Assembly: GCF_010015585.1 (NCBI RefSeq)
Contig: NW_022985073.1
Location: 324,929-388,928 of the forward strand
DNA length: 64,000 nucleotides
Origin: Eremomyces bilateralis CBS 781.70
Lineage: Eukaryota > Ascomycota > Dothideomycetes > Eremomycetales > Eremomycetaceae
Direction: 5' to 3'
Part shown: positions 1 through 64,000 of the stretch, piece after piece
Layout of the letters: the number at the start of each line of letters is the position of its first letter
How positions within the stretch are numbered: position 1 is the stretch's first letter
Made by a program: the position numbers and the translations under genes
Notes under the pieces: generated by a model
The model's input: the letters and a program-made list of their open reading frames with translations, nothing else
The model's database searches: none
Told to the model about the DNA's origin: nothing

Positions 1-172
1 TCAACGTCCCTCCACCTTTCGTTGATCTTGATGCGAATTCTTCCAACTAGATAGCTGGTCTTTCCGAAGAAAAGAATATGCTAATCAAACTCTGGCAATG
101 CGAGATATGCATCAGGCCTCATGAATATCTCTCCGTTTTCAACGGTCAACCCTAGTCTTGATATGTTCTCTC

Positions 173-789
173 CTATGTTCTGTGTGACGCCCCTTGCTTA
201 CGATGGAGCGGTTTCTTCTTCTTGATAGTAGGGCCTTTCTCAGCGAAATAAATTTCAGCTTTGTCGATGCTTTGCCAAACATCGGAGTCCATATACGAAG
301 CCATCTCTTTTATGCGCTTTTCCAGTCTTTCTGCCTGAGATTGGCGCCGGTGGATCCCGATGGTCCTTGAAGTGCGTCGCTGAAAGATTGCAAACTCGTC
401 GTTCGCCCGCGTTGCCATTATATCTGCAACCTCGTTCCCTTCAACACCTATATGCCCTTTGATCCACCGGAGGTCGACAGTGCGCCAAGGGACGCCAGGT
501 CTGCACAGACGAGGATCTGGCATATTAGGCTGCCTTTAACGTGTTGAGTTGTGGAGCACATGGTTTTCCCAACTACATTGCCATGATATCGTCGAGGATA
601 GGCACGGCATCTATGAAGATGATGGCAGCGAAAGGTTTTGAATTGGCCTAAAAGGTATCCCAATTGGTCTGCAATGCCGTCTCTAGAGCCTTCAGGACTC
701 CTAATGTCTCGCTCTCCCCTGAGTGAAGCCCACGGTTTGTTTAGATGGCTCCGTGCATCATCTAACTGAGCGTTTGAAAAGCCTTGCAC
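173..789 (-). pseudogene. Decayed RNase H domain fragment, probably from a LINE-type element
   Basis: On the minus strand the piece nearest the 3' end reads VDLRWIKGHIGVEGNEVAD, the C-terminal block of the RNase H fold (W-I-x-G-H-x-G-x-x-GNE-x-AD), as found in RNase H domains of fungal Tad-type LINEs and in stand-alone genes derived from them. Upstream, another reading frame gives a block like ETLGVLKALETAL, which resembles the domain's central helix, followed by AAIIFIDAVPIL where these enzymes usually have a T-D-N block. The domain is therefore spread over more than one frame and is not a working gene as it stands. No reverse transcriptase or endonuclease domain is visible before the window edge. 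It could also be a decayed solo RNase H-like gene. That this is an RNase H relic is fairly sure; the LINE origin is inference. Confidence 0.55.
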
Positions 790-2606
790 ACTTTAATGGA
801 ACCAACCATGCAATGGAGGACGAAATTGGACACCGGGCAATTTTGTGGTATCCGCAGAACTAGCTAGTTAATTATACATGTATTATGGCTCTAAGCCTGT
901 TTTTCTAATCCTCTAGAGTGAGTCGCGATGGCGCATTTTTTGATCGTATTCTTGTACTTGTTCATTTTTTTCGTTCTGACTTTGGGTCGAGCCACGTTCT
1001 GGTTATCGGTGGTTGCGGTGTTTGGGGATCTGCTTGAGAGCGCAGCTTTTCGTATTGTGGTATGTTCATGTTGTACAAAATGGCGACCTGCGGAGGGAAA
1101 ATGTTGCGGGAAAGTGTTGGTGAGATGTGTAGAAATGGGTGATTTGACTTATAATTATGATATACATTATTGATGTTGTGCTTGAATAAAAATTGAAGAC
1201 TGCTCTAGGCCGTCAAGGGGTGAATGAATTTGATGATGCTACACTTTCGACAGACCCCAAGCCACGGAAATGGGGAACCATATAAATATACCTGACTAGA
1301 CCGAGCATGATATGAGCAGAATCTATATTATCTCAAATGGCTGTCAAGCTAAATAGGTTAAGGAACCAGGAATTTGTGAGCCCAGGGGGTTTGCTTCAGG
1401 GTCACCAATTTCGTCCATCTGTAACAATCAAGCGAAGGCCGTTGGCTTATCTAAGTAGTAGTGTTCTAAAGGTTTTTTAAATAGCAAGCTCTGACACACT
1501 CGATTATATATTCTTTTGAAATTTCAGGGCTGTCGAATTTCTGAACATCATGGCCGTGAGGGACGAAGTACACTTCCCCAGTAGCTTTTGCAAAAAATGG
1601 CTATCTTTACCTCAAATTTACGAAATTGTAGACTAACATTGAGATTTGATTGGTATTAGAAACATTTGTCTGAAGCCGTGCATGGCCTTTCCGGTTACCA
1701 CCAGTGGTACTAATAGTGCTTTTTGGCCCAAAGCGTTGCAGACAGGGTTTCAAGTTTTGCGCTCCGGTAGAACTAAAACTGAAGGAATCTTGCCATGACC
1801 GCCTTGCCAGAAAACGACCCAGAATTCTGCATAACTAGGTACATCTTGATCCTTGGCAGGCAATAAAACTGTTGTTTCAGTGCCAATGACGCCTCAAGCG
1901 CGGAGAGTCAGAGTAGCTTGTAAGGCTGCTAAACGCCTATGAAATGATTTCAAAGATACATAGAATGAGAAATGCTCTGCTAGGGTCCTAGGGGACGTAA
2001 AAGACCTTCCGAAAAAAGCAGAAAAAACAGACCTGTCCAACCCAACGTCAAGTAGAGGATCATCAACCCCAAGGGGTCCGGCTTCTCAGGGGATGTACCA
2101 ATTAGGCTATCATGCTCATACTTATGTACTAGGAATGTAAGTTTAAAACTTATACACTTCAAGGTTCGGACGCAGCCACTGAAACAGGCCTGCTGGGATT
2201 CCTCCCTAACCTAAGTGCCATCGACGGAGCGTGGACAAAACAAAACAACAAGTCTACCACTATGTCGAAGACATACGCATCGTGTATTCGGGAGACGAGA
2301 CCGATATCTCCGAGCCATCATCCTTCGAGTCACTGGCTATACAGGTATTCAGCTCACATTCAAAAGGGATGATGAAGCGGGAAGACTCCATGTTGTCACA
2401 AAGATATCTGCAAAGGTACCTATCAAACTCATACAGTCCATGCGGCCGCAGCCGATCCAACACCTGACGATGCAACAAATCAACACGACTCCACCAAACG
2501 CCACCGCGAACCCCCTGCCTGTCGAGCCTACCGAGCGGCGAACTGCCTCAATGCTCTGTACAATACTATCAATAACATACAACCATAGCACCATGAAACG
2601 CCGACC
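790..2606. other. Gene-free stretch between the RNase H relic and the disulfide isomerase gene
   Basis: No open frame here has a recognisable domain or a convincing exon chain. Frames near 928-1173, 1980-2162 and 2215-2610 are short. The last has one coding-looking piece in its plus-strand frames (QQVYHYVEDIRIVYSGDE), but I could not connect it to anything. Confidence 0.5.
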
Positions 2607-4811
2607 TTAATCGACCTTCCCTGCCGCCGCTCCACCCCCCATGAACCCACCCATCATTTTCTCCGGATCGCTCATGTGGAAAAAGCCGGGGGTGTGCCCG
2701 TGCGACCGGCGTCGAACCCGGTGCTTGTTAGTCAAATAGACCAACAGCAGCGCGCCGACGACGATGCCGAGGCTGATGAAGGAGTGGTTGGATGCGAAGG
2801 AGGTGATGCCGAACACGACACGGCCGATGGAGCCGTGGGTGGACTTCGCTGGGATCTTGGGAGGGTTGGCGATGACCTTCGGGAGTGTCTCGAGGATCGA
2901 GGTGCGGCTGGGCATAATGTGGTTTCCGGTGATGGTGGTGTCCCAATATCGGCGGTTCTGGGTGAGCATGTTAGTATTGAGAGTAGAATGAAGCGCCCTG
3001 ACAACTAACGGCTTGGTCGTTGATGATCACACTCTCACCACCATTGACATCGATTCCGTATGTAGTCCGGATCCATCGCTCCCAGAAGATGCCATCCACC
3101 CACGCAAACCTCACCTTCTTCCGGTCAACCTGATCCATGTCGATGGTGATGAGCTTCGCGGTCTTCAGACTCTTCTCATCATTGCGATCTTCCGCCTCCT
3201 CGATCCGCAACTGCTTCGCATCCCGCAGTTCCTGCTGCTCCAGGTCGAACGCATGCTGCTCCTTATCCATCCACTCGCCAGCTGCGTTCTTAATCTCGCG
3301 GATCGCCGTTTCGAACTCGGTGCGTTGCCGGGATAGGATGCCAAGAACGACGAGCTTGCCATCCATGATCTCATGGGAATTCTGCGCGGTGAGCTCGGGC
3401 ACCAGCGGCAACCAAACCGTCTTCATCCAGGTGAGGATCTTGCGGAAATCGCGCATCTCTTTCGGAGTGATGGGCGCGTAGGTGTTCGACTTGGTATCGC
3501 GGGAGACCAGGAGTCGTGGCCAAGTCGAGACCTTGAATCGTTCGAACATCTTCTTGTCCTTCGTTTTGACCAGTTTACCGTGGCCGATGAGAGCCAAAGT
3601 TAATTTTTCCAGCACCGCGAAGTCTTCCGTTGTGGTCGCATGGTCGTAGCAATAAATGAAAAGAACCGGCTCCTTCTCCTCCATCTTCTCGAACGCCTTG
3701 AGATCCACATCGGCAATTCCGTCGCTGAGCTCAGCACCCTTCTCGGCGAAGTCTACGAAGTCCCCAACGCCGCGCATGCCGTCATATTCGACGCGTTCTC
3801 CACCACGGAAGAAGCTGATGGTGGGAAACATCTTCACCTTGGCGTCCTTGCAAAGCTGTCTCTCAATGTCGCAATTGACTTCGCCAACGTTAAGCTTTCC
3901 CTTCATGGCACGGGCCATCTCTACCCAGTTTGGAGCCATATGTATGCAATGAGGACACCCGGGAGAGTAGAACTTCACAAACCAGGAGTCTCCGGTTTCG
4001 GTGACCAGCGTCTTGAAGCTCTCGGAGGTGAGAACTTTGGATTCGCCATTCGGATTCGCATCTGGTTTCGGGTGGCTAATGATCGGTTTGCCGGACTCAT
4101 TGGTTGGCACGGGCTTTGACTCGGGCTTTTTGCCAGGAGTGGGCGGTTTAAAGTCAGGGGTGGTGCTTGCGCCAACGTCGGGCAGCTGCAGTCCTTCTCT
4201 CTGTCGCGAACCAGGCCGGATGGTTTCCAATGTCTCTTCAATCCAGTCGGAGTAGAATTTGAGACTGTTAACTCCCGTCACGGACTTCAGCTGCTTGCCA
4301 TCTTTGTACATGCGGATCGTCGGGTATGAATTCACGTCCTTCGCCGCGCAGGCATCAGCGTTCGTAACGCAGTTGACCCGGGCAAAGTTGAATTTGTAGT
4401 ATCGGTTGAAGGTGTTCAGCGCTTCGGCGTTGCCTTTCGAGATTCCGGCCAACGGATCGACGGTGTAATAGAACTCGTATAGCGTCTGCCATGTTGGCGC
4501 CAGTTCCTGGCAGTGGTGGCAAATGGGTGAGAAGAACTCGACAAACCTGCATGTGTTAGCTCCGACGATACATGATATTGGTGACAGCCAATGAAATACC
4601 AGTGACCATTCTGAAGGTGCTCATCGATCGAATCCAATGTCAACTCCTCCAGGGGAGGCACTTCCTGAGCATTGAAAATCGTGGGTTGCGGCTCGTCGTC
4701 CGAGTCTGTAGTTTTCGCATCTCTTTCCTCTAATGATTTACCCTCCATTGCGAGACCCAGAACTGGTGATAGCAGGGCCAGCGCCGCTGCTGAAAACCAC
4801 AGTGGCCTCAT
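2607..4811 (-). CDS. ER membrane protein disulfide isomerase with two thioredoxin domains, Eps1/TMX-like
   Basis: Three exons: 4600-4811, 3010-4546 and 2607-2957. The introns (4547-4599 and 2958-3009) have GT..AG ends, and the second carries a perfect TACTAAC branch site. The 699-residue product starts with a signal peptide (MRPLWFSAAALALLSPVLGL). A first thioredoxin domain has a CHHC centre (C80, C83) after FVEFFSP, and a second has CPHC (C268, C271) after FVKFYSPG. A low-complexity Pro/Lys linker separates them. A less conserved thioredoxin-like and coiled region follows, then one membrane segment near residues 643-659 and a short basic, Gly/Met-rich tail. Length, CPHC motif and C-terminal anchor match yeast Eps1, a membrane-bound ER disulfide isomerase in quality control, so the likely role is oxidative folding or ER-associated degradation. 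Splicing is well supported; the Eps1 assignment is by layout. Confidence 0.88.
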
Positions 4812-5396
4812 GGTGGTTTCGGAGGATAGTTGTAGGGGGCCGGGATGAGGATGCTTTCGAGGCCGTAGGACCCAAATAATCACCGTCTCTGGCCCTTTTC
4901 TGTTTGATGATCAACAGAGTCCGGTCATCTGTTTCATCGGTACCGGCAGTCGACGAGAACAAGGCTGGCAACCTGAAAGAGTTGTAGGACGTGGAGGCTG
5001 ACCGGAGCAAGGCCGGGACACGCCTTCCTACGAGGATAGACGAGGTTCAGGGTAGTCAATAAGCAATAAGGTATGTGATGCTGCAAGATGACAACACTCA
5101 AATCTGAAGGCGAAGCTCTTAGACGTACCGAACCGAAGGGTTGAAGGAGCGCATTACAATATAAATGAGGTCTCGTGTCCAGATGCAGCTCCATTGTATG
5201 GATATGATCAATGCCGCAGGGTCTCGCCAAGCCTTTTTGTCTTGGCCTTCAACTGCATCTCGAGCTCCACATCTGAACATCAAGCTTCGACATCACCGTT
5301 CACCCATCATCTGAACTCAGCTCAATTGACCACACCCTACCTCTGAACCAATTCTAAAAAGGTCCATTATCTCCGTACGGGCGTACTTCCTCCATC
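4812..5396. promoter_or_regulatory. Shared divergent upstream region of the disulfide isomerase and NDUFA5 genes
   Basis: This 585 bp lies between the two start codons on opposite strands, so it must hold both promoters. The small open frames inside it look like chance. I see no clear TATA box. Confidence 0.6.
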
Positions 5397-6195
5397 ATGC
5401 GGGCAGCAACCCGCCTTCTCGCCCGATTCCTCGAACCCGGCCAACCCACCGGCTTGACAGGACTCCGGGTCCATCCCTCTCCACGATCCACCCTCATCTA
5501 CCTCTACAGCCAGACCCTCAGCAAACTCCAGACGATACCGAGTTCCTCCGCCTACCGGGTTGCCACCGAATCCCTCACGAAGCACCGGTTACAGATCATC
5601 GAGGAGTCCAAGCCGACGGGGTACGCGGAATGGCAGCAGCGCATCCGCCAGGCTATCGCCAGCGACCCGAAGAAATATGCGGCCGCCGGGCTTGCGATTC
5701 AGAAATCGGATGATGGGAGGGAATTTGTGCATATGAAGCCGGTGGAACATATTGACTGGAGGGGCCCGAAACAGTCCACGGATCCAATTGGCGAAGATAT
5801 GGGGGCAGAGGCGGTGAAGGAAGATGCTAGGGACGTGCATTTGGAGGCAGAACCGCAGCTGACGGCGGAGCAGTACGTTTCCTCTTTCATTTGATGCCAG
5901 CAGCTCCGCTCCGACGATGATTGTGGAGCAAAATTTTGTCAACATTGATAGATGGCTAACAGAGTCCTAGAATCTCCGAGGTCGAGACCAAAATCGGCGC
6001 AGGATTAATAGAAGAAGTCATCCAGGTTGCAGAGGGAGAGTTGGAGCTGGCGAACCAGATGATTAAAGATAAAGTGTAAGTTTCCCGCGATAGAATTCCA
6101 GCCATGTCACTAAACTCACCCTTGGCAGGTGGGAGGAGCTCATCGAGAAACCGGTCGAAGGCCAGTGGACATATTTCGACCGACCATCCACGTAG
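5397..6195 (+). CDS. NDUFA5: Mitochondrial complex I subunit NDUFA5 (B13 / fungal 29.9 kDa subunit)
   Basis: Three exons: 5397-5872, 5971-6075 and 6129-6195. Introns 5873-5970 (GTACGT..CTAG, branch GCTAAC) and 6076-6128 (GTAAGT..GGCAG) restore one frame of 215 residues ending RPSTstop. The N-terminal half carries the ETC_C1_NDUFA5 signature: TGLTGLRVHPSPRSTLIYLY, then LSKLQTIP, YRVATESLTKHRL and a second half-match further on. The start MRAATRLLARF is basic and hydroxylated, as in Neurospora NUO-30-type proteins. In this family the protein is an accessory subunit of the peripheral (matrix) arm of NADH:ubiquinone oxidoreductase. The last exon gives VWEELIEKPVEGQWTYF, a typical C-terminal feature of the fungal subunit. 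The call is secure. Confidence 0.93.
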
Positions 6196-9100
6196 GCAGT
6201 ACTTCACAGAACCCTGAATGGATCCAAAATATCGTTCGTCCATCGAGCTCGACTGTACATATATCTTACTGCTGCGGGCATCAAAGAGGCTGGAGGTACC
6301 ATGTATGCTGACCAAATAGACCATGAATTCAATTGAACCAATATAGAACAACCGGATGCTCTCAATACGAGCATCTGTTGGCTCTTTCTTTGCCCCGTTG
6401 CAGTACGATGCGCCATCCAAGTTATGACAGCAAACCACCACGCTTTATTGAATCAACCCCACCTTGGGCATGAGGAATGTGCGGACAAGATCTGAACTGC
6501 TTGTATGGGATGCTACCTCTCAACAGTTCTTGGAATACTAAGTATACGTACTCCCTAGTGAACAACTTTCCCGCTTGCTCACTTCCCGCTTGCTCAAAAG
6601 GCATCGAATTATTGTTCAAAGATAGGGAAGAACCGCCGAGAGGCTCCAGTGGCAGTCTCTGGAGACGCGAAATTGTTGCTGCAAGGAGAGAAAGCGTTTC
6701 CTGTGCGTATCCTTGAAGTTCTAGACAGTCATTCAGTCTTCAAACCAATCCCCCTACCCAAGATACGAGATATCTACGAAAGCTACATACATAGTAGACT
6801 CTCAAACGAGGTCTGAATTGAGCACTGATCAACCTGTACTCGATGTGGCTAATTGCTCCGGCGATTCTGAAACACGGATACGATCTCATGGATGCATCTT
6901 CCTCTAATCTCCTCCGTATTTCTACTCGTCACATTACACATAAAGTATAGGACTCGTTAACTACCGGCAACCTAGAAGTGCACTTGCAAATCGTATACCA
7001 ATGAGGAATGTCATATTGAAGACAATGTCGAGGACTATCCCCATCTAGTTGCAACCGCTATATGATCGTATATCTGTAGATTTAACAACTGTTTAGGGCA
7101 CGGCCGGAATAACAGGTGCCGATACAAGACGACTATTAGCTGAACGGATGTGATTGGCGCCGTAATGTCATCTTTCCTTCTTCGGCCAGCTCTTCATTTT
7201 GGCTGTAACGTGTAAGAGATTGCGATCGATCAGATTTCGCAGGGATAGTTTCTGTCACTTCATCCATGTCTATCACGAATGATCGTCGCCCGTTTCGTGC
7301 GTCGTGATATGTACCTACGCGAAGAATTGCCCGAGAATCATACCGGTCAAATGGGAATTGGGATGGCGCGTTAAGCGCGACTCGATGAGAGCGTTCGTTT
7401 CATTACAATCCTCTCGGCTCTCATTCCCCAAGTCGCCACCGTTGCCAAAACGAAATATATCATATGAAACCCACGATTCATCTACAAGACGCGGAACAAT
7501 TCGCCGTTCTACCGTCAACTGAATCCTGATGTTCAAACCCCGAGTCGCGAACCAATATCTCAATCTCCACCCATCTAGCCACGCCGCCACCGTGCCACAC
7601 GTCTCCCGCAGGCCGCACGGGAGCAAGCGTCGGGGGATCCAGATTCCAGGCGTCGCGGTGCCTGAGTGCCTGAGTGCCGAGGGAGGGTGTCAGGGTGGAC
7701 CGTGGACGTGGTGGTGGACGCGGTGGATCGGCGGGACGAGGGAGACGAGGAGGCGCGAGGAGGACCGGGCGGGCGGAGATCGCGTAGCACAAAGTGATCA
7801 GGTCCCACTGTGGGTGCGAACACCAAGAGGGCTAGGTGGGATGGACACGAATTACGATGTATCGCAGGATTTTGGGAAGTGATTCGGGATAGAAGGGGGA
7901 ATGGGCTGGTTTGGATTGTGCGTGATCAATTGGGATTGGGATGGCATTGGGATGAGATTCCTTGACGTGTTGTTTATCTACTATGTATGAAGGTGAGGAA
8001 TATCTTCCGGGTTCGGGATTAGCCAGTGATATTTTCTCTAAAGCTTGCCCAGGAGATTGTTTCTGATGTAAGGTGTCTGTCTTCCTCCAACAATATTGAT
8101 ATCGCACACACAATTTGGCCTTGCATCGCAAAGCGTTATTGAAACTTCTTCATGACATCGGCACACTCCGATACTAGAGTATTGAAGAGATCGAGAACAT
8201 TTGAAATCAGGATATTCCAAGGAATTATGCAATTAACCGTTCATGATTGCCGATATTGAAGGAACTAAGTTGGCAACTAGCTGAGTTCCATGCATGATGC
8301 ATTGGATTCTGTACGTTAGTAGTTAGTACGTAGTTTCGGTGAGGCTGTGAGGAATAAAAAGGGGTTGTACTCTCCGGTCCAGGTTGCAAAAGCCCGATAG
8401 ATCGTTGAACTGATCAACTGACATGTGCTGAATTTGACGTTGCATTTTCCGATCATGGAAAATAGGCGTAACCACCAATTGGAACAGTATGCCCTCACCT
8501 TCTGAGTTTTCATATCACAGATGTACTCAGCGTAATCCAATCCGATCAATTATTGTCAGCATCACCACATCTCAATTCCCAGACTCCCAGACTCCCAAAC
8601 ATACCACACAATCGGATCTCAGCACCCGGAAACATCTCAGGGCACCAACGGACAGATTCCGTTTCCCAAGACCGGTAGTCAAGCGACGCGGCGCGGTGGC
8701 GTGCGTTGGCGCCAGCGCCACCGGCGCCGCGTTGGGACTGATGCCAAGGGACTCGCTCGGAAATCGCTCGCATTTACGATTTTATCAACAATTGGTGGGT
8801 CCGCGAGGGATGAAACACCTGGTCCCCCCTCGATAATGCAACATGAGATGGTGACGATGGATTACGGTACCTAGGGAGCGGATAAGTTGCAGGAAGATAT
8901 TGATTTTATGACGATCAGGGGGAGAGGGAAAGCGACAAGTGTACCAGACACTGCGATACCGAAATGCTGAACGCCTTTCAATCGTTCGGTGGGATGCACA
9001 GCATCTCGATAACTCCCTCATGGATGCGACATGGAATGCATGCATGCACAACAGAACAATTCGATTGAAGTGCCGAAATTCGTCGTGAATCTGGTTTCAG

Positions 9101-12100
9101 CTGAGTCATGCTACCTGGGAAGTGTGTGGTGATTGAGTCGCGCCCACAACGTCCAACAATTGGTCGAAATGCAAGGGAAGCTGCGTAAGGTATTATTAGC
9201 ACCAATGGAAACGTCAGCGGTAATGTTGGACGCATGATCTCCAAAGACTGTGTAATGTTAATCTCGTCCGTTTTGTCCGCTTAGGGATAAAAGGAGTCCC
9301 TTGATGGCAAACCGTGTTTCTATTTCGACTCTAGGCGTGCCACTCTCCTTGAACCGCGCTGTGTCCGTTCCCTGTTCCCCGTACCATTGAAACCATCTAC
9401 AAATCGCTCAGCTCAACCATTCCTCCATCGAACCATCGAAACTTCATGCTTCATGCTCCGTGACCCCCGACATCGGTGATAAGGAAGTCAAATCCAGCCA
9501 ACCGAGGGCTAATTCGATTCGGGGAACGAATCCCTGGATCGGCATACCTTGGTCCGGGGCGATCTCAGTGCTCAGCAATGACGGAAAGGGGGGGTTGTAG
9601 GGAAGGACTTCCTCTTTGGGTCTGTAAAGCGCGGAAAGATTTTCCGAAATCATCGGTGGTGTTGAGAAGAATGCGCGGATTCGTTCCAGCAATGATCGGC
9701 CTGAAGCTGCGGCATGGGAACTTTATTACGCACGCCCATGGTGACTAAGTGGCTCTTAAGGAGGTCGCCTGACGGAAGGGAATGGGTGAGAGACCTCCGG
9801 TCATGAGAAATGATGACATGCCCTTACAATATCGCGTACCGAAAGGTATAGGCATTATAGATACGATGCGAAAGCAGCCGATGATGATCAGCTTCGTAGG
9901 CCGACTAGATAACTGAAGTTGAAATAAAGTTGGTGATGCTCCATCCAGGTGGGACCATCACTGGCAAACTGGGGCCGCCCTCCCTCGTGGTCGACGCGGG
10001 CGGTGTGGGAGATTCTGGACTTCTGGAGAGGGTGGTGGGTTGCGGACTTACGGTGGCAGGATGCGGACGAAAAAAAAGCCCTGATCCAGATCGAAAGTGG
10101 GTTTGAATTGATCGTTGCTGGGGACATGATTGAACGAGTGGAGTGTTCGTGGTGAAGAGGCTAACAATGGGTCCTCAATGTCCCTCTTCCTTGACAATAT
10201 CAAGTTATCAACCTACACAGGGGAAGATGAGCAACGCCATACCGAGTACGAGTATCCGTGTAATAATGAGAATATCGACTTTAAGACCATACCTTAACGG
10301 CTGTGAGCTTCCAACTTGAGATGCGCCCACCCACCGTTTTATCAGGTGTTACCACTTACCACGCTTATCCCCGACCACCCGAAGCTCCCTTGTCGACGGC
10401 TGTTTTTGTCCGAAGACCAGGTCAGTCAGCACTCAGCGGGATGCCGTACTTCCGATCACCCTGGTTGCTTGAATGCAAACTTTGTGAATTGTACGAAGCA
10501 TCCAGGGACTAATTCCGCCTCAATACAATACGAAGTTGGTACGCATGTACAGTACCAATGTGATATGATACCTCAAACGCCACGAATCCTTCTGTTCCCT
10601 CAGGGCTCAGGCTCACCAAAGCTTCCGCGGAAAGGGACTGAGCGTCCGAGCCGCTCAGGGAGGCAGGGAGAGATCGGCGGCTGGGCGCTTGGGACACTTC
10701 ATGGCTTGCATCTGCATTTCGGCGGTTTTTAGGAACCATGAAAGGTGGCTGACTCTATCCGCGTATCCCTGCACCCATGGCGTTCAGATTTTCAAGTTTC
10801 AGTTCGATTTTGCCGCTCCCATGCCTGGCGTCATGCAACATGGATGGGTGGTGCTGAATCGATCGAAGGCGATCGAAAAGACCAGACGTGAGCGTGATGT
10901 CTCTCAACCGAAGATGAGAGAAAGTCATGTCAGCAGCGCGCGACGATTGGACGTCCAGCCATGGAAGCTGATGGTTTCGTGATGTCGTGGACGGCGCAAC
11001 CTCACTGGTCGGCCAGGAATCATCCCAAACAAGCAACGCTGAACCGTGAACACGCGTCCTAGTGAGGAACCTAGTCCCTCGTGAGTTTAGGCTCAAATCG
11101 CAAACTCGAATCATCGGCATTTGTCTCGCTTCCTTTCCTGCGCATTTCTCGCTTCGGCGGATTCCCCTGATCGGAGCTCTCGGGGGCGGGCTCCCTTTTT
11201 CATTTCTGCGACGCCTGCACTGCCAGGTGCGCCGTAGGAGGGTCAAGCACTTGGAAAGTCCTTGGGACGTCACTATTGGTGCATCGTGTCCTTCTCTTGC
11301 TTGACTATAGTCCGTGACAAGAGTTAGAATGGTTACGGAAGACCGGAAATTTCCTAGTACTGGTAAGCGGAAAGCGAGATTCGTTTGGGATAAGCAGATG
11401 CCCACGATGATCAGACGAGGATAGCGCAGTAATACCAGGATTATTTCATACCGTGAAGACTTTGACAGCGATGATGACAATGGTATTTCTTAAAGCGACA
11501 ACGGCAGGAGACACCCTTAGAGAGCCTCCTTTGAGTCGTCCTAGTGTTCCTTCCCTTTTGATATATCCCTTGGAATGCGAACCATATACGAGAGGCTAGT
11601 AATTCCGTCTGTACAACGATATTCATGTATTAAAGGTACAGTTAAATCCTATTTCCGGTAGCCGGCCGGTCCTGGTGGCTTATCCATCCTGCCTGTATTG
11701 ATAGGGGTATTAACTGTGAATGGAAAATGGTTGCGATCCTCACGCCCTAACTCCAACAGTCCAACTCAACGCCTGTGAAAGTTACAGCTCTACTGTGAAT
11801 CTATTTTGATTTTGGGATATCTGCAGATTCTCGTGGCCTCGATTCTCCCCCAAACTATTCGTTTACTAGATCCTGCAAGTCCTCGAAGAAACCCAATTCC
11901 TTTCAAATTGCCTTGGGTAATATTTCCTTGAATTGCCATCCCACCAACCCCTCGAGACCGCAGCCATCGGTTCAATCCACGTCATAGAGGTGTTCCGTGC
12001 ATTGGTCGAGTTTTTCTAGCATCGTCACTGGGCCGAAAACGGGCAAGTCTCGGTAGATTAAGGGCATTCGGGCATTTAGGCGCCGGTGAGGGCCCGGCGG

Positions 12101-12291
12101 CCTAAGGGATCAAACCCATCAAGGGAACTGGGCGCAGGCGAAAAGAAAAATCTGAGGAGCCGGAGGCATGAGCTGACCAGTTTACATTGATGCCCTCGCA
12201 CGATTCTTCACTCAATTATTATTGAACCCTTTAACCCTGTTGCCGCACCAGTTGTTGGCGGGTTGTACTCTGTAATAACCAGTTAGTGTCT

Positions 12292-12314
12292 CCAATCGCC
12301 AATCGCCAATCGCC
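12292..12314 (+). promoter_or_regulatory. Three tandem CCAAT boxes
   Basis: CCAATCG is repeated three times at a 7 bp step, placing CCAAT at 12292, 12299 and 12306, about 450 bp before the zinc-finger start codon. CCAAT is the core site of the fungal heterotrimeric Hap/CCAAT-binding complex. Occupancy is inference. Confidence 0.5.
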
Positions 12315-12510
12315 TCCCGGCTCCTATTTCGCAGCAACGCTCCGTCACCCAGACCGTCAGCAAGCCCTCTCCCAATTCATTCTAGGTTTTGCCATCCATC
12401 CATTCGACCCGGCTGGTTGATGGTTCCTCTCCTCTCTAATACTGTTCTAGGCGGTTTATCCTAGTTCGCCCTTGGGTCATCCCCCGAACTGCCGTCCGTA
12501 ACGGCGTAAC

Positions 12511-12581
12511 CACAGGCTACCCGTACAGGCTACTGTTAGCACCGTACAGGCTACCGCCCACTTACTACATTTACAGGCTAC
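12511..12581. repeat. Decamer (t/c)acaggctac repeated four times in the leader of the zinc-finger gene
   Basis: Copies start at 12511 (first base c instead of t), 12524, 12545 and 12572, spaced 13, 21 and 27 bp apart. The block lies 178-248 bp before the start codon, so it is either a cluster of protein-binding sites or a repeat in the 5' leader. Confidence 0.6.
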
Positions 12582-12758
12582 GGCCTCCAGCCTACAGGGC
12601 ACACAACCTGACACTAGGAGTCGACGACTAACAACGAGGCGACGAGTTGACGACCTTGGCCATTCTTCTCCTGCTGGTACTCATCTTTCCCGCTCACACA
12701 AATTTCTTTAAAACTTCTACCACTCCCTTCTCCAGCGCGTCGCCCCGATTTTTCCACC

Positions 12759-14901
12759 ATGAATACCAACAACGGCTCGCGTTCAACCCACCCTTCCCAC
12801 TCGGATACTGGAGACAGAAGGAATCCCACCTCAGCAGCATCGTCGTCGTTGTCGTATTCACAGCACCCCCATCTTCAACCCAATCTTCAAAATCTCCCGA
12901 ATCTCACGGCCAACGTCGCTGGTGCAGCCGCTCCACAGGGCGCTCTCACTGCAGGCCTCCCTGGCCAGACCCACCACACCACCTCCCACCACACCACCTC
13001 CCACCAGGGCCACCATCCTCAACTTCCGCCCATCACCGACTCAAACCATCAACGGAGGTCTGGTGCTATCGCTACGAATCAGTCGAATCTCCATCCGCGT
13101 CCCTCGAACATGACTGCGATGTATTCGCATAACATGAACGCGATGCCTCATACCCCTATGGTTACCCACGGCTCCAATCCCGCCCTCAACATGCCGACCA
13201 GTGGCCTGAACGGCTACCCTTCAGCTTCCGGAACGCCACTTCCCTCGGCCATTCGACACTCCAACGCCATGTACAATCCACATGTTCAACAGCACCATCC
13301 GTCATCACACCAAGGAGGTCCTCAATCGATACAGCCGCAACCACCGCATTCGCAACAGCAGCATTCGCAACCATCGTACGCGTCGTCGCATGCGATGAAC
13401 CTTCCGACCACCACGAGTACCTATTCGCCCATTAACGGCGTCTCTCCCGCTCCGACCAATTCGCTTCACAACGGTGTTCATTCTTATCCATCATCGACGC
13501 AGATCAGTCCGCAACACACCCCGCTCACGATGCCATCGCAGCTGCCGTTGTCGGCCGACATGAACGGGTCGTTAGCGCGCGCAGGAATGCCCCAGCTAGG
13601 AGCGCAAATCTCGCAATATCAGCAGCAGCAGCCGCAGACGCCAGGTTCGCCGAAACATGTTGTCGGACAGCAGGGACGGAGAGGGATTCTTCCATCTGCA
13701 ACAGGCCAGAATCCAACTCCCGTGGCCAGGACCCAGATGCCGACCAAAAATGATGATGGCAAATACCCGTGCCAGCACTGCAATAAGCAGTATCAGCACT
13801 TGAAACATCTCAAGCGCCATATGTTGAGACGTGAGTTGCCCCTCTTTCCGCGTTCCATACTATTCTTCAGGATCGAGTGTCGGTTCGGTGTCCACAGAAC
13901 CCTTTTTGCACCACATATCCCCACAACTTCGCATCGCCAATCGGACCCACTCGCTGACCTCAACTAGATACTGGTGAACGTCCATACCCTTGCCGTCTAT
14001 GTCAAGATCGCTTCTCTCGCTCCGATATTCTGAAGCGACACTTCCAAAAGTGTGCGGAACGTCGCGGTCATCCAGCTGGCTCGCTCGACCATCTCGAAGG
14101 GACCCGTGGTTCCGGTCCGAACTCGCAACGTGGCGGCACTGCCACCGCGTCGAACCGCAACAGCACCGGCAGCCTTGCCGATAGCTTCCAACCGGGTACA
14201 TCCACCCTCGATATCTCCGGATCGGACTCCCACGTGAATGTGTCCTCCGCCGGCATCCCTAGCATCAACACGATGGATCCTTCCAACCCACTACTAGGTA
14301 TTTTTACCTCCTCCGTGACGGGATCCCGAGCGCTTACTGTTTCAACAGGCCATCATCTCTCCCACCCGCAACAGCACGCGCACCATCCTTTTCCGAGCGC
14401 ATTCCAATCCACCTCCCGCGCCAATTCCGCCGCAGGCATCCCCGCCTCCCGGCCGTCGATCAACAACCTGCAATCCATCTCCCCGCATCACCAGCATCAC
14501 GGCCACCCGCAACAGCAAGGTCATCCCGCGGAACCCCGTCGCAGCATCTCCACTCTCGAGATGCCTCATCTCCAGAACCACGGCGCCGCTGGCAACAACC
14601 TTGCGCCCATGATGCACATGCAAGGTGGAGCCGGCCAAAGCGGACAAGCTGGAACCGGCGCCAACGCAGGCATGGGACCTGACAGCGGCGACTGGAGTAT
14701 CGATATGCAGATGTTGTTGAATGCGACACACGGGGCTGCGAACATGAACGCGGTGGGAGCGGGGAGGTGAGCTCCTTATAACATGACATTCGCATGAGGA
14801 CGCGGGGTCGTTCGACGTGGTGAAGACGTCGGGCTAACATTGAGAGTAGCAGCAATAGAGCCCCAATGCCGCGACAAGAGAATCACCCGGCAATCAAATG
14901 A
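12759..14901 (+). CDS. Zinc-finger transcription factor with one C2H2 and one C2HC finger
   Basis: Exons 12759-13830, 13968-14297, 14349-14766 and 14850-14901 give 623 residues. Intron 1 (137 bp, GTGAGT..CTAG) splits finger 1. Intron 2 (14298-14348) is 51 bp and in frame, so retention would add 17 residues. Intron 3 (14767-14849) has branch GGCTAAC, and splicing replaces a stop just inside the intron with a tail ending PRQENHPAIK. Residues 1-335 are low-complexity Ser/His/Gln/Pro, typical of activation regions. Finger 1 is C338-C341-H354-H358. The linker TGERPYP is canonical. Finger 2 is C366-C369-H382-C386, with cysteine as last ligand. The rest is again His/Gln/Ser/Gly-rich. Two adjacent fingers predict a short, GC-rich DNA site. 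I do not recognise the specific ortholog. The fingers and intron 1 are certain; the 3' end is likely. Confidence 0.85.
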
Positions 14902-17900
14902 GAGGGCGGCGGCGGCGATCCGAACGTCTGGCCAGACTTTCGTTGAAAGGGTTGGGCTTTAACGAAAAGTTTGGGGAGAGTGGCAGTTATTGTTTTTTTT
15001 CCTTTCCTGCGTTATACTGCGACGACTCCCGGATCGAACTCTGTAACCACGGCCTGCAAAAACACCTAATGTCGTCATGACGGTATGGCAAAATTCTCGG
15101 CGGCTGTTACTTTCGCACGCTAAGAGGATCTCCGGGATTGCCAGTGGGGTCTTCCTCTACCTATTGCCATCATCGCAAATTTCGAACGACAAACGCATTT
15201 CTAGACTCCTTACAATGGGAAAAAACGGATCAAGGGAATAGGGCCACATTATGATACTTAGAACTGAATAGACCGGGAGCGCATCATCCAAAACATCCGG
15301 GACTGGCAAAACCCAATTCTTTCATCCGGATCGGATCGGGGACAATGGACAACGGACATGGGATGCGAATTGAAATTGATAGTGTTTTCTTTTCTTAACT
15401 TTCATTTCTTTGACGATATGCTTCAATAATGCTTTGTGTGGTTCGCGGTGTGTTTCCTTGTTCTTTCACATCATCTCAGGTCTTTCGCAAGGCCTCCAAA
15501 ACGACACAATAGACTGCGACGATTTCTCTTACCTGTATTTCCTCCTTTCCTTCCCTTGCACTTGCCGGCGTCTCGGGCGCTACCGTCCTTCCCCTTCCCC
15601 CATATGTTTCCCACTTCTTCTTCCCCATATTTCACCCATATTCCACACAATAGATGGGTCGGTCGGTTATCATCTTTCTTAAAAACGATCCACGGTTCTC
15701 GGATCGTCATGGACAGCCATCGGTCATACTTCGACCGGGTTGGGAGGGTGTCTTCGACCGGTCATGTCGGGAGGGTGTCCGGGTTCCCCACGCTTTCCCT
15801 GGCCTTGTTTTAGATAAATATCTTTCTTTTCATGCTCTGAAACGGCCTCACCTCTTTCCAAATTGCATGGCTTGCGGCCGGGGCATCGCCATCCGCACGT
15901 TTCCCTTTCCATTCTCTACCGACTCGTCGAAGCGGTTGGACTTGGTCGATCGGCGGATCTCGAGGATGTTCAGTCGCAGGGACTTTTCGTTATCGAGCAT
16001 CCATACATTCCATCGACGGGCGGTCGGGATTTACTTACGCTCGAACATGGACGACTTCGGCTTAGAGATAAGACTGGCGACTGTTACAAAGCATCCACAC
16101 ATACCATGGTGTCAGAACGGGAGGATTTTTATCGCACTTCGGCACAGTGGTTGAGTTAAAAAGGAGAGGAAACGATGCGGACGGTATACATCGGACTGGG
16201 GTGGGAATGCGCAAATCTTCTCCGGTCTCTTACCTGGGTCTTCGTATCATGCAATTCATCCGGGCTTCCCTCTCATCGGGTGGGGGATCGCATGCATCTT
16301 CGTCGTAAACGGAGACAACGGAAGGATGAGCCGGGAGTGCGCGATGTTCCACGGCCGGTCAAATATGTACGGAGTAGAGTAATGCAGGAATGGAAATTGC
16401 AAGATTAATGGATTGTTCGATGGGGGATGGGCCGTTCCGTCTTGCTCGCGCAGTAGCATAAGGACGTCTTCCTGTCCCTTTTTATTTCTATGGTATTGTG
16501 AGTTGTAATTCGCTTCAGTGTTTCCCAAATCGCCGAACGGCACTTTCCATCGATTCTGCTATCCTCCCTTCAGTTCCACGTTTCATTATTATTATTCACT
16601 TATTTTCCGTCTTCCATTTCCCATTGCTGGTCACCAGGTGCGCGAGTCATGCAGTAGATCCCACGGCTGATGGATCATCGTGTCCGGTACGTGAGACCGA
16701 CGTACCAAACACTGAGCTGAAAGCTGGCCACACCCTGACCAAGAGTCTGAATCACGATTCTCGGTATCCGTTCGCACAATCGAGATGGCGGCGGTGATAT
16801 GGCGAAAATGGTGAACATGGCGAGCCTGGTGACCCCATACCAAGAAATGGTCTTGTACACGGAGTGCATCACGACGAGAAGTGCTGCGTGGGTCACCAGA
16901 GCAAGACACGTAAGTCAGTACTAGCATGCCTATTATCTATAATTTAAGGAAAGTATTAATGTTGAACAGGATTATCTTAAAGAACGGCGTGTCGAGGCGC
17001 ATCCCGCGCCGCAGCGACACAGGGGCTTCATCAAATCGTGGCATCGAGCTGTTAACCAATCTTCGACCGCTTCCGATCGAAATAAGATGAATAGTTCCCC
17101 CTCGATACTTCATATATAAACTCGAAGTGCCAGGTGAAAAAGCAAGTTCAATATTTATTGCCCTCGTTCTCTCGAACCCCTGATGGACAGGAGATGAGAT
17201 CTCCCAACCCTTGCGAAAGAATCAAGATGCTACAGAAGAGAAATTCAAGAATTCTATTTTATCATGTTCACTCCTCGGGCTTTGAAAGGCTGCAGAGCTT
17301 AGTCGAGTGTCTAGCCCCCTCCCGCCCCACGGATGAGGAGTTGAAGAATTTCAGTCCTTTCAGTGTCCCGCGAGACAACTCGATCAGACACACAACTGGC
17401 ATGAGCATGCCGCTGTTTGGCAAGACTAGGTGCCGAGTGCTTCCTGGCATACTTCGGATAACGGAGACGTTTGTCAGACCCTAATCCGACGCATAGCAAC
17501 CTCACACCAGCAGCACTTCAGTCCCCGTATGAAAAGGACTACTTTAGCGTCTTCCTCCTCCTATCCCCAATAAACGCTCGAAACCCCACGCTCAGGATCA
17601 GAGCCTCTCTCACGGCGTCAAAGGAATGTGTTGAAGACTTCGATGCGATCTGTCAATGTTCATCACCGAAACCCCGTACTGTTCAAGGGTGGAGGCGATC
17701 CCTCATCCTTTACTGGAGCGAGCGATCCTGTCGTCCCTCGAACTTCTATTTCTGCCTCTTCAACTCCATCCCCCTATCTCCGAGGCTACTCCCTATGGCT
17801 CGTCCTAAGGGAAGCGGCTCGAGCATCACTCGATCGGATGGACGCTTCGGTGCGGCACCGACTAACTTGCCCGCGATTGAATGGCTACTTCGGATGTCTA

Positions 17901-20822
17901 ATATTCTCGACCGGGAGCACACTTGCTCTTCTCATCGTTCATGGCGTGTGTTGAGTCAGATGGACTCATTCATCATAATTCTGTCTCGGATGTCGGCTTC
18001 GAAGAGGTGTGTAGCATCGATGCCACCCGTCGTGCACATGTTCCTATGCTCATTCATTGTCTGCTGTGTGGTCTTTGATAAGGCGTAGAGCTATATGCTG
18101 GGATGGTGGCTATGTCCTCCGAGTGTTGCATTGCCAGCGATAGATCGATGGTCGGCCATTGCATAGCTTGAACAGAAGACATGCTGTTGCATTTAGCATC
18201 CAAGGAACGTTGATTGTTGGTTAATGCGGTTCAGATCGCTTGACTTATTTACCCCGTCCTCACAGACAACTTTATCATCGCATGCCGCCGTAGTCATCAC
18301 TCCGATTGCTCGCCAGTGCTGTCTTTCGTTTGCTCTCCGACTCAACATCCACCCACCTCAGGGGTGCTTTCGTGACGTGCTATCTCCCTGTAGTATGCCC
18401 CCATCGTCACCTAGAATATTTAACTAAAATTCACTAGTATCAACACACCTTGACATCATTGGGATATTCTCCGCTACAGGCCAGCTAGAGCTCCTGACCA
18501 GAATGAAGGCTTCTCGATATCATTGTTGCCTTGAGCTGTTCTGCAGAGAAGCAAGAAGCCGTATCGAATAAGATGCCCATAGTCGCCATGAAGAATCATA
18601 ACCTGTATGAAGATGCAAGCCATATCTGCCAACGCCCCTTCATCCTGTAGCTGTTGTCGTCATCATTCAGTTCCGTTTGCCTCCTGTTCTTTCCCATTTC
18701 AGTAAATTGCTATATCAATATATTATGCCTTCCACATTCGGCGTTATTTCAATTCTCATAATTCAGTTTCCATCCAACATGTTCGCTTGTCATGACTATA
18801 TCTATGATCAAAATCAGAAACGTTTGAGAGTCCAGCTCCTATCGTACTGTGTTATCACTTCGCCATTCCAGTTCGAGGAATCTAGAGCCTCCTGTCCTTG
18901 AATCTCAACATGTCTTCATCGCTTCTATCCCAGCATATGGCTGTTTTAATGTCGTTCATAGTTTTCGCTGTGTTCTGTTCTATTATTTAATGAGAGTCGA
19001 GTAAAGAGTATACGTTTTCCATTGCTTCCGCGTTCCCTCGTATAGAACATCTTTGTATAATCGCTGCGTAAATATATCTCGTTCAATAGCGATGGATTTA
19101 TCTACATTTTCTATACATCCTGCATACTAAACGAGATGTTGTTCTCGATCCGATATAGTTGCATTGTCAGGTTATAAAGATGTGGCCTTACAAGAATGTC
19201 GACAGCCTCTCATTCTTAGCGCCTATACAAACCAACGAGCCTAGAATACAGGATATTCCGACCGATGACCCACCTACCCACCAACTTTGATCCGTCTACG
19301 CAGAAAGTCTGCGAACTCCTAGACATCGCTACTTCAACATTACCACATATTTTCAGAGGTGTTTGGCACGGCAAGGTCCTAGCCGCCCAGACATGTTGCG
19401 ATGTGCACTCGATAATGGATGAGCCGTGGAAGGGATGAGTCACTCGATATGGGAAGGACCCTACGGCTGACCTTCTCGGATCCATTATACGATCCTGTTC
19501 GATATCGAGGGTCGTCACACCTTAAAAGTCTCTCTATGGTATACCGCCATGGAACATACCCATCTTGTTGTGCGGTAGCTCTGGACCCCTATTTCGCGAA
19601 CCAGTCCATGTGGCTAGCCATGGCCTATACCAAACCATCAGCAACCCTATACCGTAGGAATCCTCAACGCGTCTCTGCTTGCTGTCTATCTATGTCCTAC
19701 TCGTCTCGTTCGCATCATGTAGGCTAGAGACAATGTAGATAGCAATGCAATACGTTCCTTCCCTCGTCCGGATCGTCCCTTAGAAGAAGAAGAGGAATTC
19801 CCTGAACTTAGCTGTCCAAGTTTAATACTGCTTAACCGTTGTTTCACGATCTCCCCTGAAAGGTGTTTTCTTTCTTTCACCTGAACCGCGAACCAACCTT
19901 GGTTCGTTCCTTCCATTTTCAGTCTTATGACTCTTATTGCGCTTCCGTGGTCTAGTTCTCGCCTTCTGTCTGTGCTAGGACGTGGACCGTGTTGTCTCAA
20001 CGGGTCCGGGGTGAAATCTGAACCACATCGTTCTTCTTGTGCTGGTTAAAGGGACTTAGCCCTAGCGGTCCTCAAGGGTCCTGCCACACTTGCGATAGCT
20101 TCGTACTGTTTCTGTACTAATCACTTCGCCTTCATTTGAATTGGTATGTCCTGTCCTTAGAGAGAATATGTTATTCCTATTAGCTCGCAAATCTCTTTGA
20201 AATTTCGTACGCTTGCCATGATCTTTCATATAGGAAGGCATTCGTGAACCTGTATCCGAGGATCGGTCCCTGGCCCGAAACCTAAACCATCTCTCTGGTT
20301 CTGGTACCTGAGTTTCCCATGTGCCTTCCCGCACCCCGTGGTGCTATGCGAGTTCGTTCCTGACTACCACAATGTCACTCACCTTTTTTTCAGTCTCAAC
20401 AGCAGTAGGCGCCCCTGTATATGGTTTCGCCAACCAGATTTTTTCATATACAAGGCTGAGAAACGTACTAGTTGAGTAGAGTTTTGGTCGTAATGTACCG
20501 CATCCATTCAGTAGAACAGTATCATCGCGGTTTGCCAAATCCAAACAGGCCAGAGCTGAACTTCTTGAGTCTCACAATCGCACATAAAAGTCCAGATGTC
20601 GTCGCCATTCTGTCCCGTTTGCTGATTCCTCAGACACATCTGAAACCCAGCTCTCTTGCACAGTGACTTCACAAGATAGCTTTTGCACTCCTAAGTATTG
20701 TCACACATACTCAGTTAATCTCACGTACAACCACATTCATCCTCTTCAGTCAACACAACACCGTTTTCACTCAACCCCCCTCTTTCACTCCGCATCACCT
20801 TTCGCCAAGGTGCACAGTAGCT
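14902..20822. other. Gene-poor stretch (5.9 kb) between the zinc-finger and AT-hook genes
   Basis: The first 2 kb is probably the 3' untranslated and downstream part of the zinc-finger gene, with pyrimidine-rich blocks near 15500-15700. Coding-like but unassignable frames lie at 17134-18088 (+). Consecutive short Arg/Ser-rich frames lie on the minus strand at 19216-20544, opposite what may be the AT-hook gene's leader. No recognised gene. Confidence 0.45.
17134..18088 (+). other. Coding-like but unidentified frames
   Basis: Two consecutive plus-strand frames (17134-17484 and 17471-18088), plus a third overlapping one (17628-17954), have protein-like composition; for example one has FERLQSLVECLAPSRPTDEE and another VVPRTSISASSTPSPYL. 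I could not find a splice pattern that joins them into one frame. It may be a decayed gene or an unrecognised short-exon gene. No domain is visible. Confidence 0.18.
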
Positions 20823-22208
20823 ATGGCACACGAAGTCCCGAGCTTCACCAGCTTCGAGTCCACGGACTCAAACATGGCTCAAGAGGCCATGTACATCAAC
20901 GGCATGGAGCAACGAGATGAGCTGCTGAACTCCGAGCTCCCATCTCCAGACCAAGAAGAGGATGATTGGGAGGAGCTCACCATTCCGGGGGTCCGCGATA
21001 CGGATTTAGATCTGAGCGATTTCGGCCTGGACTTTCCCGAACTGGGTCTCTTCAACGGGGACCTTGTCCGCCTGGGCGTGTCAGATGGGAGGAACGATTC
21101 ACCCCTGGATGGAGAGCCCCTGCCCCAGCTAAACGCGGAAAGGGCCAACGAACCGGGCCCGGGCCCCGCTCAGCCGATGGCTCAGGGGAGCAGTTCCGCA
21201 ACGTCACCATCGTCCTCGGAACAGAATTTCCTCGTGGCCTTCGGGCTTCCCACACCACGCACTCCAGTCGTGGGATCCCCGGTCAGGTCTGTTCCTCTCC
21301 TCCCCTCTCCTCCTGCTCCCCTCCGTCGCTCCAATCCCACTCCCCCCAACTCGAGTCCCTCCGCCCCCTCCACCTCTCAGGCGCCTACTCAATCTCAGGC
21401 CAAAAAGCGGAGGAGGGCAGGGGTCACCCCCCCGCGGAACCCGCCCATCTTCCGCCCGGTACAACCAGTGGCGTGGCCCGTGCAAATGATGCACGTGCCA
21501 CCGCACGCCCCAACACTGATGATGCCAGTGCAAGCTGCGACTTCGAGCCTGCCCCCCCAGTACCAGGCCGGGTCACCAATGCAGCTGGGCCAAGGGGGAT
21601 ATGCCGCGATTGGTCCATACGGCTCGGCGGCACACTACCAAATGCAGTCGTCGGGCTCGCATCGGCATCTGGGGTTGGGGTCCCTGGACCAGATGTACTG
21701 GGACCCAAACTTGATGGCGGACGTGTCCCAGCCACAGACACACACTAATCCGCCGCCGGGACGTCAAGATCCCTCCTGGGGAAATGGAACTCGCCGCAGT
21801 CGCCAGCGGGTTCATTCGGAAGCCCTGCCGGAACCAACCGCGGGATCTCCCGCCGCCCTCACGGTCCAAGTCACGACCGTCGAGCAAGGCCCGGGGAAAC
21901 CACTCGCTCCGAAGCCACTGCTGGGCTGTACCGCGACCAGTAGGGACCGCGGATGTGTGGTTAGCTGCCTGGTCAACGTCAATCCGGAAGGGTGGTGCAG
22001 GCGGGGACGACCGAGGAAGGCGGTGTCGGAGGAGGAGCAGAGGAGGAAGAACCAGATGCCCAAGCGGGGAAGGGGACGACCCCGGGGTTCGAAGAATAGG
22101 CTCAAGGTGAAGAAGTCGATGGAGAAGGGGAAGGAGGAGGAGCGCGTGAAGGACGCGGAGGAGGCGCGGGGCCCCCTGTGGAAGTGGATGGAAGACGAGC
22201 AGGACTGA
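20823..22208 (+). CDS. AT-hook DNA-binding protein, proline-rich
   Basis: A single exon of 461 residues. The N-terminal third is acidic (residues 43-85, with EEDDWEELTIPGVRDTDLD) and could act as an activation or contact region. The middle (about 120-330) is rich in Pro, Ser, Gln and Met and probably disordered, with a basic nuclear-localisation-like patch KKRRR near residue 194. The C-terminus holds two AT-hooks, RRGRPRK at 393-399 and KRGRGRPRG at about 414-422, followed by a Lys/Glu-rich helix and the end WKWMEDEQD. The AT-hook core (R-G-R-P) binds the minor groove of AT-rich DNA, so a chromatin or transcription role in the nucleus is expected. The start is the first Met of the frame, followed by acidic and Ser-rich sequence. 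No specific ortholog is recognised. Confidence 0.8.
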   Translation: MAHEVPSFTSFESTDSNMAQEAMYINGMEQRDELLNSELPSPDQEEDDWEELTIPGVRDTDLDLSDFGLDFPELGLFNGDLVRLGVSDGRNDSPLDGEPLPQLNAERANEPGPGPAQPMAQGSSSATSPSSSEQNFLVAFGLPTPRTPVVGSPVRSVPLLPSPPAPLRRSNPTPPNSSPSAPSTSQAPTQSQAKKRRRAGVTPPRNPPIFRPVQPVAWPVQMMHVPPHAPTLMMPVQAATSSLPPQYQAGSPMQLGQGGYAAIGPYGSAAHYQMQSSGSHRHLGLGSLDQMYWDPNLMADVSQPQTHTNPPPGRQDPSWGNGTRRSRQRVHSEALPEPTAGSPAALTVQVTTVEQGPGKPLAPKPLLGCTATSRDRGCVVSCLVNVNPEGWCRRGRPRKAVSEEEQRRKNQMPKRGRGRPRGSKNRLKVKKSMEKGKEEERVKDAEEARGPLWKWMEDEQD

Positions 22209-22638
22209 GGGCGGGGATTTGGGGCGGTTGTTTGCTCGTCGTGCATTTCGTTCTCAGAGTTTCGGATCAAGCGTTTTGGAAATCGGTCTCTGGCGTTCGG
22301 TGGAAGATGCCCAATTCGGCGGGGGTTTCTGGAGTCTGAAGTTCGTTCTTCATGGTCATGTATCCCATTTCTTCATGTATGATAAAAACCAAAAAGATAT
22401 TAAACACATTCGCCAGTCCACGGCTTGCGCCTCTCTTGATCGACATGGTTGTGACCTGTAAGCTACATCAGCGTATCGATCATGACACTAATAGACATCC
22501 TTTCTGGCAAATGCAGTATGAAGAGTCCCATATGGAGATAGTCCCATCTTTTCCTTGTGTTCACCCGATACCACCCAAGTCCTATACCAGACCACCGAAC
22601 TCCGCTGCCATTCTTGAGGCACCTACCCAATACCCCAT
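22209..22638. other. Gap between two convergent genes
   Basis: This is the 3' flank of the AT-hook gene facing the 3' end of the small minus-strand gene. It contains no open frame of note. Confidence 0.5.
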
Positions 22639-23424
22639 TCATAGATCCCGCACCGGAACGAAGAACCGGGTTCCTGGACCTTTCGACCGCTCTTCATCAC
22701 TGAAAAATCCATCCTTTACATTGGAATTCACGTTACCGTCGTCCGCTTCCGAGTTCTCTTCAATTTGTTGGCCGGATTCCCGTGGCATATCGGCTTGTCT
22801 TTCGACGGTGGTGAGAGCAAGTCCAGCTACAGATTGGAGTTGATGCCAAGTGGTATTTCCCAATCCTGGGGCACTTGATCCCGCTTCTGCATGGACAAGG
22901 TCCGCTACAGCGTCGTCTTCGGGTCCAGTATCTTCGATTTTTTATGTCGATCGACATGGTTGGACGACCACATGTACTTCAGGTAGGTAAAAATTTCCAT
23001 TCTACCGAAATTCATGATGATACTTTCTGTACCTATCTCGCCTCTGGGGATTCCAGTGATAGAGTTGCCTTGCTGCGGGTGAATGGTGCTGACTAATCAG
23101 CCCCTGAAAGGAGATTCGTTTATTGTGATAAGCCCGCAGTCCTGGGAATGGGGCTGGATACAACGTTCACATCGATTTCGCTCCTGCTATTGTTTGCAAA
23201 GTCATCTTGTTCTTGAGAAGGTGATCTGTAGGAACTCAAATCGGGTTCTGCAATACCCTGTTGCCGCCGTGGGGTCTTGTTGTTGTTGTTGTTGTTGTAT
23301 CGTATGCTCTAAGCTTCGTGGGGGATGGATTTGACACGATTTCTAGAAGCAAGCCGATAGCTATAGAACTAACCGGCGCAAAAAGTCCTATGGAGAAACT
23401 GTTGATGAGATGCCACTGGTTCAT
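22639..23424 (-). CDS. Small split gene of unknown function (structure predicted here)
   Basis: Reading the minus strand across frames gives a consistent chain. Exon 1 (23374-23424) is MNQWHLINSFSIGLFAP. A 65 bp intron (23309-23373, GTTAGT..CTTAG) follows in phase 0. Exon 2 starts SIRY, has six Asn encoded by a trinucleotide repeat, then a Ser/Asp-rich stretch (GIAEPDLSSYRSPSQEQDD) to about 23170. A second intron with acceptor CACCCGCAG leads to QGNSITGIPRGEI. A third, with an uncertain donor (three phase-compatible choices) and weak acceptor TCGAAG, leads to DTGPEDDAVADLVHAEAG. The final exon is acidic and ends TRFFVPVRDL at 22639. The product would be about 180 residues, hydrophilic and acidic, with no known domain. 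The exon chain is inference; the last exon and intron 1 are the best-supported parts. Confidence 0.42.
23277..23297. repeat. (TTG)7 microsatellite
   Basis: Seven perfect TTG triplets. On the minus strand they fall inside predicted exon 2 of the small split gene and would encode a six-asparagine run. Confidence 0.9.
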
Positions 23425-24263
23425 TTTGGTAGAGGAGATGTTTCACAAGGCAAGTAGCGAAAATAAAGGGGGCGGGGAGACCCACCGCCGAACCATCCGA
23501 AGCCTCCCTTCTCCCCGTTCTTTTGGCCCACCAAATCATCCTCTGATAAACATCCGAAAGCTTATATTAACTCCCTTCGTACCCGTAGTTTCCTAGTTAA
23601 TCCCTAATATAGACAGTCCAGTCCAAATCCCCCATAACACTTCCTGATCGAAGGATATAGTAGTGATCCAGCACTTGTCAAACAGCATCAATACTACCAC
23701 CTTTAGCTTGAGGTCAATGTAAGATGAGAGCTGCATGGTGACGAAGTCATGGATTCCGTAAAACTGGGAATAATTCAAGCAAGAAGCATTTCTACCAAGA
23801 AAAAGTCACCGGCCCTGTGCATGCGATTCGCCTGTCACTATTAGCGCGTTTCCAGGCCATGTTGGTTGTTGGCGTGCAAACGACCAGCTCATTAGCATCC
23901 AAGCAGGGCGCAACTTGGGAAATTGGGAGGAGGGAATTTCTCCTCCGCCATCGCGGTGATGGGCCTTTTCATTCATTCTTGATCGTGTACAGAAGGAGGC
24001 GACCTTGGATTCTATGAATTCACTCGCTTTTCTGAATCCGAGCACATCGTGACGAGATTACAAGTCGAACAAACAGAGCACCTTGCCGTGCACCACAGTT
24101 CACTTCACTTTGCATTACTCAACCCTTCAACTACACTTACTAGACTTACCTCATTTTTGCCGAAGTATATAACCTCCTTATCCCTCTCCGAGCGCGGTAG
24201 TGACATCTCGCCTTTATCCTTCCACTCATTATAACCACGAGGTCACTACCCCCATCGCTCAGT
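23425..24263. promoter_or_regulatory. Shared divergent upstream region of the small split gene and the Ca2+/H+ exchanger
   Basis: This 839 bp lies between start codons on opposite strands. Short frames inside it are unconvincing. A CT-rich block with small pyrimidine runs precedes the exchanger start (about 24090-24230), as is common for fungal promoters. Confidence 0.4.
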
Positions 24264-25738
24264 ATGCGGCACTCCACCGACCCTACCACAGGTAGCTCGA
24301 CCGAGCCAAAGCCCGACACGATCATCCCTCCGCACTCATCATCTGGCAATAGCAGACATGCGCGGAACTCCTCGCTGCCCTTCTATGGCGGGTCGCCCAT
24401 GAGGATCACGCGAGGAATCAAGCCGGAGGGAGAGTCGGGAAGGCGAGGGGTGCATCCGTGGAAGTTTCTGAAGATCTGCTTCCAGGGGAGCTGTCAGGCG
24501 GGGATGGTGATGAATTTCCTGTGGCCAGTGGTGCCGGCTGCGATTGCGGTGGTATGTTCCTTCCATATAGCTCTTCTAGTCGTATAGTGTGCGTAATGCA
24601 TACTGGCAGGATAGAATGATTGCTAAGACGAGATCTCCAGAACTACGCCCGGCCAAAAGATTTCCTCGCCATCTTCATCCTCAACTACATCGCCATGATC
24701 CCCGCCGCCAACCTGCTCGGCTTCGCCAGCCAGGAACTCGCCCGCAAGCTCCCCAAAGTCCTCGGCGTCATCCTCGAAACCACCTTCGGCTCCCTCGTCG
24801 AGATCGTCCTCTTCATGGTGCTGATCGCCAAAGGCGACGGCAGCGTCCAGATTATCAAGGCCGCCATCCTGGGCTCCATCCTCGCGAACCTCCTCCTATG
24901 CCTAGGCCTCTGCTTCTTTTTCGGCGGCCTCCGGCGCAACGAGCAGTCCTTCCACGAGGCCGTCAGCGAGGTCGGCAGCAACCTCATGCTCGTCGCCGGC
25001 ATGGGCCTCATCATCCCTGCGCTGTTCGCCGCCTCGGTCACCTCTGGCATCACCGAATCTACCCCGATGTCCCCCGAGCAACTCGACAGACACGTCCTCC
25101 GCATCTCCCGCGCCGTCGCCATCATCCTCGTGTGCGGCTACTTCCTCTACGTCTTCTTCCAAATCCGCTCGCACCACGGCCTCTACGAAGACCTCCTCGA
25201 ATCCGACGAGGCCAAAGACGTCGACCGCTCCCGCGACCTCTACAAGGCGAAGCTTACCCTCACCGAAACCCTCCTCGCCCTCGCCCTCGCCCTCGCCTGC
25301 GTCTCCCTCATCGCCGTCTTCCTCGTCGCGCAGATCCACCACCTCGTCGCGGAGCGCCACGTGTCGGACGCGTTCGTCGGGCTGATCCTCGTCCCGCTGG
25401 TCGAGAAGGCCGCCGAGCACATCACCGCCGTCGACGAGGCCTGGGATAACCAGATGAACTTCGCGCTCAGCCACGTGCTGGGCTCGAGCATCCAGACCGC
25501 GCTGCTGAACACGCCGTTGGTGGTGTTTGTTGGCTGGGGTCTCCACCTCGATATGAATCTGAAGTTCGAGCCGTTTGATGCGGCGGTGTTGATCTTGGCG
25601 ATCCTCGTCGTCGGGGGGTTCCTAAGGGATAAGAAGAGTAATTATTTGGAGGGCGCGCTGTGCGTGATGGTGTATGTCATGATCGCGATTTGCGCGTACT
25701 TCTATCCGAACCCGCTCGCGGCGGAGGGCCATCATTGA
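24264..25738 (+). CDS. Vacuolar-type Ca2+/H+ exchanger of the CAX family, divergent subgroup
   Basis: Two exons, 24264-24551 and 24641-25738, joined over an 89 bp intron (GTATGT..CTCCAG, branch GCTAAG) in phase 0, giving 461 residues. After a hydrophilic N-terminus, the junction reads WPVVPAAIAVNYARP and opens into about eleven membrane segments in two halves. Each half carries a conserved CAX repeat: KLPKVLGVILETTFGSLVEI in the first and VEKAAEHITAVDEAWDNQMN, followed by LGSSIQTALLNTP, in the second. An acidic loop (DLLESDEAKDVD) lies between the halves, as in CAX proteins. Family members move Ca2+ into the vacuole against protons. The canonical Gly-Asn pair of each repeat (GN-x-x-E) is GS and EK here, so ion preference may differ. 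The family call is secure; the transported ion is inferred. Confidence 0.88.
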
Positions 25739-26749
25739 CGAGGTGGGTTCGAGTGGGGTTGCTTTGAGTTCTTCAGCGTGTCCATTGCACAGTTTTCTTG
25801 CGTCGCGAAGGAATGATACCCCCTTGCGTTTGGCATTTTGCCGACGGTTTTTTCTGTCATGAGCATATATCATATACATAACATCGGGATTTACGACGTC
25901 AATGAATTTCGGTTCGGAATGTATCCGAGCCTCTGGATTAGGTACTTGATCATTCACTGATGGAATGAATGAATCGTGTCCACCGCCATCAATTCTTGAA
26001 ATCAGGACCGTCCCAACTCTTTCGCCGAAGTGTTTAACTGTCTACCCTTCCCAGGGTGCACCTGCAGCAAATCTAGAATTTCGATTCCGGTGCCCCACGA
26101 TACATGGCTGGTCCCAGACTTGTGGGTGTAACAATATGGAGCCAATGAGGATCAAAGTCAACATTGTTTGTCTCTGACTGCAAAATCTCGCACTGCAACG
26201 CTCCAGCCAAACGAAACGACAATGCCTAGTTTCCAGATTCGCCGTTATCAAAATACTAGTCCGCTAGGCCTAGGGGTATACGTCCATTCATAATGGACCC
26301 AGGCAACACTGAGAACGATGTCCGATTTCCCGATTCGTCTCCTATTTGAGAACTTCATGATCCCATCCCAGCACCAAGACACTCGTCGCTCAACATTCGG
26401 ATGTGCTATCGTATGCATTCTGAAAATACTTCGAGGACCACCGACGTATCCATGATTACGAAGTCTGCCTTGGGGGTACACGTCCAGGCAGTAGGATTGG
26501 CCTTGGTTCCCGTGTCTGGCATGTTTTCAGGACGGCCAAAGTCATCATCGATTACCGATCGGACCTCCCGTGTGGAGGGAATGTCGTCGTTCTGCATATT
26601 GTGTTTCACCGAGAAGCGCCCCTCCTCGCGACGTCGGCCGAACACGGGCCAGGAATCTTCAGTCTTCTCTGGCCCAGCTCAGCGCCGACACACCCGGACG
26701 ACTGTCCATCGACGATCTAGATAATATCGACCAAACCCCCGTGCCCCCA
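25739..26749. other. Gap between convergent exchanger and unknown minus-strand gene
   Basis: About 1 kb of 3' flanks. Overlapping frames at 26400-26724 are short and without domains. Confidence 0.5.
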
Positions 26750-28243
26750 TCACCCGAAATCCACATCCATCTCCCCTTCATATCCCCCCTCCATCTCATC
26801 CGGATACACCACCTCCACCCGACTCCCCAACGCCTCCTTCCCTTGCCTCAACATCTCATCCATCTGCCGTTGCATCCGCCGCATCCGCTGCTCCTGCCGC
26901 TGCTCCCCATACTCTCGCTCCCGCAGATACCGCCGCGCCTCCGGGGATATGTTCGTCGGGCTGCCCCCCTCGGACCCCGCGCCCCCACCCACCCGGTGCA
27001 CGTCGAGACGCAGCTCGTGCGCCCGCGTCACGTCCCCTGAGAATGACCGTGCGTGGCCGAACGTTGGCGGCGCGTATGATGCGCGGCCGGAGCGCGAGGT
27101 GGGCCGCGAGGTGCCCGATGCGCGGACGTGGGTGGCGGCGGGGGAGCGGAGTGCTGCGCTGGAGGGGCGGGGATGTGCGGGGCGGGTGGGGCTGGGTTGT
27201 GCGCTGCGGCGGGTGCGAGGGGAGGAGGGAGATGGAGTGCGGTGGGGTGCGATGGAGGCCGTGGAGGGGTGGCGGGCGTGGAGGGGCGTGGCGGAGGGTT
27301 TGCGGCGGGAGATGGGAGTGAGGGAGGGGCGGGAGCGGCGGGGAGGGGCGGTAGTGGAGGAGAAGGGGGAGGGCGAGGGGTGGTGGTGAGCGGGTGCTTT
27401 CTCGACGACGACCCAGCCGGTGTTGGTATCGGTGTGCAGGCGTTTCGCGGGACGGGAGGAGAGGTAGTCGTCATCTTCTGAGGGATATTGGCCAGGGACC
27501 GGGGTGGCATCGCGCTCGAATCGGCGGATCGCGCCCGAATCCTCCTCCCAGTGGGACTCGTCGCCGTTCATGTCTGGGTCCGCGTCGTTGCCTGGCGACA
27601 GGTGATATCCCTGTCCGCCGCCGGCGTGGAACCCTTTAAAGGCGGCGCTACTGCAGAATTGCCAGACCTTCCCGGCGACGCCGCCCACGATCCCGAACAT
27701 AAACTTGCCCCATCCTCGCCCTGGGGCTGCGGAACCGCTGGGTGAGGACGGCGGGCTCTGTGCAACGTCCCTTATCTCCTTCACGATGTCGCCATCCCAC
27801 TTGCTCCTAAAGTTGACATCCGCCTGCGCACTGAAGTATTCGTCGCGGTCAAGCTGCCGCGACTGCGCTAGCAGTGGTGTATCCAACCCTCCGGCCAGGA
27901 TATACTTGGTGTTTACCATCGGCGGAGGGCTTCCGGTTTTCGTGGACCGCGCGATCGAGGAGTCGGCCATCGGAAAGTCGTTCCATGGCATGGAGATCTC
28001 GGAGTGGGCGTATGGCGTTGTGAATGAGTTCGTAGAGCGGTTCGAGGAGGGCTCAGGCCGTGAGCGTTTTCGGGAGTAGGAGGTATTGGGGGTCTGGAGG
28101 ATGTGGGATGTCCGGCCATGGCTTCCGCGTACGTGGGCAGCGCCTTCTCCGCTCATTGGGGTGAAGTAGTCAGGCATTTCTGGCGTGGTATTGCGCGCCT
28201 TCATCGTTTCGCTGTAAATGTTTCTGAGGGTATACGTCGACAA
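26750..28243 (-). CDS. Uncharacterised Pro/Ser/Arg-rich protein
   Basis: A single exon of 497 residues. Residues 1-125 are hydrophilic with a basic nuclear-localisation-like piece (SRKRSRPEP). The one compact block, around residues 175-205, reads GWGKFMFGIVGGVAGKVWQF then CSSAAFKGFHAGGG; it is Gly/aromatic-rich, moderately hydrophobic, and the likely conserved core. After an acidic stretch (HWEEDSG, SEDDDYLSS) with PAKRLHTD and WVVVEKAP, about 130 residues are disordered Pro/Ser/Arg. The C-terminus (SPEARRYLRE onward to about QGKEALGS) is a charged helix that could form a coiled coil, followed by an acidic tail. I do not recognise the family. Composition and one strong conserved-looking block support a real gene; nuclear or membrane-linked scaffolding is only a guess. 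Confidence 0.72.
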   Translation of the reverse strand: MSTYTLRNIYSETMKARNTTPEMPDYFTPMSGEGAAHVRGSHGRTSHILQTPNTSYSRKRSRPEPSSNRSTNSFTTPYAHSEISMPWNDFPMADSSIARSTKTGSPPPMVNTKYILAGGLDTPLLAQSRQLDRDEYFSAQADVNFRSKWDGDIVKEIRDVAQSPPSSPSGSAAPGRGWGKFMFGIVGGVAGKVWQFCSSAAFKGFHAGGGQGYHLSPGNDADPDMNGDESHWEEDSGAIRRFERDATPVPGQYPSEDDDYLSSRPAKRLHTDTNTGWVVVEKAPAHHHPSPSPFSSTTAPPRRSRPSLTPISRRKPSATPLHARHPSTASIAPHRTPSPSSPRTRRSAQPSPTRPAHPRPSSAALRSPAATHVRASGTSRPTSRSGRASYAPPTFGHARSFSGDVTRAHELRLDVHRVGGGAGSEGGSPTNISPEARRYLREREYGEQRQEQRMRRMQRQMDEMLRQGKEALGSRVEVVYPDEMEGGYEGEMDVDFG

Positions 28244-28645
28244 GGCAGTTGTTCGACGTTCTCCACGCCACGCAATATCGCAAAGGATGGCAAGAGGCTA
28301 TTCCGCGCCAGTATGAATCATAGCTGCCTGAAAAAGCATACGGGGTATATGACTATTCGCCTTGTCGAGGCGGGGTTGGTTGCATGTGGTGATACGTCGT
28401 ACTCGCTCTTCCGGAGCTGGAGGAGCATGAGCTGATCGGAGATCCATAAAATGCCTTAGTGCCTAAGGCCAATTCATGCTTTGGTCAGCTGAGTCAGCCA
28501 GGTCTCCAGCACGTGATTTTATGCCTCAGAGCCTAAGGCTGCACTGCAAGGCGCCACAGCGCTTACTCAACCTACATATCGTGCCATTCAACACGACTTC
28601 AGCCTCACCTGCGTAGTACACCTTTCTATCACGAATTATACAACA
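28244..28645. other. Upstream of the transposase ORF; left flank of the insertion
   Basis: About 400 bp between the unknown gene's start and the transposase. It holds the two short palindromes described separately and a stretch leading to the transposase ATG. No other gene. Confidence 0.45.
28453..28539. repeat. Two copies of a short palindrome, gccttag-3 nt-ctaaggc
   Basis: The first copy (28453-28469) is perfect and the second (28523-28539) has one mismatch (gcctcag). They stand 70 bp apart and 107-193 bp before the transposase ORF. They could be transposase-binding subterminal repeats. Confidence 0.5.
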
Positions 28646-29887
28646 ATGCCTATCATGGAGGAGCCCAAACGTTCTGAATACGATACTATACGAAAAACGC
28701 GATTCTTTGATGCCTACGATACACTTCCGAAAAGCTCTTCTTTTAATAGTCTTTGTAAAAGAGAGGGAATAGAGATACCTCCATCAACAGGTCGATCTTG
28801 GCTGGAGCAACGCGAGCAATGTGGTCTAGCCGCATATCGTAAGACTCGTAAGCTTAGCACACGTCTCGGACAGCCCTCTCGAATAAGCGATTCAGATATC
28901 CATCGCTTATTTGATCCATCAAATCCTCTCCATTACCAACCGTACGATGAACAGGGCCTCGAATTCAATGTTAAAGGGAAAACAGTACAACGAAACGTAA
29001 AGGAACGGGCAGGAGCCCAACGATTTCGAAAGCCCTACGTCACAGCTATCTCCCCGGCACATAAAAAAAGACGGGTCTCGTTTGGTCAACGAAATAAGGG
29101 CGAAACATTGACGAGATTTTGGCGATACGTCTACTTCACGGACGAAGCCCATTTCAATTCTCGAGATCTCTCAGATCGACCTGAATATGAGCTTCGAGAT
29201 CCTGGGGTAAGTCAACATCCTCAAAATCTCCAGGAAACCGGGTCACTCCCACTCAATGTCACTGTTCACGTCGCGAGTGGTGTTTCGTACGACCACAAAG
29301 GTCCACTCGTCTTCTACAACGATCCAGCTTGTCCGACCGTCCCGAAATCCTACAGACCACGCGCCCCTCGCCGATCTAGCATTGAATCAGAAGAGCAACA
29401 TGCTGAAAACGTCCGAATCTTTCGAGAAGCAGCTGATCGACCAGAGGTCGAATCAAAGCCTAAAGGAAACTCTATGGGCCAGAGATTCTATCTAGAAGAG
29501 GTTCTTCCGCATCATATTAAGCATCTTAAGTGGCTCGAGGGTAAATATAATCGGAAGTTCTTCTTTGTTGAGAAAAACGACCCATCTCATGGAACTCGTT
29601 CTATGAACAATCCCGTTATACAACGAAAGAGAGATGAAGATCTCCTATTACTTGATTACCCCGCTCAATCATCTGGTCTAAGTCCACAAGAGCCAGTTTG
29701 GAGAGCGATGAAACAGGTGCTTCGAGGTGGATCATGGCATTCGGTGGAGGGATTTAAGCAAGCTATTCGGGCTGCCCATCGCTCGGTATCACAGCAATCA
29801 ATTCGTGGATATATTAGTGAGATGCCTCAGCGTTGTGAAAAGCTCATCGAGCTAAAAGGAGGCCGAATTCGCTCTGATAAGTGGTAG
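28646..29887 (+). CDS. Tc1/mariner-type (IS630 superfamily) DDE transposase, intact ORF
   Basis: A 413-residue single-exon ORF. Residues 10-130 form a helix-turn-helix type DNA-binding region (TRFFDAYDTLPKSSSF, then RISDSDIHRLFD). The catalytic core shows the first Asp in YVYFTDEAHFNSRD (D166). The third acidic residue is E349 in PAQSSGLSPQEPVW, the counterpart of the usual PAQSPDLNPxE block. Between them, FFVEKNDPSHGT fits the second block, usually EDGNPSHG in fungal relatives from memory; here Lys310 stands where the catalytic Asp is expected, with Asp312 two residues on. The frame is uninterrupted, so the copy is recent or kept under selection. I see no terminal inverted repeats pairing the left flank with the first 500 bp after the stop. 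Family call strong; activity doubtful. Confidence 0.85.
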   Translation: MPIMEEPKRSEYDTIRKTRFFDAYDTLPKSSSFNSLCKREGIEIPPSTGRSWLEQREQCGLAAYRKTRKLSTRLGQPSRISDSDIHRLFDPSNPLHYQPYDEQGLEFNVKGKTVQRNVKERAGAQRFRKPYVTAISPAHKKRRVSFGQRNKGETLTRFWRYVYFTDEAHFNSRDLSDRPEYELRDPGVSQHPQNLQETGSLPLNVTVHVASGVSYDHKGPLVFYNDPACPTVPKSYRPRAPRRSSIESEEQHAENVRIFREAADRPEVESKPKGNSMGQRFYLEEVLPHHIKHLKWLEGKYNRKFFFVEKNDPSHGTRSMNNPVIQRKRDEDLLLLDYPAQSSGLSPQEPVWRAMKQVLRGGSWHSVEGFKQAIRAAHRSVSQQSIRGYISEMPQRCEKLIELKGGRIRSDKW

Positions 29888-30534
29888 AAAATGAATAAAT
29901 TGATGAATCTGAGCCTTTCCCAAGCCCTCTAGACGATGAGTAAGCGTCCTCTTGCTGCCCTTTAACATCAAAACATCACGACATCGATCCAAAGTTCCCA
30001 ACTTTATTTTCACCCTCATTTCCAACTAGCTCATTGACCGGTTTGAAATCGTCTTTTATTAAATATATGAGGTAGCAAAAATCAAGGGCTTTGGCTCTAT
30101 CTTGTGGAATATGACAGGTAGGGGACATAAGTCATAACCCCCCGTCCACTTGGAGGCTTCGGGAGCCTTTCCTCTTGATAATCAGTCTTTATCGTCGCAG
30201 ATAAATCGATGGCACCAGATCTTCGAACTGATGTAGGCGAACTGAACTTCCGCCATCTTCTCAGCATCACTAATAATGTTGTTCTCCTTCGCTCATTTGA
30301 TTTCTTCCTTTCCTCTCCCTCAAAGTCCCCTCCAACTATTCCTAGCCCTTCGTCTGCATTGCAGTCATGTCAGTGGAATCGTCACTAAAAGAAAACATCA
30401 AACTTCTTGGTGCTACATAAACTCAATCTCTGCACCCTCGGCCTAACATTCTGCAATATGTGCATTATAATATGCCGATTTCCACAGTCTTCCGCTCACG
30501 TGGTCAAGTTCTGTGATAAACAGAGAGGGTGCCT

Positions 30535-30715
30535 TTCATCAGTTCTCCTACTTTTCATTACTTCCATTCCTTCACTCAACCTTCTACTTCTTATTTATCT
30601 CCCTCCCATTCCCCCTTCTTACTTTATTTCCTTAATTATACTTCCTCCTTCCTTCCTTTACTATTACTTTTCACTTTCTTCCCTTCCCTTCACTCCCAAT
30701 TCTCACTTCCGGTGA
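30535..30715 (+). repeat. Pyrimidine-rich tract
   Basis: About 180 bp is almost entirely C and T on the plus strand, with scattered A, mostly as repeated cttcc/ttcc units. It has the composition of a simple-sequence polypyrimidine tract. The 102-codon frame across it is low complexity. Confidence 0.7.
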
Positions 30716-31516
30716 CAAGTAGCTCAGTCAAGCTCGCTTGATTGAGTGAAACTATAGACCAACAAGCACATTTGCGACATTTATCTCCGGGGACTCACAC
30801 TTTCTGGATCTCAGATCCTCGTGCTCTCGCATGGATCTAGACAACTTTAGCTGTGGCATGCGTCTTCGAGGCCTCAATATTCTTGAGACCCATCTCCTCC
30901 TGAAGACCTAGGAGACCAAAAAGCGCAAAGATATGTCGTGATGTTGTCCGCATGGCAAGAGCCATTTCGGCGAACGAGTTCTTCCCGCCGATCTCATGCT
31001 TTCCTCCTGGACCCCGCGTATCAGCACCAATCCCGATCCTCGCAGGGTTGTTCTCCTCTCCGACTACACAGCGAAATCAGCAGAACATCTGGAGTGGGGT
31101 CTGGTCGTGAGACGTCCCTGGTATTCGAGAATCCGCGTGTGGATGATGTTTAGAGATAGCGAGACGCCTTGTCTAAGGACATGGGTACTTCGAAATTCGG
31201 ATTGGAGATTAGAGTGCGGTGAGCTACTGGAGTATGCCCTGTTCCAGCGTCTGGTTTCAAAACACACCTCATATCGGACTGGTGGGATCCTACGGGACAG
31301 TATGCAACCCCTGCTTGTGATGGTCTGGCGCGAAGGGCGGGAACCAAGTGGGATGATTTGCGAGTCGAAGAGCTAGGAGTAGGAGTCTATATCTGTTGTT
31401 TGTGGATTGGTAGATTCTTCTGTGGGCCATGCTCATCAATCGCAGTCCATTCTCCCATATTGCCGCCTCGTTTTACTTCTCCTCACGCTCTGTCGTTGTA
31501 TATCCTCCTTCCGATT

Positions 31517-31750
31517 TCAATCATTTATAGTAGTAGCTGCCTTCTCTGATAGTCTTGAGCTGCGCTCAGTCTGAATGTTGGCAGGCTGGGTACAGAGACC
31601 ACCCGTAGTGGCAAGCTGCGAGAGGGAGAACTCTCCTCCCCTTTTTCTTCAGCGATTCAACCTTTTCCGCCTCCAAAATCCTTTGTGGTTTCAGGCCATG
31701 ACATCTTCATCATTGAATGCCGTCAATCATTTATAGTAGTAGCAGCCTTC
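31517..31750 (+). repeat. Direct repeat of 28 bp, two copies 206 bp apart
   Basis: Copies at 31517-31544 and 31723-31750 match at 27 of 28 positions; the shared core starts tcaatcatttatagtagtag. Too short for an LTR. It could be a relic of duplication or a bound element. Confidence 0.6.
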
Positions 31751-31832
31751 GGCTTTACTGTCGTCGTAGGCTGGGGGCGCACTTCCGTATACGCGAAGCC
31801 TCTGAAATCAGTTTAAGTTCATCAAGAGAAGT

Positions 31833-31951
31833 TGTCGTTTTCCTTTCCAATTTTTCAACTTCAGTACAGTCAGTCCAGTTCATCGCGGGGAGTTACTTGT
31901 CGTTTCCTTTTCAATTCGCAAATCCAGTACCACCAGTCCAGTTCACTTCGT
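31833..31951 (+). repeat. Imperfect tandem duplication of about 55-60 bp
   Basis: The units start at about 31833 and 31896. Both begin with tgtcgttt followed by ccttt-like sequence and end with cagtccagttca. The middle part has diverged. Confidence 0.5.
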
Positions 31952-32605
31952 GAACAGAGAGCCGCGGTCGTATTTACTTCGTAAACGGTATAGTTGCGTC
32001 ATCCATTGCTCTCATGCTTTCACTGTTCCCGTTGGCCACTCTCTCGTATGTTCTCTCTCACAATTAGTTTGATTATATAGTCGATAGTTCGACAACACGG
32101 GTTTGCCCAACTTTCAATGGTCCAACCATGCCTTAAAGTCCACCATGAGCGCAAGGCATACTGGGCGCATTCCATCCAAGATACTGCTCTCCGATTTTGC
32201 GCACTATAGCAGCATTTGCTTATGATGAAATATTGCGACGGAAATCTCCCAGACAGAAGTCCAAACTTTGTCAGACCAACAGTTGACATGCGAGGGGAAC
32301 CGGGTCGCTTCTTAAGCTCACTTAATAAAGGATTTGCCCCAGAGTCCTGGGACGAAAACACCCGCAACGAATTCTGGCAAGCCTATCGTGCATGCTGCCA
32401 TCACACGGTACGCTTGGCTAGAATTATCAGTGACGATTAGCTAGCAATCCGAGCCTCTTTATATTAGGAAAACATATAAAAGTATCAGAGTATACCGAAT
32501 TCGACTCATAGTTGGAAGTGTCTCTGTTAATTTAATGTATCTATTAATAGATCCATCAGAATGGACAATATAGCAAATTATTTTTATAGTACCGCATGGT
32601 AAGTT

Positions 32606-32875
32606 TCACCGCCACCTTTCTTTCTCCATCAAGTACACAGTTCTCCGCCACTTCTCATGTGAACTTTGGACGTACACTGGCTCTTGAACAGCACTCCCAC
32701 ATCGCATAGAGTTCTTTCGAAGGGGTTCAAAGACCTCTTCAAAGTGGTCCTGGAAGTTCCGCTCGAACACGATCACGGCCTTGTCCTTGATGACCTTCGG
32801 GTTTGGTATATTAGTCACCTTGGGTTCAGTATATCCAAGGCACCTCTTTCCAGCGCCGGGAGAACCTCTGGACAC
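32606..32875 (-). other. Coding-like fragment, unidentified
   Basis: The minus-strand frame contains KVTNIPNPKVIKDKAVIVF, then FQDHFEEVFEPLRKN and a charged end. The composition is protein-like, but no Met context, upstream exon or domain was found. Possibly the last exon of a lost gene. Confidence 0.15.
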
Positions 32876-34033
32876 GAAGCTCTTTCAGAGCAGAGTCATA
32901 TCTTCGTGGGCAAGAGACGGGTCAAGAGCAGGGTGCAAGACCTTGCCCAACGGCGTCTAAAGGAATATTGCCATTGTTACTCCGTACAAGGCACAGAAAC
33001 AGACCTAGGCGATGAAATTGGGGGAGGTAGCCAGTGAACCTGTCAAGGCTCACTGCCTGGTGTGCTCAGACCGAACGAGATTATCAACTTCCTGTTAGAA
33101 ATCTGGATCTCCAGTCCGTCTCAGTCTCATGAGAAGGATAGTGGCCTTCGACGCCGTCATCAGTAATGTCAATAAGCCTGCTGCTCTTCGACGAGGTCAT
33201 TAGCAATGCTAATGAGTCTGGTGACTTCGGATTTCTGGTTGATAATATGAAGCTTCTGAACACCAGTTTCACTCGTGGAAGAGAAGTATTCTGTATGGTT
33301 GGCTCCGCTTTCCCATTCCATTGAACGAACTCAACTCTCCTTGCTATATGATGCAGTACAGACATGAATTGGTCGTCAAAGATCGGGTCACTAAAATCGA
33401 TGTCAGGCTATGAGCAGAACGAGACGAAATAAAGCGATGGGGGTCCGGAATACGAGGCGTCGGTCGGGTTTGGGCCTGAGAGTGACGACGACGGGGATGG
33501 GCGGTAGATAGGGTGCTGGGGGTTAACAGACCACAATTGTCAGCCATCAACAGAAAGGGCAGAGGATGTCTAAAGAATTGGACTCCCGTGGAACAGAACG
33601 AAGATGTCAGAAAACCGAAAATGGCGGGAAAAATATGGTCATGTACATTAGATCGATCACACGTAGGCAACGGGCAGACACTCAAAACTTAGAAGGACAA
33701 CCATGCTGTGCATGGTGGAGGAGGATCGGAATCTGAGCAACGGTTGAGGGAACCGAGATGTATACACTAGCTTAATCAATTTTACCCATCTAATAGCTCA
33801 CAGAATAAATGGTGGAACAGTGCATACTTACCGATCCAGAGGCGTTCAGCAGAACGAAATTGATAGCCCAGTGACCTCGAGACACGTCCCCGGCCCACGT
33901 AAGGCTGAAACTTCACAGATAACGGTTATGGGCTTTAACCCTGGGGTTGTGCTTCATGGTCATCCATTTCTTCTACCTTGATGGGCCATCAGAGTGGATG
34001 AAATCGATGGGCCTGCACACTTGACGGACTCCC

Positions 34034-34470
34034 CTAGGCTAAAGTTAGAATCGATTCAAGGATCTTAGAAGTCCGCTTGGGGATGTGTTTCGGGGTCCAG
34101 GTCTCCAGATAATCGATTTCGTCATCCCGGATAGAATCGCGACCGCCAATTGGCAACGCGAAAGGACGAAAGGAAGAGTAGGAAACCGGAACACTAGGGG
34201 GCGCGAAAAGGCTAACGTGACGCTTAGAAAACAATGCCGCACCCCAGATAAAGGAAATGCTTGATATCTTGAACTCCGCATTGCGGAGTGGCAACCCCCA
34301 AAGTCTCTGGTGGTAGTGTACCACGGGTGGATGAACGGAGATCCCATCTTCACATACGCGCTGTATGAAGCACGTGGCCAGTCAAAGTCGGGTACCCCTG
34401 AAACAATCAAATACCTTCTGTAGAAATCATCTGCCGAATTTCCTATCTTGAAGAGACGTTGTTTGGACAC
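34034..34470 (-). other. Coding-like fragments in two overlapping frames, unidentified
   Basis: One minus-strand frame begins RLFKIGNSADDFYRRYLIVS and continues VPDFDWPRASYSAYVKMG. A second frame carries on with RDSIRDDEIDYLETWTPKHI. The two meet near 34315 with no intron long enough to bridge them. It looks like a frame-broken gene remnant of unknown family. Confidence 0.2.
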
Positions 34471-35218
34471 ACGAAGTCTCGGTCCCGTGGCGTGGGAGCG
34501 CTCAAGGCGAGCCTGCTATGCACGTGGACTGCGGAGTATTACAGATATCCTCATTGAGTCATTTAGAGCACATTGGGAAACCGAAATACTCTCCGGACGA
34601 TTTTCGTATCGCTGGACAACGGCATACTATCTCCAGGTCTCGAGGCCATGCCACGAATGACGAAATGCGTGGAGTTCAGCTGCCGACGGGATCAACAAAT
34701 GCACTTTTGACACCATGGTCTGTACGTACGAAGCATGACAAACAACAGACGGCATATGAATCTATCATCATTCAGCTCGAAGTGGGGGATTCCATCCATA
34801 TCAAAGCCAAGATGATAGTTCTCGAAAATCTTAATGTTGACGTTCAGGAGGCTGACCGGGGATGTTGATGCATGTCTCGAAGCGGCCTAGTGTACGAATA
34901 GTTTCAGCGATCGCCACCAGGGACCCTCCCAATTTGCCCTCCTCGAGATCCCTGGTTCTCAACCCAGGAATGATCTTCGGGGATATCTTGGGGATCAGCG
35001 CGATTGAGGATGGAGATCGCGAACCCTTCCATCGGGACTTTGGTACTTCGTGGGATCGTTCGCCGATATCCAGGCGAGCCTTATCAGGAACAACTGAACA
35101 ATGGAATGTTCTGTGGAACAGAGAGATTTAGATCAGTACCATGCGAAGAGATAGGATAGAAAGGTAGGATTGTCCAATTGATACTGAAGACTTGGGGCGT
35201 GTATTCTTGATGATTTTG

Positions 35219-35227
35219 TCTATAAAA
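35219..35227 (+). promoter_or_regulatory. TATA box of the secreted repeat-protein gene
   Basis: The sequence tctataaaa lies about 150 bp before the start codon, a plausible distance for a fungal gene with a 5' leader of about 100 bp. Confidence 0.55.
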
Positions 35228-35375
35228 GCCGTGTCAACGCGTCGTATTCAGTCTCCTTGTCTCTTTATCCGCATCGTTCAAGTTCAATCCTTCGCAAAGA
35301 GTCCTTCATTCCGGCTTCTCCAAGTCCTTCATCCTTCCTAGCCCTTCGTTATCGAAGACTACCCCTACCTTCACC

Positions 35376-36200
35376 ATGCGTACTCAACTCCTCGTCGCCG
35401 GCATTGCTCTGGCTGCCTCTGCGATGCCTCTTGAGGCTGCCACGCGGGTCGAGCGTCGCTCTCCATCCCCAGCTACCCCCGCCACACCCCTAGGTAGCCT
35501 CATCGACAAGCTCCTCAGCGCAGTTCCGCCTGTCGAGTTCGACCTTGGAGTCGGAGGCAAGCCTGAGAACGGGTCGACTGTTGAGCGTCGCTCACCAACC
35601 CCGGTCGAGCCAACTACCCAGCTGGGCAAACTCATCGATGGCCTCCTCAGTGCGGCCCCACCTATTGAGCTCGATCTTGAAATCGGCGGAAAGCCCGAGA
35701 ACAAGACTGCTACACGTCGCTCTCCATCTCCTGCTACCCCAAGCACTGCGCTCGGGACCCTCGTGGAGGACCTTTTGAGTAAAATCCCTCCTGCCGAGCT
35801 GGATCTCGGACTTGGCAGGCGTGCGCTCATCAGCCGTGCGGATATCGCTTCTGCCCTCCCAGATATCATTGGCACTGTTACCGACATTGTCACTGTCATC
35901 CTTGGCCACATCCCAGCCACCGATCTCAACCTGGGAGTCGGCAGGCGCGACGTCGCCAGCGCAGCGGCCATTACCACTATCCTCCCTGACCTCCTGAACA
36001 CGGTCACCGATGTTATCGGCGTCATCCTTAGCCACGCTCCTCCGGTTGAGCTCAACCTTGGTGTCGGCAAGCGTCAGGTCCCCAGTTCGGCAGACCTGAG
36101 TGCAACCGCCTCAGATCTTCTCGGCAGTGTTACAGATATCGTTGGTGTCGTTCTCAGCCACGTACCGCCGGCAGAGCTTGAACTTGAAGTCGGCAAATAG
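35376..36200 (+). CDS. Secreted six-repeat precursor protein with Kex2-type cleavage sites
   Basis: A single exon of 274 residues. MRTQLLVAGIALAASA is a signal peptide, and a short propeptide ends VERR (27-28). Six units follow: 29-72, 73-115, 116-149, 150-191, 192-233 and 234-274. The first five end in VERR, TRR, GRR, GRR and GKR, dibasic sites of the Golgi protease Kex2; the last stops at GK. Every unit carries the core LLSxxPPxELDLGVG (variants IPATDLNLGVG and VPPAELELEVG). Units 1-3 begin with SPxP; units 4-6 begin with a small-residue stretch and have a longer hydrophobic helix (such as LPDLLNTVTDVIGVILSH). Units 1 and 2 end with GGKPEN, and the next residues complete N-glycosylation sequons (NGS, NKT). 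There is no Cys, Tyr or Trp. This fits fungal kexin-processed secreted repeat proteins. Function is unknown; structural, repellent or signalling peptides are possible. Confidence 0.85.
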   Translation: MRTQLLVAGIALAASAMPLEAATRVERRSPSPATPATPLGSLIDKLLSAVPPVEFDLGVGGKPENGSTVERRSPTPVEPTTQLGKLIDGLLSAAPPIELDLEIGGKPENKTATRRSPSPATPSTALGTLVEDLLSKIPPAELDLGLGRRALISRADIASALPDIIGTVTDIVTVILGHIPATDLNLGVGRRDVASAAAITTILPDLLNTVTDVIGVILSHAPPVELNLGVGKRQVPSSADLSATASDLLGSVTDIVGVVLSHVPPAELELEVGK

Positions 36201-36718
36201 GTGCCGAAGAGAAGGCACCGTGAGGCGCTCATGGAAGAATTAGAGAGCATCGGGCAACATCCTTACATGACGGCAAATACGGCGTTCTCATTCGCGATGA
36301 AGGACTAGAGAAATATGCTAGGCAATAAGACTTGTAATTAGGAAAATACTCCATGGACTCTTTCTTGTATATTTTTTTTATGAATGCCTGTTTTTCTGGG
36401 ATGCAATTGTGTGGATTCTGCAGCAATAGAGAACTGGATTCAACTTGATTTGATTCTCAAAATTACCGAAGGCTTTGAAATTTGAATGAATTGACATCAT
36501 GACGCTTCAAATGGGCTTATTGATAAGGCCCTGATCGACGTTGAACGTGGGGTTATCTTAGTACCTCGGGGGTGTCACGTCGACTGAGCGGCATTCAAGT
36601 TGCGTCGCATTCAATTTTCCGAGTTCAATTCACAACCATTGCTATCTTGTAGTTATATACCTCTAATTCTTTCACTTTTGAGAGTTCTAGCATTGCCACT
36701 ATACCGATAAAACGGAAT
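36201..36718. other. Gap between the repeat precursor and the MscL gene
   Basis: 3' flank of the precursor and 5' flank of the channel gene. No gene seen. Confidence 0.5.
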
Positions 36719-37447
36719 ATGGCAAATCTATTCGAAGAAGGGACCCAATCCCTTCTCCACGCCAGCGAGCATGTTTCGAGACGCACAGTTGGATACTTCA
36801 AGCGATTCTTGGATTGGGCGCTACAAGATAACGTTCTCGAAGTCGCAGTTGGGCTGATGTATGTGACGATTTTAGCTGTTCAGTCATTTCTTCCAGTCCC
36901 CTCTTCTACATGCCACGTCTCCTTCTCTCGTGTTACATCCGGTGTTTAACCTGCTACGCAGCATCGCTGCAGCCTTCACGGCGGTTGTGTCATCCCTCAC
37001 TACCGACATTATACTTCCTATTGTGTCACTTCTCCCCTTCTTCAATCGCAATCTAGATGAGAAATTTGCCATTCTTCGTGGTGGCCCGCATAGCGAACAG
37101 GGCTACAACACGATCAAACAAGCCCTCGACGATGGTGCCGTTGTATTCGCCTATGGATCCTTCCTCGATAAAGTGGTCCGTTTCATGGTGCTTGGATTGA
37201 CAATGTATGTCACCGCTCTTGTATACGGCTGGATGAGCAAAGATAACATCGTCCGACACTCGGTGCGATGCAAATATTGTCGGAAGAGGATCAGCGAGAA
37301 GGTGAGTGGAATCGATTCGAAGCGGTCGATCCGGAGATCACGACGCTGTGGGCAATCGTTTCTAACTTACCACGTTTTCATAAATGCCAGGCTACGCGAT
37401 GTTTCAACTGCACCAGCTGGCAGGATGGCAGGGAAGAAATCAACTAA
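36719..37447 (+). CDS. mscL: Large-conductance mechanosensitive channel (MscL family) with C-terminal zinc ribbon
   Basis: Exons 36719-36858, 36962-37301 and 37391-37447 give 178 residues. Introns of 103 bp (GTATGT..CGCAG) and 89 bp (GTGAGT..GCCAG) restore one frame. The protein follows bacterial MscL: a cytoplasmic start and amphipathic helix (FKRFLDWALQDNVLEVAVGL), then IIAAAFTAVVSSLTTDIILP leading out of transmembrane helix 1, a periplasmic-type loop with FAILRGG, and helix 2 (FLDKVVRFMVLGLTMYVTAL). The tail has CKYC..CFNC, a four-cysteine zinc-ribbon-like end also seen in some bacterial (notably actinobacterial) MscL proteins. MscL opens under membrane tension to release solutes in hypo-osmotic shock. 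Its bacterial shape suggests old horizontal transfer, but the introns show long residence in the fungus. The membrane in which it acts cannot be read from the sequence. Confidence 0.9.
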
Positions 37448-39070
37448 TTAACACGTCATGACGGGAACCGGGCAATATACCTTCCACGAATGTTCGATTT
37501 GTAGGGGTCTTTTCGCAATGAAGACATCCCAAACCGTTCGTCGTCGCACCGTGTCGGCGAGATTGCACTTTACAATTCACTTGGAAAGCTTATTATCGAT
37601 CGTCGTTGGGTTCGAAGACGAACAGCAATTTCATCTGAATTGCAGTCGCACGGAGGCCCTCACCGACATAATCTTAAACAATTTATATTGTGGCGCTTGG
37701 GTCCAGGTTCTGCTGCCGGCCCCTGCATCCTTCAAACGATTGCATACGAACAAGAAATCCTTGGATGCCATGTGACGATAATGGTCGGTCATGCGAATCG
37801 GGGGCAATTAATATATTCGATGGCGCTTGCTCGGGTCTAAGCACGAATAATGTCCAATTTGACTTGACCGTCCCCTCGGCCCCCGTAGTGCGGCACTGAA
37901 TGGGAGACGGACTGGGCGGAGCGCGGACAAGTTTTCCGAGAACCCGGAATTCAAAGTTGGGAAGCCATGATGAGGACTATTTATTTGAGTCGTCCTTAAC
38001 AGCAATAAGAGGAAGGTTTATACAGAAGTTGAAGCATCTTGCGTTTCACAGTCCTAAAGTTTGAAAGGCGGGGGTGGCAGAGAGTTGGACGGCGACACGA
38101 TGCCGACGCTAGTGGTCGGCAGATAGTGGAGCGCCTGGCCGCGGTCCGCCACTCCCCTTCGATATCATCCCCATAATCTCACCTCACCTATTCTCCACCC
38201 AAATAACCAGTGTGATATTCTTCCTCAGGCTTTAGTCAGTTTTTTATGCTTCCGAGAGAGCCCTTTTGATCAGCTGTATCGCATATTGGCCATATTTCGA
38301 AGGGAGAGGGCCTATTATCGCTCGGCAATCTTGACAACCCTCATCTATCGGCGTTCACCAATTTTGGCTGGTCCTCATGGCAAGCAATCATTCCCTTGAT
38401 GACTTTATCTCTCAGGAGTTATTACCCAACTCGGTAGATTAACGAAGAGGGCAGCAGTCCTGGCCGCCACCCTACCAATGAACATGCGAAGAATCAACCT
38501 GTATCCGTCTTAATATACCAATAAGGTTTGGCTGCAACTTACCCCCAGCATCGCTAGCTAGAAAGGGTTGTCATAACTTCCACGAATCCTCGTCGCTGTC
38601 CCATGCCCTCAGTCCCGGTTCGATATGCGTCTTGTTTATACCCATATACGAGTCTTTCATACGCTCCACGCGCTTCCCCGCAATGAAACAACCTGGATTC
38701 TACCCCTGATGCGCTCTGTCTCGTTCCTGTTCATGTGGGCTCACTGACCCCTTCTGGCTGCACGGGTCAACCGCTGTCGTTTAACTCTCGCGCATCCCTC
38801 TTCTTGCTGCTCCTTCTTCCCAAAATATCCTACATTCGGCCTCGCGAAACGACGCAGTCAGCGTGTTGGCCAGCTCATAACCTGTTGAAGACCGGCCTCA
38901 TCCTCGAACGTCCTTTTTCGAGTCCTCTGGATGTCGTGACCACTCTGTTATTCCTGTCCAATCCTGACATCACGACCGCGCCTTTGCCTCGGCCTGTGGG
39001 GGAACGATGAAAATGTCCACCTCTACCACCCAACACCGACAATAGTACGAATCGGCGACGGATCGCCATC
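37448..39070. other. Gene-free stretch before the rhodopsin-like gene
   Basis: 1.6 kb with no domain-bearing or long open frame. Overlapping short frames near 37640-37900 are chance-like. The last 300 bp is probably the promoter of the next gene. Confidence 0.5.
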
Positions 39071-40552
39071 ATGCGAAAAGTACCGGCCGCGGTGATGGAC
39101 CGTTGGCCTGCGCCCAACTTCGTTAATCCGGAGTCGCAGGCCAACAAGATGCTGATTTCCATCTATATCTGCATAATAATCATCATCTTCGTGCTCTTGC
39201 TTCGGCTGTACTCTAGAATATACGTCGCAAAGTGGGTCTCCGCTTGGTGTGATGGAGCGAATCGACTGGGCTAACTGGCATTTGCATCAGATTCTTTGGA
39301 ATGGACGACTGGATGATTGTGCCCGCTGCTGTAAGCCTTCTTCAAATCCACATGAACCTAGATCACACAGAACTAACTGTAGTATAGATCACGGCCATCG
39401 GGTACGGGATCAACGCAATTGTCGCCATCGACCACGGCTGGTGTAAGAAGTTTTTAGTCTTTAGCTTAGAGCACGACTGACAAACTCCAGACAAACACAT
39501 ATGGGACCTCCGACCACATGAACTAATGATGGCTCGAAAACTCGTCATCGCATCCAACCTGACCGGATTGTACACAGCCGGTTGTACAAAACTTTCTGTC
39601 CTTCTCCTATACCACCGAATCGCGCCGGCATATTCTCGATTTCAATATCTAGTCTGGTTCTTTACTGGACTCGCCATCCTTTGGATCATCAGCTTTACCG
39701 CCGCGAACTTCCTGCTGTGTATCCCGCTTCATGCGTATTGGGATCTCAATTACGATGGTCCGCAGTCGTGCTTTGTGGAGGTGCCCTACTTTGTCGCCTT
39801 CGCAGGAATCGATCTCTTCCTAGATACCGCCATATTCATCCTGCCTCTACCGCTGGTCATCCCACTTCGTTTACCGAAGCGTCAGAAGATGATCCTTGGA
39901 GCTGTGTTTGGGATTGGGATTTTGTGAGTACAGCAAAATCCATCGATCACTACCAAAACTGACGTGCTTCAGCGCGGTCGTTGCAGCAGCCCTTCGGTTA
40001 CCAAGCCTTGTTCGGGTAACGGAATCATTTGATCTAACCTGTAAGCACCCCATCGCCTCCCTTCGTCCCTTAAAACACTTCAAACCCTTCGAGTATTAAC
40101 CAGCCTCAGGGGAAATCTACGATGCTGCCCTCTGGACCCTTGTCGAAGCCACCGTGGGCATCTTCTGCGCCTCCGTCCCCGCCCTGAAGCCCCTCGTCCA
40201 GAAATACACCCCCGCCATCCTCGGCACCATGGGCAACGGGAATCTCACGGGGAGCGGCCACATCAATAGCGGGATGTACCCGAACAGCCAACCGGCGTTC
40301 AGCCGCGCCGACTCGCGGGCATACAGCGAGCAGGCGTGGAGCCGCACGCGGTCGCGAACCCTCAGCGAGCCGACCTACAGTCGCGAGCTGTCGCGGACAC
40401 AGAGCGGCAACGTTGTTTTCAGCGACATCGAGCGGGGGAAGGGGTCTGGGGAGTTGGAGAGCGTGATCCTGACGCGGATCGAGCTGGCGGGGCGGGTGCG
40501 GGAAAGCACCGACAGTTCGCAGCGATTGGTGTCGCCGCGGCGTATGGTTTGA
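39071..40552 (+). CDS. Integral membrane protein with fungal rhodopsin domain (Pth11/SAT4-like)
   Basis: Six exons: 39071-39231, 39291-39330, 39388-39442, 39491-39923, 39973-40040 and 40110-40552, giving 399 residues. All five introns (48-69 bp) have GT..AG ends and keep the frame. Seven membrane segments can be read: KMLISIYICIIIIIFVLLLR first, then the segment with FFGMDDWMIVPAAITAIGYG, and so on to the last near TLVEATVGIFCASVPALKPL. DDW after helix 2, the conserved GCTKLSVLLLYHRI block and the two Cys around helices 4-5 match the fungal rhodopsin-domain family (DUF of SAT4/Pth11 proteins). After the last helix, about 130 hydrophilic residues with SRTRSRTLSEP-like Arg/Ser repeats form a cytoplasmic tail that could bind kinases. 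Members often act as surface sensors, but the ligand is unknown. Confidence 0.88.
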
Positions 40553-41039
40553 TGGGATTCAATGGGAATGATTATGGCTTATGGTTCGATGGATTGGGAT
40601 GGATCGTTGTTGAGCATTCGGCGTTTTGCATATGATATGATTCCTGGGGTATGTGGATCTCTTGGTTGATGGCATATAGGTATTTATGCCGACTTGATTT
40701 ACCTCATATTATGGCCAATGTGTATTTAGGTAGAACTATCAATTGTATGATGAAGAATATTACCATATTAACAGTGAAACCAGTCGCCCCTTTCTTGATG
40801 CATCCTCATGAACGTGAATAAATATAGCGACGGACCCATTGACCTGCGTTAGAGACATTCTGCTGCTCATCCCGCCGCTCATCCTGTCGGTCACCGCAGT
40901 GCTCGTTGCGTAGATCATCGTGCTTGATAATTCGAGTTGGTGCTTTCTGCCTAGTGATTCACGATCTTTCGAATACATTCTGTGTTTCTTCTGCTTCTAT
41001 TTTCTGCACGCATCACAATATCATGTTGGGTCTCGGGAT
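40553..41039. other. Gap between rhodopsin-like gene and the copia fossil
   Basis: No open frame of note. A short minus-strand frame near 40760-40978 has no domain. Confidence 0.45.
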
Positions 41040-41970
41040 CCCGGAGTCTATCCATGATTAGATTGGCTTATACCCGCCACCCCCGGCGCAGAATCGCCTA
41101 CATAGCTTCCCATACCAGAGTCTGCACAATGTTTAAGTCCATAGGTCGATTTCACTGCCCGAAGCACTTTGTTCGGGGCCTCAGAGTATCTTTTCGGTGC
41201 TTCAAAGTAGGTCTCTTCGTCGATGTCTTCATGTAGGCAGGCGGTTTTGATGTCCTCCTGTCGACACTTGTAGCCAAGGAGTGCCACAAGTGCGAGAGAG
41301 GCCAGATATAACGGTGACTTGACCACCGATGCGAATGCTTCCTGGAAGTCCACTCCATAGGCATTTTCAAACCCATGTACAACTCAACTAGCTTTGTATC
41401 TGGTGGTCCCTCAATCTTCGTGCCATGGCATGCGTCGACGGACTTGACGGGCTCTTATATATAGCGCTTCCAACCATGCGCGAAGCCCGTCCGACTGCTG
41501 AACCACCCGAGTTCACATCCTCGTCCACCGTCTCCAAGGCCCTCTGACTGCCTCAAGGGGGACAGCTTCTCCCAGCGCCAGCCTCAGGATTCGGAGTATC
41601 TCGGGTAGCACCTGGTTCCCTAGTCGAGTATTTGAGCCCTGGTATATATAGGACCTGCATCATGCCGTAGAAGAAGATGGCCTAGAAGTGGCCCCGAACC
41701 TGGTCCCTCTCACTGCGGGACCCCAACCGGACCATGTAGGAGGCATAGGTCGAGGTCCTTGTGGTAGTTCAGCAGGGCTTCTTTCGTTTCTCGTTCCGCA
41801 TTCAATTTCTCCACACCGCCCTGGAGCTTCCTCATCCGCTCGTCCTGCTCCTCATTACCGGCGCGGAGTTCACGAGGAAACTGGCGGAAGGCTCGGAGTC
41901 GTAAGAAGGTTATCTGTTCGTAAATCGAGAGTATGAATTCCTCGATGTTGACCCCATTCCAGCTTGTGTC
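41040..41970 (-). mobile_element. Broken Ty1/copia LTR retrotransposon fossil, reverse transcriptase and gag-like parts
   Basis: On the minus strand, 41048-41353 reads like the reverse transcriptase N-terminal region of fungal copia elements, with CRQEDIKTACLHEDIDEETY and SEAPNKVLRAVKSTYGLK; the family has QEDIKTAFLHGDIDEEIYME and SEAPNKVLRL-like blocks. Further along, 41760-41930 has a coiled, gag-like piece (LRAGNEEQDERMRKLQGG). The copy is broken by several changes and is not whole. I found no flanking LTR pair. The decay suggests it is old, though the exact age cannot be judged here. Confidence 0.65.
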
Positions 41971-44531
41971 GCGTCTCGGTTAGGGATGAACCTCCTGGGT
42001 CGACAGGTCGAAGCGGGGAGAAGCGGTCGGGGCTTTGGACGACCTCGCAAGTCTAAAGGCCTGGAGCCGGTTGGAAACTTTCATGCTCCTCCAAGAGATT
42101 CACCGACGCCGCTTTTTCTGCGTCGAGGTTTGTTATATAAGCGATTTGAATGGTTCTATATCGACTATTTCGTTGCTACCTGAACTGCCGAAACTTTATG
42201 AGCTGCTGAAGGTCTAGGGCACTTACTTCGTGGACATATGTTGATTTCTCTGCATGGGATCGGGAAATGGTATATAACCTGTGCATTGCCGCTCGAGCGG
42301 TAGCCTTTGTAGTAGCCAGTGACGAGGGCGGGAACGAGGGCGAGGATGAGGACGAGGACCAGGACGAGGACAATGGGTGCCATTCCTTGGTCGCTCTGCA
42401 TGCGCTGAGTATATACATCATCCATGCAGCCATGTTGGCTTTCGTTCTAAACGGGGCCACCAGCGAAGAGGATGGTTCTGAATTGAGCTCGCATCGGGCT
42501 TGGTTGGACCATGGGTTCCGATCCTCGTCAGTTCATCCCAGTGGGTCGCGAAGTTGGTCGATGCCGGCAACGGCTTGGCCCTGCATGAGCCATGTGGTGA
42601 CAAGGTGGGCGAACATGTACGTGGACCGTGGTCGTTGCAGGGCTTCTGCGGAGTCTATGAGTCGGCTGAGTTTGTGGTATATAGATATGACTTCGGCATT
42701 ACGACGTTGGATCGATACCAGCTCCGCGAGCTGGCGGACTCACTCAAGAACATGAACGAGATCGAGATGGGCTTCGATCCTTGTTTCGCCAATCTACAAC
42801 CAACGTTGGGTGTGCCATATCAAGGCTTCGTGGGCAACTGGATTGCGTCGGTTCGATCGGCCAGCGGCAAGGCGATCGAAGAATCTTGTCACAAAATATA
42901 TACTGATCGAACAAGTCCAGGACTATATTGATGGTGTAGAAATTCATATATAAGATCGGTTCGATAAGATATTTCTGAGGGCTGGCAAAGGAGATTTAGG
43001 GTTAGAATGAAGAGCAGGCTGAAGAAGATTGAAAGAATTTCTCATAAATTTGATGGGCTGAATAAGTCATATAAACGACATATTGTTTGACCGGATCCAA
43101 ACGGTTGAATGAATTGGTTTATAATTCCGGAGGGTGCGAGAAGGATAGGGAAGGATAGAGAAGTAGGAGGACGATCTCTCTCTTTGAAAATCAGGACGGA
43201 AACCTAACAAACGAGGAACACGAATCACAGTGGACAATACAGATACCCTCGCAGAGAAAACGCTGGACGCAAACGAGGGCGGATGAAAGGATACAACTGT
43301 ACGGAGTATTAGGAGGTGTATGTAGCCGTCAGAAGATATGAAACTCGCCTAGTTCCTTCGTTGTAGTGATGGGAGGTCTCCCAAACAATAACAAAGACGG
43401 GACGAAATAGGTGATAGATAGCTATCGCCGTAGGGAGGTATCCTTGACACACAGGTCTCCAGCCTACCAAAAAAGAAAGAAAAAAGCGAGGAAAGAAGCA
43501 CAGGGCATGGAAATTCTTTCAACATAGGCACGGCAAAGAAGTCCAGAGCAGATACCGCTAAGGTACAATAGCAATCGTGAGTTTTCAAAGCCCTGGACCC
43601 CATGGTCCCGGTCCACCCGGGTATCAAATGCATCCAGCATCAATGATCCATCATGGTTGGGGACATCTAGTAAACGGGATAGTATTCTAGGCTTGTACTC
43701 AAAGTTTTTTGGCGCTCTAAAGGTGACTAAACGCCGGAGTTTGATGGGCAGGGGAAGCGAGTCCACCCATCTTAACAGAAGCTTTGCATCGAGTTGATGA
43801 TACAAAACCAGAAGTCAATTTGACATCTTTAGGCAGATCAGAGGAAGCCATCAATTCGTTCCAATGACTGTTCATAAGGCAGATGGATGCCATGCCCATG
43901 CTCTTGCTGCTGACTGCTTGTCTGGCACATCGAAAAACGGTCTTGTTCATGGTACTTTATGCAGTGTAGCTTGCATCGTGAGCCAATAAATGGCTGACAA
44001 AGGATTTCCTCAGCGGATAAATGCTATTATCTAATCCACTTGCAGATCAGATGATACCTGTCGTCCAGCTGAGTGCTAGGAATTGCTTTACAGTGGGGGT
44101 GGAGCTTGTTGATTTATGATTGTTGAGTGACAGGCTGACAGCGGAGCAAAAAAATGCAAAGGGGTGAGATGATCGGAACTGCCCCGCGGATGTGTTGATC
44201 GCCCAAACATTTCATCATCGCTTTCTCCGGAGGTTCACTTCATCATTTCTGGTTCCCATAAGTCAACGACTCTTGACGGAATTATCTGAAGAGATCAATT
44301 GCAAAAACATCAGGTTGTAAGTTCCAACATTCAATTGTCTTTCTTACACTAGTTAGCCTTCAACACTTTCTGTTTGTCGTGTTGATAGTGCCCCGCCTAC
44401 ACCGCCTACCATTGTGCTGACTCTCTGAATTTCTCCGCTCGAATCCATTCATAAAGGATCAGTTCTGATACATTGTCTAATACATTCTAGAGTCAATACT
44501 TCTCCCATTGAGTCATCCATCAGCCGCAATC
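41971..44531. other. Gene-poor stretch between copia fossil and phosphoglucose isomerase gene
   Basis: The left part (41971-42950) may be more of the copia fossil or its surroundings. It includes a GAGGAC-type purine repeat near 42325-42375 on the plus strand. The middle has possible coding fragments at 43349-43950. The last 500 bp is the promoter and leader of the isomerase gene, with a pyrimidine-rich block. No recognised gene. Confidence 0.4.
43349..43950 (-). other. Possible decayed gene of unknown family
   Basis: On the minus strand a frame from 43950 starts MNKTVFRCARQAVSSKSMGM and a second frame (from 43805) continues with KLLLRWVDSLPLPIKLRRLV and LSRLLDVPNHDGSLMLDAF. These look like protein but are one base out of step with no intron to explain it. 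It could be a frame-broken gene. No domain is recognised. Confidence 0.2.
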
Positions 44532-46379
<1,848 letters not shown>

Positions 46380-46977
46380 AGGCTGGAAGGCGAGAGCCCG
46401 CATCGATGGAGGGACTGGAGAAGGGAGGGCGATTCGGTGAATGGGATGGGAAGAAACAAATAGTGCATAAAATGACTTTATGAGTTAGTAGTAACAAGGG
46501 GCAACTCTCGATAATAGATCCGTATCAGCCTCCTAAAGTCGTAGATTGACCGCACTGTAGGTTACGGGATTCCGCCAAACGATGCTCCTCAAATGGCTGC
46601 CATCTAAAATTCTTCCTGGCCTCTTTGCCACATCACTACTCTTGCTCTTGCTCTTGCTCATAATTACATCTGAAGCCATTCATAAATGCTATGGAGTACG
46701 GTACCTATTGGTGAGCTTTGGAGGGAAATACCTAATGGTAACGTCAGGACGTGAGGTAATTAGTCGTTGGAATAGAGCTCTAACCGAATCGGGTTAGAAC
46801 GAGTATGGATAAGGTACTTCGACAACAGGGAAACGGATCTGATATCGTCAACAACCCACCCTTTAACCACAAAATCCAAAATGGTTGGAAGATAATAGCT
46901 CTGCGCGAGCACTGCGCTCGTGTGACTTTTGATAGACATTGTAATTAATACTTGCCAGCTCCCACCGGTCCTCCCAT
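46380..46977. other. Gap with no gene seen
   Basis: About 600 bp. A 71-codon frame near 46582-46797 includes a poly-Leu run and looks like chance. The last 200 bp is the presumed promoter of the next gene. Confidence 0.5.
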
Positions 46978-48141
46978 ATGGACTCCCGACGTGTCTCGCC
47001 ATGGACGAGTGCCATACTAATCCTGCTGGTTTGGTCGACTGTTTGCTCCGCCGTCGCAAGCGGAGATGGGCCTGTGAAATCAGTCGCGAAGGGATGGTCA
47101 TATAATGATGCTATACCGCTGAGTTGCTTGAACCGGAAAATGTGAGTAACGAGTGAGAGCGCGTGGAACCTATGAATACCAAACCAACGAAGCTAACCTC
47201 TGCTATAGAGAGAGTGGGGAACATGTATGCTGCACGAGACAGATATTGCGACGATATAGGAGCAATTGCTTATGAATGAGCGCTAGATCACGGACGAGAA
47301 TGGCCAACTGCAATATATCCCCTTCCATATCTGCAAGGAGACCGGTCGACCCCTCGAACTCCTCTATGGAGTTGATACCAGTATGTCTCCAGCCCCTCCC
47401 CTACACATCCTACTTTGCTTCAGTGACCGCTGACCCCTCCTCCCAGCAATCAACTGTACCCTCGACTTCATCTCCGACTCCCTCTTCCACCTCCTCGAAT
47501 TCTACGTCCACAACGACGCTCCTCTAACCTGCCGTCTCCCCACCCGGCCGCTTCCCTCCCTCTCTCCACCCTCCTCCACCGACAAAGGCGTCCCCGACTC
47601 CGGCCCCCACGACCTGCCCCCACCCCCCGACTCTGCCTCCCGCCCCAACACTGGCATCGGCGCCGACGACCCTCTCTACACACCCCTCCTCGTTGCCCTC
47701 ACCGGCACCCTCCAACTCTCCCACCTGCATGTCTCCAACCACCTCAACCTCATCGTGCACACCGCCCACGGTGCCCTCTCCCCCTCCACCTCTCCCCCTC
47801 CCAACACCAACACCCCGCAACGACGAAAGGGTGCGAAAGACGGCCTCATCACCGCCGCGACCGCGTACTCCAGCCCCCCATTCCCGCACACCGATTCCAG
47901 CAACGCGAAGCTCGTGATCGGCGACGAGCTCACGCTGCGGTTTACGGTACGGTGGTATGGCGGAGCGCTGCCGGTGGACGGGGCGTCCGGGACGAGGGTT
48001 TCATGGGCGGGCTGTTTGTATTATTTGGCGGTAGGGGCCGGGTTTGGGGGAGGGGTGGTGTTTGCGTGGTTGAGGAGGGGGAAGAGGGCGGGACCGATTT
48101 TGGCGATGTATGGGGGTGGGGGGAGTGGGAAGCGGGATTAG
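46978..48141 (+). CDS. Unknown type I membrane protein with signal peptide
   Basis: Four exons: 46978-47141, 47209-47224, 47287-47380 and 47447-48141, giving 322 residues. Exon 2 is only 16 bp; its introns (67 and 62 bp) and the third (66 bp, GTATGT..CCCAG) restore one frame. The product has a signal peptide (SAILILLVWSTVCSAVASG). A lumenal domain holds four Cys, in LSCLNR, HICKET, INCTLD and LTCRLP, fit for two disulfides. A Pro/Ser/Asn-rich linker follows, then a beta-rich part (LVIGDELTLRFTVRWYGG). One membrane segment (CLYYLAVGAGFGGGVVFAW) and a basic Gly-rich tail end it. I do not recognise the family; the layout suggests a secretory-pathway or surface membrane protein. The 3' end is extremely G-rich. 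Confidence 0.78.
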
Positions 48142-48544
48142 GGGGGGGGATTGGATTGGGATTGTGGATATACCCTAATGTTGGAAGTGAGGATGGGCTG
48201 TGTTTTGGGAATTTGGTGTGGTGATGAGCTAAGCTGGTGGAAGTTGATATAGCGGTTGAGATTGTTGTTGTACATTTGTCTAGATCTGGTCCATAAAGCC
48301 AAGGCTAGGACTATTTACGAAAAGCCTTCTATGATATAAATGCCAACGCTATGAACATCCCTTGTTTTTATACATGTCCCTCCAAGAAGCCATGGTACAG
48401 GAATTACACATAATGCTCAGACAAACACCATGGTCACGGAATCTTCCAAGACCTACAATCCCCATCTGATCCCACGCCTGTCCAGCTCCATCAACGAGTG
48501 AACTTCCACTGACGCGTTTATCGATGCCTCAAGTCAACCACCCC
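48142..48544. other. Convergent gap
   Basis: 3' flanks of the membrane protein and Mrp21 genes. No gene seen. Confidence 0.6.
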
Positions 48545-49315
48545 TCACCACCCCTTCGTCCTCAACTCCTGCACCCTCTTCACCATCAACTCAAACTCCT
48601 TTGAAAACCTCCTTCTCCAACTCTCCCTCGCCACCCGCTTCCGCTTCAACCCCGGCCGCTCATGGAACTTCTGCCGATGCATATCCGTCTTCACTTTATT
48701 CCGCCGCAGCGTCATGTCCAAGTTCCGGATTGCGTACGCCACGTCCCCCTTCAACCCCACGTTCTCCCGCTGCACCTTGATCGAGCGGCCCACCGTCGGG
48801 TTCGTCCGCACGGTGCGTTCCTCCACCTCGGTCGCGGAGTGGGGGAAGGGCGCCGAGGCGGACGCGGGCACAGCACGGCGGAGGGCGGCGAAGTCGGCGG
48901 TGAGGTCGTGTGGGTCCCGTTGGGATTTGCGGAGGCGCGAGCGCATGCCTTCGGCGATGGAGACATGGGGGGTGTCCGAGCGGCGGGGTTGGGTCCATGA
49001 GGGCGAGGAGGTGACGGGGCCGGAGGAACGGGAGAAGGTGAAGTCGGAGAGGACGTCTCGGGAGTTGCGGGGGTTAGGGGTAGAGGTGGATGAGTCGTTG
49101 GAGTGCTTAGGTTCGTCGGAGTTGCCTTGGGCGGCGGATTGGGCTTGGCATAGTCGGGTTTGGGAGAGGAAGCGCCGCTGAGCGGGGTTTAGGAGGGGAT
49201 TAGGTGAGGATGGGATGATTGTGCGCGATGGCGGGTTTCGAAGGATGTGTGATATGCGATTGGCAGCTTGTCGCTGGATCTGAACGAGGCATCGTGCCCC
49301 TCGGTGCGATGGCAT
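48545..49315 (-). CDS. MRP21: Mitochondrial ribosomal protein bS21m (Mrp21)
   Basis: A single exon of 256 residues. The N-terminus is basic and Arg/Ser-rich (RGARCLVQIQRQAANRISHI), a likely mitochondrial presequence. The middle is disordered (Ser/Pro/Asn-rich). The last 70 residues form the S21 domain: GRSIKVQRENVGLKGDVAYA, then LDMTLRRNKVKTDMHRQKFH and a very basic end RPGLKRKRVARESWRRR to LRTKGW. This matches fungal Mrp21, a small-subunit protein near the decoding region of the mitoribosome. The start is the first ATG and has a compatible presequence. Sure of family. Confidence 0.9.
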   Translation of the reverse strand: MPSHRGARCLVQIQRQAANRISHILRNPPSRTIIPSSPNPLLNPAQRRFLSQTRLCQAQSAAQGNSDEPKHSNDSSTSTPNPRNSRDVLSDFTFSRSSGPVTSSPSWTQPRRSDTPHVSIAEGMRSRLRKSQRDPHDLTADFAALRRAVPASASAPFPHSATEVEERTVRTNPTVGRSIKVQRENVGLKGDVAYAIRNLDMTLRRNKVKTDMHRQKFHERPGLKRKRVARESWRRRFSKEFELMVKRVQELRTKGW

Positions 49316-49726
49316 TGTGACGAGATAGTAGGACCCAAAGCTCTATCATCGACTTCTCATGTTTAAGAGGGGGATCTAGATGGTAGAAATGATATATGTG
49401 GAGGATGATTGGATTGCGGATTGGGTAGTATGGTGGACTGATAGAGTTAATGTTGAAATCAAAGATTCGTAGTGGAAAAAGTGCCTAATAAAGCACGAGC
49501 CAAATATTCCTTCAGTTCATCCCGCAGCTCAAGTATCAGGAACACATCAACTTCTGCTTTCAACTTTCGCTCACTCCTTTAATCTGCCGTCTTTTCCTCC
49601 TTCTTGAACACGGTGCTGGAGAACCCCTAAAATATTTTAACATCTCTGGCATTCATTCCATTCGGCCAACCCGAAGCGACACGCAGAGTTCCACCTACCA
49701 TACGTCCCCGGGCATACAGCGTCTCG
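49316..49726. promoter_or_regulatory. Shared divergent upstream region of Mrp21 and the RBM25-like gene
   Basis: 411 bp between opposite start codons. No obvious TATA box. Confidence 0.55.
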
Positions 49727-52204
49727 ATGTACAACTATCAAGGTATTGCATATCCCTCTTCCGTTTGCGCTAAAGCCTAACTAACAATCCAATAGCGCCC
49801 GGCCAATATGGTGGTCCTCCTGGATATGGCGGATTTCCCGGCCAATCCAACTCTCCCCCCGGAGTGGGCGCGCCAGGCATGGGTACGTCCTCCTCACTTT
49901 CACGACCATACTCCACTAACATCACGAAGGTCCCCCGGGGTCTTCAGCTCCACCAGGTGTAGGCGCACCTCCAGGCGTTGGATCACTCCAGAACCCTCTT
50001 CCGAACCGACCAACCGGCCTGCCAGCCAACTTCCAACCCCCCGCGAACATGCCCAACATCAACTTCTCCGCACCCGTCATCCGACTCGGGACCACAGGCC
50101 CCGGCAAGGCCGGACCAGGGGAAGGTCGACGAGACGACAGTGGCCCACGAGGGAGTCGCTCTGGGCTAGGGATGGGTGACTTCCGCGGGGACGGACAACG
50201 CCAGCAGATGCGGGACGCGATGGCCGCGTTGGTGCCGCCGACGCGCGAGGAGATTGCGCGCACGATCTTCGTGGGCAACATCACAGCCGGAGTGGGCGGC
50301 AACGACGGCATGGAGCGGATCCTACGAAGCGCGGGACATCTGCGACGGTGGACGCGGGCGACGGATGCAGATGGGAAGGAGATGGATTTTGGGTTCGCGG
50401 AGTTTGAGGATGCGGAGAGCCTGGAGACGGCGGCGGACGTGCTGCAGGACGTGATGGTGCCGGTGAAGAAGGCGGAAGCGGGAAAGTCTTCCGATGAAGA
50501 GATGGAGAAGTCAAAGTTGCTGGTAAGTTGATCATGGGTTACAGTGAGTACTTAGGCTGATCCTCTAGGTCATTGTCGACGACGCGTCGAAGAAGTACGC
50601 GGAGGAATGGAGAATCAAACGAACCGAAGACCCTTCACAGCACGCTTTCAGAGTTGACACGGCGCGAGATGCATTGACTGGGGTCCTAGCGAGCCTTTTC
50701 AACCCGATGCCCGACGTCTCCAGGGATGCGGATGGCGATAGCTCGATGCGCGACGAGAAGCAAGAAGCCGATCCCGTCACTGGGGAGATCATCACCATCC
50801 CAATCACCGTCGAAGACGAGCTCTCCGACATCCCCGCTGAGATGCGGGAGATTGTCGCCGGAGAAATCGCTGCGTTCCGGGAACGAAGCAACCGCCGCGA
50901 CCAGGAGCGACTGCGACGCGAAGAAGAACTCGAAAATGTCGAAAAGCAGCGTAACATCACATCCCGACTCAGCCGTCTCGCATCTCCGCCTCATACCGCA
51001 CCGACCGGACCCGGCGGCGCCAATCACATCCCCACCGGCCCAGCGGGCGCCCCTAGCGGCCCCAAAGCGCTCGCCCCCACCAACGGCGTCTCCTTCGTCA
51101 ACGGCGCCTCTAATGGCCTCTCTACCTGGCTCGGCAAAGAAGACACCGACAGCGACGCGTCCGACTCCGAACTCGAACGTCGCCGCGCCGACAAAAAACG
51201 CGCCGACCTCGACAAGCTCGCGCACGACTACTCCCGCCGCTGGGAAAACCGCGAGCGCTCCCGCGCTGCCGCCGTCGAGCGCGAGCAAGCCCGCGACGAG
51301 GACGACGAACGCGCCCGCGCCAAGGAGAAGGCGTCCCTAGCCCAGCGGCTCCGCGACTGGAACGACGACGCCGAGGCCGCCCGCAAGACGGACGACTACT
51401 ACCTCGACCGCAGTCTCTGGCTGCGCAAGCGCGCGGCGATCCGCGGGCGCGAGGCGCTGAACGACGAGCGCGACCGCGTGGCGGAGGGGCTGGAGCAGGC
51501 AAAGGACCACGAGCGGCGGGAGCAGGCGCGGGACATGGCGGACTCGTTCCTCAGTACGCAGGCGCGGGAGTTCGGGGCGCCGGCGGCGGGGACGGTGGCG
51601 AGGGAACCGGCAAGGTTTAAGATGTCGTTGGGGGCGGCGGCGCAGAAGGCGCAGGCGGCGGCGGCGCCGAGGCGGACGGTGGCGGAGGTAGAGGGGCTGT
51701 TGGAGGATGAGGAGGAGGGGCAGGCGACAGGGCGGCGGACGTTGGTGCCGATTCAGTATGACGCGGCGGAGGCGGGCGGGGCGGGGTTGAGTGAGGAGGA
51801 GCGGGCGCAGGCGGTCAAGGCGCTGGCGGGGGAGATTCCGACGGATCGGGAAGGGTTGTGGGGTTGGAAAGTGCGGTGGGAGTTTGTGGACGACGCGGTG
51901 GTGAGCGAGCAGTTGAAGCCATTCGTGGAGAAGAAGATCGTGGAGTATCTGGGTGTGCAGGAGCAGATGCTGGTGGATGTGGTGGAGGAACATATCCGCA
52001 AGCGGGGGGCGCCGGGGGAATTGGTGGGGGAGTTGGAAGGGGTAAGTCTACATTTCTTTCTCCTTTTTGTGGTTATAGTTCTGTGCTTGACTTGATGCTG
52101 ATATGTTATAGGCATTGGACGAGGAGGCGGAGAATTTGGTGAAGAAGCTCTGGCGTATGATCATCTTCTTCTCCGAGAGCGAGAAGCGTGGGTTGTCGAC
52201 TTGA
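49727..52204 (+). CDS. RBM25: RBM25/Snu71-like splicing factor with RRM and PWI domain
   Basis: Five exons: 49727-49742, 49796-49882, 49930-50522, 50569-52041 and 52112-52204, giving 753 residues. Exon 1 is only 16 bp (MYNYQ plus one base). Introns are 53, 47, 46 and 70 bp with GT..AG ends. The order is a Gly/Pro-rich N-terminus (GYGGFPGQSNSPPGVG), an RRM near 146-213 (TIFVGNIT.. RNP2; FGFAEFED.. RNP1), a charged middle with long Glu/Arg/Lys/Asp-rich coiled stretches and RS-like runs (DYSRRWENRERSR), and a C-terminal PWI domain near 660-753 (WEFVDDAVVSEQLKPFVEKK onward, ending WRMIIFFSESEKRGLST). This is the architecture of RBM25 and yeast Snu71, which act in U1-linked splice-site choice. Nuclear location is expected. 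Confidence 0.9.
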
Positions 52205-53222
52205 TCGGTTTTAACTCCACGTACTCGAGACGAGATTCCATGATGGACAAATTCTACTAATTGTCGAGGTGTCGCTTATTTTCTTGCTGAACGGCATACG
52301 TAACCTAAGTTCTGCTCATGAGTTTGTACGAAGTTCTGCTCGAACCACGGTGCCATATCAGTGTCCGGTCGTGGCTTCAACTGGGTTGAAGGACACTGAA
52401 CTTATTCTGTACGATTACCGGCATACCCGCCGGAACCAGAACACTACATAGTTGAAATTCCGAAAAGTCCAGAGATCAAAGGGTTACAAAGGATCCAATA
52501 GTTGTCCGCATCTCCTGACATCACCAAGTCCACGCGGGATTCTCTCGTTCTCTGCCATTGATCGACACCGACTACGGTAGCGCCCTCGGCATCAGTCCTT
52601 CAACCTTCTCGAATATATATGGATCCTTAGGGACCGGGAGTTTGAAACACCGTTCCAGAAGGCCCGTGGAAGGAAATTGAATTCATTTCACCTGATGAAG
52701 TGATGAAGCACCTGGGTATCCTCGGCATGAGAAACCGCGGCAGCGCGGCAGCATTGGCCGAGACAACAAATCCCTGGAGCATCAGATGCCACTGACGTGA
52801 CGTCGATTATTTATTTTATGCCGCCGGATGTAACGTGTCTTGTCCTCCTTGCGAATTGTAGAATCCTCCTTCTTTCTCTCGTTTGTATACTATTTTCATC
52901 TGTTTTTTGGATATCGTTGGAGGCGTGACATCTGACCGTCTGGAACTTCCATCACTCCACCAAACTGCACGCCGACGCATACTACGGGAACTAACGACGC
53001 GGGGAAGCTCAACCTACGTCTCAATAATTGTGTAAGACGAGTAACGAACGGCTATTCCTCCTTAGCCTGGTCAGTGAGACAGAAAAGAAAGTTGAAGTGC
53101 AGACGCTTGCAGCTGGAAAGTTAGTCAGAGCCAGTCACAGCTCTCCCAATTCCCGTGAATCATTCACCGTTGGCATTTTATTGGTATCGATTTAATCGCA
53201 TCACTCCCGACTTTTCATCGCC
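52205..53222. other. Gene-free stretch
   Basis: About 1 kb. No gene is seen; the right part is the promoter of the aminotransferase gene. A short frame at 52269-52451 looks like chance. Confidence 0.5.
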
Positions 53223-54668
53223 ATGTCTCCTTCTTCCACTTCCCCGAAACAAATACCGCTTCAACGCCTCACTCCCAGCCGTCGTCTTCAACAAATCTCA
53301 AACCACATGGCGTCCTCCAAACCCTCCGCCTTCCCGGCCTCGACCGTGCCGCAGGCACCGGAAGATCCGCTGTTCGGCCTGATGGCTGCGTACAAGCGGG
53401 ATACCTCGGAGAAGAAGGTGGATTTGGGAATTGGCGCGTATCGTGATGATAATGCGAAGCCGTGGGTGTTGCCGGTGGTGAAGAAGGTGAGTGCGACAGC
53501 GAGTGGCAATGCTTATCGCGAGAACGGGAATACTGACTGTCCTGTTCTCAGGCCGATGATATCCTAAGAAATGATCCAAACCTCAATCATGAATATCTGC
53601 CCATTGCCGGTCTTCCGGAGTTCACTTCCGCATCGCAGAAGCTCATCTTCGGATCGGATAGCCAGGCAATCAAGGACGGTCGCGTAAGTCTGCGCCATCT
53701 ACAACCTCACATCATCCTAACTCCTCTAGGTCGCCTCCATCCAAGCCATCTCCGGCACTGGTTCCCTCCATCTCGGCGCCCTCTTCCTCCGCAAATTCTA
53801 CAACCCCGCCAATCCCCCTAGCATCTACCTCTCCAACCCCACCTGGGCCAACCACCACCAAATCTTCACCAACGTTTCCCTCCAACTCGCCCACTACCCC
53901 TACTTCTCTCCGCAGACCCGCGGCCTCGACTTCACCGGCATGCTCGCCGCCATCTCCGCTGCCCCCACCGGCAGCATCATCCTCCTGCACGCCTGCGCCC
54001 ACAACCCCACCGGCGTCGACCCCACCCAAGCCCAATGGACCCAAATCGCCGACGTCATGGAACAAAAGGGCCTCTTCCCCTTCTTCGACAACGCCTACCA
54101 GGGCTTCGCCTCCGGCGACCTCGACCGCGACGCCTGGGCCATCCGCCACTTCGTCGCCCGCGGCTTCGAGCTGCTGGTCGCGCAGTCGTATGCGAAGAAC
54201 TTCGGATTGTACGGCGAGCGCGCGGGCTGCTTCCACTACGTGGCGCCGGCGACGGCGAGCGCGGCGGACGCGAGCCGTGTGGCGTCGCAGCTGGCGATCT
54301 TGCAGCGGAGCGAGATCTCGAACCCGCCGGCGTATGGGGCGCGGATCGCAAGCACGGTGCTGAACAATGGGGCACTGTTCGCGGAGTGGAAGGAGAATCT
54401 GACAACGATGAGTGGAAGGTTGATTGGGATGCGGGCGGAGTTGCGGGGGTTGTTGGAGAAGAAGGGGACGCCGGGGACGTGGAATCATGTGACGGATCAG
54501 ATTGGGATGTTTAGCTTCACGGGGCTGTCGGAGAAGCAGGTGGGGTTGTTGAGGGAGAAGTGGCATGTGTATATGACGAAGAATGGGCGGGCGAGCGTCG
54601 CGGGGTTGAATAGCCGGAACGTGGAGTATGTGGCGGAGGCGATTGATGACGTTGTGAGGTCGGCCTAG
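53223..54668 (+). CDS. Aspartate aminotransferase
   Basis: Three exons: 53223-53486, 53552-53683 and 53730-54668; introns of 65 and 46 bp. The product has 444 residues from the first ATG. Family features are clear: VDLGIGAYRDDNAKPWVLPV near the start, the HNPTGVDPTQ turn, FFDNAYQGFASGDLDRDAWA, and AQSYAKNFGLYGERAG, whose Lys288 is the pyridoxal-phosphate lysine. The C-terminus includes GRASVAGLNSRN. The enzyme moves amino groups between aspartate and 2-oxoglutarate and feeds the malate-aspartate shuttle. Two in-frame starts matter: Met1 adds a basic, Ser-rich 28-residue lead (LQRLTPSRRLQQISNH), while Met29 begins MASSKPSAFPAS, typical of cytosolic forms. There is no peroxisomal targeting end (it ends VVRSA). 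Confidence 0.95.
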
Positions 54669-54881
54669 GGAGATTAAGACAGACGGGAGAGAGTATTGGG
54701 TTGGACAGTGGATGTGGTAGGATGTGGTATATAACCCATCTAAAATGGGTAATCCAGGCGCTTCGACTTTTGCTGTTTGTTTAGACTGTTCCCACTCATA
54801 CCATAGACTCTCAACACGATACATCAACGCTAGTTAGTATGCAATGTGTATTCCTTTCATCTGACGCATCCCTCGTAAACG

Positions 54882-56118
54882 CTACGTGATCAGATCCCAT
54901 ACTATCATGGTCGAACAGAATGCCCCCGTGGCCCAGAACACCATCTGCGCCGTGCTCTTCCGCTCGGAAGCCCGCTTCAGCTCCTTGGTGCCCCTATCTA
55001 CGTTCACGGCCGTGTCCATCGCATCTTCCTGTAATTGCGAGATGTGGTCCGCCTGCACCGAAATCTCCGTGGCCAACTGCGTGTTCAGCTCCGCGATGGT
55101 GACCATCGACTGCTGAGTTTGCCTGCCACCAACGCGTTAGCATAATTCCCATGTATGACCGGAATCTTTCGGTCGACGTACCTGATCTGCTCCATATCCC
55201 GCTCTGCCTGCTTTAAGATCAGATCCTCCTCCTCCTGCAACATCTGCAGCTCCTCCTGACTCATCTGGCCCTCCAATTCCCTCCTCTGGCTCTCCCCCTC
55301 CTCCACCTCCTCCGCACTCGCCGCTCCCCCCACCCCCCTAAAAAACTCCATCTCCTCCTTCCCCATCCCCTTCCCTCCCACCCTCCCACCAATCCCTCCC
55401 CCAACTCTCCCTCCTGCCCCTCCCTTTCCCCATAAACTCCTCGCCCTCTCCCTCTCCCTCTCCACCCATACCTCCACCATCCCGCCCTGCACCTCCCCCA
55501 CCCTCCTCAACCGCCCCCTCAAATCCGCCGCCACCCCCTCCCAAAACTCCCTTCTCTGCCGCCCCTGCGTCTCCTCCGCCACCTCCTCCTCGCTCCGCGC
55601 GCCCCCCGCCGCCCACCGCTCCAGCGTGCGCGCCACCGCGTTCTTTTGCGTCGATGTGACGGAGGAGTCGAGGTGCGTGGTCACGGCGGTGGAGAGCGCG
55701 GTGATGCTGGAGGCGAGGTTGCGGAGGAGGGTGGAGGTGGAGGCATCGATTTGGTGGCGTTCAGGGGCGGTGAGGGGGGTGGTGGCAGAGGTGGGTGGTG
55801 GGGGTGTGAGGGTGGTGGAGGAGGAGAGGGTGGAGAGGGAGGAGGAAAGGGAGGGGCGGCGGGCAGCGCGGTGAGTTTGGTGGAGGGGGAGGGCGAGGTA
55901 GGAGGGACGGATTTGTTGGAGGTAGGCGTGGAGTTTGGAAATTTGGGCGTTCTGAGCGAGGTTAGCGGGTTGGGGAGGGTTGGGGAGGGTTGGGGACGTA
56001 CAATGGCGTAGGCTTCTTTCAGGAACTTGTCGATGCGGGAGAGGTCGAGTGGTTTGGGGGAGATGGGTGGTGTGGAGTGCTGCTTGAGCGCGGCGTTGAA
56101 GATGGGGGAGATGTCCAT
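54882..56118 (-). CDS. UFE1: ER t-SNARE Ufe1 (syntaxin-18 family)
   Basis: Three exons on the minus strand: 56002-56118, 55182-55951 and 54882-55122. Introns of 50 bp (55952-56001) and 59 bp (55123-55181) restore one frame of 375 residues. The start MDISPIFNAALKQH is a typical syntaxin-18 N-terminal peptide. The SNARE motif (QEELQMLQEEEDLILKQAER to the last helix) spans the second intron and holds the Q-layer Gln in VQADHISQLQEDAMDTA. The C-terminus is a tail anchor (MVFWATGAFCSTMIVWDLIT). In this family the protein sits in the ER membrane and receives Golgi-derived vesicles with Sec20, Use1 and Sec22. The middle is low-complexity Gly/Ser/Pro. The gene's 3' end faces the aminotransferase gene 213 bp away. 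Confidence 0.9.
55952..56001. other. Telomere-like G-run array inside a 50 bp Ufe1 intron
   Basis: The plus strand of this intron reads gggttgggga repeated three times (ggttgggg about every 10 bp), which could fold as a G-quadruplex. The transcript carries the C-rich strand, so the structure would form in the DNA template strand or on antisense RNA. Confidence 0.6.
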
Positions 56119-57483
56119 GATTGGTTTCGGAAGGTTTTAGCCGGATTATATGGGTTCGTGTTAGCTCATATTGTAGACAACTCAAAGTTGAGGAGCTGGT
56201 CTTGGTGTCGTCACGGTCGTCAACAATTCGATGCCACGATGTCAACATTTCGATGCCACGATGTCAACATTTCGATGAAGCTCATATATGCCTGAGGCAT
56301 TTAGTATTTGATGCCTAATATTGGTTTCAGTTTGAGAAACGGCCGATCCTCTCACAGGCCAGTTTCTGCTTCAGTTGTTCAAGACAACGCAAACAACATT
56401 TTACGGTTGTATAGGTATATTCTCATGGATTAGAGAGTGCTATCCTTGAAATCTTCACGCTGCCTATGTCGTCGAAAACAATGATTGACACCTCTCTCAA
56501 CCGCTTCCCTCTGTGTCAAGCCTTCAACGGACCGTATCCTGACCACCTATGGAAAGAGGGCCTGCTTAGCAACTAGAATGCGATTCAAGTCAATATGTTT
56601 ATCAAGTAATAGTTCTCGTAAGAGCGATTTCAATGGTGCCGACGCTAATCAACGCATCTGATCGCCTACATCTTACCTGAAAACAAGGTATGAAGGTCTA
56701 CCCCACCACATGTAACAATCAGTCATCTTCTCTTCCGCATTTCCTGTTGCCCAAATTCCATCCCACCGGGACTTTTTTCCTGCCGATTCCGACATCGCAC
56801 ATGCGACAGATAAAGGCGCACATGCCCCTAAACTAGAACCTGCAGCATCGCAACCGAGGGGTTGAGAGCAGAGACGCATTATCAATCATGTAACCAATGG
56901 CGGGTCGGGTAAATCAAAGAAGTCGCTCCGGGCGATCGAATGATGATCTATTAGGAGGCTTGCAAAGTGGCAATCCTCCGTGGAGAAATGCGGAGAGGAA
57001 ATCTCGCGAAAATCGCTGTTCTCGAGGAGAGGCGATTGCTGAGAAACCTCTGATGTTAGGCCCGTATGACGGGGGACTCGGTCTACTGACATTCAACCTC
57101 CATCCTCTAGGTGACAGCGAATATTTCACATCTCAGATCTCACATCATCGGACCGGAGCCGAAACGTAGAAAATCAAAGGCTAGACCATCTCAAACGTCG
57201 AGCATTTCCAATTTAATGTTCGGATTGGTTACATCCATAGTCCGAGCCATGGACTAAAACGGCATCCCGGCACTTCTTCCCCCCCACAGTTTCGCCGCAC
57301 TTAGTCTTCTGCCGCACGTTCTCTTTCTCGTCACGCCGTAGATCAGTCTTTGAATCATCTCAATAAATATCCGAAGACGCCCAATCGTGTGTTTCTGGCT
57401 CATCCTCCTCTTTTCATCGCCAGTTGACCGTTGGCAACTCTCATTATCTCACACAATACGCCAGTGTCACCTGAATCGCCACC
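56119..57483. other. Gene-free stretch, mostly the divergent region between Ufe1 and 5-aminolevulinate synthase
   Basis: 1.36 kb between opposite start codons. It holds a 22 bp tandem repeat at 56228 and an inverted CCAAT box (attgg, 57224-57228) 256 bp before the hemA start. Frames within are short and domain-free. Confidence 0.5.
56228..56277 (+). repeat. 22 bp tandem repeat, 2.3 copies
   Basis: Units 56228-56249 and 56250-56271 are identical (tcgatgccacgatgtcaaca plus tt), with a partial third copy. Just before it, cgtcaacaatt resembles a further diverged copy. Confidence 0.85.
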
Positions 57484-59355
57484 ATGGAGGCTCTTCTTCG
57501 TCAATCGAAGTCGATGTGTCCTTTCCTGATGAAGACGTCCCCCGCGACGCTTCGGACGCTGTCGACCGCTGCCACCTTCACTGCCTCCCCGGGCGGCGGG
57601 TCCATGTCGAACCTGCAGGTTCTGGCCCGTCGTTGCCCGGTGATGGGCAAGGCGTTAGCCGTTCAGACGGCTCGGACTCGCCTTGCCACGGTGCCGGGAG
57701 CGGCTCGTCGTTATCATGGAAAAGCAGGGAAGGCCAACTTGCATACGACCGCGGCCAAGGAGGCGCAGGCCGTGAATGTGGAGGTGGTTCATGATAAGCC
57801 TGGTCAGTTTAGGAAGAGATTCATCAATGGACTGTTGACAGAGTGCTGACGGTTTCTAACAGTCCCAATTCCTCATGCAGTTCGACCCGATGCCCTCCAT
57901 CCTCGTGCTGCTGTTGCCAGCAAGCCCCCGACTCCCCAGCCGGCCGCGTTCGATTATGAGGCCTTCTATTCCGCCGAATTGGACAAGAAGCACAAGGATA
58001 AGTCCTATCGCTACTTCAACAACATCAACCGCTTGGCCAAGGAATTCCCTCGTGCCCATACGGCCAACAAGGACGAGCGAGTCACCGTGTGGTGCTCGAA
58101 CGACTACCTTGGCATGGGCCGCAACCCCGAGGTTTTGAAGAGTATGCATGAGACTCTGGACACCTATGGAGCCGGTGCCGGAGGGACTCGTAACATATCT
58201 GGCCATAACCGGCATGCCATGGAGCTGGAGGCGACTCTCGCCAAACTGCACGCCAAAGAGGCCGCTCTGGTCTTTTCGTCCTGCTACGTCGCCAACGATG
58301 CGACCCTGGCGACCCTCGGCAGCAAGCTCCCCAACTGCGTGATCTTGTCCGACAGCCTCAACCATGCGTCCATGATCCAAGGCATCCGCCATTCCGGCAC
58401 CACGAAAATGGTCTTCAAGCACAACGACATCGCGGACCTCGAGAGCAAACTCGCCTCCCTCCCCCCCTCCGTTCCCAAGATCATCGCCTTCGAATCCGTT
58501 TACTCCATGTGCGGCTCCATCGGCCCCATCGAAGCCATCTGCGACCTGGCCGACAAATACGGCGCCATCACCTTCCTCGACGAAGTCCATGCCGTCGGCA
58601 TGTACGGGCCACACGGCGCCGGCGTCGCTGAACACCTCGACTTCGAAGCCCACCGCACCGGACGTCCGACGGGCACCATCATGGACCGCGTGGATATCAT
58701 CACCGGCACCCTCGGCAAGGCATATGGCTGCGTCGGTGGGTACATCGCCGGGTCCGCGAAGCTCATCGACACGATCCGTAGCCTCGCCCCGGGGTTCATC
58801 TTCACGACGTCCCTCCCGCCCGCGACGATGGCGGGCGCGACCGCCGCGATCGAGTATCAGGTGCGCACGAACGCGGACCGCCGGCTGCAGCAAATGCACA
58901 CGCGGCAAGTAAAGCACGCGCTCGGCGCCAAAGACATCCCCGTGATCCCGAACCCGAGCCACATCGTGCCGCTGCTGGTGGGCAACGCGGCAGTGGCGCG
59001 GCAGGCGAGCGACCTACTCCTCGAGCGATTCGGGATCTACGTGCAGGCAATCAACTATCCGACGGTGCCAGTGGGGCAGGAGCGGCTGCGCATCACGCCG
59101 ACGCCGGGTCATACGGGAGAGCTGCAGGCGCATTTGGTGGAGGCGGTGGAGAGCGTGTGGGCGGAGTTGGGGATTAAGCGGACGAGCGATTGGAGGGCGG
59201 AAGGAGGATTTATTGGCGTGGGGGAGGAGGGGAAGGTGGAGGAGGATCCGCTGTGGACGGAGGAGCAGATGAAGCTGGAGGAGACGGTGCCGAAGACGTG
59301 TGGGGAGGAGGTGGAAAGGGTGGTGGTGCCGACGCCACGCACTGCATTTGCGTGA
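57484..59355 (+). CDS. hemA: 5-aminolevulinate synthase, mitochondrial
   Basis: Two exons, 57484-57802 and 57863-59355, with a 60 bp intron (GTCAGT..CTAACAG), giving 603 residues. The N-terminal 100 residues are a basic, Ser/Ala-rich mitochondrial presequence. Two Cys-Pro heme regulatory motifs lie in it, MCPFLM (C12) and RRCPVMGK (C51); such motifs let heme slow import or expression in this family. The catalytic domain shows [49 protein letters not shown] and [29 protein letters not shown] holds the pyridoxal-phosphate Lys392. The enzyme condenses glycine and succinyl-CoA to 5-aminolevulinate, the first step of heme synthesis in fungi. The C-terminal 100 residues are an acidic Glu/Gly extension, usual in fungal enzymes. 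The call is secure. Confidence 0.97.
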
Positions 59356-60283
59356 GATGCATGTGAAAGCTGGATGTCGGAGTATCATAGGGGATGATTG
59401 ATGAGTATAGCTAAGGTGTGATAAGCAACGGAGAGATGAATCTACTAGTATCCCCTCCAACTCGTTTATTGCCATTGACTGTTTCCCGTGCTCCGACATT
59501 GTTTAATCCACTACCTATTGTGCCTATCCTCGACAATAGGAGGCTATTGGTTGATAGTTGGGTCTATTGAGCTTGCGTCGAACCTCCATAGTTCTACTAT
59601 GGTAGATTCGCTTCTGCGAATACTTACCAACTGACCTGTTTAATTTTGAATGTCCCGTAGCTTTCTGCGACGTACACTCAATTCTTCTTTCTTTTAGAAA
59701 CCTCAACCAACTCCTGAATGAGACATACGATCTCGTCTGCCTTTCATTATAGCAATCGAATTCACAGTGTGACTGAAGGTGCTTACCTACAAGTATCATC
59801 TCCAATTCGAGCAGATATCAGGCAATCACCAAATCCCTCACGTGATCTTCAAAGGTAGTTGTGAAATCCAGGCACTGCGCCACACTACGCCACAAATAAT
59901 CAGCCTTGTGTGTCTTTCACGTCTAAGTTGTCGCGCATTGTCTCGCCGAAAGCTCAATTCACCACCTTCACCATCCGTGGAGTTTTCGCCCACAATCCTC
60001 TCCCCTCGTTCATTTCCCTTTCAATCATTCCTTTCTCGTCCGTTCATCTCACATGAGGAGGGATTGTTGTGCTACGAGTCTCCATCAGGCAATCTCTTGC
60101 GTGTCCCCTCTATTCATCCCTGCTCCCGCTTTTCTCTGATATCATTCTCGACATCGAGCTCATCGAGACGCTGGAAGCACCTCCGAATACCTACACAGGT
60201 CGCTCATCACTGTTGGATGATCGAGATTCACTCCATCAATCGTCCCCGCCCTTATCGGGCTTCGTTCTCACAGGTCCGTCACC
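59356..60283. other. Gap between hemA and the Tho2 gene
   Basis: About 930 bp; no gene is seen. A frame at 59779-60315 overlaps the Tho2 start in another frame and looks like leader sequence. Confidence 0.5.
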
Positions 60284-63200
60284 ATGCCGCCGCCGAACAA
60301 GCGCAAACGTGGTGATCGATCCTACTCCACCGATTCCACGGAGTATGGGACGCGCCCTTCACCCCACCGTCCACAGAACTTAGGCCTGGCGCAGCAGAAT
60401 CCGAACGGCCATGGCCCTTCCATGTCTGGAAGAGGAGGCGGCGCGGCAGGCCGACGATCGAGCAGAGGTGGTATGAGAACCGCGTCGAACCAACATCCTC
60501 CGAGTCCAAGCCCTTCCGCTTCCGCCGTGTCAACTACTTCGCACGCACAACAGAGACTGCAGTCACAATCCGGCTTGAAAGGACCGCCTTCTGCCGTGTC
60601 CAGCCCTACGGCCTCGATGAAATCCCCTCACCTGACTGGACAGCATCCGAATATGGCCTCTCGGCATCCAAGCACAACCAGCAGCATGGGACCTCCACCG
60701 AGCGAGAAGCCACAAGCACCGTTGATAATACCCCGAGCGTACGAATATCTCACGGACGATGTGGTGGCGGCGTTCTCGACTTCCAAAGGCTCGTTACCCG
60801 ATAAAGTCCTTAAGAAGGAGGAAGATATCTATGTGTCCTTGAACACGATGTTCCAAGAGCTGATGTATTCGGCGTTGGAGGGACGGTTATCACCTCGTGA
60901 TGCCGGTGCGGCTGTCAACATGATCTGCAAGAACGCGCAGATTGTTGAACTCGTCGATGCTTCCGACCTGTTCGTCGACTGCATCGCCATTCTACACGAG
61001 TCCGGTCTGGCCAATGCAACCCTGCATAGGCTGATCCTATCGAGCGGCGTCTCCCCTGCCTTGATGCGCGAGCGACTAGATCAAGAGCTCCTCACTGCCC
61101 TTGGTCTTGTTCGCGGTACTTTCGGACGGATGGGCATTAGATACCTGACCGCAGCACTCTACAAACCGAACTCCTACAACCTGCTTCGCGAAGAGTCCGA
61201 AGGCTACTCGAAACTCATCACGGAATATTTCACCACGGTCGAAAGCCAACCTCCGTCCGGCGAGATTGTCGCGGAAACCTTTCACCGGGTCCTCGGCTTG
61301 ATCGGCACCTTCGATCTGGATGTCGGCCGTGTGCTCGATGTCACCCTTGACGTTTTCGCGAACCTCCTCATCCGTCACAACCGCTTCTTTGTCAAGTTTA
61401 TCCGTGCCAGCACGTGGTGGCCGGAAACCGTCCCGAACGAACGGTCAGAATGGGACGCCCTTCCTTCATGGGCCGATCCTTCGTCCTCATCATGGACTAC
61501 ATCCGATGCAGATCGGCAGAAAATATCGGCACGTCGCGAGGAGCGAGACCGAATATTCTGGGACTCGGTTCGCGAGAAGGGACTTAAGGCGTACTTCGAA
61601 ATTAGCACAGCTCGAGAGCTTACAGAGGGCGAGAAAGCTGAAGTGGAAGCCCAAGCCGCGGATGAGCATTTGAATCCACAACTGAAGCAGAATGTTGAGT
61701 GGATGAAAGACACTGGAACGTTTCCACCAAAAGGAAACCACACTGCGGCCCAGTTGATTGGATTCAAGCTACGGTTCTACACGTCGAAGGCGAGAGACAA
61801 GGATGATATGCTACCAGACAACCTGATCTGCCTGGCGGCGTTGTTGATCAAGATCGGGTTCATTTCACTTCGAGACCTATATCCGCACCTATATCCCGAG
61901 GATCAGCAGATGGAGACGTTGAAGGAGAAATTGACCACCGACAAGGAAGAGCGGGAACGGAAGTCTAGGCCAGGTGGAGGAATGAACGCCTTGACCATGG
62001 CGGCTCCTTTAATCGACGACACCCTCCCCCAAGGCAGCTTACCCGCCAAAGTCCGAGAATTTGCGAAAGCCGAAGAGGCGGCCAAGAAAGACGTCGAGAT
62101 GAAAGACGCAGACGGCTTCAAGGAACCCTCTAACCAAAAGATGGCCCTCCTCAAGGCCCTGCTTTGCATCGGCGCCCTTCCCGAAGCCCTCTATTTCCTT
62201 GGTCGATTCCCTTGGCTGATGGAACTGGACCCCGAACTCCCCAAATACATCCATCGCTTCATTAATCACAGCATCAGCCAAATCTACGAGCCCCTCGAGC
62301 CACTTGCTCATCGAACGCACGTGCGAGAGGCGAAGAAAGTTCCTTTCGAACAGGCGGGTATGCCAAAGGGCCATCTGAAGGCTGGCAATCCGCCATCAAG
62401 GAAATCCCTCCGTTGGCAGAACCTCGACCGTGCCGACAATGGCGACGGGATCGACTACAAGTTCTACTGGGAGGATTGGGGTGACAATATCCCGGTGTGC
62501 AGAAGCATCGACGACTTCTTTGCCCTCTGTGCCTCGTTTATGAATGTTGCTGGCCTCAAGATCGGTCTAGATCCGGCTCTCTTGACGAAGATGACCAGAC
62601 TTGGGAAATGGAGTCTGGGGCAAGATACCTCCGAAGCCAACTTCAAGAGATGGGCGGACCTGTTGAAGCGTCTCATTGTTCCTGCATTGAGTCTGACGAG
62701 CAACAATCCCGGTGTTGTCAACGAAGTGTTCGAATTGCTCCAACTCTATCCGACCAGCGTCCGGTACAACATCTATGCCGAATGGTACACCGGTGCAACC
62801 TCACGTTTACCAGAAATGAAAACCGCCTTCGATCAATCTCGCGCAGAGACCAAAGACGTCCTCAAGCGCATCAGCAAGACCAACATCAAACAGATGGCCC
62901 GATCGCTCGCAAAGATCTCTTGCGCTTCTCCTGGCATTGTCTTCAGCGTTGCCATCAACCAAATCGAGGCGTATGACAACCTCATTGAAGTCATCGTGGA
63001 GTGCGCTCGCTACTTCACGCTGCTGGGCTACGACATTCTTACCTGGACACTCCTTAACTCCTTGGGCGGCAAAGGACGGAACGCTATGCAAGCCGATGGA
63101 ATGCTCACAAGCCGCTGGCTCCATTCCCTCTCCACATTCACGGGACGAGTCCTCAAGCGGTACAGCATCATGCAACCCACCCCGATCCTACAATACGTCA

Positions 63201-64000
63201 ACTTTCAACTTCGCAACGGCGTCTCCACCGATCTAGAGATCCTCGAACAAATCGTCACGTCCATGTCCGGCATCCGATCCGACCCGACCTTCTCGGAAGC
63301 GCAGGTTCAGGCGATGGCCGGCGGCCAGGCGCTCCAAGCGCAGATCATGGAGCAACTTCTCGACAAGCGGAGCGACGCGCGGGTGTCATCGAAGCGGTTG
63401 ATGAAATCGTTAGAATTTAAGCTCGCTGGAGACATTTTGATCGCGTTGACGCACGAGCGACAGAATTACATCTTCTATGAGACTTCGGAGAACGCGCCGT
63501 TGAAAGTGGCCGCGAACAACCTGGACAAAATCCATTATGTCTGGGCGCAGTATCTGGATCTGCTCCACACCAATTTTTCTTTCAAGGAGTTCGAGGCAGC
63601 CATTCCTGGCATCATTGACTTGGTGTCGAAATATGGCATCGATACTAGCCTTGCCTTCACGATCTATCGTCCGATCCTTACGCAAGGGATGGCAGAGGTC
63701 GATGCGAGCAGGAAGGCTGAGGAAGCGAAAAGGACAGACACGGAATCTCCTAAGACCAATGGAGACGTGGACATGAGTGATGTTGGAAAGGACGCTCCGA
63801 AACTGGCAGAGAGCACTGCCGCTACACCAACCTCTCAAGAGTCCGACTCGAAAGATGTGAGGATGGAGGATGCTTCGCCCGAAAGTACAGAGGCCAAGAC
63901 ACCAGCTCCCTCAGTCATGTTGGGTGAGCCATGGCACCCCGTCCTGAAACCGCTTTTGGACGAGATTCCCACGGACCACCTCGGCAGCATGAAAGATTCC
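60284..64000 (+). CDS. THO2: THO complex subunit 2 (Tho2/THOC2), cut off by the window's right edge
   Basis: The frame from ATG at 60284 stays open for 1239 codons to the last base, with no intron so far. The N-terminal 145 residues are disordered (Arg/Ser/Gly/Pro, starting MPPPNKRKRGDRS, a nuclear-localisation-like start). From about 150 a helical-repeat region begins (YLTDDVVAAFSTSKGSLPDK, LYHLTAAL-like helices, GALPEALYFLGRFPWLMELD). Blocks such as LDKRSDARVSSKRLMKSLEF (about residue 1026), IHYVWAQYLDLLH and SLAFTIYRPIL are typical of the THOC2 core. A charged Asp/Ser/Glu tail with MEDA-type repeats follows. THO coats nascent mRNA to couple transcription with export and to suppress R-loops. 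The stop codon lies beyond the window; the usual length of about 2000 residues or more means a large part is missing. Highly confident. Confidence 0.93.
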   Translation, partial: MPPPNKRKRGDRSYSTDSTEYGTRPSPHRPQNLGLAQQNPNGHGPSMSGRGGGAAGRRSSRGGMRTASNQHPPSPSPSASAVSTTSHAQQRLQSQSGLKGPPSAVSSPTASMKSPHLTGQHPNMASRHPSTTSSMGPPPSEKPQAPLIIPRAYEYLTDDVVAAFSTSKGSLPDKVLKKEEDIYVSLNTMFQELMYSALEGRLSPRDAGAAVNMICKNAQIVELVDASDLFVDCIAILHESGLANATLHRLILSSGVSPALMRERLDQELLTALGLVRGTFGRMGIRYLTAALYKPNSYNLLREESEGYSKLITEYFTTVESQPPSGEIVAETFHRVLGLIGTFDLDVGRVLDVTLDVFANLLIRHNRFFVKFIRASTWWPETVPNERSEWDALPSWADPSSSSWTTSDADRQKISARREERDRIFWDSVREKGLKAYFEISTARELTEGEKAEVEAQAADEHLNPQLKQNVEWMKDTGTFPPKGNHTAAQLIGFKLRFYTSKARDKDDMLPDNLICLAALLIKIGFISLRDLYPHLYPEDQQMETLKEKLTTDKEERERKSRPGGGMNALTMAAPLIDDTLPQGSLPAKVREFAKAEEAAKKDVEMKDADGFKEPSNQKMALLKALLCIGALPEALYFLGRFPWLMELDPELPKYIHRFINHSISQIYEPLEPLAHRTHVREAKKVPFEQAGMPKGHLKAGNPPSRKSLRWQNLDRADNGDGIDYKFYWEDWGDNIPVCRSIDDFFALCASFMNVAGLKIGLDPALLTKMTRLGKWSLGQDTSEANFKRWADLLKRLIVPALSLTSNNPGVVNEVFELLQLYPTSVRYNIYAEWYTGATSRLPEMKTAFDQSRAETKDVLKRISKTNIKQMARSLAKISCASPGIVFSVAINQIEAYDNLIEVIVECARYFTLLGYDILTWTLLNSLGGKGRNAMQADGMLTSRWLHSLSTFTGRVLKRYSIMQPTPILQYVNFQLRNGVSTDLEILEQIVTSMSGIRSDPTFSEAQVQAMAGGQALQAQIMEQLLDKRSDARVSSKRLMKSLEFKLAGDILIALTHERQNYIFYETSENAPLKVAANNLDKIHYVWAQYLDLLHTNFSFKEFEAAIPGIIDLVSKYGIDTSLAFTIYRPILTQGMAEVDASRKAEEAKRTDTESPKTNGDVDMSDVGKDAPKLAESTAATPTSQESDSKDVRMEDASPESTEAKTPAPSVMLGEPWHPVLKPLLDEIPTDHLGSMKDS

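Follow-up and report, generated by a model that had tools for sequence, protein, structure and literature searches.

A predicted Kex2-processed repeat precursor with two kinds of unit that share a ten-residue tail

The precursor gene and its surroundings

The gene described here lies on the forward strand of the window, by which the whole stretch of DNA analysed (64,000 nucleotides) is meant, and encodes a protein of 274 amino acids for which no intron is needed. No earlier Met was found in the stop-to-stop frame (35226–36200). A TATAAAA box is located ~155 bases 5′ of the ATG, and the leader between the two is rich in pyrimidines. The protein opens with a signal-like stretch (mean of 2.37 in an 11-residue Kyte–Doolittle window) that is likely cut after ASA16, with an equal score for ALA13 under a simple version of the −3/−1 rule that is distinct from SignalP. 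A pro-piece of 12 residues with RR at its end then leads into six units, in which the SPxP starts of units 1–3 and the glycosylation sequons of units 1 and 2 were found as the earlier note on this DNA had given them. The features are as follows.

35221..35227, + strand: TATAAAA box, a sequence match only
35376..36200, + strand: repeat-precursor ORF, whole, 274 aa
35376..35423, + strand: signal-peptide-like stretch, aa 1–16, by Kyte–Doolittle hydrophobicity and the simple −3/−1 rule
35424..35459, + strand: short pro-piece MPLEAATRVERR, aa 17–28, ending in the first dibasic site
35460..35591, + strand: unit 1, subfamily A, aa 29–72, 44 aa with RR; SPSP start, NGS sequon
35568..35576, + strand: sequon NGS in the linker of unit 1, putative N-glycosylation site by sequence
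35592..35720, + strand: unit 2, subfamily A, aa 73–115, 43 aa with RR; SPTP start, NKT sequon
35700..35708, + strand: sequon NKT in the linker of unit 2, likewise a putative N-glycosylation site
35721..35822, + strand: unit 3, subfamily A, aa 116–149, 34 aa with RR; SPSP start, tail without linker
35823..35948, + strand: unit 4, subfamily B, aa 150–191, 42 aa with RR; contains LISR
35949..36074, + strand: unit 5, subfamily B, aa 192–233, 42 aa with KR
36075..36197, + strand: unit 6, subfamily B, aa 234–274, 41 aa; N-terminal Gln, single Lys before the stop

As previously claimed, the protein contains no Cys, Tyr, or Trp, and Phe occurs once in its whole length. The best 19-residue Kyte–Doolittle window outside the signal has a mean of 1.61 (aa 157–175), a value at the usual threshold for a transmembrane segment, and a membrane-bound product is therefore conceivable. 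Codon bias is unremarkable and not of the kind expected for very high expression: the CAI of 0.49 compares with 0.42–0.65 for nine other ORFs of the window, with just three histone-like fragments as the reference set, among which L016 may be no canonical histone. Among the histone-like matches, those at C57:882-1073 and C62:882-1073 (L018 and L019) are the same and carry one internal stop; the first 2573 bases of these two contigs are identical, and they are probably duplicated contig ends.

Directly downstream of the precursor lies an MscL-type channel gene (36719–37451, + strand) with, by eye, at least two exons, of which ORF 36930–37451 matches Pfam MscL (E 1.3e-10). At ~39.1–40.55 kb (+ strand), some 3 kb beyond the precursor, is an intron-split seven-helix gene of the Fung_rhodopsin family (PF20684), with matches at 39481–39924 (E 4.2e-31) and, just under the cut-off, at 40100–40549 (E 5.1e-6); to pair this receptor with the precursor peptides would be pure speculation. 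On the − strand, 41051–41383 holds part of a reverse transcriptase of Copia type (RVT_2, E 7.3e-11). A glucose-6-phosphate isomerase exon spans 44508–45128, with 7oyl, an Aspergillus fumigatus enzyme, as its best PDB match, which makes a filamentous ascomycete the probable source. A search of the window and of the genome for the ITS3 primer site gave no match. On the other side of the precursor, a 413-aa ORF at 28646–29887 (+ strand) has no Pfam match and looks by eye like a Tc1/mariner-like DDE transposase, and the frames of 100 codons or more at ~29.9–35.3 kb are unremarkable by eye, with no Pfam match in the two that were scanned.

Six related units are bounded by dibasic sites

Dibasic sites number exactly six in the precursor; each is KR or RR, the first lying ahead of unit 1 and the other five between units. 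Every pair stands at a unit border and none falls within any of the six units. When the residues after position 20 were shuffled, a mean of 1.0 such pairs was obtained, and six or more were seen in 2 of 20000 shuffles. Cutting at KR/RR gives seven fragments, including the six related units of 34–44 aa (32–42 aa as mature cores once the basic residues are removed). The similarity between units exceeded that of all 500 shuffles in 14 of the 15 unit pairs, which bears out the earlier description of six related units, the first five ending in RR or KR; the exception is pair 2-4, whose score was reached by 33 of 500 shuffles.

BLAST alignment of fragments cut in silico, an approach described for Kex2-processed repeat proteins (KEPs) (PMC9769878), linked 12 of the 15 unit pairs (E ≤ 1e-3, filters off). 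The pairs left unlinked were 1-4, 1-6, and 2-4, and each unit was still linked to at least three others. Among 188 stop-to-stop ORFs of at least 100 aa in the window, 61 yielded four or more fragments on cutting, and 4 had a fragment like two others, these being the precursor, the antisense counterpart of its frame, and two more ORFs that begin, as printed, with sequence rich in S, P, L, or R.

Two subfamilies share a conserved tail

The split of units 1–3 (subfamily A) from units 4–6 (subfamily B), which had been proposed from the letters, is real: alignment scores lie at 95–139 within subfamilies and at 27–60 between them. The part of the unit before the tail is also longer in B than in A (30 versus 22 residues). 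A tail of the PPxELDLGVG type had been described for all units, and each does carry one, but it is not uniform, with units 4 and 6 as examples.

35526..35555, + strand: tail of unit 1, PPVEFDLGVG
35658..35687, + strand: tail of unit 2, PPIELDLEIG
35787..35816, + strand: tail of unit 3, PPAELDLGLG
35913..35942, + strand: tail of unit 4, PATDLNLGVG
36039..36068, + strand: tail of unit 5, PPVELNLGVG
36165..36194, + strand: tail of unit 6, PPAELELEVG

The invariant columns are P, L, and G at positions 1, 7, and 10, and a single aromatic residue occurs across the six copies. Subfamilies A and B are alike almost only in this ten-residue tail, PPxELxLGVG: the mean between-subfamily score was 49.0 with the tail, against a shuffle maximum of 26.3, and fell to 19.3 without it, against a shuffle mean of 17.0, a value reached by 48 of 1000 shuffles.

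When pooled, synonymous differences between the units are large (pS 0.58–0.67), whereas pooled pN is 0.26 in subfamily A, 0.30 in subfamily B, and 0.19 in the tails of all six units; these values come from few sites within one gene, with synonymous change near saturation, and are indicative only. Because pS is high while pN is lower, and lowest in the tails, the repeats are probably old and kept by selection rather than the result of recent expansion, with the tail as the most constrained part.

Helical periodicity and composition of the predicted peptides

In each of the six units, the 18 residues that precede the tail have their highest hydrophobic moment at 90–105 degrees, and the subfamily-averaged peaks lie at 96 degrees (A) and 100 degrees (B). 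Compared with 5000 shuffles of this 18-residue stretch, the p values at 100 degrees for units 1–6 were 0.002, 0.005, 0.013, 0.000 (as printed), 0.002, and 0.001, which are not six independent tests because the units are related. Beta periodicity at 165 degrees was not significant in any of units 1–6 (p 0.29–0.99). Under a stricter control, in which the best 18-residue window was compared with 2000 shuffles of the whole unit, the observed value was reached by 94, 81, and 176 shuffles for units 1–3 and by 17, 8, and 29 for units 4–6. An amphipathic α-helical periodicity thus appears well supported in the B units and weaker in the A units.

The earlier note had assigned longer hydrophobic helices to units 4–6; a crude Chou–Fasman profile gives these units much beta propensity, which their content of Ile, Val, and Thr explains. 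Each of the six cores is acidic (net −3 to −6, pI 4.05–4.37), and the B cores are strongly hydrophobic (GRAVY 0.60 to 1.05). For unmodified peptides processed by Kex2 and Kex1, the average masses calculated for units 1–6 are 4145.6, 4212.7, 3160.6, 3996.6, 3980.6, and 3973.4 Da, with higher values for units 1 and 2 in case of glycosylation; trimming of the X-Pro dipeptides would bring units 1–3 to 3777.2, 3830.3, and 2792.2 Da.

Relatives of the precursor

A search of the organism's own genome with the full protein returned the precursor itself and one match at E 0.2, which reads by eye as a cytochrome P450. No paralog was thus found among the best candidates of this six-frame search, which a diverged copy could escape, and units 4–6 as a query matched only the precursor gene. 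Pattern matches in viral contigs (9) and in prokaryote genome contigs (174) included none that was confirmed. No relative was found in plasmids or, up to E 10, among PDB sequences. The one Pfam match, DUF5745 (E 0.098), scored 13 bits where the cut-off is 27; the one NCBIfam match, an MscL model (E 0.065), scored 13.3 bits where it is 197; and PHROGs gave a single family (E 0.84). By their descriptions, the collections searched hold the organism's own genome as their only fungal one, and these negatives are weak. Five strings taken from the tail were absent from the main text of every paper in the full-text collection searched.

Kinship of the units to MscL was considered and rejected as chance. 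The score of units 4–6 against the second exon of the neighbouring gene was reached by 22 of 500 shuffles and that of units 1–3 by 265 of 500, and scores against the first exon were reached by 491 and 499 of 500.

Processing machinery in the genome

The P_proprotein domain has one match in the organism's own genome, within a 774-aa ORF that looks by eye like a Kex2-type protease anchored by a transmembrane stretch near its C terminus. DPPIV_N matches two loci, which are candidates for a Ste13-type enzyme. At least 13 matches to UstYa, at least 11 of them over the cut-off, were found on contigs C3, C15, C16, C21, C32, and C35 in a six-frame search whose counts are lower bounds; none of the matches listed lies on the precursor's own contig (C7), and unmodified linear products are for this reason taken as the default. 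Two of the UstYa genes (C16:395085-396023 and C35:47418-48356; L006 and L007) have the same layout in loci that are 99.1% identical over 2270 bases, and represent either a duplicated segment or an uncollapsed assembly.

The ends of the predicted peptides allow some further suggestions. Gly precedes the basic residues in units 3–6, and in animal neuropeptide precursors a Gly before basic residues leads to C-terminal amidation; for units 3–6, this is a remote idea by analogy, and Cu2_monooxygen had no match in the organism's own genome and likewise none in the control genomes. After the cut, X-Pro dipeptides begin units 1–3 and are absent from units 4–6, which begin with AL, DV, and QV, so that N-terminal trimming may differ between the subfamilies. 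Unit 6 begins with Gln, and when KEP peptides of mushrooms were produced in Pichia, pyroglutamate was observed at ends of this kind (PMC9769878). LxxR has been listed as an extended Kex2 motif (PMC8528282), and the LISR near the start of unit 4 is a possible additional Kex2 site of this type.

Discussion

KEPs are a numerous class of fungal proteins whose functions are largely unknown (PMC9769878). A survey of 250 fungal species counted 1193 members, of which 77 had two kinds of repeat and 2 had three (PMC6339444), and a second survey of 1461 strains counted 7878, of which 5318 fell into 838 types and 2560 had no homologs (PMC7329392). As these surveys describe them, KEPs fall into four or more fragments when cut at KR/RR, with at least three similar ones of 8–100 aa and repeats making up at least 15% of the protein (PMC6339444, PMC7329392), and have in addition a signal peptide, no transmembrane segment, and a Kex2 enzyme in the organism. 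Set beside the layout and enzyme parts of this description, the precursor gives seven fragments with six similar units, a repeat coverage of 74% by the published KEP formula (34 × 6 / 274), and a Kex2-type ORF in its genome. Its architecture and predicted processing make it very probably a KEP. The earlier note was thus correct to see a Kex2-type precursor, but of the kexin-repeat precedents it named only Rep1 and UstA and missed the general class. The layout is that of an established type of fungal precursor, and only the peptide sequence looks new; repeats of two kinds, and repeats free of Tyr, are each ordinary among KEPs.

On the reading that we prefer, the precursor would enter the secretory pathway by means of its signal-like N-terminus and be cut by Kex2 after the six KR/RR pairs, a Kex1-type carboxypeptidase would trim the exposed basic residues, and Ste13-type dipeptidyl trimming of the SPSP and SPTP starts of units 1–3 could follow. 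Six linear peptides of 32–42 residues would leave the cell, each of them, to judge from periodicity only, a short acidic amphipathic α-helix followed by the ten-residue tail PPxELxLGVG. The two kinds of peptide would be told apart by the helix part, and a linker would follow the tail in units 1 and 2. On the hyphal wall or at an air/water interface, the peptides may act jointly as a surface-active set, with the shared tail as a common assembly or docking part. A surface-active set had been suggested before, and the amphipathic periodicity makes it plausible, as a proposal only. We put the probability of this whole explanation, the best at hand, in which a KEP releases a surface-active set and works in the manner of Rep1, at roughly 0.4. 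The surface-active function of the peptides, for which the argument is by analogy, is held a shade more tentatively still. It is doubtful that the two kinds of acidic, cysteine-free helix peptide, delivered in a fixed 3:3 ratio, co-assemble through their tails into a secreted coat or surfactant.

The strongest rival to the surface-active reading, although itself rather unlikely, is that the units are secreted signalling peptides, i.e. linear hormones processed in the manner of α-pheromones and sensed by the fungus or by a partner. The two X-Pro dipeptides that follow RR in units 1–3 form an STE13 signature (XA or XP after the Kex2 site), treated in one survey as a mark of hormone-like KEPs (PMC6339444), the genome has the two DPPIV_N loci, and constraint is strongest in the tail, which would suit an end that binds a receptor. 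The signature is absent in units 4–6, however, and the cores are longer than the 9–24 aa of known α-pheromones and lack the Cys and PYGxPxG marks reported for those of dothideomycetes (PMC6339444); the divergence of the units further speaks against one exact ligand. A less probable suggestion is that of membrane-active peptides directed against other organisms, like those that Kex2 releases from Candida Ece1, for which an amphipathic α periodicity that is strongest in units 4–6 and the hydrophobicity of the B cores would be suitable; a role in biotic interactions has been proposed for KEP-derived peptides (PMC9769878). Classical antimicrobial peptides are cationic, whereas all six cores are acidic, and this disfavours a membrane-lytic role. 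To damage epithelia, the Ece1 peptide requires positive charge at its C terminus (PMC5784256).

Slightly less probable again is a chain that stays unprocessed or partly processed, in which the RR and KR pairs are linkers and the product is a wall protein or one of helical repeats. Repeated helices of amphipathic character might pack together, and cleavage is itself only predicted, but the position of each dibasic pair exactly at a border, with none inside the units, and the Kex2-type protease encoded in the genome argue for cutting, and units that vary from 34 to 44 aa, with linkers in two only, are unlike a regular solenoid. Very improbable is a precursor of dikaritin-type cyclic RiPPs modified by UstYa enzymes, which would have the same layout of a signal and Kex2-separated repeats in a genome that does contain UstYa matches; set against it are the absence of such a match on contig C7 among those listed, the complete lack of Tyr, Trp, and Cys, a most conserved part that has one aromatic residue in six copies, and cores of 32–42 aa, dikaritin cores being short. 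The earlier note had also decided against a dikaritin, and the contig agrees with it, but its ground that dikaritins need a Tyr was too strong, as Tyr is reported in 65.6% of the repeats of KEPs near UstYa/DUF3328 genes and in 38.2% of the repeats of KEPs elsewhere (PMC7329392).

Two diverged helix types on one conserved tail are the feature of the precursor that makes a function testable. If the peptides do co-assemble, one precursor would supply an alternative to hydrophobins that has two components and needs no disulphides, repellent-type surface peptides would gain a probable example from the ascomycetes, and biosurfactants free of cysteine would have a compact source; if they do not, the gene adds one more unassigned precursor of secreted peptides. 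Neither Hydrophobin_2 nor Hydrophobin had a match in the organism's own genome, in a search in which the controls gave none and which small intron-split genes may escape; this result is given no weight in favour of a replacement of hydrophobins.

Comparison with known systems

With KEPs as described in the two surveys, the precursor has in common a signal-like N-terminus, units separated by KR/RR, and a compact array, and KEPs with more than one kind of unit are likewise known (PMC6339444, PMC7329392). Ascomycete α-pheromone precursors share the Kex2 array, and X-Pro follows the cut here in units 1–3, but the present cores are longer and have no Tyr, Trp, or Cys core motif (PMC6339444). Dikaritins such as the ustiloxin precursor also have a signal peptide and Kex2-separated repeats, and differ from the precursor in its lack of Tyr, in the absence of a UstYa match on its contig among those listed, and in its much longer cores. 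Candida Ece1 is a single Kex2-cut precursor that gives several peptides, one of them amphipathic and membrane-active (PMC5784256, PMC7329392), whereas all six cores here are acidic and carry a common tail.

The closest parallel in proposed manner of working is with Rep1 of Ustilago maydis, a species that probably belongs to another phylum than the fungus studied here; Hum3 of U. maydis is comparable in layout. In both proteins, amphipathic repeats are separated by Kex2 sites, with lengths of 34–55 aa in Rep1 and 31–36 aa in Hum3 that are similar to those of the present units (PMC4617103). Ten of the Rep1 peptides measure 35–53 aa, and the Rep1 peptides form surface-active amyloid-like fibrils on hyphae that help aerial growth (PMC4617103). 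The precursor has six units against 12 and 17 in Rep1 and Hum3, and has neither a long product such as Rep1-11 (228 aa) nor the hydrophobin domain of Hum3 (PMC4617103). Its units also show alpha, not beta, periodicity, in contrast to the amyloid-like fibrils of the Rep1 peptides (PMC4617103). The likeness to Rep1, as an analogy, would be one of design and not of membership.
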